In this document: in pieces, positions 1 to 37,324 of the stretch
Layout of the letters: each line of letters begins with the position of its first letter
Position numbering within the stretch: the first letter of the stretch is position 1
Source: an uncultured Acidobacteriota bacterium
GTDB taxonomy: Bacteria > Acidobacteriota > Thermoanaerobaculia > UBA5066
Direction of reading: 5' to 3'
Length of the DNA stretch: 37,324 nt
NCBI GenBank assembly: GCA_937888435.1
Contig: CALAQS010000356.1
Coordinates: forward strand, 1 to 37,324
Made by a program: the position numbers and the translations under genes
The notes under the pieces: generated by a model
What the model was told of the DNA's origin: nothing
Databases searched by the model: none
Seen by the model: only the letters and a program-made list of their open reading frames with translations

Positions 1-1
1 C

Positions 2-859
2 GCGCAGACCTTACACGCGGGAGGAAGACGCGTCAATCGCCTCGGAGCCCCCGGGAAAGGTGCGGCCTGGCTCCTGGTGGCGGTCGCGGGCACCGAGCTT
101 CTCGGCGCGGCTCGCGGCATCCACTCCATCACTCCCCCGGCCGAGCTGGCGCTGTCGACGCCGCTGCTCGCGAGGATCGCCTCCGATCCAGAGCCCTTCC
201 ACATTCTCCCTCTTCATACCTTCCTCCCGGCCAACTCCGCGACGCTTCTTGCGCTCGACGATCTGCGCGGATACGACGCTCTCGCCGTCCGCGCCTGGCG
301 TGAGCGCCGGGCGGCAATCGGGCGATTCACGAACACGCCGGCGATCGTGGACGTCATCGAGCCATGGGACCTCGCGCCGGGAGGCGCGGCGCTCGACGCC
401 TGGAGCGTGAAGTACCTGCTCCTGCACCCGCAGTTCGCCTTCGGCGCTCCGGAGCTGAACGCACGCCTCGGTCTGGACCTCGTGGAGATCTATTCCGGGC
501 CGGACGGAAGAATCCTCGTGAACCGCCGCGCCAAGCCGCGCGTGAGGCTGGAAGGGGCGCCTGGAAACGCGCTCCTCGTCGGGCGCATCGCGACTCGTTG
601 GACGATGCGGACCGAATCTCCCGCCCCGTCCCGGCTCGTCGTCGCGAATCCGATGTTCCCCGGCTGGCGGGCGAAAGTCGACGGGGTTCCGACGAACATC
701 GAGTCGAAGGCCGGCGAGCTCACGCAGATCCCCGTTCCCGCGGGCACCCATGACGTCGTCCTGGAGTACCGCCCGTCGTCCTTCCGGCTCGGGCTCGGGA
801 TCGCGGCCCTCGGCGTCGTCCTTGCCCTCGCCACGGCGCGTCGCCTTCCGTCAACGTGA
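2..859 (+). CDS. YfhO-like membrane protein, C-terminal part (5' end outside window)
   Basis: The frame is open to the left edge with no stop, so this is the 3' part (about 285 codons) of a longer gene; an internal GTG at 77 is not a convincing start. The C-terminus has the layout of the bacterial YfhO family: a stretch NPMFPGWRAKVDG, then a PAGTHDVVLEYRP strand, then a final hydrophobic helix (LGLGIAALGVVLALA) and a short basic tail. YfhO-type proteins are large polytopic membrane proteins with a GT-C-like fold, implicated in glycosylation of cell-wall polymers in Gram-positives; the substrate here cannot be inferred. The last 9 bp overlap the end of the convergent gene on the minus strand. 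Family assignment is fairly secure, function is not. Confidence 0.75.
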   Translation, partial: AQTLHAGGRRVNRLGAPGKGAAWLLVAVAGTELLGAARGIHSITPPAELALSTPLLARIASDPEPFHILPLHTFLPANSATLLALDDLRGYDALAVRAWRERRAAIGRFTNTPAIVDVIEPWDLAPGGAALDAWSVKYLLLHPQFAFGAPELNARLGLDLVEIYSGPDGRILVNRRAKPRVRLEGAPGNALLVGRIATRWTMRTESPAPSRLVVANPMFPGWRAKVDGVPTNIESKAGELTQIPVPAGTHDVVLEYRPSSFRLGLGIAALGVVLALATARRLPST

Positions 860-2497
860 CGCCGGCGTGAATGGCCAGGGCGGCGGGGGGAGCGCGAGCT
901 CCCGCTCGCGCCGGGCAAGGAGACGCGGCTGCGGGGAGCCCGTCCGGGCGATCTCCTCCTCGAGCGTGCCTCTCTGGTCGAAGTAGACATCGGCGATATA
1001 TGCGCGCTGGAGGACAAGAGAAGGGGAGAGAAACGAAATTTGCTTGGAAAGGAGAATACCGAGGGCTGCGTAGACGGCAGCGCCGCAAAGAAAAGCGAAC
1101 GCCGCCTTCGCCCTTGCGCTCCTCTTCTTCTCTTCCTTCTTCCCTTCTGAGAAAACCTTCCCTTCCCTTTTCCTGCCCAAGAAAAAATACGCTGCGACAC
1201 ACACGATCGCAGGCAGGGCGAAGCGCGCCGCCACCGGCGCGAAGAGATGCAGCACATTCGGTCCCGTCAGTCCCCTTTCGAAGAAAAACTCCGCGAACGA
1301 GCCCCAGGGCAACGCAAACCCGGGAGGGACAAATGGAAACGCGAGGGTCGTCGCGCAAACGGCGAGCGTCGAGGCCCCGACGAGCGTGCTCTCGAGAAAT
1401 CCCCCCTCTGAGAATGCAAACGGGAAAACGAGGAACGGCAGCGCCGCGACGAGATACCTCGGCCCCACCGTGAAGCCGCCGTGCCAGTTCGGGTAGCCCG
1501 CATAAAGAAGGAGGAGCGAGAGAGGGGCGAGCACGAGCGCGAGGCGGCTCCCAAAAGGCAAGGCGGGGCGGGACGAGAGAAATGCTCCGGGCCACAGCAG
1601 GAGAAACGGCGAGAAGACGAGAAGACCCTTCGACGGGTCCGCGAGCAGGCGAAGCGCGATTTCCGGAGACGGCAGAGAGATGCCGAAGAGGCCTGCCGAC
1701 GCAAGCGACCGGAAGAGAGGCGCGCGCTCGTGAGCGGAGGACACCTCGAAAACTCCCCCGAAGCAGGCGAGATCGTACGCGCCGAGAAGGGCGGCGAGGG
1801 GAGCACCTCCGGCCACGAGGGTGAGAAGTCGCCGGGGCGCGGGAATGACCGCGCAGAGGACGAGCACACCCGCGGGCACCGCCGCCGGGTACTCCGAGAT
1901 CACGGCGAGACCGAGGAGCGCGCCCGCAGCGCAATCGCGGCGGAACGAGCGCGAGGGATCTCCCGGGAAAAAGAGCGCGACCCAGCCGCCGAAGAGGCAC
2001 GCCGCCACGAGGGCGTGCGAAAAGAGAAGCAGGCCGTAGGCGAAAAGCGGCGTCGCGAACAGGAGCGCGAACGCCGCGCTCGCGGCGCGTGGAGGAGAAG
2101 CCCCGAAACGCACGGCCGCATGGAAGAGGACAAGTGCGAGGCACCCGGCGGGCAGCGTCGCGCCGAAGAGCCGCATCGCCCACAGGACCGGGCGCATCGA
2201 AGAAGCCGACGGAGAGCCCACGAATGGGCGTGCGAGTAGGTACCCCGGCAGCGCGACGAGCGTCGCGCCGGGCGCCTTGTTCGAGTAGACGCGCCCGTCC
2301 TTCTCCGAGACGTCTTCGAAGGCCGGTCCTAGGAGCGGCAGGACGGACGAAATCTCCGGCGTGCCGCGCTCGACGAGCGACGCGGCGAGCGCCCAGCGCG
2401 TGAATTCGTTCGGCGAGAGGAAGTGCGGGAAGATCGGCACGGCAAGAAGCGCCAGAAGGGCGTAGAGCCCTACCACGGCTCCGGACCTCGACCGCAT
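851..2497 (-). CDS. polytopic membrane protein, GT-C glycosyltransferase-like
   Basis: A 548-residue protein. The ATG at 2497 is chosen because it immediately precedes a hydrophobic N-terminal helix (VVGLYALLALLAVPIFP); residues upstream of it are charged and shadow queA on the other strand. Many hydrophobic segments follow through about residue 480, then a soluble basic and proline-rich tail. The first extracytoplasmic loop carries an acidic motif (SPNEFTRW), the position where GT-C enzymes such as ArnT/PMT carry their catalytic acid, but the motif alone does not prove activity. It probably uses a lipid-linked sugar donor if it is a transferase. It is convergent with the YfhO-like gene (9-bp overlap) and divergent from queA (39 bp between starts). 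No clear Shine-Dalgarno sequence precedes it. Specific substrate unknown. Confidence 0.65.
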   Translation of the reverse strand: MRSRSGAVVGLYALLALLAVPIFPHFLSPNEFTRWALAASLVERGTPEISSVLPLLGPAFEDVSEKDGRVYSNKAPGATLVALPGYLLARPFVGSPSASSMRPVLWAMRLFGATLPAGCLALVLFHAAVRFGASPPRAASAAFALLFATPLFAYGLLLFSHALVAACLFGGWVALFFPGDPSRSFRRDCAAGALLGLAVISEYPAAVPAGVLVLCAVIPAPRRLLTLVAGGAPLAALLGAYDLACFGGVFEVSSAHERAPLFRSLASAGLFGISLPSPEIALRLLADPSKGLLVFSPFLLLWPGAFLSSRPALPFGSRLALVLAPLSLLLLYAGYPNWHGGFTVGPRYLVAALPFLVFPFAFSEGGFLESTLVGASTLAVCATTLAFPFVPPGFALPWGSFAEFFFERGLTGPNVLHLFAPVAARFALPAIVCVAAYFFLGRKREGKVFSEGKKEEKKRSARAKAAFAFLCGAAVYAALGILLSKQISFLSPSLVLQRAYIADVYFDQRGTLEEEIARTGSPQPRLLARRERELALPPPPWPFTPASR

Positions 2498-2523
2498 CGC
2501 GGCAGTCTCGCACAGCGGCCGTG

Positions 2524-2529
2524 CAAAAT
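2524..2529 (+). promoter_or_regulatory. possible -10 hexamer (CAAAAT) for queA
   Basis: CAAAAT lies 7 nt before the ATG at 2537, matching the spacing of the clearer TANNNT-start arrangements elsewhere in the window, but the first base is not T. A small inverted repeat (GCAC at 2510-2513, GTGC at 2521-2524) sits in the same 39-bp divergent gap. Confidence 0.35.
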
Positions 2530-2536
2530 GCTCCGG

Positions 2537-3625
2537 ATGGACGTCGCGGATTTCGACTTCGTGCTGCCGCCCGAATCCATCGCCCAGCGGCCTGCGCCGC
2601 GTGGCACCGCGCGGCTGCTGACTCTCGACCGCCGGACGGGCGCGTTTACCCACCGGTCCGTCGCCGACATCCCGTCGCTTCTCCACCCGGGCTACGTCCT
2701 CGTCCTGAACGACACGAAAGTCATCCCGGCGCGGATTTTCGGGACGGACGAGAAAGGGAGGAGGACGGAGCTCCTCCTGGTTTCGAAGATTCCGGAGATT
2801 TCGACGATTTCGGATTTTTCTTCGAAAGAGAAAACGGAGCACTGGCGCTGCCTCGCGAAGCCGGGAAAGCGGGTGAAGGCCGCGAGGATGTTCTTCTTCG
2901 AAGGGGGTTGGGAGGCGGAGCCAGCTGCCGCTCGCACCGAAGGAGGCCTTTATGTGCTCCGGTTCGAAAAACTCGGGAGCAGAACGTCTTCACTCCTGGA
3001 CGATCTCGCCTCCCTCGGCTCCGCTCCCTTGCCGCCGTACATCCACCGCCCCGGCGGCGTCGCGGACGCGCAAGACGCAATCGATTACCAGACCGTCTTC
3101 GCGGATAGCCCCGGCGCGATTGCGGCGCCGACCGCTGGCCTCCACTTCACCCAGGAGCTGCTCGCCGCCGTCGCCGCGCGGGGCATCGAGATCGCGCGCG
3201 TGACGCTGCACGTCGGCCTCGGCACGTTCAAACCCGTGAAAGTCGATCGCGTCGAAGACCACCGCCTGGATCTCGAGCGGGCGGAGATCCCCGCGGACAC
3301 CGCCGAACGCGTGAACCGGGCGAAACGCGAAGGACGTCGCGTCGTCGCGGTCGGCACGACGACCGTGCGCACGCTCGAAGCGTCGGCTCGCGCGCACGGC
3401 GGCGCCGTAGCCGCCGGCGCGTTCGAGACGGACCTCTTCCTCGTGCCGGGCGCGGCGTTTCACGTCGTGGACGCGCTCCTGACGAACTTCCACCTGCCCC
3501 GCTCGACACTCCTCATGCTCGTCTCGGCGTTCGCCGGGCGTGAGCGCGTCCTCGCCGCCTACCAAGAGGCGGTCGCGCAGCGCTACCGCTTCTTCAGCTA
3601 CGGCGACGCGATGTTCATTTCGTGA
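2537..3625 (+). CDS. queA: S-adenosylmethionine:tRNA ribosyltransferase-isomerase
   Basis: QueA transfers and isomerises the ribosyl moiety of SAM onto 7-aminomethyl-7-deazaguanine at tRNA position 34, the step giving epoxyqueuosine in queuosine synthesis. The 362-residue protein shows the family hallmarks: N-terminal DFDFxLPxxxIAQxP, LNDTKVIPARIFG, the PTAGLHFT motif, HVGLGTFKPV, and a C-terminal LLTNFHLPRSTLLMLVSAFAG followed by FFSYGDAM. The ATG at 2537 gives the family's usual N-terminus (M-x3-DFDF); an in-frame ATG at 2528 would add three residues. In many bacteria queA is followed by tgt; here it is not, so the rest of the pathway must lie elsewhere. An insertion-like variable segment around residues 80-140 is rich in charged and Phe residues. 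Identification is secure. Confidence 0.95.
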   Translation: MDVADFDFVLPPESIAQRPAPRGTARLLTLDRRTGAFTHRSVADIPSLLHPGYVLVLNDTKVIPARIFGTDEKGRRTELLLVSKIPEISTISDFSSKEKTEHWRCLAKPGKRVKAARMFFFEGGWEAEPAAARTEGGLYVLRFEKLGSRTSSLLDDLASLGSAPLPPYIHRPGGVADAQDAIDYQTVFADSPGAIAAPTAGLHFTQELLAAVAARGIEIARVTLHVGLGTFKPVKVDRVEDHRLDLERAEIPADTAERVNRAKREGRRVVAVGTTTVRTLEASARAHGGAVAAGAFETDLFLVPGAAFHVVDALLTNFHLPRSTLLMLVSAFAGRERVLAAYQEAVAQRYRFFSYGDAMFIS

Positions 3626-3667
3626 CGGCATGAGGCGGCCGAGGCTGCACCCGCGGCGCGGCGGCAC

Positions 3668-3718
3668 TACATTATGAAAGGGCCCGGTCCGGCCGAGGGC
3701 CGGTCGGCCAAGGGGAGG
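3668..3718 (+). promoter_or_regulatory. leader of the cytidylate-kinase-like gene: possible -10, hairpin and strong SD
   Basis: The gap holds a possible -10 (TACATT, 3668-3673), an inverted repeat GGCCGA (3691-3696)/TCGGCC (3704-3709), and a near-consensus Shine-Dalgarno AGGGGAGG (3711-3718) 5 nt before the ATG at 3724. The hairpin abuts the SD and could modulate its access; no specific regulator is suggested by the sequence. Confidence 0.4.
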
Positions 3719-3723
3719 CTGTC

Positions 3724-4419
3724 ATGACCTCGACGCTTCCCGGTGTGGAACTTGCGGACCGCCAGGGCCGCTTCACGGAAATGCGCCGGCGCGCGACGGA
3801 AGGCCCGCCCGCTGGGCCAGCGCAGGCCGAAGGGCCCTGGATCGCGCTATCGCGCGAGCTCGGAGCGGGAGGCGGCGAGCTCGCGATCCAGCTCGGCGCT
3901 GCGCTCGGCTGGCGCATCTACGATCGCGAGATCCTCCAGGCGGTAGCGGCCGAAGAGCGGCGCGACGAGTGGACCCTCGAGCGCTTCGACGAAAAAGGCG
4001 TGCGCGCGTTCGGCGAATACATCGCGCCGCTCATCATTCCGGCCGACCCCGGACAGTCTCGTTACCTCGTCGATCTGACGCGCGTCGTCCGGCGGCTGGG
4101 GTGCGAGGGCCACGCGGTGCTCGTGGGACGCGGTGCGAACTTCATCCTGGATCCCACACGCGGGCTTCGCGTCCGAGCCGTGGCCCCGGCCGCAGACCGC
4201 GCCAAGGCGCTCGCGCACGACCTGGGCCTCGCGCCCGACAAAGCGCGCCGCCGCATCGCGGCGAGCGACGCGGCGCAGCGGGACTTCGTGTGGCAGGCCT
4301 TCCAGAGGGAGATCGAGGATCCGGCGGGTTACGACCTCGTCGTCCACCCTCGCGCACTCGGCCTGCCCGCGGCGGTGGCGGCGATCCTCGCCGCCGCACG
4401 CGCGAAGCTCGACTTCTGA
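3724..4419 (+). CDS. cytidylate kinase-like family protein
   Basis: A 231-residue protein of the cytidylate-kinase-like P-loop group (Pfam Cytidylate_kin_2 / AAA_26). Visible signature: SRELGAGGGELAIQLGAALGW followed by RIYDREIL (residues about 39-70), in which the usual P-loop is replaced by the family's GAGG(G) loop; then GHAVLVGRGANFIL and an Arg-rich RxRAVAPxxDRAKAL lid-like segment. Members are thought to be nucleotide or small-molecule kinases, but the substrate is not established, so CMP kinase activity should not be assumed. The start is set by a strong SD (AGGGGAGG, 5-nt spacer). The first 30 residues are polar and probably disordered. The gene stands alone between queA and the convergent glnA. 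Confidence 0.8.
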   Translation: MTSTLPGVELADRQGRFTEMRRRATEGPPAGPAQAEGPWIALSRELGAGGGELAIQLGAALGWRIYDREILQAVAAEERRDEWTLERFDEKGVRAFGEYIAPLIIPADPGQSRYLVDLTRVVRRLGCEGHAVLVGRGANFILDPTRGLRVRAVAPAADRAKALAHDLGLAPDKARRRIAASDAAQRDFVWQAFQREIEDPAGYDLVVHPRALGLPAAVAAILAAARAKLDF

Positions 4420-4455
4420 ACCGCGGCCTCACGAACAGGCGCCGAAGGCCGTCGG

Positions 4456-4485
4456 GGGCGGGAACGAGCTTCTGTCGTCCCGCCC
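4456..4485. terminator. GC-rich hairpin between convergent genes, likely bidirectional terminator
   Basis: GGGCGGGA (4456-4463) pairs perfectly with TCCCGCCC (4478-4485); CGA/TCG inside extends the stem past a one-base bulge. It lies between the stop at 4419 (+) and the stop at 4500 (-). There is no clear U tract, so termination is inferred from position and stem strength. Confidence 0.5.
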
Positions 4486-4499
4486 TCAACGCGCTCGGC

Positions 4500-5927
4500 T
4501 CAGATGTCGTAGTACATCGCGAACTCCCACGGATGCGGCCGCAGGCGGATCGCATCGACCTCGTTCTTGCGCTTGTACTCGATCCAGGTCTCGATGAGAT
4601 CCTTCGTGAAAACGTCGCCTTTGAGCAGCCAGTCGTGCGACTTCTCGAGATTGTCGAGGACGACGTCGAGCGAGCCCGGGAGCTGCTTGATCTTCTTCGC
4701 CTCGGCCTCGGGCAGCTCGTAGAGGTCCTTGTCGACCGGTTTGCCCGGATCGATCTTGTGCGCGACGCCGTCGAGGCCGGCCATGAGGCACGCCGCGAAT
4801 GACAGGTACGGGTTGCACGTGGGGTCGGGCGTGCGGAATTCGATGCGCTTGGCACCTTCGCTCTTGCTGTACATCGGGATGCGGATGCACGCCGAGCGGT
4901 TCCGCTGGCTGTAGACGAGGTTGATCGGCGCCTCGTAGCCGGGCACGAGCCGCTTGTAGGAGTTCGTGGACGGCGCGATGAGGGCGAGAAGCGCGGGCGC
5001 GTGCTTGAGGATGCCGCCGATGTACCAGCGGCACATGTCCGAGATGTCGGCGTACGGGCTGCCCTTCTTGTAGAAGAGGTTCTTGCCGTTCTTCCAGAGC
5101 GACTGGTGCGTGTGCATGCCCGAGCCGTTGTCCTGGAAGAGCGGTTTCGGCATGAAGGTGGCGCTCTTGCCGTTCCGGTACGCCGTCTGCTTCGCGCAGT
5201 ACTTGTACCAGCAGACGCTGTCGGCCATCTTCGTGAGCGTTCCGAACCGCATGTCGATTTCGGTCTGACCCGCGGTCGCGACCTCGTGGTGGTGCACCTC
5301 GACGCGGATGCCGACGGATTGCAGCGCGAGGACCATCTCCGAGCGCAGGTCCTGGAAGTGGTCCATCGGCGGGACCGGGAAGTAGCCCTGCTTGTAGCGC
5401 ACCTTGTAGCCTTGGTTCGGCTGCTCGGGCGTGCTCTTTTTGCCCGCGTTCCAGAAGCCCGCCTCGGAGTCGATGAAGTAGAAGCCGCTGTGCGTATTCT
5501 GGTCGAAGCGCACGCTGTCGAAGAAGAAAAACTCGAGCTCGGGCCCGATGAAGATCGTGTCCGCGAGGCCCGTCTTCTTCAGGTAGCTTTCGGCCTTTTT
5601 CGCGACGTGCCGCGGGTCGCGCGAATACCATTCGCCCGTGACGGGATCCTTCACGTCACAGATGACGACGAGCGTGGGATGCTGCGTGAAGGGGTCCATG
5701 ACGGCCGTCGTCGGGTCGGGAATGAGCAGCATGTCGGACTCGTCGATCGACTGGAAACCGCGAATCGACGAGCCGTCGAACCCGAGCCCGTCCGTAAAGA
5801 TGTCTTCGGACAGCTCCGAGATCGGGATCGAGAAATGCTGCCAGAGGCCCGGCAGGTCGATGAAGCGTAGATCGACGAACTGCGCGCCCTTGTCTTTTGC
5901 GAATTTCAGAACTTCCTTTGGAGTCAT
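4500..5927 (-). CDS. glnA: glutamine synthetase type I, beta-subtype (adenylylatable)
   Basis: Catalyses ATP-dependent glutamate + ammonia to glutamine as a cytoplasmic dodecamer. The 475-residue length and motifs are those of GSI-beta: FDGSSIRGF near residue 50, [12 protein letters not shown] at 127-137, [14 protein letters not shown] at 212-225, [19 protein letters not shown] (259-277), and NRSACIRIP. Tyr403 lies in [14 protein letters not shown], the position of the Tyr modified by GlnE adenylyltransferase in enteric GSI-beta, so covalent regulation is likely if GlnE is present. The ATG at 5927 is preceded by GGGAGG. It follows the second glutamine synthetase by only 17 bp and must be co-transcribed with it. 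The two enzymes belong to different subtypes, so this is not a recent duplication. Identification is secure; the adenylylation claim rests on motif conservation. Confidence 0.96.
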
Positions 5928-5944
5928 TGGAAATTTCCTCCCTT

Positions 5945-7279
5945 TCAATAGGCTTTCAAATAAGTGTCGATTTCCCACGGATGAACGCGTGAGATGTACG
6001 TCTCCCACTCGGTGCGTTTCGCCTGCTCGAAGTGCTCATACACGTGCTCGCCGAGCGCGTTCTTCAGCACGTCGTCTTTCTCGAGGCAATCGAGCGCTTC
6101 GGAAAGGTTCGCGGGAAGAACGTCGATCCTGAGACGCCGCTTCTCGCGAGCCGACATCTCGAAGATGTTCTGGTTCACGGGCTCACCCGCCTCGATCTTG
6201 TTCCTGATGCCGTCGAGGCCCGCCGCGAGCATCACGGTGAACGCGAGATAGGGATTGCAGGCCGGGTCGGGCATGCGGACTTCGCAGCGCGTGCCCATGC
6301 CCCGGCGCGCCGGGATGCGCACCATCGGCGAGCGGTTGCGCTCCGACCAGGCCACGTTCACCGGCGCCTCGAATCCCGGAACGAGGCGCTTGTAGGAGTT
6401 CACGAGCGGGTTCGTGACTGCGGCGAGAGCGCGCGCGTGCTTGAGAACGCCTCCGATGTAGCGCATCGCGGTCGCGGAAAGCTCGTATGTCGCCTTCGGG
6501 TCGTAAAACGCGTTCTTCGGCGAGGCGCCCGTTCCCGTCATGAGCGATTGATGGACGTGCATCCCCGAACCATTCACGCCAAAAATCGGCTTAGGCATGA
6601 ACGTCGCGTGCAAGCCATGGTCCAGCGCGACCTTCTTCACGATGAGCTTGAACGTCGTGACGTTGTCCGCCGTCGAGATGGCGTCGCCGTACTTGAAGTC
6701 GATCTCGTGCTGACCGGGCGCGACCTCGTGGTGCGCCGCCTCGACCTCGAAGCCCATCGCTTCGAGCGCGACGACGATGTCGCGCCGCGTCTCCTCGCCG
6801 CGATCCACGGGCGTCAGGTCGAAGTAGCCGCCCTCGTCGTGCGTGTCGACGATCGCGTCGCCTTCCGCATTCCGCCGGAAGAGGAAGAATTCCGCTTCGG
6901 GGCCGGTCATGAGCGTGAAGCCCATGGCCTTCGCCTTTTCCATCTGGCGCTTCAGCGTCTGACGCGGACAGCCCGCGAACGGTTTGCCGTCGGGTGTGAT
7001 GATGTCGCAAACGAGCCGCGCGACCTTTCCGGTCGGGTGCGACCATGGGAACACGCGGAACGTCGCGAGATCGGGCACGAGGCCCATGTCCGATTCCTCG
7101 ATGCGCGTGAACCCCTCGATGGAGGAGCCGTCGAACTGGATCTCGCCGTCGAGCGCTTTCTCGAACTGCGAGCGAGGCACCTCGACGTTCTTGATGATCC
7201 CGAGGATGTCCGTGAACTGGAGGCGCAGGAACCGGACGCCTTCCCGATCGCATTGCTTGAGGATTTCCGCGGATTTCAT
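5945..7279 (-). CDS. glnA: glutamine synthetase type I, alpha-subtype
   Basis: A 444-residue glutamine synthetase, the same length as the Bacillus GSI-alpha enzyme. Motifs: [17 protein letters not shown] with Arg59 at the place of the Bacillus Arg62 that mediates feedback inhibition, [46 protein letters not shown], and [11 protein letters not shown]. The region that holds the adenylylation Tyr in the beta enzyme reads [16 protein letters not shown], so there is no target Tyr, and the 25-residue beta-type insertion is absent. Regulation is therefore expected to be by feedback and at transcription rather than by GlnE. The ATG at 7279 gives the canonical N-terminus (MKSAEILKQ). It is first in a two-gene operon with the beta enzyme, with a sigma70-like promoter upstream. 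Confidence 0.95.
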
Positions 7280-7317
7280 CGGCCGAAGTTGTCCCGATCG
7301 TTCGCCACGCCGCGCGG

Positions 7318-7346
7318 AGAATCCAGTCACATGGCCGAAAAGTCAA
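7318..7346 (-). promoter_or_regulatory. sigma70-like promoter of the tandem glutamine synthetase operon
   Basis: On the minus strand TTGACT (7341-7346) is separated by 17 nt from GATTCT (7318-7323). This gives a leader of about 30 nt before the ATG at 7279. The -35 matches 5 of 6 consensus bases, the -10 only 3 of 6, as for an activator-dependent promoter. Confidence 0.5.
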
Positions 7347-7359
7347 CGAAAATACGTCG

Positions 7360-7383
7360 TTTTGCACATCGGAGGGTGCAAAA
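7360..7383. promoter_or_regulatory. 8-8-8 inverted repeat, candidate nitrogen-regulator operator
   Basis: TTTTGCAC (7360-7367) and GTGCAAAA (7376-7383) form a perfect inverted repeat with an 8-nt spacer, 13 bp upstream of the glnA-alpha -35. It resembles an NtrC box (TGCAC-N7-GTGCA) but the spacer is one base longer. It lies in the 159-bp divergent gap and could also serve the HD-hydrolase gene. Confidence 0.5.
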
Positions 7384-7426
7384 AAGCCATTAAAGATAAG
7401 CCAGTCCGCTTTTAATGAGGTCCGCA

Positions 7427-7432
7427 TAGAAT
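7427..7432 (+). promoter_or_regulatory. -10 (TAGAAT) of a probably leaderless transcript
   Basis: TAGAAT ends 6 nt before the ATG at 7439, so transcription would start at or next to the start codon. No usable SD at normal distance precedes that ATG; a GAGG at 7417-7420 is too far (18 nt). Confidence 0.5.
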
Positions 7433-7438
7433 GTGCGC

Positions 7439-8071
7439 ATGAACTCGCGCGCGGACGCCTGGGCTCTCCTGACGGAATTCACTCACTCGCAGCCGCTGCG
7501 CCGCCACGCGCTCGCGGTGGAGGCGACGATGCGACATCTCGCGCGCACCTCGGGCGTGACGGACGCGGCGGACATCGAAACCTGGGGCCTCGTCGGGATG
7601 CTCCACGACTTCGATTACGAGAAGTATCCGACGGAGCAGGATCACGTCTGGCGCGGCATGGAGATCCTGAGAGAGCGCGGCTGGCCGGAGGAGATCATCC
7701 GCGCAGTCGGCGGACATGCGTTCTACACGAACATCGAGCGGAAGACGCCGATGGAGAAGGCGATCCTCGCCGCGGACGAGCTGACGGGCTTCGCCGGCGC
7801 GTGCGCGCTCATCCGTCCGACGAAAAAAATCGCGGACGTGCCCGTCGAGTCCGTCGTCAAGCGGCTCAAGGAAAAGTCCTTCGCGCGTTCCGTGGACCGG
7901 AATTACGTGACGCGTGGCGCGGAGGAATGGGGCTTGCCGGTTCCCGAGCTCGTCGCGATCGTCCTCGCGGCGCAGGTCCCGATCGCGGACCGCATCGGCC
8001 TCGGCGGCGTTCCCGCGGCCGACCTGCCGGATTCCCCCGTCCCGCCCGAACCTCCGGCCCCGGCTCCTTGA
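7439..8071 (+). CDS. HD-domain hydrolase (COG2316-like)
   Basis: A 210-residue cytoplasmic protein with a compact HD phosphohydrolase domain. Metal-ligand candidates are His23 (RRHALAVE), His56-Asp57 (GMLHDFDYEKYP), His93 (GGHA) and Asp113 (AILAADELTG). The MLHD(F/L)DYE...P..H pattern is typical of the small predicted HD hydrolases found in many bacteria, whose substrate is unknown. The last 25 residues are Pro/Ala-rich and probably disordered. GTG at 7433 is an alternative start two codons upstream; ATG at 7439 fits both the family N-terminus and the -10 spacing. It diverges from the glutamine synthetase operon and precedes the alkylation-repair genes, but a link to either is not shown. Confidence 0.8.
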   Translation: MNSRADAWALLTEFTHSQPLRRHALAVEATMRHLARTSGVTDAADIETWGLVGMLHDFDYEKYPTEQDHVWRGMEILRERGWPEEIIRAVGGHAFYTNIERKTPMEKAILAADELTGFAGACALIRPTKKIADVPVESVVKRLKEKSFARSVDRNYVTRGAEEWGLPVPELVAIVLAAQVPIADRIGLGGVPAADLPDSPVPPEPPAPAP

Positions 8072-8076
8072 CCGCT

Positions 8077-8128
8077 CGGACAGCCATGTCCGAAAACGGC
8101 TAGTTTTCTACCAGCCGGGGAGTAGATT
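8077..8128 (+). promoter_or_regulatory. promoter/operator region of the ada-alkA fusion
   Basis: Two adjacent inverted repeats occur: CGGACA (8077-8082)/TGTCCG (8087-8092), and GAAAAC (8092-8097)/GTTTTC (8103-8108). They are followed by a -10 TAGATT (8123-8128) that ends 6 nt before the GTG at 8135. The second repeat covers the expected -35. The first could instead be a weak terminator of the HD gene (stop at 8071). Confidence 0.45.
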
Positions 8129-8134
8129 CCCGGC

Positions 8135-9625
8135 GTGGACCTCGAGAACGCCGCCTGCGTACAGGCCATTCTGAGTCGAGACGCCCGTTTTTCGGGCCGG
8201 TTCTTCGTCGGCGTCGTGACGACGCGCGTCTATTGCCGGCCCGGCTGCCCCGCGCCTCTCCCGAAACCGAAGAACATGCGCTTTTACGAGTACGCAGCCG
8301 CCGCTGAAGACGCCGGGTTCCGCCCGTGCCGGCGTTGCCGGCCGGAGACCGCGCCCGGCTCGCCCGTGTGGAACGGGACGTCCGCGACGGTTTCGCGCGC
8401 GTTGAAACGGATTTTCGACGGCGACGGGCATGAATCCGTTGAAAGTCTTTCGGAACGGCTCGGACTCGGCTCGCGGCACTTGCGGCGGCTTTTCGCGGAG
8501 CATGTCGGCGCATCTCCCGCTTCGCTTCAACGCACGCACCGCGTCCACTTCGCGCGCCGGCTGCTGGACGAGACCTCGCTTCCAATTGCGGAAGTCGCGT
8601 TCGCGGCCGGCTTCGAGAGCGTGCGCCGGTTCAACGACGCGATTCGGGCGACGTTTCATCGCGCCCCGCGCGAGCTGCGAAAGGAATCAAGGCCGCGGGC
8701 GGGCTCGACGGTGAAAAACGGGCCCGGCGGGCACCTCCTCCGGTTGACGCTCCCGATGAGGCTTCCGTTCGATGCAGCGCCTCTTTTTCTCTTCTTGAGA
8801 GAACGCGCGCTTCCGGGAGTCGAAACAGTCCGCGATCACGCTTACTTCCGCACGATCGAAAGCCGCGGACGCGCAGGGGTTCTCGGCGTGTCGTACGAGG
8901 AGGGGAGGAACTTTCTCGCTCTCACGCTCGATCTTCCACCGGGGCCGGACCTCCTCGATATCGTGCGCCGCGCGGGGCGCATCTTCGACGTCGACGCGGA
9001 CCCGCTCGCGATCGGCGCCGTGCTGCGCCGCGATCCGCTCCTCGCGCCGCTCGTCGCGGCCCGCCCCGGCCTCCGTGTACCGGGCGCGTGGGATCCATTC
9101 GAGATCGCCGTTCGCGCGATCCTTGGCCAGCAGATTTCAGTGCGCGGAGCGCGGACGCTCGCGGGCCGGCTCGTCGCGGCGTTCGGGCGACCGCTCCCGG
9201 GCGGGGGTGCGGACGGCTTGACGCACGTGTTTCCGTCGCCTGCCGTCCTCGCCGCGGCGGACTTGTCCGGGATCGGCGTTCCCGGCACGCGCGCGAACGC
9301 GATCCGGACGCTCGCGCTCGCCGTTCACACGAAAAAGGTCGAGCTCGTCGCTCCCCGCGGCCTGGACGATCTAGAGCAGCGCCTTTGCGCGCTGCCCGGC
9401 ATCGGGCCCTGGACGGCGCAAGTCGTGGCGCTCCGCGCGTTCAGCGAGCCGGACGCGTTCCCCGAGGGAGATCTCGGGCTTCGCCGCGCGCTCGAAGCGG
9501 CGGGCGTTTCCGCGGACGCGCCGACACTTCGCACACGCTCCGCCTCGTGGAGCCCGTTCCGCGCCTATGCGACGTTGCACCTCTGGAATTCACTTGCCGC
9601 TCCCGCCGCCCGGAAGGAGACCTAG
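8135..9625 (+). CDS. alkA: Ada-type methyl-sensor/AraC regulator fused to AlkA 3-methyladenine DNA glycosylase
   Basis: A 496-residue protein in three parts. Residues 1-75 are an Ada zinc-binding domain with Cys34, Cys38, Cys65 and Cys68 (RVYCRPGC... FRPCRRC), which in Ada takes a methyl group from DNA phosphotriesters. Residues 80-185 are an AraC-type double HTH (SLSERLGLGSRHLRRLF; IAEVAFAAGFESVRRFNDAIR). Residues 200-490 are AlkA: an N-terminal beta domain, then helix-hairpin-helix LPGIGPWTAQV (420-430) and the catalytic Asp446 in PEGDLGLRRAL. The enzyme excises alkylated purines; the fused sensor probably activates its own transcription. This fusion is known in other bacteria, for example mycobacteria. 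The GTG start fits a leaderless arrangement. The stop directly abuts the ATG of ogt, so the two form one operon. Confidence in domains is high. Confidence 0.93.
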   Translation: MDLENAACVQAILSRDARFSGRFFVGVVTTRVYCRPGCPAPLPKPKNMRFYEYAAAAEDAGFRPCRRCRPETAPGSPVWNGTSATVSRALKRIFDGDGHESVESLSERLGLGSRHLRRLFAEHVGASPASLQRTHRVHFARRLLDETSLPIAEVAFAAGFESVRRFNDAIRATFHRAPRELRKESRPRAGSTVKNGPGGHLLRLTLPMRLPFDAAPLFLFLRERALPGVETVRDHAYFRTIESRGRAGVLGVSYEEGRNFLALTLDLPPGPDLLDIVRRAGRIFDVDADPLAIGAVLRRDPLLAPLVAARPGLRVPGAWDPFEIAVRAILGQQISVRGARTLAGRLVAAFGRPLPGGGADGLTHVFPSPAVLAAADLSGIGVPGTRANAIRTLALAVHTKKVELVAPRGLDDLEQRLCALPGIGPWTAQVVALRAFSEPDAFPEGDLGLRRALEAAGVSADAPTLRTRSASWSPFRAYATLHLWNSLAAPAARKET

Positions 9626-10138
9626 ATGGACGCCACACGTCTTTTCGTCACGGAAATCGATTCGCCAGCCGGCGCGATCGTGTTCGCGCGCCGCGGCGAA
9701 AGGCTCGTCGCACTTTCTTTCAAGGATCACTGGCCACGGATGAAGGACGAGCTCACGAAGCGCTTCGGCGCTCTCGAGCTCACGCCGGATGCGAACGGCG
9801 GACCCGCCGGCCGTGCGCTCCGGCGCTATCTCGACGGTGACTTCGGCGCTCTGGACGCGCTGGAGATCGACACGGACGGGACGCCGTTCCAGGAGAGAGT
9901 CTGGTCGCGCTTGCGCAAGATCCCGGCCGGCGCGACGCTATCCTATGCGCAGCTCGCGCGCGCGGTCGGCAAGCCTTCGGCCGTTCGCGCGGTCGCGGGC
10001 GCGAACGCGCGGAATCCGGTCTCGGTGGTCGTGCCGTGCCACCGCGTCATCGCCTCGGACGGAAAGCTCGCCGGCTATGGCGGAGGAGTTCCGCGAAAGC
10101 GCTGGTTGCTCGCGCACGAAGGGGCGATCCTCGCGTAG
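9626..10138 (+). CDS. ogt: methylated-DNA--[protein]-cysteine S-methyltransferase
   Basis: A 170-residue suicide repair protein that transfers methyl from O6-methylguanine (and O4-methylthymine) to its own cysteine. The acceptor Cys138 is in VVPCHRVIASDG. Upstream are the DNA-binding winged-helix segment TPFQERVWSRLRKIPAGATLSYAQLA and the Arg finger/Asn hinge GKPSAVRAVAGANARNP; the C-terminus GGGVPRKRWLLAHEG is also typical. The ATG immediately follows the ada-alkA stop (TAGATG) and is preceded by AAGGAG inside that gene, so translation is coupled. With the Ada-AlkA fusion it forms a compact adaptive-response unit. Very secure. Confidence 0.96.
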   Translation: MDATRLFVTEIDSPAGAIVFARRGERLVALSFKDHWPRMKDELTKRFGALELTPDANGGPAGRALRRYLDGDFGALDALEIDTDGTPFQERVWSRLRKIPAGATLSYAQLARAVGKPSAVRAVAGANARNPVSVVVPCHRVIASDGKLAGYGGGVPRKRWLLAHEGAILA

Positions 10139-10144
10139 GAAGCA

Positions 10145-10150
10145 GATAAT
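10145..10150 (+). promoter_or_regulatory. -10 (GATAAT) of a probably leaderless transcript
   Basis: GATAAT lies exactly 6 nt (CCCCCG) before the GTG at 10157, only 6 nt past the ogt stop. No purine-rich SD is present in the gap. Confidence 0.5.
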
Positions 10151-10156
10151 CCCCCG

Positions 10157-11515
10157 GTGATCCCCCTTTTCGTCGAGAACGCGCTCGTCGTCGGGATGAC
10201 CAAGGTCTCGGACGTGACGGCTGGCGGCCATGTGCTCGTCGAAGACGGCGTGATCACGGCTCTCCACGGCGACGCGGAGCGCCGCGCACGTGAGATCGCG
10301 GCCGCGGGACAGCCGCTCGAGCGCCTGGACGCGCGCGGCCTCTGGCTCTTGCCGGGATTCGTCCAAACGCACATCCATCTCTGCCAGGCGCTGCTCAGGA
10401 ACGGCCCGGACGACCTGCCGCTCCTCCCGTGGCTGAGGACGCATGTCTGGCCGGGCGAGGCGGCGCACGACGAGGCGACGCTCGAGATTTCGGCGCGGCT
10501 CGGTCTCGCGGAGCTCCTCGCGGGCGGCACGACCGCGATTCTCGACATGGGCACGGTGCGCCACACGGACGCCGTGTTTCGCGCGGCGGAAGCTTCGGGC
10601 CTCCGCGTCACGAGCGGAAACGCGCTCATGGACGACCCGGCGACGAACCCGGAGAACCTGCGCGTGGGCACGGCCGAATCTCTCGAGGAGGTCGAGCGCC
10701 TCGCGAAGAAATGGCACGGCACGGCGGACGGGAAGTTGCGCGTCGCTTATTGCCCGCGCTTCGCCGTCTCGTGCACGGATCGCCTCCTCAGGGGCGCCGC
10801 CGCGCGCGCGCGTGCGAATGGCTTTCTCGTCCACACGCACGCGTCCGAGAACGCGGACGAGGTCGCGCTCGTCATGCAGAGGACCGGGAAGCGCAACGTG
10901 GCTTATCTCGACGACGTCGGGATCTCCGGAAGCCACGTCGTCCTCGCGCACGTGATCCACACGGACGGTGCCGAACGCGCGCTCCTCGCCGCGCGCGGAA
11001 CGACGGTCGCGCACTGCCCGTCCTCGAACCTGAAGCTGGCTTCCGGGATCTGTCCGGTTCCGGAGTACCGCGCGCAGGGCATCCGCGTGACGATCGGGGC
11101 TGACGGCGCGCCGTGCAACGACCGGCTCGACGCGTTCACGGAGATGCGCCTCGCCGCGCTGCTCCCGAAAGTCCGCCTCGGCCCCGGCGCGCTTTCCGCC
11201 TGGGATGTCGTCCGGATGGCGACGGCCGAAGGCGCCTCGGCGCTACGCCTCCCCACGGGCACGCTCGAAACAGGCCGCCGTGCCGATCTCCTGCTTCTGG
11301 ACCCGGGCTCGGGTTTCGCCGAGCCGACGACCTGGCGCGACGACCCGTACGGGCCTATCGTTTACAGCATGGACCGATCGCACGTCGTTGCGACGTTCGT
11401 CGACGGGATTTCACGCTACCGCCGCGGGGCGTCTTTCCCCCTGAAGCCCTCGTCCGCGGAGATCGGCGCCGCCGTCGCGGCTCTGAAGCGGCGCCGGCTC
11501 GAACAGAAGAGGTGA
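10157..11515 (+). CDS. amidohydrolase, MTA/SAH-deaminase or TrzA/AtzA type
   Basis: A 452-residue metal-dependent amidohydrolase. The N-terminal beta part (VLVEDGVITAL, LPGFVQTHIHLCQALLRNG) provides His72 and His74; later ligands are in HTHASENADE, VVLAHVIHTDG and GADGAPCNDRLDAF (metal Asp). HCPSSNLKLASG is the motif shared by S-adenosylhomocysteine/5-methylthioadenosine deaminases and the AtzA/TrzA group. The likely reaction is hydrolytic deamination of an adenosine- or guanine-type compound, but substrate assignment within this group cannot be made from sequence alone. It lies 18 bp after ogt with its own putative promoter and is followed after 5 bp by the stress protein gene, so those two are probably co-transcribed. 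Confidence 0.85.
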   Translation: MIPLFVENALVVGMTKVSDVTAGGHVLVEDGVITALHGDAERRAREIAAAGQPLERLDARGLWLLPGFVQTHIHLCQALLRNGPDDLPLLPWLRTHVWPGEAAHDEATLEISARLGLAELLAGGTTAILDMGTVRHTDAVFRAAEASGLRVTSGNALMDDPATNPENLRVGTAESLEEVERLAKKWHGTADGKLRVAYCPRFAVSCTDRLLRGAAARARANGFLVHTHASENADEVALVMQRTGKRNVAYLDDVGISGSHVVLAHVIHTDGAERALLAARGTTVAHCPSSNLKLASGICPVPEYRAQGIRVTIGADGAPCNDRLDAFTEMRLAALLPKVRLGPGALSAWDVVRMATAEGASALRLPTGTLETGRRADLLLLDPGSGFAEPTTWRDDPYGPIVYSMDRSHVVATFVDGISRYRRGASFPLKPSSAEIGAAVAALKRRRLEQKR

Positions 11516-11520
11516 TCGCG

Positions 11521-11982
11521 ATGTCGAAGAAGCCCGCCCTCCTCAGGAACATTCTCGTCGGGACGGACTTCTCCGTCTGCGCCGCACGGGCATTCTCGTT
11601 CGCCGTGTCGCTCGCGGCCTCGCAGGGCGCGAAGATCCACATCGTGCACGTCCTCATCGAGCCCGTGCAGGCGTTCGACGTGGCGGGCGCGCTCCCCTAC
11701 CTCGACGTGTCGACGCAGAAAGAATGGGAAGACGCCACGAAAAAGCGCCTTGCGGCCGCGGTCGCGTCCGCCGAGAAGCGCGGGGTCTCGGCGACGTCGG
11801 AGTTCCTCTGGGGCCGCCCCTCGGACGTCCTCGTCGAGACCGCCGTGAAGACGAAGGCGTCGCTCGTCGTCCTCGGCACTCACGGCCGCAACGCGCTCGA
11901 GAAGCTCCTCATCGGCTCCACGGCCGAACGCGTCGTGCGCATCTGCCCGGTGCCCGTCCTGACGGTCCGCGAGAAGCGCTGA
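11521..11982 (+). CDS. universal stress protein (UspA family)
   Basis: A single-domain UspA protein of 153 residues. It starts with the usual beta strand (LLRNILVGTDFSVCAARAFSFAVSLA) and has IHIVHVL and LVVLGTHGR. The ATP-binding signature G-x2-G-x9-G-S is present as GTHGRNALEKLLIGS near residues 123-137, so it likely belongs to the nucleotide-binding class. The ATG at 11521 is preceded by GAGGTGAT and lies 5 bp after the amidohydrolase stop. Role: cytoplasmic stress-associated regulator; no specific partner is evident. Confidence 0.9.
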   Translation: MSKKPALLRNILVGTDFSVCAARAFSFAVSLAASQGAKIHIVHVLIEPVQAFDVAGALPYLDVSTQKEWEDATKKRLAAAVASAEKRGVSATSEFLWGRPSDVLVETAVKTKASLVVLGTHGRNALEKLLIGSTAERVVRICPVPVLTVREKR

Positions 11983-12001
11983 AACGCGGCCCCCCGGGCG
12001 A

Positions 12002-12580
12002 TCAGCCGTTCGGGATCTCCCAGAGATCCTTCACGGCGGGGTGGTCCCAGGCGATGCGCCATTCATCGGGGTCCTTCGCGTCGAACGTGCGCGTCACGAT
12101 GTAGAAGAGCGCGCAGGGGTTCGAGAGCGGCCGATAGCCGTGCGCGACGCCCTCCGGGATGCGCACGAGGACGTCGTGCCCGTCCCCGGCCACGACGACC
12201 TGCGTCTTGCCGGACGTCGGCGAATCCTTGCGCACGTCGAACAGGACGAACTTCGCCTTCGACGGATGCGGGCAGAACCAGACGTCCTGCTGTTTGAGGT
12301 GGTAGTGCAGGCCTTTGATGTGGTTCTCGGCATTCACGATCGTGAAGTTGATCTGGGCGACGGCGACGTCCCGGAAGAACTCGGCCAGGCCTTCGCCGCC
12401 CGGATGGTCCGCCTGCGCGCGGTAGACCTCCTGGAAGAACCCGCGGTCGTCCACGTGCCGCGTGAGGCGGTGGATCTTCACGCCCGCGAGGGGCGTCTTC
12501 ACCCCGTAGGTCTTGACTGAAGAGCGGAACTCGTCCGCGATGTCGCCCGGCGCGAGGGCCGGCGGGTGAGAAACCGTCAT
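12002..12580 (-). CDS. dTDP-4-dehydrorhamnose 3,5-epimerase-like protein
   Basis: A 192-residue cupin-type protein of the RmlC family. Recognisable parts are the N-terminal GVKIHRLTRHVDDRGFFQEVYRA, the IKGLHYHLKQQD segment (catalytic-His position of RmlC), FVLFDVRKDSPT, VRIPEGVAHGYRPLSN and a WRIAWDHPAVKDLW end. RmlC epimerises dTDP-4-keto-6-deoxyglucose for dTDP-rhamnose; related proteins act on other nucleotide sugars. No rmlA, rmlB or rmlD is nearby, and the WFCPHPSKAKF stretch departs from classical RmlC, so the sugar substrate is uncertain. The ATG at 12580 is preceded by AGGGGAG; in-frame residues further upstream have no family similarity. It is transcribed divergently from the amino-acid permease. 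Confidence 0.8.
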   Translation of the reverse strand: MTVSHPPALAPGDIADEFRSSVKTYGVKTPLAGVKIHRLTRHVDDRGFFQEVYRAQADHPGGEGLAEFFRDVAVAQINFTIVNAENHIKGLHYHLKQQDVWFCPHPSKAKFVLFDVRKDSPTSGKTQVVVAGDGHDVLVRIPEGVAHGYRPLSNPCALFYIVTRTFDAKDPDEWRIAWDHPAVKDLWEIPNG

Positions 12581-12600
12581 GCGTGCTCCCCTGCATCGAC

Positions 12601-12626
12601 ATTCTAAGCGGGCCCTGGTGTATCTT
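12601..12626. promoter_or_regulatory. back-to-back -10 elements of a divergent promoter region
   Basis: TAGAAT on the minus strand (12601-12606) for the RmlC-like gene and TATCTT on the plus strand (12621-12626) for the permease lie 14 bp apart. The -35 regions would overlap the opposing promoter, so the two genes may be expressed in competition. Confidence 0.35.
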
Positions 12627-12672
12627 CCGCGAAACAATCCGGCGCCGCGCGTTGCGGACAGGAGGGCGAAAC

Positions 12673-14181
12673 GTGCGTCAGAACCCGCTGTTTGCGACGA
12701 AATCCATGGAACGCCTCATGGAGGAGATGAGGGGAGAGAACCGGCTGCGTCGCATTCTGGGGCCGGTGCAACTCACGAGCCTCGGAGTCGGCGCGATCAT
12801 CGGCACCGGCATCTTCGTGCTCACGGGCCAGGCGGCCCACGACAAGACCGGGCCGGCCCTGATGCTGTCGTTCGTAGCGGCCGGAATCGCCTGCATCTTC
12901 GCGGCGCTGTGCTATGCCGAATTCGCCTCGATGGTGCCGGTCGCGGGCTCTGCCTACACCTATGCCTACGCGACGCTGGGAGAGCTCTTCGCCTGGATCA
13001 TCGGGTGGGACCTCATTCTCGAATACGCCGTCGGTTCCGCCACCGTCGCGCATGGATGGTCGCATTACTTTCAGGACTTCATAGGAATCCTTGGACTCAA
13101 GATTCCCCACGTGTTCTCCACGGCGCCGTTCGATTACGATCCGAAGCTCGGGCATTTCGTCTCGACCGGCACACTGCTCGATCTTCCCGCTATCATCATC
13201 ACGATCATCGTGACGGTCATCCTCGTGAAAGGGATCAGGGAGAGCGCGAGCTTCAACGCGACGATGGTCATCGTCAAGCTGATCATCGTCTTCTTCGTGA
13301 TCATCGTCGGCGCCTTCTACGTCAACCCGGCAAACTGGAAGCCCTTTGCTCCCTTCGGCCTCACCGGCGTGAGCTTCTTCGGAAAGACCTTGTTCGGGCA
13401 GACCGGGGCGGGCGGCGAGCCCCTTGGCATGCTCGCGGGCGCGGCGACGATCTTCTTCGCATACATCGGCTTCGATTCGGTATCGACTCACGCCGAGGAG
13501 GCCAAGAACCCGAAGCGCGACGTCCCCATCGGCATCGTGACGTCGCTCGTCCTCTGTACGGTTCTTTACATCGCCGTGGCGGCGGTGCTCACCGGCATGG
13601 TTCCCTACAACAAGATCAACATCGACGCTCCCGTCTCGGACGCTTTCCGGCAGGTCGGGCTGCCATGGGCGCAGTTTCTGATCTCTCTCGGAGCCATCGC
13701 GGGCATCACGTCGGTGCTCCTCGTCATGATGCTCAGCCAGCCGCGCGTCATCCTGGCGATGGCGCGCGACGGCCTCGTGCCCCGGAATTTTTTCGCCGCA
13801 ATCCATGAGAGGTTCAGAACTCCCTGGAAGTCGACCATCATCACAGGAATCTTCGTGGCCACTCTCGCGGCTTTCCTGCCTCTGCGCGTTCTGGCGGAGC
13901 TCGTGAACATCGGAACACTTTTCGCGTTCGTCGTCGTTTGCGCGGCCGTTCTCATCATGCGGCGCACGAACCCAAACGCGCCCCGGCCGTTCAGAGTGCC
14001 CTTCGTGCCCCTCACGCCCATCCTCGGCATCCTCACCTGCACGCTCCTGATGTTCTCCCTTCCCGCCGAGAACTGGTGGCGACTCATCATCTGGCTGGCG
14101 ATCGGGTTCTTCATCTACTTCGGCTACGGCCGGCATCACTCGGTTCTCCAGCAGGCCCGAGCCCGCGGAGACAACTCCTGA
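12673..14181 (+). CDS. APC-family amino acid permease (CAT/YfnA-like)
   Basis: A 502-residue inner-membrane permease with about 12 hydrophobic segments. The first helix carries the APC substrate/Na-site motif GVGAIIGTGIFVLTG; a later loop has FFAYIGFDSVSTHAEEAKNPKRDVPIGI, the conserved consensus of cationic amino-acid transporter (CAT) relatives, and MLSQPRVILAMARDGLVP follows. The transported amino acid cannot be told from sequence. GTG at 12673 is chosen because AGGAGGG sits 6 nt upstream. It is followed after 19 bp by the AidB-like acyl-CoA dehydrogenase, so the pair may be co-transcribed and could link amino-acid uptake to acyl-CoA metabolism, although that is inference. Confidence 0.9.
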   Translation: MRQNPLFATKSMERLMEEMRGENRLRRILGPVQLTSLGVGAIIGTGIFVLTGQAAHDKTGPALMLSFVAAGIACIFAALCYAEFASMVPVAGSAYTYAYATLGELFAWIIGWDLILEYAVGSATVAHGWSHYFQDFIGILGLKIPHVFSTAPFDYDPKLGHFVSTGTLLDLPAIIITIIVTVILVKGIRESASFNATMVIVKLIIVFFVIIVGAFYVNPANWKPFAPFGLTGVSFFGKTLFGQTGAGGEPLGMLAGAATIFFAYIGFDSVSTHAEEAKNPKRDVPIGIVTSLVLCTVLYIAVAAVLTGMVPYNKINIDAPVSDAFRQVGLPWAQFLISLGAIAGITSVLLVMMLSQPRVILAMARDGLVPRNFFAAIHERFRTPWKSTIITGIFVATLAAFLPLRVLAELVNIGTLFAFVVVCAAVLIMRRTNPNAPRPFRVPFVPLTPILGILTCTLLMFSLPAENWWRLIIWLAIGFFIYFGYGRHHSVLQQARARGDNS

Positions 14182-14200
14182 GCACAACGCGCCATTTCCC

Positions 14201-15883
14201 ATGCCTTTCTTCCAGGACCCGCCTCGCCTCACGAACCAGTACGACGACGACCGGGTCCTGAGGAGCTTCCTTGCCCGGAAGCTCCCGGACGGGACGCTCC
14301 GGGCCGTCGAGCCCTCGCTCCACGAGATGGGCGCTCTCGCGGCCGGGCCTCTTTACGACCTCCTCCTAGCCGAGCCGGACGCCGTCCCGACGCTCACCGG
14401 CTGGGACGCGTGGGGCCGCCGGATCGACCGTATCGAGCCGACGCGCCTCTGGAAGGAAGTGGCGCCGCTCGCTGCCCGGATGGGGCTCATCGCGCTCGCA
14501 TACGAGAGGCCGTGGGGTGCCCTCTCGCGCCTCCCGCAGATGGCGCTCGCGTATCTGCTCGAGCCGTCTTCCGGCGTCTACAGCTGCCCTCTCGCGATGA
14601 CGGACGGCGCCGCGCGGACGCTGATCGTCTCAGGAAACCGCGAGCTAAAAGAGCGCGCTCTCCCGCGCCTGACGAGCCGCGATCCATCACAGGCGTGGAC
14701 CTCGGGACAGTGGATGACGGAGCGGACCGGCGGCTCGGACGTGGGCCTGTCGGAGACAGTCGCGAGGAACACACCCGAAGGCTGGCGGCTCTTCGGCACG
14801 AAGTGGTTCACGTCGGCGACGAGCTCCGAAATGGCGCTCACTCTCGGACGTCCCGAGGGAAACCCACCGGGCGGGAGCGGCCTCGCCCTTTTCTACGTCG
14901 AGACGCGCGACGCCGCCGGCGCTCCGAATGGAATCGAGATCCTGCGGCTGAAGGACAAGCTCGGGACGCGCATGGTCCCGACGGCCGAGCTCTTCCTGAA
15001 CGGAGCGATCGCCACGCCCGTGAAGGGCCTTTCCGGCGGCGTGAAGAACATCACGACCATGCTGACGATCACCCGGATGTGGAACGCGGTGGGGGCCGTC
15101 GCCGGCATGCGTCGCGCGCTGGCGTTGGCGCGTGATTACGCCGGCCGGCGCGTGGCCTTCGGCTCTCCTCTCGCGGAGAAGGCGCTTCACCTCGAGACGC
15201 TCGCCGATCTCCAGGCCCTGTTCGAAGGAGCATTTCACCTCACGTTCCGTGCCGTCGAGCTCGTCGGGCGCGACGAGGCCGAAGGCCTCGGCGAGCGCGA
15301 GGCCGCCCTCCTCCGCCTCCTGACGCCGATCGTGAAGCTGACGACGGGAAAGCAGGTCGTGTCCGTCGCGAGCGAAGCGTTGGAGTGCTTCGGTGGAGCC
15401 GGTTACGTCGAGAACACCGGCCTGCCCCGCCTCCTTCGCGACGCCCAGGTGCTGCCGATCTGGGAAGGAACGACGAACGTGCTCTCCCTGGACCTCCTGC
15501 GCGCGGCGGCGAAGGCGGTTGGGCTCGCACCCCTGGCCGCCGAAGTCGACCGCGCTCTTCAAGGCGTCACGCATCCAATGCTGACGGCGGCGGGCGACCG
15601 GGCCCGGGAGGCGGTACGCCACGCGCAAAGCTGGCTCGCGGCCGCAACGGATACGGAGAGGCTCGAGGCCGGAGCCCGCCGCCTCGCGCTCACGCTCGGG
15701 CTCGCGCTGGAGACGGCGCTCCTCGCCGAGCACGCGACCTGGGCGCTCGAGACCGAGCGGGACGCGCGTCCGGCACACGCCGCGAGGCGCCTCTCGCGCC
15801 TCCAGGTCGACAGGATCGACGACGGTTCGTCGCCCGGCGAGGCACGCGGCCTCGGCCGGGACGAGCCGGCTCCTTTTGCATAG
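14201..15883 (+). CDS. AidB-like acyl-CoA dehydrogenase family protein
   Basis: A 560-residue flavoprotein of the acyl-CoA dehydrogenase superfamily. Overall layout follows E. coli AidB: an AidB-type N-terminal domain (NQYDDDRVLRSFL; WDAWGRRIDRIEP), the FAD/substrate motif MTERTGGSDVGLSET, GTKWFTSA, LKDKLGTRMVPTAEL, and C-terminal helical domain with ECFGGAGYVENTGLPRLLRDAQVLPIWEGTTNVL. The catalytic base position of short-chain enzymes (PIWEGT Glu) is present. The N-terminal domain and length separate it from ordinary acyl-CoA dehydrogenases (about 380 residues). AidB is induced by alkylation in E. coli, and here an ada-alkA/ogt unit lies about 4 kb upstream. It may equally be a catabolic dehydrogenase. 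The C-terminal 100 residues are Ala/Arg-rich. Confidence 0.85.
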   Translation: MPFFQDPPRLTNQYDDDRVLRSFLARKLPDGTLRAVEPSLHEMGALAAGPLYDLLLAEPDAVPTLTGWDAWGRRIDRIEPTRLWKEVAPLAARMGLIALAYERPWGALSRLPQMALAYLLEPSSGVYSCPLAMTDGAARTLIVSGNRELKERALPRLTSRDPSQAWTSGQWMTERTGGSDVGLSETVARNTPEGWRLFGTKWFTSATSSEMALTLGRPEGNPPGGSGLALFYVETRDAAGAPNGIEILRLKDKLGTRMVPTAELFLNGAIATPVKGLSGGVKNITTMLTITRMWNAVGAVAGMRRALALARDYAGRRVAFGSPLAEKALHLETLADLQALFEGAFHLTFRAVELVGRDEAEGLGEREAALLRLLTPIVKLTTGKQVVSVASEALECFGGAGYVENTGLPRLLRDAQVLPIWEGTTNVLSLDLLRAAAKAVGLAPLAAEVDRALQGVTHPMLTAAGDRAREAVRHAQSWLAAATDTERLEAGARRLALTLGLALETALLAEHATWALETERDARPAHAARRLSRLQVDRIDDGSSPGEARGLGRDEPAPFA

Positions 15884-15897
15884 TCCCGGCATGTCGC

Positions 15898-15903
15898 TAA
15901 CAT
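15898..15903 (+). promoter_or_regulatory. -10 (TAACAT) of a probably leaderless transcript
   Basis: TAACAT lies 7 nt before the GTG at 15911. The 11-mer GTCGCTAACAT containing it recurs exactly upstream of mutL. Confidence 0.5.
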
Positions 15904-15910
15904 CTGATCC

Positions 15911-16174
15911 GTGAAGCGCGCGGCCCTGCTGATCCTCGTGGTCGGGGCGCCGCTCGTGCTGCTTTTCTTCCCGGAGCTTCGCCGGCGCATCGCGAGGAAG
16001 CTGCGATTCCTGCTGCTGCTCTGGGCAGGGGCGGTGCTCTTCGTCGGACTCTTCGCGGGGAAAGGAAGAACTTTCCTCGAAGGTAAGGAGACCTGGGAGA
16101 TCGGCCTCGCGCTGTTTGGACTCGCCCTTTTCGTCGGGGCGTTCCTGTCCGTTCTGAGAGATTCTTCGCGCTGA
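15911..16174 (+). CDS. small integral membrane protein of unknown function
   Basis: An 87-residue protein with three hydrophobic stretches: residues 4-20 (AALLILVVGAPLVLLFF), 33-49 (FLLLLWAGAVLFVGLFA) and 64-82 (IGLALFGLALFVGAFLSVL), joined by basic loops (RRRIARKLR; GKGRTF). I do not recognise the family. It starts 27 bp after the AidB-like gene but has its own putative promoter and a GTG without SD. It is convergent with the large membrane protein on the minus strand. Reality is supported by the coherent hydrophobic pattern and the promoter. Confidence 0.6.
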   Translation: MKRAALLILVVGAPLVLLFFPELRRRIARKLRFLLLLWAGAVLFVGLFAGKGRTFLEGKETWEIGLALFGLALFVGAFLSVLRDSSR

Positions 16175-16199
16175 TCTTCCTCTTCCCCGTCGAAGAATC
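16160..16199. terminator. inverted repeat between convergent genes, possible terminator
   Basis: GATTCTTCG (16160-16168) pairs with CGAAGAATC (16191-16199) across a 22-nt loop, straddling the stop at 16174. The loop is long and no U tract follows, so this is tentative. Confidence 0.3.
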
Positions 16200-16232
16200 C
16201 CGGCGGCAAGCGCCGCGGACTCATCCTTTCGT

Positions 16233-18551
16233 TTACTCCAGCGAAACGCGGGCCACGCCGATCCCGAGCGCGCGCGTGTCGTCTCCCTTGCCGGCGTCTT
16301 TCGGAACCGTCGTCGGCGCGTGGAACCACAGCCGCACGGGCTCCGGGCCCGCGAGGGCGCGCAGGGCGTCGGGCGGCAGCGGGAGGGACGCCTCCGCGAG
16401 GCCCACGCCTACGCGGACGGAACCGGCAGGCACGTCACCAACAGACACGGCGACATCGACGGGCCCCGCCACCGCGCGCGCACGTACGATGAGCCGAGAG
16501 GGAGTGAAGTAGGGCACAGGAGAGAACACGATGGATGCCGTGCCTGTCGTCCAGCGCAGATCGAGCCCCGTGTCCGAGATCTTCTCGCGTCCGAAGAATC
16601 CTTCCGGGTCGAAGCGGCCGTCGTCGGGCGCGCCGATGTCAGCCACGAGGCGAAGCCCCTGCCTCGGCCAGAGCGCTTCCGGCGCATGGGAGTACGTCGC
16701 CTCGCGAATCGTGAAACAACCTTTCGTGGGCCGCTTCGCGCCTTCGAGCGGGGGCAAGTCCTTCGGCCGGTCGCAGGACAGCACGTACTCCGAAGGTCCC
16801 GGCATCGGCCCGAAAATCGCGCGGGGCACTATCGCGAAATCGAACGGACCCGGCGCGATCCGGCGCTCGAGGAGCAGCCGTCCGGAGCCCGACTCCGTCA
16901 CACGCAGGGTCGTCTCGCCGACGTCCCCGGGCCGCTCGCCCGACAGCACGGCGCAGAGCGGGCCCTGATCGGCCGGCACGTACAGGTGTGCGGCGGAACC
17001 TGCCCAGCGAAACGAGGGCTCACCGGGCACCGACTCCTTCGTGCCGAAGCCCGGGCCGAAGAGCGGCGGCGCGGGGTCGCGCACGGCGACGGTGAGAAGC
17101 CGCCCGTTCCCGAGCGTTTCCGCCACGCGTCCGCTCCTCGTGTAGGAGCGCCACAGCGGGTCGACCAGGGTCGGTGCGCCCGCCTCACCCGTGAAGTCCG
17201 CAAGGCGCACGAGCCGCTTGTTCATCTGGCGCGGCGCCTGCACGAGCTCCTCGTCCAGGTAGCCCCACACGACGAGGCGGCCTTCCCAGCGCTCGGTCCT
17301 GAGGAAGGCGTGAAAGTCGGGATCGGCCACGATCGTCTCGCGGCCGGGATGCACCCAGCGCTCGAGGGAGCGCAGCGCGGCGATCGGCGGCGTCTCCTCG
17401 CGCGCGCTCACGCGCACCTGGGGCCACGCCTCGCGAGCCAGGAAGAGGCCGGCGAGGCCGGCCGCGCCGAAAGCGAGGACGCCCCGCCTGAGGAACGCCT
17501 CGAGCCCCGCCCCCACCGCGAGGCCGAGAACGAGCACGAACGGCACGGAGTAGCGGGACATCGCACGGCTGTGGAGAAACCACAGCGAGAAAAAAGTCGG
17601 CACGAGCACGAGGACGAGATCCAGAAAGCCGCGGCGCCTGCGCATGGCGAGCGCGGCGAGGCCCGCGGCCGCGACCGCGAGGACGACGAGCGCGCGCCGC
17701 CACGAGAGAAAGTCCCGCACGAGGAAGGAGTCGAGGAGCGAGCCGACGGTGCCGGTCGCGAACGCGTGCGCGCGAAATCCGGCGCGCTCGGACAGCGACG
17801 CGAAGAGCCCCGGCGCCCCGCCCGCCTGGGCGAACAGCCAGACGAACCAAGCCGCCGTGCCGGCGAGAGCGGACAGGCCGAACGTCCATGCGGCGTCGGC
17901 CCGGTCGTGCCGAACCATGAGACGCGCCATGAAGAGGAGGAGGACCGGGAAGAAGGCGAGGAGGAGATGCGGCCGAACGCCAAAGCCCGCGGCCGCGAGG
18001 AGCCCCGCCGCGAGCCCGAGAAGCCGGGCGCGCCGGGCGGCGATCAGGTCGCGCCAGCGCGTCTGGTTCGGCGAGCGCCTCTCCTCGGCGGTCGCGAGAC
18101 ACGCGAGCGCGCCGAGAAAGAAAGCCGTGGCGGGAGTGTCGGAGAACGCGCGTCCCCCGTTCACCCAGACGACCGGCAACGCGAACGCGAAGACAACGCC
18201 CGCGAGCGCCGCCCACCCGCCCACGACGCGCCGGCCCCAGACGTATAGCGCCGGCACGCTGCAGGCGGCGAGCAGCGTGGACGCGGTCGCGAGCGCGTTG
18301 AACGGCGTGACACAGAACGGCAGCAGGGCCCGGCCGAGGAGGATCCACACGGGAAACCCAGGCGCCTGCGGCGACAGATCGAACAGGTCGAAGCGCGTCA
18401 CGGCGCCCGCGAAGACGGCTTCGTCGATCTCGCCCGGTGAATGTGCGAGCGCGAAGAACCGGGAGGCGGCGACCGCGCCCACGACGAGCGCGGCGAGAGC
18501 GAGCGGCGGTTCGCGGCGCCGGTCGCCTTCCCGGCGGAAGCGCCTCAACAC
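16233..18551 (-). CDS. large GT-C-like membrane protein with C-terminal extracytoplasmic domain
   Basis: A 772-residue protein. The N-terminal half (to about residue 400) has roughly ten hydrophobic segments; the first loop reads SPGEIDEAVFAGAVTRFDLFDLSPQAPGFPVWI, whose acidic pair (IDE) sits where PMT/ArnT-type GT-C transferases place their catalytic acid, and the following PGFP is also typical. From about residue 400 the protein is soluble and beta-rich, with two jelly-roll-like stretches, unusual compared with simple ArnT homologues. It probably transfers a sugar from a polyprenyl donor on the outer face of the cytoplasmic membrane; acceptor unknown. GTG at 18551 follows a TACCCT hexamer by 6 nt. 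It is monocistronic, convergent with the 87-residue protein gene. Confidence 0.7.
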   Translation of the reverse strand: MLRRFRREGDRRREPPLALAALVVGAVAASRFFALAHSPGEIDEAVFAGAVTRFDLFDLSPQAPGFPVWILLGRALLPFCVTPFNALATASTLLAACSVPALYVWGRRVVGGWAALAGVVFAFALPVVWVNGGRAFSDTPATAFFLGALACLATAEERRSPNQTRWRDLIAARRARLLGLAAGLLAAAGFGVRPHLLLAFFPVLLLFMARLMVRHDRADAAWTFGLSALAGTAAWFVWLFAQAGGAPGLFASLSERAGFRAHAFATGTVGSLLDSFLVRDFLSWRRALVVLAVAAAGLAALAMRRRRGFLDLVLVLVPTFFSLWFLHSRAMSRYSVPFVLVLGLAVGAGLEAFLRRGVLAFGAAGLAGLFLAREAWPQVRVSAREETPPIAALRSLERWVHPGRETIVADPDFHAFLRTERWEGRLVVWGYLDEELVQAPRQMNKRLVRLADFTGEAGAPTLVDPLWRSYTRSGRVAETLGNGRLLTVAVRDPAPPLFGPGFGTKESVPGEPSFRWAGSAAHLYVPADQGPLCAVLSGERPGDVGETTLRVTESGSGRLLLERRIAPGPFDFAIVPRAIFGPMPGPSEYVLSCDRPKDLPPLEGAKRPTKGCFTIREATYSHAPEALWPRQGLRLVADIGAPDDGRFDPEGFFGREKISDTGLDLRWTTGTASIVFSPVPYFTPSRLIVRARAVAGPVDVAVSVGDVPAGSVRVGVGLAEASLPLPPDALRALAGPEPVRLWFHAPTTVPKDAGKGDDTRALGIGVARVSLE

Positions 18552-18557
18552 CGTCCG

Positions 18558-18563
18558 AGGGTA
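18558..18563 (-). promoter_or_regulatory. -10 (TACCCT) of a probably leaderless transcript
   Basis: On the minus strand TACCCT lies 6 nt before the GTG at 18551, with no SD between. Weaker match than others in the set. Confidence 0.4.
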
Positions 18564-18696
18564 CTCATTTTCCGCCGATTTGTGGGCGAATTACTGCGAT
18601 CGTGTTCCCGTTTCGTTCCTGCGCGGCTCTCTCGGCAGCGCGAGGGCCTCGAGGGCCGGCCCCGTGTCCCGAGCGTTCTGGCGCCAGCGAGGTCAT

Positions 18697-19047
18697 TCAG
18701 ACGGCCGGTCCGGGTGTCTTGAACGCAAAGGCGAAGAACGCGGCGACGCCGAGAAACACGAAGGCGACGAGATAATTCCACGCGAGTTTCTCCTTCAGAA
18801 ACGTAATCGCGAATGCGACGAAGACGACGAGCGTGACGATCTCTTGAATCATCTTGAGCTGGAATCCCGAGAACTGGCCATAGCCGAGGCGATTTGCCGG
18901 CACCGCCAGGCAGTATTCGAGCAGCGCGATCGCCCATGAGACCGAGATCGCTTTCCAGAGCGGCCAGTCGTGACCGTATTTCAAGTGCCCGTACCAAGCG
19001 AAGGTCATGAAGACATTCGACAAAGCCAGTAGAAGGATGGTGCTCAT
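18697..19047 (-). CDS. DMT-type small membrane protein, DUF486 family
   Basis: A 116-residue inner-membrane protein with four hydrophobic segments. The N-terminus LLLALSNVFMTFAWYGHLK and the central VPANRLGY...FSGFQLKMIQEIVTLVVF are characteristic of the DUF486 family, placed in the drug/metabolite transporter clan; the transported compound is unknown. The ATG overlaps the stop of the decayed MFS gene by the classic ATGA, so both once formed a translationally coupled operon. With the upstream gene broken, its translation may now depend on weak independent initiation; no strong SD is visible. Confidence 0.85.
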   Translation of the reverse strand: MSTILLLALSNVFMTFAWYGHLKYGHDWPLWKAISVSWAIALLEYCLAVPANRLGYGQFSGFQLKMIQEIVTLVVFVAFAITFLKEKLAWNYLVAFVFLGVAAFFAFAFKTPGPAV

Positions 19048-19367
19048 GGGGTTGGCGCTCCTACGGTTGGATTCAGAAATCGTTTCTCGCGTGTCTCCGG
19101 CATGACGAGGTAAAGGATGCCAAATGCGGCCGAGGCGACCGCGGCAAGGAAGAGAAAGCCCGCGTTGAAACCGAAGTGATGCACGATGGAACCGGCGATG
19201 ACCTGGCTGAGCGAGGCGCCGATGCCGACCGCCCTGGACGTCGGCGAGGAAAAAATTCAGCCAGTCCAGACCGCGCAGCGTCCCCCGCGAAGGGATGTTT
19301 TGGTCTCAATGGAGGCGTCAGGCTCGGGCGCTCTCTTCATAGAAGCATTGTGATCGGGAGGACTCAT
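19044..19367 (-). pseudogene. MFS transporter remnant with internal deletion and frameshifts
   Basis: On the minus strand an ATG at 19367 begins a polar N-terminus (MSPPDHNASMKRAPEP...KTSLRGG). One base added to the G5 run at 19282-19286 restores a frame reading TLRGLDWLNFFLADVQGG, a typical first-helix start of MFS transporters. Immediately after, near 19228-19236, a second frame reads VGIGASLSQVIAGSIVHHFG then FNAGFLFLAAVASAAFGILY and LVMPETREKRF, the last two helices of the same kind of protein. The middle (about 300 residues) is missing. The remnant ends in a TGA overlapping the ATG of the DUF486 gene. Family recognition is confident; the deletion is read directly, while a sequencing error at the G run cannot be excluded. 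Confidence 0.8.
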
Positions 19368-19416
19368 GGCGCTTCTAATGCCGTGGGCGGGCGGGTCCGC
19401 ACACGGCGAGGGAGCG

Positions 19417-19632
19417 CTACACCGTGCGGAAGTTCCCGGGCGAGCCGGCGCGATCGATGAGTTCCATCACCGGGCTGCGGACACCCGAGAGCTTGAGAGC
19501 GTGGATGAGGTTCCTGTAGGCGAGCGCCTCCTCGTCGGTGACGCTGGTGTCTCCGGCGGCGAACCGGACGAGCGAGTCCTCGGCGGCGGCTCTGGCAGCG
19601 GCGAGGACTTCCGGAGGAACGGGGGTTGGCAT
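19417..19632 (-). CDS. small conserved-looking hypothetical protein, 71 residues
   Basis: The ATG at 19632 is preceded by AAGGAAAGGA at good spacing, and codons are strongly G/C-ending in the third position like the neighbouring genes. The protein is predicted helical (PPEVLAAARAAAEDSLVRF; DEEALAYRNLIHALKLSG) and soluble, without Cys or membrane segment. I do not recognise a family. It lies upstream of the decayed MFS gene in the same direction with 49 bp between, and divergently from pcnB. Confidence 0.65.
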   Translation of the reverse strand: MPTPVPPEVLAAARAAAEDSLVRFAAGDTSVTDEEALAYRNLIHALKLSGVRSPVMELIDRAGSPGNFRTV

Positions 19633-19736
19633 GGTGTTCCTTTCCTTAGGCCTTCGGGGCCCGGCGCAGCGCGTCCTCGGACGGCCTCGGATACCGCTCC
19701 GACATCTTCGTCGACGTGCGTCCAAGGCGGAAGCCA

Positions 19737-19755
19737 GAGGGATGTTTCATCCCTC
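19737..19755. promoter_or_regulatory. 8-bp perfect inverted repeat, 3-nt loop
   Basis: GAGGGATG (19737-19744) and CATCCCTC (19748-19755) are separated by TTT, in the 244-bp divergent gap between the 71-residue gene and pcnB. It could be a dimeric-regulator operator or a small hairpin; nothing else is recognisable in the gap apart from the pcnB -10. Confidence 0.4.
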
Positions 19756-19839
19756 GTCGTCGCCTGTGAAGCCTGCTGTCCGCATCGCAGTCTCCGAAGC
19801 AGTCCGAGTGTTTCATTTTTCGGGCCGCACCGAAACAGT

Positions 19840-19845
19840 TACAAT
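19840..19845 (+). promoter_or_regulatory. possible -10 (TACAAT) for pcnB
   Basis: TACAAT lies 31 nt before the ATG at 19877; the -35 is poor. An in-frame ATG at 19844 overlaps the hexamer and is therefore unlikely to be the start. Confidence 0.4.
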
Positions 19846-19876
19846 GAAGCTCGATGTCGATTCGACATCCCGCGGG

Positions 19877-21244
19877 ATGAGCATTCCCCGCATCCTGCCT
19901 CGCGCCGAGCATCCGATATCGCGCGGCTATATCGACCCCGACGCCTTGCGCGTCCTGTACCGGCTGCACCGCGCCGGCTTCAAGGCGTATCTCGTCGGAG
20001 GGTCGGTGCGCGACCTCATGACGGGCCGCACGCCGAAGGACTTCGACGTCGGAACCGATGCGCGCCCTCAGGAAATCCGCCGCCTGTTCCGCAACTCGCG
20101 CGTCATCGGGAGGCGCTTCCGGCTCGCGCACATCCTCTTCGAAGGGGGAAAGGTCGTCGAGGTTTCGACGTTCCGCAAGACACCCGACGCCGTGCAGGGC
20201 GAGCAGGGCCAGGAGGGGGACGACGATCTCCTCATCCGCTCGGACAACACGTTCGGGTCCCCGGAGGAGGACGCCCTCCGCCGCGACTTCACGATCAACG
20301 GGCTTTTCTACGACATCGCGACCTACGCTGTCCTCGACTTCGTGGGCGGTGTCGAGGATCTCGAGCGGCGTGTCGTGCGCACGATCGGTGATCCCCTCAT
20401 TCGGTTCCGCGAAGATCCGGTCCGGATGCTCCGCGCCTGCGAATTCGCGGCACGCCTCTCGTTCGAGATGTCCGAGGACGTGCGCGCGGCCATCGCCGAG
20501 CTCAACCGCGAGGTCACGAAGAGCGCCGCGCCACGCGTCACGGAGGAGCTGCTCGACCCGCTGCGGCGGGGATGGGGGCACGATACGTATCGCCTGTGGT
20601 CGGAGGCTGGACTGCTCGACGCGCTCCTGCCCGAGCTCGGCGGCGTCGGGGCCGCGCGCGCGGCCGAGGGAACGGCCGCGGGGCTCCTCTTCGCGCTTCT
20701 GCGCGAGGTCGACGCGAAGCGGTCGCTCGGGACGAGGATCGAGGAGGCCACGCTCCTCTCCGCGATGTTCCTGCCCGTCGTGTTCGACGCCGTGCGGCGC
20801 CACGGGCCTCTCTCGTCCGCGGGCCCCGGCCAGATTCTCCTCATCCTCGAGGACACCGTGAATCCACTCGCGCTCCGCATGGCACTTCCGAACCATCTCA
20901 CGCAGACCGTCAAGCACGTCCTCGAGACGTTCGGACGGCTCACGAGCACGCGCCCGGCGGATCCGGGCGCGCGGCGCCTCGCCGGCAGGCCGTACCTGAA
21001 AGCCGCCGTCGCGCTTCTCTCGCTTTATGCACGCGCTTCCGGCCGCTACCGCGAAGCCGCCGCGGCCTGGGAAGAGGCCGTGGAGCAAGGCCTCGGCTCG
21101 CAGGCCCTCGCCGCGCCGTTTCCGGTAGCGCCCGCCCCGCCAGGCGCGATCTCTCATCCCGCGCCGGGGGGCCTTGCGCCCGCCCGCAAGCGCCGCCGCG
21201 GAGGCCGCCGCCGCCGGCCACAGGTCTCGGCCGCGCCCGCCTGA
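19877..21244 (+). CDS. pcnB: poly(A) polymerase I
   Basis: A class II nucleotidyltransferase, 455 residues, adding 3' poly(A) tails that promote RNA decay. The head domain has GGSVRD (41-46) and the metal-binding DFD (Asp55, Asp57) in TPKDFDVGTDA, then RRLFRNSRVIGRRFRLAHILF, the signature that separates bacterial poly(A) polymerases from CCA-adding enzymes; RRDFTINGLFYD follows. The N-terminus (LPRAEHPISRGYIDPDALRVLYRLHRAGF) matches the E. coli PcnB layout. The C-terminus is a basic tail (RKRRRGGRRRR), as expected for RNA binding. The ATG at 19877 gives the canonical N-terminus. Its end is only 3 bp from the end of the convergent metallopeptidase gene. Confidence 0.92.
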   Translation: MSIPRILPRAEHPISRGYIDPDALRVLYRLHRAGFKAYLVGGSVRDLMTGRTPKDFDVGTDARPQEIRRLFRNSRVIGRRFRLAHILFEGGKVVEVSTFRKTPDAVQGEQGQEGDDDLLIRSDNTFGSPEEDALRRDFTINGLFYDIATYAVLDFVGGVEDLERRVVRTIGDPLIRFREDPVRMLRACEFAARLSFEMSEDVRAAIAELNREVTKSAAPRVTEELLDPLRRGWGHDTYRLWSEAGLLDALLPELGGVGAARAAEGTAAGLLFALLREVDAKRSLGTRIEEATLLSAMFLPVVFDAVRRHGPLSSAGPGQILLILEDTVNPLALRMALPNHLTQTVKHVLETFGRLTSTRPADPGARRLAGRPYLKAAVALLSLYARASGRYREAAAAWEEAVEQGLGSQALAAPFPVAPAPPGAISHPAPGGLAPARKRRRGGRRRRPQVSAAPA

Positions 21245-21247
21245 CGC

Positions 21248-22045
21248 TCAGCGCGCGCGGAGCTTCAGCCAGTCCGCAAGGTCGGACTCGAGCCGCGGGT
21301 AGTCGGCACGCAGCGTCTCGCGCATGGCGTCCTCGACGAGAGAGCCGTCGCCCAGGAGGTCGAGGAAGTGCGCGACCGCGCCGAAGCCGCGTGTGTCCCT
21401 CAACATCTCGGCCGCGGCGAGCGAGATCGCGTATCCGCCCCGCGCCTGCGGCGCGGAAAAACCGGTGAAGCCCCCTTCGAGGCCTTGCAGCGCGAACGTG
21501 CCGCGCGCGGCATAAGAACCTGCGAGGGCGGACGCGAACGGCGCGGACGTCTTTCCCTCCTCGACTTGCGCGAGCCCTTCCTGCAACCAGGTCGGGGCGC
21601 GCCCTTTCGCGCGGAAATGGACGAAGCTGTGCGTCATCTCGTGCTTGAGAACGGAGAGAAGCTCCGGCGTGACGCCCGTGATGCCGCGCGCCGGCACGCG
21701 CACCCTCCCGTCGAAGAGGCCGTCGGCCCAGGCGGGAGCCTGCGTCGAAGCCTGAAAGTCGCGCTCGGCGTAGACCACGACCACGACTTTCTCGACTGGA
21801 CCCGAGCCGAAATCCTGAACGAGGTCGGCATAAGACTGCTCGAGCGCCGAGAGGAGCAGGCGCTCGAGCCCCGGCTCCACGCGCTTCCCGTCGTAGACGA
21901 GGAGGATGCTCGAGCTCGCGCGCTCGGCGTAACGCTCCTCTACGCCCGAGGCGCTGCGGCGGCTCGACTCGTCCTGGGCGCGTGCAAAGAACGCCGAAAG
22001 GACGACGAGAAGAAAAAGAGAGATTCTTCGAATGAATCGGGGCAC
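21248..22045 (-). CDS. secreted gluzincin-type metallopeptidase
   Basis: A 265-residue exported protein. Residues 1-23 form a signal peptide (basic RRI, hydrophobic SLFLLVVLSAFF, cleavage around ARA-Q). The zinc site HEMTH is at 135-139, with the third-ligand candidate Glu156 in WLQEGLAQ, spacing typical of the peptidase MA-like (gluzincin) group often annotated as DUF/peptidase_MA_2. Between are a beta-rich domain (KVVVVVYAERDF) and a C-terminal helical part. It probably acts in the periplasm; the substrate is unknown. GTG at 22045 is preceded at 6 nt by TATGAT without SD, so the transcript is probably leaderless. Confidence 0.85.
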   Translation of the reverse strand: MPRFIRRISLFLLVVLSAFFARAQDESSRRSASGVEERYAERASSSILLVYDGKRVEPGLERLLLSALEQSYADLVQDFGSGPVEKVVVVVYAERDFQASTQAPAWADGLFDGRVRVPARGITGVTPELLSVLKHEMTHSFVHFRAKGRAPTWLQEGLAQVEEGKTSAPFASALAGSYAARGTFALQGLEGGFTGFSAPQARGGYAISLAAAEMLRDTRGFGAVAHFLDLLGDGSLVEDAMRETLRADYPRLESDLADWLKLRAR

Positions 22046-22051
22046 GAAGCC

Positions 22052-22057
22052 ATCATA
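22052..22057 (-). promoter_or_regulatory. -10 (TATGAT) of a probably leaderless transcript
   Basis: On the minus strand TATGAT is followed by GGCTTC and the GTG at 22045. Five of six bases match the TATAAT consensus, the clearest example of this arrangement in the window. Confidence 0.6.
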
Positions 22058-22143
22058 GGCGTCCTACCAAAGGTGCCCGGTTGCTGAGGGCTCAGCGACA
22101 GGGACACTCGTCGTCGAGCCGGAGTAGGGCAGTGTTGCTGGCT

Positions 22144-22806
22144 CTAGCGGCGGCCCACCGGGCGCTCGATGAGCTTGTCGTTCACGGGCGCGTTCATCGA
22201 CCTCTTCAGGAACCGCATGCCGCCTTCCGGGGACTTCCACGTCTGCCGGCCCTTTTCGTCGAATCCGCGGTCCCACTGGGTGAAGCCATCCTGCGCGAGG
22301 ATCAGGATTGACGTCATCGTCGTCGCGGTCTTCACGGTCGACGGGCAGTCCGCTCCCGGCGTCTCGCCTTCCCAGAGGTCGCCCGATTTCTTGAAAAGCA
22401 TCGCGCAGCCGGGCCTCTCACGCATGTCGCTCGCTCCGTAGAGCGCGAGAGCGGAAGGGTCGCGCCACTTGCCGCGCACGAGGACGGGGTCCTTCGGATC
22501 GAACGTGCGCATGCGGACCCCGTCCCCCTCCTCTTCGAGGCGGTAGAAGCGCTGCTGGGACGGCTCGTCGAGCTTCGGTGCGGCGGCCTGCTCGCGATAG
22601 AGGACGAGGGTGCCGTTCGCGATCCGGCTCTTCGGCACGGCCACGATGACGACCCGGAGGGCCTCCGGCGCTCCGTCGATACCAGGGTCCTTCAGCTCGA
22701 ACGTTCCCGTGAGCCAGGCAGCGACCTCCGCGGCGCGGCCCCCGTCGGCGACGAGGGGCCGCGCGAGGAGCAGACAAACGGCGGCAACCGCTCGGCGCGT
22801 ACTCAC
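22144..22806 (-). CDS. CpcT/CpeT-like (DUF1001) exported protein
   Basis: A 220-residue protein with an N-terminal signal-like segment ([22 protein letters not shown]). The mature part follows the CpcT/CpeT fold: VAAWLTGTFELKD at the start, VLYREQAA...PSQQRFYRLEEEGDGVRMRTFDPKDP in the middle, RPGCAMLFKKSGDLWEGETPGADCPS, and a C-terminal FTQWDRGFDEKGRQTWKSPEGG. In cyanobacteria this family attaches bilins to phycobiliproteins; homologues are widespread in non-phototrophs, where their role is unknown, and bilin lyase function should not be assumed. The GTG at 22806 overlaps the typA stop (GTGA), so it is translated with typA. Two Cys (CAML, CPS) could form a disulfide. Confidence 0.8.
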   Translation of the reverse strand: MSTRRAVAAVCLLLARPLVADGGRAAEVAAWLTGTFELKDPGIDGAPEALRVVIVAVPKSRIANGTLVLYREQAAAPKLDEPSQQRFYRLEEEGDGVRMRTFDPKDPVLVRGKWRDPSALALYGASDMRERPGCAMLFKKSGDLWEGETPGADCPSTVKTATTMTSILILAQDGFTQWDRGFDEKGRQTWKSPEGGMRFLKRSMNAPVNDKLIERPVGRR

Positions 22807-24641
22807 GCCTCTTCCTCTTCCGCGACCGCAGTCTTTTTCTCGGAGACGCGCCGCAGGGAATGGTCGAGGATGCGCTTGCGCAGCCTCACGGACTTCGGCG
22901 TCACCTCGACGAGCTCGTCGTCCTCGATCCACCCGATGGCGAGCTCGAGAGGCATCGGGCGCGGCGGCGTGAGGCGGATGGCGAAGTCCGAGTTGGACGA
23001 CCGCATGTTCGTGAGGTGCTTCTTGACGCAGGGGTTCACGACGAGGTCGTTCTCCCGCGCGCTCTCTCCGCAGATCATCCCGCCGTAGACCTCGACTCCG
23101 GGCGGCAGGAACAGCGTCGAACGCTCTTCGAGCCGCTCGAGCGAATGCGCCGTCGTCTCCCCCGCTTCCTTGCACACCATCGCGCCGCGGCCGCGGCCCG
23201 TCACCTCGCCCCGGAACGGCTCGTAGCCGAGGAAGACGTGGTACAGGAGGCCCTCGCCCTTCGTGTCCGTCAGGAACTCGTTGCGGTACCCGAAGAGGCC
23301 GCGGGTCGGGATCTTGAACTCGATCTTCACGCGTCCCGAGCCGTGGTTGGTCATGTTCGTCATCTCGGCCTTGCGCTGGCCGAGCTTCTCGATGACGGTG
23401 CCCATCGCGACTTCCGGAACGTCGATGACGAGCTCCTCGATCGGCTCGCAGGTCTGCCCGTCGATCTCCTTGAGGATGACCTGGGGGCGGGAGAGCGCGA
23501 ACTCGAAGCCCTCGCGGCGCATCATCTCGACCGTGATCGCGAGGTGCAGCTCGCCGCGCCCCGACACGCGGAAAGCGTCGGGGCTATCGGTCGCCTCCAC
23601 GCGCATCGCGACGTTCGTGCGCAGCTCTTTCTGGAGGCGCTCTCCGAGATTGCGGCTCGTGACGTACTTGCCCTCGCGGCCGGCGAACGGCGAGTCGTTC
23701 ACGCGGAACGTCATGGAGACCGTCGGTTCGTCGACGGCGATGGGCGCGAGGGCGACGGGATTCTCCAAGTCGGCCAGCGTCTCGCCGATCGTGACCTCCT
23801 CGATGCCGGAGATGACGACGAGGTCGCCGGCGCGCGCCTCCTCGACCTCGACGCGCTTCAGCCCTTCGAACGCCATGAGCTTCGCGATCTTCGCCTTCGC
23901 CATGGTGCCGTCGAGCTTGCAGACCGAGACCTGCTGTCCCGGCACGACGGTCCCGTTCACGATGCGGCCGACGAGGAGCCGGCCGAGGTAGTTGTCGTAG
24001 TCCAGCGAGGCCACGAGAATCTGCAGCGGGGCGGCGGGGTCACCGCCGGGCTCCGGCACCTCCACGAGAATCGCGTCGAGGAGCGGCCGCACGTCCGTCT
24101 CCGTGTGGTCCACCTCGCGGCGCGCGAAGCCGTGCTTGGCGGACGTGTAAACGATCGGGAAGTCGAGCTGCGCGTCCGTGGCGCCGAGATCGACCATGAG
24201 GTCGAACACCTCGTCGATGACCTGATGCGGCCGCGCGTCCGGCCGGTCGACCTTGTTCACGACGACGATGGGCTTCAGTCCCAGCTCGAACGCCTTGCGC
24301 AGGACGAAGCGCGTCTGGGGCATCGTGCCCTCGGCCGCGTCCACGACGAGAAGCACCGCGTCCACCATCTTGAGGACGCGCTCGACCTCGCCCCCGAAGT
24401 CGCTGTGGCCTGGCGTGTCGACGATGTTGATCTTCGTCCCGTGGTAGTGGATGGACGTGTTCTTCGCGAGGATCGTGATGCCGCGCTCTCTCTCGAGGTC
24501 GTTGCTGTCCATGATCCGCTCGGTGCCGGACATCGCCTCGTTCGCGCGGAACGTGCCGGACTGCTTCAGGAGGCAGTCCACGAGCGTGGTCTTGCCATGG
24601 TCGACGTGCGCGATGATCGCGATGTTGCGGAGACCGGACAT
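22803..24641 (-). CDS. typA: ribosome-associated GTPase TypA/BipA
   Basis: A 612-residue translational GTPase related to EF-G and LepA, binding the ribosome and aiding 50S assembly, mainly under stress or cold. G1 is AHVDHGKTT (residues 11-19), G2 lies in RERGITI, G3 is [15 protein letters not shown]4 NKVDRPDA, G5 YTSAKHG. The family-specific C-terminal part is visible: [39 protein letters not shown], and the terminal [33 protein letters not shown]. Length is normal. It starts 11 bp after the preceding exported-protein gene and its stop overlaps the next start, so it is the middle gene of a three-gene operon. Identification secure. Confidence 0.97.
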
Positions 24642-24652
24642 GGAGCCTGAGA

Positions 24653-25264
24653 TTACTTCTTCCGGAGGCTGCTCGTGAGGAAAGGCACGAGCTCCTTCCC
24701 TGCCGGCGCGAGGTCCATCGAGAGGGTCAGCTCGCCGTCACTCTTCCGCGAGAAAAGCATCCGCACCTTCGTCCCGGCCTCGGTGTTCAGGAGCTCGCGT
24801 GACGTGAGGCGCACGCCCTCGGGCGCGATCTCGACGTCGAACGTGGCGCTGATGCCGGTCGAGAAGAAATACGAGGCGACGTACCGCCGCTTTTCCCGAT
24901 CGTACGCGAAGTAGCCGACCTCCTCGATCGTCTCTTCCTTGCCGTCGTCGGCCGTGAGGATCGTGCTTCCGCGGTGGACAAGGTAATTCCCGGTGAATTC
25001 CGGCGTGAAGCGCGCGACGCGCCCGCCGACGCGCGCGCCGGACTCCGCGCTGCCCGACCACGAGCCGACGAGAAACGCGAGCTCCTGGAACGGCTGCCAG
25101 GCTGGCGCGGCGGCCGCAACGGCCGGCGCGGAACCTGCCGTGGCGGGCGCTGGAGCCGCCGCGGCGGGAGTGGGAGCGGGCGGAGACGGGGGCTGGTTCT
25201 GTGCCGCGACCGGCCCCGACGTCAGCAGCACCAGAAGAGAGAAACGGGCGGAAACGGTCCGCAT
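24653..25264 (-). CDS. exported protein with predicted beta-barrel-like domain, unknown function
   Basis: A 203-residue protein with a signal peptide (FSLLVLLTSGPVAAQ), a Pro/Ala-rich linker (residues about 25-58) and a C-terminal beta-rich domain beginning LAFLVGSWSGSAESG. The FLVGSWxG opening and GNYLVHRGSTIL pattern recall calycin-like families (DUF1579, nitrobindin/THAP4-like), but I cannot assign one or claim ligand binding. It is the first gene of the operon with typA, which starts 11 bp after its stop. The ATG at 25264 has a strong SD (GGAGGAGG) and a TATAAT -10 upstream. Confidence 0.65.
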   Translation of the reverse strand: MRTVSARFSLLVLLTSGPVAAQNQPPSPPAPTPAAAAPAPATAGSAPAVAAAAPAWQPFQELAFLVGSWSGSAESGARVGGRVARFTPEFTGNYLVHRGSTILTADDGKEETIEEVGYFAYDREKRRYVASYFFSTGISATFDVEIAPEGVRLTSRELLNTEAGTKVRMLFSRKSDGELTLSMDLAPAGKELVPFLTSSLRKK

Positions 25265-25296
25265 CGACTTCCTGCCCTCCTCCGGAACTCTTGGCG

Positions 25297-25302
25297 ATTA
25301 TA
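25297..25302 (-). promoter_or_regulatory. -10 (TATAAT) of the typA operon
   Basis: A perfect TATAAT on the minus strand, 32 nt before the ATG at 25264, with the SD in between. A -35 is not obvious. It sits in the 95-bp divergent gap with the ECF sigma gene. Confidence 0.55.
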
Positions 25303-25359
25303 GACTTAGCGGCGCCGGAACCGATCCGGCCGCTTTTTCGTTACACCGAGTCGAGGACC

Positions 25360-26001
25360 ATGCCGCCAGAGCCTCACCCCGATGCCGAGCTCGTCGCCCG
25401 CTGCCAGAAGGGGGACGAGGGCGCCTGGGCGGACCTCGTCGCCTCCTATGGAAAAAAAGTCTATGGAATCGCCTGGCACATGACGTACGACCGCGCGGAG
25501 GCCGAGGAGCTCACGCAGGACTGTTTCCTCAAGGTCTGGCAGAACCTCGACCGCTACGAGCCCACCGAAGCCTCGCTTCTCGCCTGGATCGCGGCGCTCT
25601 CGCGGAACTTGTGCATCGATCACTACAGAAGGAGAAAAAAGGAGAAGGGGTTCTCGTTCCTCTCCGGCGACGCCGTCACGACGCTTCTTCCGGCAACGGA
25701 CGACCCGCAGGCAGACGCCGTGCGCCGCGAGCGCGTGAGAATGCTGCTCGACGCGATCTCCGAGCTGCCCGACGAGCTGGCCGAGGTCGTGATCCTGCGC
25801 GACCTCGACGGCCTCGATTACCGCGAGATCGGCGACCTCCTGCACCTGGCCGACGGCACGGTGAAGTCGCGCCTGAACCGCGCGCGGATCGAGCTCGCCC
25901 GCGTCGTGCGGGGGCGCGTCGGCGCCTCGACGGGAGACGGAAGGTCGCTCTATTCGCCCTTCGGCCCGCGCACCACGACGGCCACGGGAGGCGTGCGATG
26001 A
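25360..26001 (+). CDS. RNA polymerase ECF sigma factor (RpoE-like)
   Basis: A 213-residue sigma70-family factor of the extracytoplasmic-function group. Region 2 spans about residues 8-95 (DAELVARCQKGDEGAWADLV; AEAEELTQDCFLKVWQNLDRY; SLLAWIAALSRNLCIDHYRRRK), region 4 about 118-175 (ISELPDELAEVVILRDLDGLDYREIGDLLHLADGTVKSRLNRARIEL), with a clear HTH. The C-terminal 30 residues are extra. The ATG is preceded by GAGG. The stop overlaps the start of the anti-sigma gene (ATGA), so the two are coupled and the partner presumably holds it inactive at the membrane. Target promoters cannot be deduced; the downstream membrane protein is a plausible member of its regulon. Confidence 0.93.
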   Translation: MPPEPHPDAELVARCQKGDEGAWADLVASYGKKVYGIAWHMTYDRAEAEELTQDCFLKVWQNLDRYEPTEASLLAWIAALSRNLCIDHYRRRKKEKGFSFLSGDAVTTLLPATDDPQADAVRRERVRMLLDAISELPDELAEVVILRDLDGLDYREIGDLLHLADGTVKSRLNRARIELARVVRGRVGASTGDGRSLYSPFGPRTTTATGGVR

Positions 26002-26780
26002 GCGCGGCCTGCCGCGCCTTCGAGCAGCGCCTCGCCGAGGCCCTCGACCGGGCCGGGGAGAGCGCCACGGCCGCGGCGGCCCACGCCCTCGCTGGCGCCG
26101 ACGCCCATGCGGCGGAATGCCCCGCCTGCGCGCTCCTCGCGACGCTCGTCGCGGGGCACGCGGGCGTCTTCGCGTTCCTCGCGCGCCCCGAGCCCTCGCC
26201 CGGGTTTCTCTCGCGCCTCTCGGAGACTCCGGCCGACGTCCGCGCGCGCCAGGAGGCCTCGGAAGTTCTCTCGTTCCTCACGCCGGGGGCGCTCACGCGG
26301 CCGGAACCCTCTCGCGCGCTCCTGAAGCGCCTGCTCGCCGTCCCTGAGCCCGCGCCTTCCCGCGCCGTGTCGAATGTCTCGCGCGGTGTCTTCGGCCGGC
26401 TGAAACCCTTCGTGACCGACTGGCGGTTCGCCGTCGTGGCCGCGTACGCGGCGACGTTCCTGATCGTCGCGCTCTTGCGCGTGGACCCGATGTCGGCGGC
26501 CCGCGGTGCCGCGAACGACCTGACGTCCGCGGGCGAGCGCGCGCTTTCCGAAGCGCGCGTCGCCGCGGTCCACCGCTTCGACGAGAGCGCGCTCGGCCGG
26601 GCGGCCGCCCCGATCACGAAGCGGCTCGACTACCGCGTGTATCGCGCGTTCGCCGCGGGCCGCGCCCGCGCCGTCGCTTATTCGCAGCTCGTCTTCGAGA
26701 AGGTCTTCGGCGGGGCGGTCGATGTCCTGCAGGCTTCGCACGACAAGCCGGAACCTTCCGAGCCCTTTCGACGTTCCTGA
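25998..26780 (+). CDS. membrane-anchored zinc-type anti-sigma factor
   Basis: A 260-residue protein. The N-terminal segment holds a His-x3-Cys-x2-Cys motif (His37, Cys41, Cys44, AHAAECPAC), the hallmark of the zinc-associated anti-sigma (ZAS) domain. A long cytoplasmic linker rich in Arg/Ser follows, then one transmembrane helix (FAVVAAYAATFLIVALLRV, about residues 146-164) and a helical C-terminal domain of about 95 residues. The 4-bp overlap with the sigma gene supports the pairing. The sensory C-terminus has no recognised domain; whether release is by proteolysis or redox is unknown. Confidence 0.8.
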   Translation: MSAACRAFEQRLAEALDRAGESATAAAAHALAGADAHAAECPACALLATLVAGHAGVFAFLARPEPSPGFLSRLSETPADVRARQEASEVLSFLTPGALTRPEPSRALLKRLLAVPEPAPSRAVSNVSRGVFGRLKPFVTDWRFAVVAAYAATFLIVALLRVDPMSAARGAANDLTSAGERALSEARVAAVHRFDESALGRAAAPITKRLDYRVYRAFAAGRARAVAYSQLVFEKVFGGAVDVLQASHDKPEPSEPFRRS

Positions 26781-26795
26781 CAACAGGTGGAAACG

Positions 26796-27374
26796 ATGAA
26801 CGACACCAGCACGAACCCCCAGCCCCCGAACCCTCCCTCTCTCTCGCCGGCGCCGCCGCCGCCCCCGATTGCCTTCGGACCCGCGGCCGCGTTGCCGTCC
26901 GCGCCGCTGCCGAAGAACCCCGGTGCCGCGGGCGTCCTCGGGATCATTCCGGGAATGGGGCACCTCTATCTCGGCCTCTACCAGCGCGCCGCGATTCTGT
27001 TCGGCGTTTGGGTCCTGTTCATCTCGCTGGCCGACCACTCCCGCGGTCCGTTTCCCGGCATCGCGATCCCGTTCTGGATGGTCTTCTCGATCATCGACGC
27101 AACGCGCCAGGCGAAGGCGATCAACATGACGGGCCGGCCGGAAGCAAACGTCCTCGGCTCCGATGAGCCGGTGCGCGTGAGCGGAAGCCTCACAGCGGGC
27201 ATTCTCCTCATCCTGATCGGGGGGTTCCTGCTGCTGAACCGATTCGTGACGATCGACCTGTCGTTCCTGAACGACTGGTGGCCGGTCCTCCTCGTCGCCT
27301 TCGGCGCGTGGCAGGTGTTCCGCCACTACCAGGGCAAGCGGCCGGCTTCGGGCGAGGGTTCAGTCCGCCAATGA
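26796..27374 (+). CDS. membrane protein with TM2-like and LiaI/LiaF-like transmembrane segments
   Basis: A 192-residue membrane protein. Residues 1-48 are Pro/Ala-rich and cytoplasmic or disordered. The middle (GAAGVLGIIPGMGHLYLGLYQRAAILFGVWVLF) resembles TM2-type or DUF5683-like hairpins; the C-terminal part (SLTAGILLILIGGFLLLNR...FLNDWWPVLLVAFGAWQVFRHY) matches the LiaI/LiaF-like transmembrane region (DUF5668). Such proteins occur in envelope-stress modules. ATG at 26796 has AGGTGG upstream and lies 15 bp after the anti-sigma stop, making it the third gene of the sigma operon. Its last 15 bp overlap the end of the convergent gene. Confidence 0.75.
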   Translation: MNDTSTNPQPPNPPSLSPAPPPPPIAFGPAAALPSAPLPKNPGAAGVLGIIPGMGHLYLGLYQRAAILFGVWVLFISLADHSRGPFPGIAIPFWMVFSIIDATRQAKAINMTGRPEANVLGSDEPVRVSGSLTAGILLILIGGFLLLNRFVTIDLSFLNDWWPVLLVAFGAWQVFRHYQGKRPASGEGSVRQ

Positions 27375-27890
27375 GGTGACGAGGACGATCGTCTTGACGA
27401 CGATCGCGCCCGTGCGCGGATCGATGAGGCGGTCCTCGATGTCGATCTCGAGGGCGCCGTCCGCGCGGTTCCAGCGCGCGGACCGCCCTCTCTGGCCCAC
27501 TGCTTTCGCAACCGCCGCCGCGTCCGCCTGGATCGCGCCGCTCTTGATGCCGTCCCTGATGTCGGCCTCGAGATTGCGCTCGGCGAAGATGAAGCGCGAT
27601 TGCGGGAGCTGCCGCTCGTAAGCGGCCACGCTCTCGTCCACCGACTTCGACGTCGTGAAGACCGCGATCTTGAGCTTTCCGAGCCGCGTCTTCAGCTCGG
27701 CCTTCTCGGCCGCCGTCCGCGACGTGTCGGCGTCGAGGCGGGCCACCGCCTGCCGCGTCTCGGCGGCGGCGCGGTCGGTGAAGACCTGCGTGAGGACGGG
27801 GTCGATCTCCCCACCGGGAGGGAACGGCACGCCCGGAATCGGCGAGACGGGCGCCGCGAGGACGAGCGCGAGGGAAAGCGCGATCACCAC
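27360..27890 (-). CDS. exported protein of unknown function
   Basis: A 176-residue protein with an N-terminal signal-like helix (VIALSLALVLAAPVSP). The mature part has a helical region (DRAAAETRQAVARLDADTSRTAAEKAELKTRL), then an alpha/beta region (KIAVFTTSKSVDESVAAYERQLPQS) and a C-terminal beta strand pair (ALEIDIEDRLIDP, GAIVVKTIVLVTSL). I do not recognise the family. Start is GTG at 27890 (a second GTG follows), 6 nt after TAGAAT. It overlaps the sigma-operon membrane protein by 15 bp tail to tail. Codon use is normal for the window. Confidence 0.6.
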   Translation of the reverse strand: MVIALSLALVLAAPVSPIPGVPFPPGGEIDPVLTQVFTDRAAAETRQAVARLDADTSRTAAEKAELKTRLGKLKIAVFTTSKSVDESVAAYERQLPQSRFIFAERNLEADIRDGIKSGAIQADAAAVAKAVGQRGRSARWNRADGALEIDIEDRLIDPRTGAIVVKTIVLVTSLAD

Positions 27891-27896
27891 GAGGGG

Positions 27897-27902
27897 ATTC
27901 TA
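27897..27902 (-). promoter_or_regulatory. -10 (TAGAAT) of a probably leaderless transcript
   Basis: On the minus strand TAGAAT, CCCCTC, then GTG at 27890. It lies between the flotillin stop and this gene. Confidence 0.5.
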
Positions 27903-27930
27903 ACGGCCTTCCCCGACCGCGCGCGCTTTC

Positions 27931-29499
27931 CTAGCCCTTCTTCCCACCCTTCGTCTCCTCCTCCGCCTTGATCCCGAGCTTGCCCAGGAGGACGCTCATG
28001 TCCAGGCCGAGGGCCTGCGCCATCTGCATCACCTGGAACATCGTCGTGGGAACGGTGCTCGCCAGGCGGTTGACCGTGCCGTTGCCATCCCCCGATCCGC
28101 CCGAGTCGATCATGACCAGCTTGTCGATGTTTCCCATCGGAGCGGCGACGGCGGCGGCGACGGGGGCGAAAGCTTTGATGATCTCCGGGAACCTCTCCAG
28201 GACGAGAAGCGCCCGGGAAGAGTCGTCCAGCTTCGCGAAGGCCTCGGCCTTTCTCAGCGCTCCCTCGGCCTCGGCCAGCAGCTTCGCCTTGATTCCCTCC
28301 GCTTCGGCGAGGAGCTTGGCCTTGTTTCCTTCGGCCTCGGCGAGAAGCTTCGCCTTGTTGCCTTCAGCCTCCGCGAGGAGCTTCGACCGCAGCGCTTCCG
28401 CCTGGCCGAGGCCTTCCATCGCGAGCCGCTGCTTCTCGCCGTCAGCGATCGCGATGATCGCGGACTTCTTGCCTTCGGCTTCGAGGATCTCCCGCTGCCT
28501 GGTGGCCTCGGCCTGGAGGATGATCTGCTGCTTCTGGGCCTCGGAGGGCTTGACGATCTCCGACAGGAGCTGCTTTTCTCGCTTCTGGGCATCGGCCTCG
28601 GCGACCTCCGTCTGCTTGCGAGTCCGGATCAGCTCGACCATCACTTCCTGCTCGATGACCTGCTGCCGGGCCCGTGCGTCGGCCAGCGGCCCCGACTGCT
28701 TGGCAGTGGCCTGCTGGGACAGGACGTCCGCCTCGTACGTCGCCTTGCGGACATCCCGCTCCTTTTCGGCCAGGGCGACGAGGGCGAGGTTCTCGTTCTC
28801 CTTTTCCTTCCCCTCCCTGAGAGCCGTCGTGGACTGGATCGTGGCCTCGCGCGCCGCGTTCGCCTCGCCGATCTGCGCGTCGCGCTTCACCTCGGCGGTT
28901 CGCTTCTTCCCGAGCGCCTCGATATAACCCTCGGCATCACTGACCTTCTGGATCGTGAGGACGTCGACGCCGAGACCGATCTTCGCGAGGTCCGACGTCG
29001 CCTCCGTCAGGACCTCCTGATTGAACTTGGAGCGGTCGCGGACGATTTCCTCCACGGTGAGGCGGCCGACGATCGAGCGTAGATGCCCTTCCAGGTTCTT
29101 GTACGCGATCTGCTTGATCTCGGAAACCGTCGATCCCAGGAAACGCTCGGCGGCCGCCGTGAGCGACTGCTCGTCGCTGCGCACCTTCACGTTCGCGACC
29201 GCCTGGACGCTCACGAGAACGCCGTCGATGTTCGGCACGTCGCGCACGTCGAGGTCGATCGGGAAAACGCTCAAGTCGAGGTACGTGACGTTCTCCAGGA
29301 CGGGCCACTTCCAGCCCGCGCCCCCCGTCACGAGACGGAATCCGACGAGCTTTCCGTCGGGCGTCCGGTGCTTTCGCCCGTAGAAGACGGCCACTTTGTT
29401 CGGCGGAACCTTGATGTAGTTGCGGACGGCCGTCATCAGGACGACCAGGAGCACCACCGCGACGAGGACGAGAAGGACGGGAAGGATGAAGCTGGGCAT
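27931..29499 (-). CDS. flotillin-like SPFH/band 7 protein
   Basis: A 522-residue membrane scaffold of the flotillin (YuaG/YqiK) type. An N-terminal membrane helix (ILPVLLVLVAVVLLVVLMTAV) is followed by the SPFH domain (about residues 28-200: NKVAVFYGRKHR, SVFPIDLDVRDVPNIDGVLVSVQAVANVKV) and a long coiled coil (210-430) rich in EA/KA, ending in a helical tail with GNIDKLVMIDSGG and a Met/Gln-rich stretch. Flotillins organise ordered membrane domains. The coiled coil contains four near-identical 11-residue repeats. SD AAGGAG precedes the ATG, which lies 20 nt after the NfeD stop; the NfeD-flotillin pairing is the known partner arrangement. Identification is secure. Confidence 0.92.
   Translation of the reverse strand: MPSFILPVLLVLVAVVLLVVLMTAVRNYIKVPPNKVAVFYGRKHRTPDGKLVGFRLVTGGAGWKWPVLENVTYLDLSVFPIDLDVRDVPNIDGVLVSVQAVANVKVRSDEQSLTAAAERFLGSTVSEIKQIAYKNLEGHLRSIVGRLTVEEIVRDRSKFNQEVLTEATSDLAKIGLGVDVLTIQKVSDAEGYIEALGKKRTAEVKRDAQIGEANAAREATIQSTTALREGKEKENENLALVALAEKERDVRKATYEADVLSQQATAKQSGPLADARARQQVIEQEVMVELIRTRKQTEVAEADAQKREKQLLSEIVKPSEAQKQQIILQAEATRQREILEAEGKKSAIIAIADGEKQRLAMEGLGQAEALRSKLLAEAEGNKAKLLAEAEGNKAKLLAEAEGIKAKLLAEAEGALRKAEAFAKLDDSSRALLVLERFPEIIKAFAPVAAAVAAPMGNIDKLVMIDSGGSGDGNGTVNRLASTVPTTMFQVMQMAQALGLDMSVLLGKLGIKAEEETKGGKKG
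28266..28386 (-). repeat. 33-bp coding tandem repeat, four copies, in the flotillin coiled coil
   Basis: The unit encodes KLLAEAEG-(N/I)-KA, three full copies and one partial. An 11-residue period is a hendecad coiled-coil repeat. Copies differ mainly at third codon positions (CTCGGCGAG, TTCGGCGAG, CTCCGCGAG), so the repeat has aged or been selected at protein level. Confidence 0.85.
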
Positions 29500-29519
29500 G
29501 GAAAGCGGCTCCTTGGGGG

Positions 29520-30020
29520 CTAGCTCACGGGCTCGACGAGCAGCATCGCGCCGTGCAACTCGGCGACTCTCACGAGAGCCCCTTCCGCGATCGGCTGCGG
29601 GCGCGAGGCCCGGGCCATCCGGCGCGTCGTTTGGGACTTCAGTCGGCAGGTCACCTCCCCGACGCCGTTGGCGGGAATGGCGACCGTCACCATACCGGTC
29701 AGGCCCACGAGCTCGCGATCCTCGATCAGCGAGCTCGCCTGCTGGGACCGGATGAGCTGCATGGCCGCGATGTAGATGCCATACATGCCGGCGCCGGCCA
29801 GAAGGCCCCATAGGGAGCTCGTGAGGGGGGGCTTTTCGAGCCATCTCCCGAGGGCGCCGACCGTCCCGAACGTCAGCAGGAAGATTGCCATCGCGCGCAG
29901 GCTGAGGAACCCGACTCCGGCGACCTCCAGCTCGGGATGGGCCTCGAAATCGTGTCCGAGCAAGGCGGACGCAGCGGTCAGGAGAAGACCGATCGCCGCC
30001 AGACTGACGAAAACGAGCAT
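29520..30020 (-). CDS. NfeD-like membrane protein, flotillin partner (YuaF type)
   Basis: A 166-residue protein with three or four hydrophobic segments (MLVFVSLAAIGLLLTAASALLG; FLSLRAMAIFLLTFGTVGAL; SLWGLLAGAGMYGIYIAAMQLI) and a C-terminal OB-fold-like domain (ELVGLTGMVTVAIPANGVGEVTCRL, ALVRVAELHGAMLLVEPV). This is the short NfeD form that pairs with flotillin in the yuaF-yuaG type operon. It lies directly upstream of the flotillin gene with a 20-nt gap. The ATG at 30020 has AAAGG upstream and a TAGAAT -10 at 30043-30048. Confidence 0.85.
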   Translation of the reverse strand: MLVFVSLAAIGLLLTAASALLGHDFEAHPELEVAGVGFLSLRAMAIFLLTFGTVGALGRWLEKPPLTSSLWGLLAGAGMYGIYIAAMQLIRSQQASSLIEDRELVGLTGMVTVAIPANGVGEVTCRLKSQTTRRMARASRPQPIAEGALVRVAELHGAMLLVEPVS

Positions 30021-30042
30021 GACGTGGCGCCTTTGGGGCGGG

Positions 30043-30048
30043 ATTCTA
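30043..30048 (-). promoter_or_regulatory. possible -10 (TAGAAT) for the NfeD-flotillin operon
   Basis: TAGAAT on the minus strand lies 22 nt before the ATG at 30020, leaving a short leader that carries AAAGG as SD. Confidence 0.4.
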
Positions 30049-30055
30049 TCCCGTT

Positions 30056-30976
30056 CTACTCCCGCGTCTTCACGACGATCTCCGTCGGCTGCCCCGCCAC
30101 GTAGCGGAGCGAGCATTCGGCGAAGCCTTCGCACTTCACGCAGATGCCGTCCTTGTCCCCCTTGAAGTCGACGGGCTTGCAGATGTTCACGCCGGGGACG
30201 ACGAGCTTCCCGAGCTCCGCCGCGAACTCGCGCTGGCGCGGCGGCGGGTCCCCGCCTCCCTGCATCGCCCGGCGCAGGTCTTCGACTTTCGGGAACAGCT
30301 CGCGGTTGCGGCGCTCGAGCACCAGGTCCTCGCGCAGCGCGCCCGCCGATTTCACCGCGACGACCGCGGACTTCGCCGCCTTTTTCACCCGGTACCTGCC
30401 GTGGTGCCGGATCCAGAAAAAGAGGAACCCCGCCCCGGCGCCGGCCACGGCCACGAAACCCGCTCCCGGCCGCCCCGCGAGCGTCGCCTTCAAAAGACCC
30501 CAGCCGAGGCCGGCCACCGCCAGCCACGCGATCCATTTCACCTTCACGGGAACCACGAAGAAGATCAGAAACTGCATGTCGGGGAAGAGGTACGCATAGG
30601 CGAAGAGCATCGACGCGCCCGTCACGACGCCCCCCGAGACGAGCGCGTTTCCCGTGACCAGCGCCGCGAGCGAGGCCCCGAGCGTCGAGACGAGCCAGAA
30701 GACGGTGAACTCGGCGGTGCCCCACTCCGCCTCGAGCGCGGAACCGAGGATGTAGAGGATGAGCGTGCCGAAGAAGAGCCCGAAAGGCTCCCCGTGCAGG
30801 AACTGGTACGTCACGAACGTCCACGGCCGTTCGAGCGCGGCCCTTGGATCGAACGCGAAGAGCCCGTATGTCTGCTCGGGATTCATCTTCGAGAGGAAAA
30901 AGAAGATGAAGTGGAAGCTGCAGAGGGGCAGCGTGAGGCCGAGCTTCGGCGCGAAGAGCTCGTTGCGATCGCTCAT
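30056..30976 (-). CDS. rhomboid-like membrane protein with C-terminal cysteine cluster
   Basis: A 306-residue membrane protein. The N-terminal 200 residues follow the rhomboid layout: PWTFVTYQFLHG (51-62), ALEAEWGTAEFTVFWLVSTLGASLAAL (80-106), then GASM (120-123), where active rhomboids have GxSG with catalytic Ser; Ser122 is kept but the second Gly is Met. The last helix reads FVAVAGAGAGFLFFW and lacks the catalytic His of active enzymes, so this may be a non-proteolytic rhomboid. The soluble C-terminus (200-306) has four Cys (266, 279, 282, 288) that could bind a metal. The start overlaps the mutL stop (ATGA), so expression follows mutL. The TAA-side boundary to NfeD is 35 bp. Confidence 0.75.
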   Translation of the reverse strand: MSDRNELFAPKLGLTLPLCSFHFIFFFLSKMNPEQTYGLFAFDPRAALERPWTFVTYQFLHGEPFGLFFGTLILYILGSALEAEWGTAEFTVFWLVSTLGASLAALVTGNALVSGGVVTGASMLFAYAYLFPDMQFLIFFVVPVKVKWIAWLAVAGLGWGLLKATLAGRPGAGFVAVAGAGAGFLFFWIRHHGRYRVKKAAKSAVVAVKSAGALREDLVLERRNRELFPKVEDLRRAMQGGGDPPPRQREFAAELGKLVVPGVNICKPVDFKGDKDGICVKCEGFAECSLRYVAGQPTEIVVKTRE

Positions 30977-32775
30977 CCTCGCCGCCCGAATCGCCTCTCG
31001 AGCTCCTCGTGCGAAAAAGAGAGGAGGATGGGCCGCCCGTGCGGGCACGTCCAGGGATCGCGGCAAGCGGCGAGGTCCGCGAGGAGCCGCGCAGCCTCGG
31101 CCGGAGCGAGCCGGTGGTTCACCGTGATCGCGCCGCGGCAGGCGAGCGATGCGGCGAGAACCTCGCGCCTGAGCACGGGCGAGGACGCCGAGCCCTCGGG
31201 CAGCGCCGCGAGGCGCGCGAGGGTGTCGCGGAGCGCGGGGAGGACCGAGGAGACCGGCATCTCGGGCGGCGTGGCCGAGACGAGAAACGTCCGACCCGAG
31301 AGCTCCGAAACTACGAAACCCGCTTCGGCGAGGAAGTCGTCCGACCGCGAGAGAAGCGTCGCTTCGTCCGGCGTCGCCTCGAACGTCACCGGCGTCAGGA
31401 GACTCTGCGAGGAGACCTCCGACGTCTCGAGCCTCTCGAGGAATCTCTCGTACCTCACGCGCTCGTGCGCGACGTGCTGGTCGATGAGAACCAGGCCCTC
31501 CTCGCCTTCGGCCACGAGGAACGAATCGCGGTACTGGCCGAGGAGGCGGATTGGGCCGAGAGGGGAAGAAGAAAGAGAAGAAGAGATTTCTTCTGAATAG
31601 GAAGAGGGAGAGAGGCCGGGTGCGATCGCTTCGAGCAGCGTTCCGGCGCCCGCGCCGCCGCCCGCGCCGTAGCGAACCGCCCCCTCGCCGAGCGCCGACC
31701 TCCCGCCCTGTCCGGGCACCCATTCATAGGAATCTCTTCCCCTTCCGCCTCCGAGTGCCTCCCCTTCGACCGCCACCGCGCCCTTTCCCCCCGTGAGAGC
31801 GCCGACGAGACCGCGGTGGACGAGCGCGTGCACGCTGGCGGGGTCGCGGAAGCGGACCTCCAGCTTCTGCGGGTGCACGTTCACGTCGCAGAGGTCCGGA
31901 GCGCAGGTCAGAAACAGGGCGAATCCCGCGTGGCGGTCCGAGCGGAGCACCTCGCGCGTCGCGAGCGCGATGGCATGCGCCACGGTCGCGTCCCTGATGG
32001 TGCGGCCGTTCACGAAGAACCACTGGTGCGCCCGGGACGGAAACGTCGTGTCCGGCCGCGTGACGGCGCCCGTGAGCGTCATGCCGCTGAACGCGAAGTC
32101 TACGTCGCACGGGGGCGCCGGGGCCGCGAGGCCGAGGACCTCGCGGAACCGCGCCGCCACGCCGTCCACGGCGGGCAGGTCGAGGAGGAGCCGCGGCCCC
32201 GCGCGCAGCGTGAACGCCACGTCCGGGCGAGAGAGTGCGAGCGCCGTGACCGCCTTCACGACCGCCCGCAGCTCGGCCTCTGCGCTCTTCAGGAACTTGC
32301 GGCGCGCCGGAACGTTTCCGAAGAGGTCCTCGACGACGACGCGCGTCCCCTTCGGGTGCCGCGCGGGCGAAACACGCGGGGGTGCGCTCCTTTCGGCGAC
32401 GACCTCGGTCCCGAGGCCGGACTCGTCCGGCGACGTCGTGAGGACGAGGCGCGAGACGGATGCGATCGAGGGCAGCGCCTCGCCGCGAAAGCCCATCGTG
32501 CCGATCGAGGTCAGGTCCTGGAACGTTCGGATCTTGGAAGTCGCATGCCGCTCGAGGGCCAGCCGCGCGTCCTCCGGAGACATCCCCGAGCCGTCGTCCA
32601 CGACCTCGAGCCGCGCGACGCCGCCGCTCTCCACGTCGACCGAGATGCGCCGCGCGCCGGCATCGAGCGCGTTCTCCACGAGCTCCTTGACGGCGGACGC
32701 CGGGCGCTCCACGACCTCGCCCGCGGCGATCTGGTCGACGAGCGCCTCGGAGAGAACACGGACGAGTCCCGACAC
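30973..32775 (-). CDS. mutL: DNA mismatch repair protein MutL (endonuclease type)
   Basis: A 600-residue MutL. The GHKL ATPase N-terminus has ELVENALDAG (31-40), DDGSGM (60-65), the ATP-lid RHATSKI (76-82) and GFRGEALPSIASV; DVNVHPQKLEVRF (297-309) follows. A Gly/Ser-rich linker (330-405) leads to the dimerisation/endonuclease domain with DQHVAHERVRYE (432-443), matching the DQHA-x2-E-x4-E metal motif of MutL nucleases except for Val in place of Ala; ACRGAI (546-551) and CPHGRP (577-582) complete the site. It therefore should nick DNA itself, as in bacteria lacking MutH. GTG at 32775 fits the TAACAT-7 nt arrangement. mutS is not adjacent; rhomboid-like gene follows by 4-bp overlap. Confidence 0.95.
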   Translation of the reverse strand: MSGLVRVLSEALVDQIAAGEVVERPASAVKELVENALDAGARRISVDVESGGVARLEVVDDGSGMSPEDARLALERHATSKIRTFQDLTSIGTMGFRGEALPSIASVSRLVLTTSPDESGLGTEVVAERSAPPRVSPARHPKGTRVVVEDLFGNVPARRKFLKSAEAELRAVVKAVTALALSRPDVAFTLRAGPRLLLDLPAVDGVAARFREVLGLAAPAPPCDVDFAFSGMTLTGAVTRPDTTFPSRAHQWFFVNGRTIRDATVAHAIALATREVLRSDRHAGFALFLTCAPDLCDVNVHPQKLEVRFRDPASVHALVHRGLVGALTGGKGAVAVEGEALGGGRGRDSYEWVPGQGGRSALGEGAVRYGAGGGAGAGTLLEAIAPGLSPSSYSEEISSSLSSSPLGPIRLLGQYRDSFLVAEGEEGLVLIDQHVAHERVRYERFLERLETSEVSSQSLLTPVTFEATPDEATLLSRSDDFLAEAGFVVSELSGRTFLVSATPPEMPVSSVLPALRDTLARLAALPEGSASSPVLRREVLAASLACRGAITVNHRLAPAEAARLLADLAACRDPWTCPHGRPILLSFSHEELERRFGRRG

Positions 32776-32782
32776 GCCCGGG

Positions 32783-32788
32783 ATGTTA
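32783..32788 (-). promoter_or_regulatory. -10 (TAACAT) of a probably leaderless mutL transcript
   Basis: On the minus strand GTCGCTAACAT is followed by 7 nt and the GTG at 32775; the same 11-mer precedes the gene at 15911. Confidence 0.5.
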
Positions 32789-32810
32789 GCGACTTCGGGG
32801 CACGTCGCGT

Positions 32811-34205
32811 TCAGTGAACCGCCATCGCCTTTTCCACGTCCGCGATCTCCCGCGGAGCCTCGCACGACAGGCACTCCGGCCCTTTTTCCGTGACGAGGAC
32901 GTCGTCCTCGATCCTGACGCCGATGTTCCACCACTTCGGGTCGACGCCCTCGCTTTTCGCTGGGATGTAAATGCCGGGCTCGACCGTGAGGACCATCCCG
33001 GGGCGAAGCGTCGCGTTCGACGAGAAGTAGCGCGTCCAGCGGTCCGTCGGATCTCCGAACTCGTAGCTGCCGGCGTCGTGGACGTCGAGCCCGAGCCAGT
33101 GCGAGACGCCGTGGGGGAAGAACGCGGCGAACGAGCGAGAGGTCTTCACCTCCTCGCGCGTGCCCTTCAGGAGGCCGAGCTTCAGTAGCCCGTCCACGAT
33201 GACCTCGTACGCGGCGTCCTGGATGTCATGGTGCCTCGCCCCGGGCACCGCCTTCGCGATCCCGGCCTTCTGCGCCGCGAGGACGATCGCGTAGAGCGCA
33301 CGCTGTTCGGGCGAGAACGTGCCGCTCACGGGATAGCTTCGGGTCACGTCCGCGGCATACAAACCGTACTCGCACGCCGTGTCGTTCACGATCATCTCCC
33401 CGGCGAGCATCGTGCGATTCGCGTCAGGGTAATGGAGGATGACGGAGTTCGGCCCCGACCCCACGATCGGCGCGTAGGCCATGCGCGCGGAGCCGCCCGC
33501 GAGACAGCGCTCGACCATGACGGCCTTGAGGACGCCTTCGTTCAGGCCGGGGCGCGCGCGCGTCAGCGCGGCGCGGTGGGCCTCGACCGAAAGCCTCACC
33601 GCCTCACGCAGGGTCGCGATCTCCGCCGCGTCCTTCACGAAACGCATCTGTCCGAGGAGCGGCGCGACGTCGAGCGCGGGGAGCGGCTCGGGGCCTGCGG
33701 CCGCGAGCGCCTGCCAGGCCGACACGAGCTTCTCGCGGAAGTCCTTGTCGCGCGCGTCGGCGTAATAGAGAGCCTTCGCCCCCGCGAGAAGCGCCCGGGA
33801 CTCCTTCTGGAAGTCGGCCATTGGATACGCCGCGTCCGCCCGGAATTCCGACTTCGCGCCTTCGACGCCGGCGCGGCGTCCCGTCCACCGCTCCTCGGCC
33901 CAGCTCTTCGGCTTGACGAACAGCGTGTAGCGCTTTCCTTCCAAGGCGCCTGGCCGGAAGACCGCGATCGCGTCCGGCTCGGAAAAGCCAGTGAGATACC
34001 AGAAGTTCGAGTCCGGCCGGTAGGCATCGAGGAGATCCTCGGATTCCGACGGGGCGCGCAGGACCACGACCGCGTCCGGCGGCAGCTTCGCGGCGAGCGC
34101 CGCGCGATGCGACGCGAACCAGTCCGGGCCCGGCGCGGGCGGCCCGGCCGAGGCGAGCGCGGACGAGCAGGCGGCAAGAGCGACGAGGAGCGTCAGGATG
34201 CGCAT
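32811..34205 (-). CDS. exported Xaa-Pro aminopeptidase (M24B)
   Basis: A 464-residue metallopeptidase that removes N-terminal residues preceding proline. A signal peptide or lipoprotein-like leader (RILTLLVALAACSSALASAG) indicates export; most PepP enzymes are cytoplasmic, so this is a periplasmic variant. The N-terminal creatinase-like domain has DSNFWYLTGFSEPDAI. Metal ligands of the pita-bread fold are visible: Asp in CEYGLYAADVTRSYP (two Asp sites with NDTACEYG), His in PHGVSHWLGLDVHD, Glu in VLTVEPGIYIP and Glu in IGVRIEDDVLV. The C-terminus is SCEAPREIADVEKAMAVH. The ATG at 34205 has GGAGGT upstream. It is divergent from the toxin-antitoxin operon. Confidence 0.92.
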   Translation of the reverse strand: MRILTLLVALAACSSALASAGPPAPGPDWFASHRAALAAKLPPDAVVVLRAPSESEDLLDAYRPDSNFWYLTGFSEPDAIAVFRPGALEGKRYTLFVKPKSWAEERWTGRRAGVEGAKSEFRADAAYPMADFQKESRALLAGAKALYYADARDKDFREKLVSAWQALAAAGPEPLPALDVAPLLGQMRFVKDAAEIATLREAVRLSVEAHRAALTRARPGLNEGVLKAVMVERCLAGGSARMAYAPIVGSGPNSVILHYPDANRTMLAGEMIVNDTACEYGLYAADVTRSYPVSGTFSPEQRALYAIVLAAQKAGIAKAVPGARHHDIQDAAYEVIVDGLLKLGLLKGTREEVKTSRSFAAFFPHGVSHWLGLDVHDAGSYEFGDPTDRWTRYFSSNATLRPGMVLTVEPGIYIPAKSEGVDPKWWNIGVRIEDDVLVTEKGPECLSCEAPREIADVEKAMAVH

Positions 34206-34225
34206 GAGACCTCCGAGGGGACGGA

Positions 34226-34231
34226 AGTGTA
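34226..34231 (-). promoter_or_regulatory. possible -10 (TACACT) for the aminopeptidase gene
   Basis: TACACT on the minus strand, 20 nt upstream of the ATG at 34205, with the SD between. The facing -35 of the toxin-antitoxin operon is 26 bp away. Confidence 0.4.
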
Positions 34232-34257
34232 GCGGCAGAGGGAATGTCAGGGAGCCC

Positions 34258-34303
34258 TTGACGGCCGCCCGGTTCGACACGTACCGTATTCCTGTACAGG
34301 AGG
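34258..34303 (+). promoter_or_regulatory. promoter and likely autoregulatory operator of the toxin-antitoxin operon
   Basis: TTGACG (34258-34263) is separated by 18 nt from TACCGT (34282-34287). Two GTAC-centred motifs overlap the -10 and start site: CGTACC (34280-34285) and a perfect TGTACA (34293-34298), centres 13 bp apart. E. coli YefM-YoeB represses its operon by binding paired TGTACA palindromes. SD AGGAGGAG follows from about 34298 before the GTG at 34311. Confidence 0.6.
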
Positions 34304-34310
34304 AGCGAGC

Positions 34311-34601
34311 GTGCCCACCAGCGAAACGACATACACCTACGCACGAGCGAACTTCGCCGCCATCTGCGACGCGGTGGCTTCCTCCAGGCAGGCGGTCGTC
34401 ATCCGGCGTCGCGGCGCCCACGACGTGGCGCTCGTCGCGGCCGACGAGCTACGGAGCCTCATGGAAACGGCTCATCTCCTCCGATCTCCGAAGAACGCCG
34501 AGCGCCTTCTGCGCGCACTGGGGCGCGCGCGGCATCGCAGTGGCTCGCCGCGATCGGTCGCGACCCTCCGACGGGAACTGGGGCTTGGCGGCACCCGCTG
34601 A
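34311..34601 (+). CDS. yefM: Phd/YefM-family antitoxin
   Basis: A 96-residue protein. The N-terminus (TTYTYARANFAAICDAVASSRQAVVIRRRG) followed by HDVALVAADELRSLMETAHLLRSPKNAERLL is the Phd/YefM fold: an N-terminal DNA-binding and dimerisation part and a flexible C-terminus that wraps the toxin. The linker region ETAHLLRSP matches the usual YefM ETxYLLxSP pattern. The C-terminal 25 residues are Arg-rich, longer than typical YefM (about 83 residues). GTG at 34311 has a strong AGGAGG. It is followed 13 bp later by the YoeB toxin; the operator upstream suggests autoregulation. Confidence 0.88.
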   Translation: MPTSETTYTYARANFAAICDAVASSRQAVVIRRRGAHDVALVAADELRSLMETAHLLRSPKNAERLLRALGRARHRSGSPRSVATLRRELGLGGTR

Positions 34602-34614
34602 CGCGGGTTCGCCC

Positions 34615-34881
34615 GTGAAAGGCCGCCGCGAAGCTGTCTTCCAGAAGGAGTTCTTCGAAGACCTGAGGTTCTGGGTCGACACGAACCGCCGCGTCGCCCT
34701 TCGGGCCCTCGACCTCATCGAGGCGATTCTGCGCGACCCTTTCCAGGGTCTCGGGAAGCCGGAGCCCCTGAAGTACCTCGGCCCCGGAGTCTGGTCACGT
34801 CGCCTCACGGAGGAGCACCGAGTCGTCTACCTGGTCAGCCACGACCGCGTCGATTTCCTCCAGGCCCGGTACCACTACTGA
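34615..34881 (+). CDS. yoeB: YoeB/Txe-family mRNA interferase toxin
   Basis: An 88-residue RelE-superfamily endoribonuclease that cuts mRNA in the ribosomal A site. Conserved features: FQKEFFEDLRFWVDTNRR, DPFQGLGKPEPLKYLGPG with Glu50 at the YoeB Glu46 position, WSRRLTEEHRVVYLV with Arg69 (Arg65 equivalent), and the terminal RYHY carrying His87-Tyr88 (catalytic His83/Tyr84 in E. coli). All catalytic residues are present, so it is probably active. GTG at 34615 gives the usual N-terminus; an in-frame TTG at 34585 inside the antitoxin gene is an alternative. No own SD is clear, which fits low, coupled translation. Confidence 0.9.
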   Translation: MKGRREAVFQKEFFEDLRFWVDTNRRVALRALDLIEAILRDPFQGLGKPEPLKYLGPGVWSRRLTEEHRVVYLVSHDRVDFLQARYHY

Positions 34882-34929
34882 TCTGGTGGCGTTGAACCCT
34901 TCCCGCCTCCATTGGCGATTCCCTCTGCC

Positions 34930-36741
34930 CTATTTCCTATCACCGAGATACCCGGAGCGCTGGTTTTCCTCCCACGTCTCCCGGGTCGTCGGCCAGGGAT
35001 TCATGACCGCAAGGTCAAGGACGCTCTCAAGCAGCCGAACGAGCGGTCGTTTGCCGACGTGCTTTTCATCGAATTCGTGCCCACGGTTGGCAAGCATCCG
35101 GGAAACGAGGACGCTGAGGAGCTTGCGTTTCGGAAGATCGAAGTCGAGCTTCGTGCGATACAGACCGCTCAAGGGGTCGCCGCTCCCGACCCGATGCGCT
35201 GCCCTGCATGCGGCGAGTTCCTCCGGCGCAAAAACGTACCGGCCCTCGGACACGGCGGAGAGCGCCTCGGCGAGCTCAGCATCGCTGAAATTGTCGAATT
35301 CGATCGACTGCTCCCATACACGAATGTAGTCGTCCTTCGTCACCCTCCTTTCTGGGAACAGCTTTGATGGTGCGTTGACAAGATTCCGTTTCACCTGCGC
35401 AACGCGATCTTCGTTGTCCAAGATGAGGTACACGACCGTCTGACGGTGGTGGTGATCGTCGATGAATTTCTCCAGGGCACCGTACTTGTCGCGACGCTTC
35501 TGCCCCGTGAACTCGCCCACACCACCGAGGCCCCTGATCTCGATGCCGACCGATGAGGGTTTACACCCGAGCAGCTCCTCGAAGAGGCGAGGAATCTCTC
35601 GTTCCTCTCCGTTTCCCTCGACAAGGAGGATCAACTTGGGGCGGGGATTCAGGTTGTAATTGTTGACGACCAGCTCAAGGTGGCGGAGGGGGTCGTCGAT
35701 GACGCCGGTGCCGTAGTAGCTCTCGCGCGTCCAATCGTCGCCCTCGCCGGGCGGATGGAGCTTCGTGTCCGTCAGCTCTCCGTAGAACATGCGCAGCATG
35801 TGCTCCGACGCGTACAGCGTTTGCGCATACCGAGCATCGCGTTTGAGGCGCCTTCGCTCGTCTATGTTGACGAACGCGACGAGGTCGTACCAGGACTCTA
35901 GGGGGTCAGCGAATGCGGCATTCCCCGCGATGCGACGCTGGAGATCCTTCACGTCCTCGGTGCTGATCCCCATCCGCACAAGGATGGACTTCCCGTCCCA
36001 ACGCCGCACAAATTCGTGCCAGTCCCATTCGGGCCATCTCATTGGGACACTCAGGGTGAAAGTACGGCGGTCTGTCTGCGTCGGCGGATAAAACCGGTTC
36101 GACAGCAACTGGAGGATGAAGGCTTCAGCATCGTCGTAGGGATGTTCTTGGGCCGACGCCACGATGCGCTTTGCGCGGTCGGCGATTCTCGTCGCAACCC
36201 GGCCGAGTGCGTCTGCGTCTGCTGCCGCGAAGTCTTCGAGATGAATCTGAGGTGTAAACGGCTGCAGTATCCAGCGGAGATCGCGAATCTGGAACGAAGA
36301 GTAAAACGCGTCTTCGACGTTCCTGTGATGCGGGTCGCGGGAATTGGAGTCCCACGGCTCGAATGGCCGAGTCGCCGGGTGCCACAGATGACCGCCGTCG
36401 AGAAACCATGAGGCGCTCTGCGGCTCAAAAGAAAAATCCGCGTATCCTTCCTCGATTGCGCCGGCCCAGGCTTCCCCCTCAGCGAGGACGCCAAGGGATT
36501 TCGTTCGACCGTTGACGTCGATCTCGACCTTCGTGCGAATCCTGGGACGACGCAGCCGGGCGAAGGGACGGAAGATCCCGAGCCGCTCAAAGGCTTCGAG
36601 GCGATCAACGGAGATGTCGAGTCCTCGCTCCTCGCAGAACCTCGCGAAGGCGTTCGCATCGAGGAGCGGACAGATGACGCCGCTGTCGTTTGTGACAAGG
36701 TAACAGAGGCGTTCTGCCGGAGTGAGCTTCAGTTCGATCAC
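34930..36741 (-). CDS. uncharacterised protein with TOPRIM-like domain, possible defence nuclease
   Basis: A 603-residue soluble protein I cannot place in a named family. N-terminal residues about 27-66 (NAFARFCEERGLDISVDRLEAF then ERLGIFRPFARLR) resemble a MerR-like helix-turn-helix. A long middle region (70-350) has Trp- and His-rich stretches (WPEWDWHEFVRRW; QEHPYDDAEAFILQLL) without recognisable motifs. Residues about 368-450 look like TOPRIM: PKLILLVEGNGEEREIPRLFEEL (Glu375), IEIRGLGGVGEF, and VVYLILDNED (Asp442-Asp445), as in OLD-type TOPRIM nucleases. The C-terminus is helical. GTG at 36741 is chosen from TACGCT 6 nt upstream; an earlier in-frame GTG at 36828 would add 29 basic residues. 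GC is lower than neighbours. No adjacent ATPase is seen. Confidence 0.7.
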   Translation of the reverse strand: MIELKLTPAERLCYLVTNDSGVICPLLDANAFARFCEERGLDISVDRLEAFERLGIFRPFARLRRPRIRTKVEIDVNGRTKSLGVLAEGEAWAGAIEEGYADFSFEPQSASWFLDGGHLWHPATRPFEPWDSNSRDPHHRNVEDAFYSSFQIRDLRWILQPFTPQIHLEDFAAADADALGRVATRIADRAKRIVASAQEHPYDDAEAFILQLLSNRFYPPTQTDRRTFTLSVPMRWPEWDWHEFVRRWDGKSILVRMGISTEDVKDLQRRIAGNAAFADPLESWYDLVAFVNIDERRRLKRDARYAQTLYASEHMLRMFYGELTDTKLHPPGEGDDWTRESYYGTGVIDDPLRHLELVVNNYNLNPRPKLILLVEGNGEEREIPRLFEELLGCKPSSVGIEIRGLGGVGEFTGQKRRDKYGALEKFIDDHHHRQTVVYLILDNEDRVAQVKRNLVNAPSKLFPERRVTKDDYIRVWEQSIEFDNFSDAELAEALSAVSEGRYVFAPEELAACRAAHRVGSGDPLSGLYRTKLDFDLPKRKLLSVLVSRMLANRGHEFDEKHVGKRPLVRLLESVLDLAVMNPWPTTRETWEENQRSGYLGDRK

Positions 36742-36747
36742 GACGAC

Positions 36748-36753
36748 AGCGTA
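36748..36753 (-). promoter_or_regulatory. possible -10 (TACGCT) of the TOPRIM gene
   Basis: On the minus strand TACGCT, GTCGTC, then GTG at 36741: the same 6-nt spacing as other genes here. An overlapping TTATAC adds some ambiguity. Confidence 0.4.
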
Positions 36754-36866
36754 TAAGGCTGCGCGCCTAATCTCCAAGTCGAGTCGAACTCGGCGCTTCG
36801 GGGGACCTGGCTCGGCACGGGTGGTCACCGCAGACTCCGCTACACGGGCGCGTTAACCCAACCGCT

Positions 36867-37135
36867 CTAGGCGAAGTGCCCCTGCTGAACGAAGGCGAGG
36901 CCGGCGGCGGAGAGCCGAAAAGCTAGCGTGACCTTCTTCGCCTCGACGATGCCGAGGAGCTGCCAGCCCACGACCAGGGCGTAGTCGGCAGGGCCGTTCT
37001 CTGTCGGGTCTCCGCGATCGCCTGGCCGGAGAGGCCCGCGATCGGAAGTCCTTCCTTGAAATCGACCACCTTCCAGCCAGCGGCCTTCAGCTTCGGGTCG
37101 ACGCGATCCCGGCGGGTCTGGCGTTCAGACTCCAC
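36867..37135 (-). pseudogene. hsdR: remnant of a type I restriction HsdR subunit, frameshifted and truncated
   Basis: From GTG at 37135 the minus strand reads SERQTRRDRVDPKLKAAGWK then VVDFKEGLPIAGLSGQAIAE, the usual N-terminus of HsdR-like proteins. Near 37008 the reading must shift by one base to continue DPTENGPADYALVVGWQLLG then IVEAKK, which is the PD-(D/E)xK nuclease motif of HsdR (Asp in ADYAL, Glu-x-Lys in EAK). After EAKK the sequence loses similarity and ends at a TAG (36867-36869). A working HsdR is about 1000 residues, so only the first tenth survives. No hsdM or hsdS is in the window. Recognition of the motif is good; the frameshift could be a sequencing error but the truncation cannot. 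Confidence 0.75.
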
Positions 37136-37212
37136 GGACAGCTCCGGAAGATGACTTCGCGACGTCCACGGTGTACGTCAATGATAGAGGCTGGCCGGCC
37201 CCGCTCTTGCCT

Positions 37213-37324
37213 TCAGAGCTTCCGATGCCGGAACGGACGGGCGTCTTTCCCGCTGTACGTCGCCACGACCTGGCCGCTGCCCCTGAGCAGGTATTTGTAC
37301 GTGACGAGCCCGTCGAGGCCCACG
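37213..37324 (-). CDS. partial hypothetical protein, C-terminal end only
   Basis: A minus-strand frame open to the right edge ends at TGA 37213-37215. The 36 visible residues ([20 protein letters not shown] then [15 protein letters not shown]) look like real coding sequence, beta-rich then a basic tail. No family can be assigned from this length. The 77 bp between it and the HsdR remnant hold nothing I recognise. Confidence 0.4.

Follow-up and report, generated by a model that had tools for sequence, protein, structure and literature searches.

A putative restriction-linked TOPRIM effector that carries no ATPase, and its relatives with HEPN-like ends

The stretch of DNA analysed here (37,324 nucleotides, referred to below as the window) comes from an uncultured Acidobacteriota bacterium and carries near its end the gene of a TOPRIM protein, located on the minus strand at 34930..36741. 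As proposed in the initial annotation, this is an intact open reading frame, of 603 amino acids, and the codon-position pattern marks it as coding sequence; translation is taken to begin at the GTG at 36741, and another GTG further upstream (36828) is a possible alternative start giving a longer protein. The low G+C content noticed before was also found, with 60.1% in the gene versus 67.3% in the window. The gene's own genome yielded one copy only, and relatives share 23-45% identity with the protein over most of its length.

The gene belongs to an islet of about 2.96 kb (34253..37216, ends approximate), which two congeners (L049 and L050) lack. The window segments flanking it, 31485-34244 and 37217-37324, directly abut each other in L049 and lie 56 bp apart in L050, and the flanking genes are pepP (Xaa-Pro aminopeptidase) and proA, within which the contig stops at 37324. 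Insertion in the genome of the window is a simpler reading of this pattern than loss in the congeners. Inspection of 100 bases at each islet end detected neither a direct repeat of 7 bp nor an inverted repeat of 8 bp or more. Besides the TOPRIM gene, the islet holds the two neighbours that had previously been described as a toxin-antitoxin pair and a broken restriction gene, and both can now be named. The pair is YefM-YoeB, composed of a YefM/Phd-type antitoxin gene (34311..34601, plus strand; PF02604, E 8e-16) and a YoeB toxin gene (34615..34881, plus strand; PF06769, E 7e-33; TIGR02116), and it is convergent to the TOPRIM gene. Upstream of the TOPRIM gene and co-directional with it lies a decayed fragment of the N-terminus of hsdR of a Type I restriction system (36867..37135, minus strand), which has broken frames and gave tblastn matches at 4e-8 to 52 plasmid records annotated as hsdR or DEAD/DEAH helicase.

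Residues 363-586 of the protein (34984..35655, minus strand) form a predicted TOPRIM nuclease domain of the Class 2 OLD/Gabija type. The Pfam family OLD-like_TOPRIM (PF20469) matched the window protein alone weakly (E 0.0029, 18.6 bits, under the cut-off of 23.2), and it matched a relative (L009, about 22% identity) above the cut-off, at E 1.2e-6 and 29.4 bits. The best PADLOC match was the TOPRIM part of GajA (E 1.5e-4). An AlphaFold model of the protein, built from four sequences, is of low confidence overall (mean pLDDT 56), with values mostly of 74-95 in the C-terminal domain. When the predicted residues 363-586 were compared with known structures, the C-termini of Class 2 OLD proteins ranked first (Z 12.0, 11.2, 10.8 and 10.8), followed by GajA (9.6), PARIS (7.0) and Retron-Eco2 (6.9); the best E value of a Foldseek search with the domain model was 4.6e-4. 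The match of Z 12.0, to 6nk8, extends across residues 366-579 and thus covers the TOPRIM core and the helical domain that follows it. Pfam, PADLOC, the predicted fold and the active-site residues described below all agree with the TOPRIM motif set read from the sequence in the initial annotation, and the core which that reading called for is present in the prediction.

The active site of Class 2 OLD proteins, as described for Bp OLD, consists of E400, E404, D455, D457, T506, E508 and K562 (PMC6755086), and the matching positions of the window protein are E375, E379, D442, E444, S479, E481 and K538. All of these are invariant among the TOPRIM relatives except position 479, which is S, N, T or D. 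The TOPRIM glutamate E375 (35617..35619) is the counterpart of E400, and D442-N443-E444 (35410..35418), a DxD-type motif here in the form DxE, that of D455/D457. S479-I480-E481 (35299..35307) probably provides ligands of the second metal and K538 (35128..35130) is the probable catalytic lysine; their pairing with T506/E508 and K562 is based on their order and on where they lie within the helical subdomain, rather than on a residue-level structural alignment. All four elements are on the minus strand. In the Gabija protein of a Paenibacillus plasmid an S-D-G-E segment, compared by eye, also has DxE in place of DxD.

The C-terminal TOPRIM and helical domain with its matching active-site residues is common to the window protein, Class 2 OLD and GajA. 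The window protein has no ATPase domain, and so does not have the N-terminal ABC-type ATPase of whole OLD nucleases, nor is there an adjacent UvrD-like helicase gene. Gabija pairs an ATPase-bearing GajA with an adjacent GajB helicase, whereas the neighbours here are YefM-YoeB and the hsdR remnant. PARIS AriB is likewise a TOPRIM nuclease, acting in response to anti-restriction (PMC12839542), but it is paired with the ATPase AriA, and no ATPase gene adjoins the window gene. As noted previously, an ATPase is neither fused nor adjacent: Pfam at an E limit of 10 found no ATPase family in the protein, and none of the intact loci read, the window and L007 among them, has an adjacent ATPase gene. The premise that the known TOPRIM proteins of defence invariably come with an ATPase, in fusion or as a partner, did not hold, since Retron-Eco2 is a fusion of reverse transcriptase and TOPRIM (PMC12405507) and HEPN/Toprim-NTD1 has been described in fusion with TOPRIM (PMC3710099). 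The Retron-Eco2 effector is, in parallel, an OLD-like TOPRIM domain fused behind another domain and controlled without an ATPase, and it is an RNase that becomes toxic once freed (PMC12405507); unlike it, the window protein has no reverse transcriptase domain that Pfam could find.

The partner could instead be an OLD-type ATPase encoded at another, unlinked place in the genome, as in a PARIS or Gabija system whose components were separated, and the ranking of OLD, GajA and PARIS domains as the nearest structural matches is in favour of that. The contig of L009 also encodes an OLD-type ATPase, but its gene overlaps a DUF3226 TOPRIM-like gene in a PARIS-like pair, followed by a gene of a TIR-ankyrin protein (1655-5674 for the set), so that this ATPase is already paired with a TOPRIM of its own. 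Moreover, the family proteins have a long N-terminal part of their own, common to relatives with another C-terminus, the loci contain no adjacent ATPase gene and the Retron-Eco2 TOPRIM works without one. We consider the unlinked partner very unlikely.

The N-terminal part of the protein, residues 1-172 (36226..36741, minus strand), is the proposed sensor. The N-termini scanned with Pfam at an E limit of 10 gave no match and no HTH or MerR family, which does not bear out the MerR-like N-terminus suggested earlier; the model of the window protein is unreliable there (pLDDT about 25-45). In the scans carried out, no model of Pfam, NCBIfam, PADLOC or PHROG matched the domain, and a PDB sequence search returned nothing useful for it. 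The structural match lists had none for this region either, where the models are too weak for absence to count. Membership in PF18871 (HEPN_Toprim_N) was considered and rejected: hmmscan found no match to it in the protein or in the window's genome, and a comparison of profiles between a PF18871 protein and the family showed no N-terminal similarity.

Relatives ending in TOPRIM were found in L007, a Candidatus Binatia MAG (about 45% identity), in L008, of the same class, in the above-mentioned L009, of the same phylum, and in L013/L020 (about 35%). Within the member in L008 (9503-12584) sits an inserted segment with a DDE_3 transposase, which splits the gene. Profile searches added L015/L021, L017/L022 and L034/L038, whose alignment was confined to the N-terminal part, and the profile-profile comparison of the TOPRIM group with the L015/L017/L034 group matched residues 23-172 with a probability of 95.9 (E 5.1e-9) and no region further on. 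These three proteins keep the conserved N-terminal part and have a HEPN-like domain in place of TOPRIM. All three C-termini contain the motif R-N-[YF]-x-x-H, to be compared with the R-x4-6-H motif of the HEPN superfamily, and the domain of this group is modelled as helical, with pLDDT of about 71-90 over most of residues 421-550. The two best structural matches of this model were HepT chains, which are HEPN RNases, of the MntA-HepT toxin-antitoxin complex (Z 6.7 over 108-113 residues; for helical bundles such values may arise by chance). Pfam gave no HEPN match for these ends, and judging from the short motif and the modest structural match they are likely HEPN domains. Three other matches were dropped: L004 (short, with an internal stop), L030 (28 residues within another protein) and L018 (a DUF4276 TOPRIM adjoining an ATPase gene).

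The family was found in about 1% of the genomes searched, with intact or IS-split copies in 3 of 396 and 4 of 345, and its distribution is patchy and often marked by decay. No relatives were detected in IMG/VR scans, phage searches or plasmid searches, the last of which matched a Gabija protein in its TOPRIM segment and nothing else. A cellular enzyme of nucleic-acid processing or repair, with no part in defence and located beside restriction-modification (RM) genes by chance, might be suspected, as RNase M5 and DnaG primase are examples of housekeeping enzymes that contain TOPRIM (PMC6755086) and two family genes (L038 and L020) lie among housekeeping genes. We give little credence to that role: the family is rare and patchy, it has decayed in several genomes, two congeners lack it and its genes overlap RM genes in an operon-like manner, all of which speaks against it.

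The overlap is seen in L007, whose long TOPRIM reading frame overlaps at its start with a Type ISP gene, and in L022, where a IIG enzyme of the Eco57I/TaqI_C type overlaps the family gene by 1 bp; in L021 a Type ISP-like IIG enzyme is encoded about 200 bp upstream. Together with the window, an RM gene or its remnant is therefore located directly upstream on the same strand in four of the eight intact or near-intact members. The L009 contig contains hsdM in addition to its ATPase/TOPRIM pair and the TIR-ankyrin protein. All three remnants of the family (L023, L024 and L039) lie near RM or methyltransferase genes. In L023 the remnant follows a IIG enzyme and an AIPR gene. In L039 (6037-15615) a DUF1156 methyltransferase and a DUF499 gene, an anti-phage-associated set, flank a decayed copy of the N-terminus, which comes after the methyltransferase. 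In L024 (8772-9924) a short N-terminal remnant, not far from a Type ISP gene, has next to it a SIR2-like gene that may be another exchanged effector. With a few RM loci per 4-Mb genome, the chance of one occurring within 10 kb would be, by a rough estimate, a few percent. Defence genes around homologues, which the initial annotation had proposed to survey, were found at part of the loci: no RM gene was present within the sequence fetched for L038 and L020, and none was recognised near L008, whose neighbours are only partly annotated.

A rival reading is a direct restriction component, a DNA nuclease that would attack invading DNA jointly with the methyltransferase or restriction enzyme encoded next to it; its N-terminus would serve for docking or for reading DNA, and the cell would not commit suicide. 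The direct overlap of family genes with Type ISP and IIG genes suits this possibility, but these enzymes already carry a nuclease of their own. The HEPN-like end of the relatives points to RNA, and the window gene is still intact after the decay of its RM neighbour. Although Class 2 OLD TOPRIM domains do cut DNA in vitro (PMC6755086), we regard the direct role as rather unlikely.

Our preferred reading is that the window protein is a putative RM-linked abortive-infection effector of two parts, a sensor domain and an exchangeable nuclease, and we assign to it a probability of roughly 0.58. Its basis is the predicted nuclease fold, the conserved active site, the shared N-terminus, the co-directional RM neighbours and the presence or absence of the islet among congeners, from which we infer a role in defence as well as the sensing, the inhibition, the target and the abortive outcome. 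The N-terminal part, whose conservation spans residues 23-172 and which is followed by a stretch with no assigned domain up to about residue 360, would sense infection or the state of the partner RM enzyme and would keep the C-terminal nuclease inactive. Blocking or overrunning of the RM enzyme would release the nuclease, which would then cut nucleic acid of the host or of the phage through two-metal chemistry at E375, E379, D442, E444 and E481, upon which growth would stop. RNA seems a slightly more likely target than DNA, because in relatives the place of TOPRIM is taken by a HEPN-like RNase; the substrate of the window nuclease could be DNA too, given what Class 2 OLD domains cut. The intactness of the TOPRIM gene despite decay of its RM partner we also count against the RM-linked reading: the gene may now act alone or with another partner, or may be a relic that is still intact.

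A scheme of two parts has been put forward for AbiJ-NTD, HEPN/Toprim-NTD1 and proteins like them, in which the N-terminal domain recognises infection and the enzymatic end kills or arrests the cell (PMC3710099), and the architecture and context of the present family appear to fit it. HEPN/Toprim-NTD1 (PF18871; Anantharaman et al. 2013, PMC3710099) likewise joins one N-terminal domain to TOPRIM or HEPN ends and was proposed to combine sensor and effector, but the N-terminal domain of the window family is a different one. PrrC and RloC are back-up nucleases often encoded in RM operons (PMC3710099), as here, but they are fusions of an ABC-ATPase with HEPN, whereas the window nuclease is a TOPRIM behind a different N-terminal domain. 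Suicidal effectors in a backup role have also been reported next to BREX and DUF499 systems, in the form of TOPRIM/OLD and HEPN nucleases (PMC12839542). More tentatively, and with somewhat less than even odds, we suggest that across the family the N-terminal sensor guards Type ISP/IIG and related modification systems, while the killing end is swapped between a Class 2 OLD-type TOPRIM and a HEPN-like RNase, making an ATPase-free second line that fires when restriction fails.

The family probably represents a kind of anti-virus protein not described before, with predicted exchangeable killing ends, since its front part is common to proteins with a different cutter and is often encoded beside restriction genes. 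The undescribed defence effector suspected at first has gained strength from the Class 2 OLD domain, the islet absent from two congeners, the RM neighbours and the exchangeable ends. The word undescribed applies to the N-terminal domain and not to the architecture, as both TOPRIM without an ATPase and the exchange of TOPRIM and HEPN on one N-terminal domain are already known. The apparent novelties are the N-terminal domain of the family and the association of this domain with Type ISP/IIG and related modification systems, and we found no paper describing the TOPRIM/HEPN-like family in the open-licence literature. If the reading is right, the modular suicide proteins serving as a backup to restriction-modification gain a new sensor module, and the family offers a compact ATPase-free protein for studying how TOPRIM nucleases are restrained and released, together with an N-terminal profile usable for finding further proteins of this kind.

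Two other loci with TOPRIM-like genes were observed. At L025 (8737-10613) an AAA_21 ATPase gene overlaps a DUF4276 TOPRIM-like gene in a PARIS-like arrangement. At L042 (G121:C9:239190-239858; locus 1501-2817) a 438-residue protein composed of HEPN_Toprim_N (PF18871) and a TOPRIM-like part is encoded between carA-like and carB-like genes, and it is another ATPase-free TOPRIM protein in the phylum of the window.
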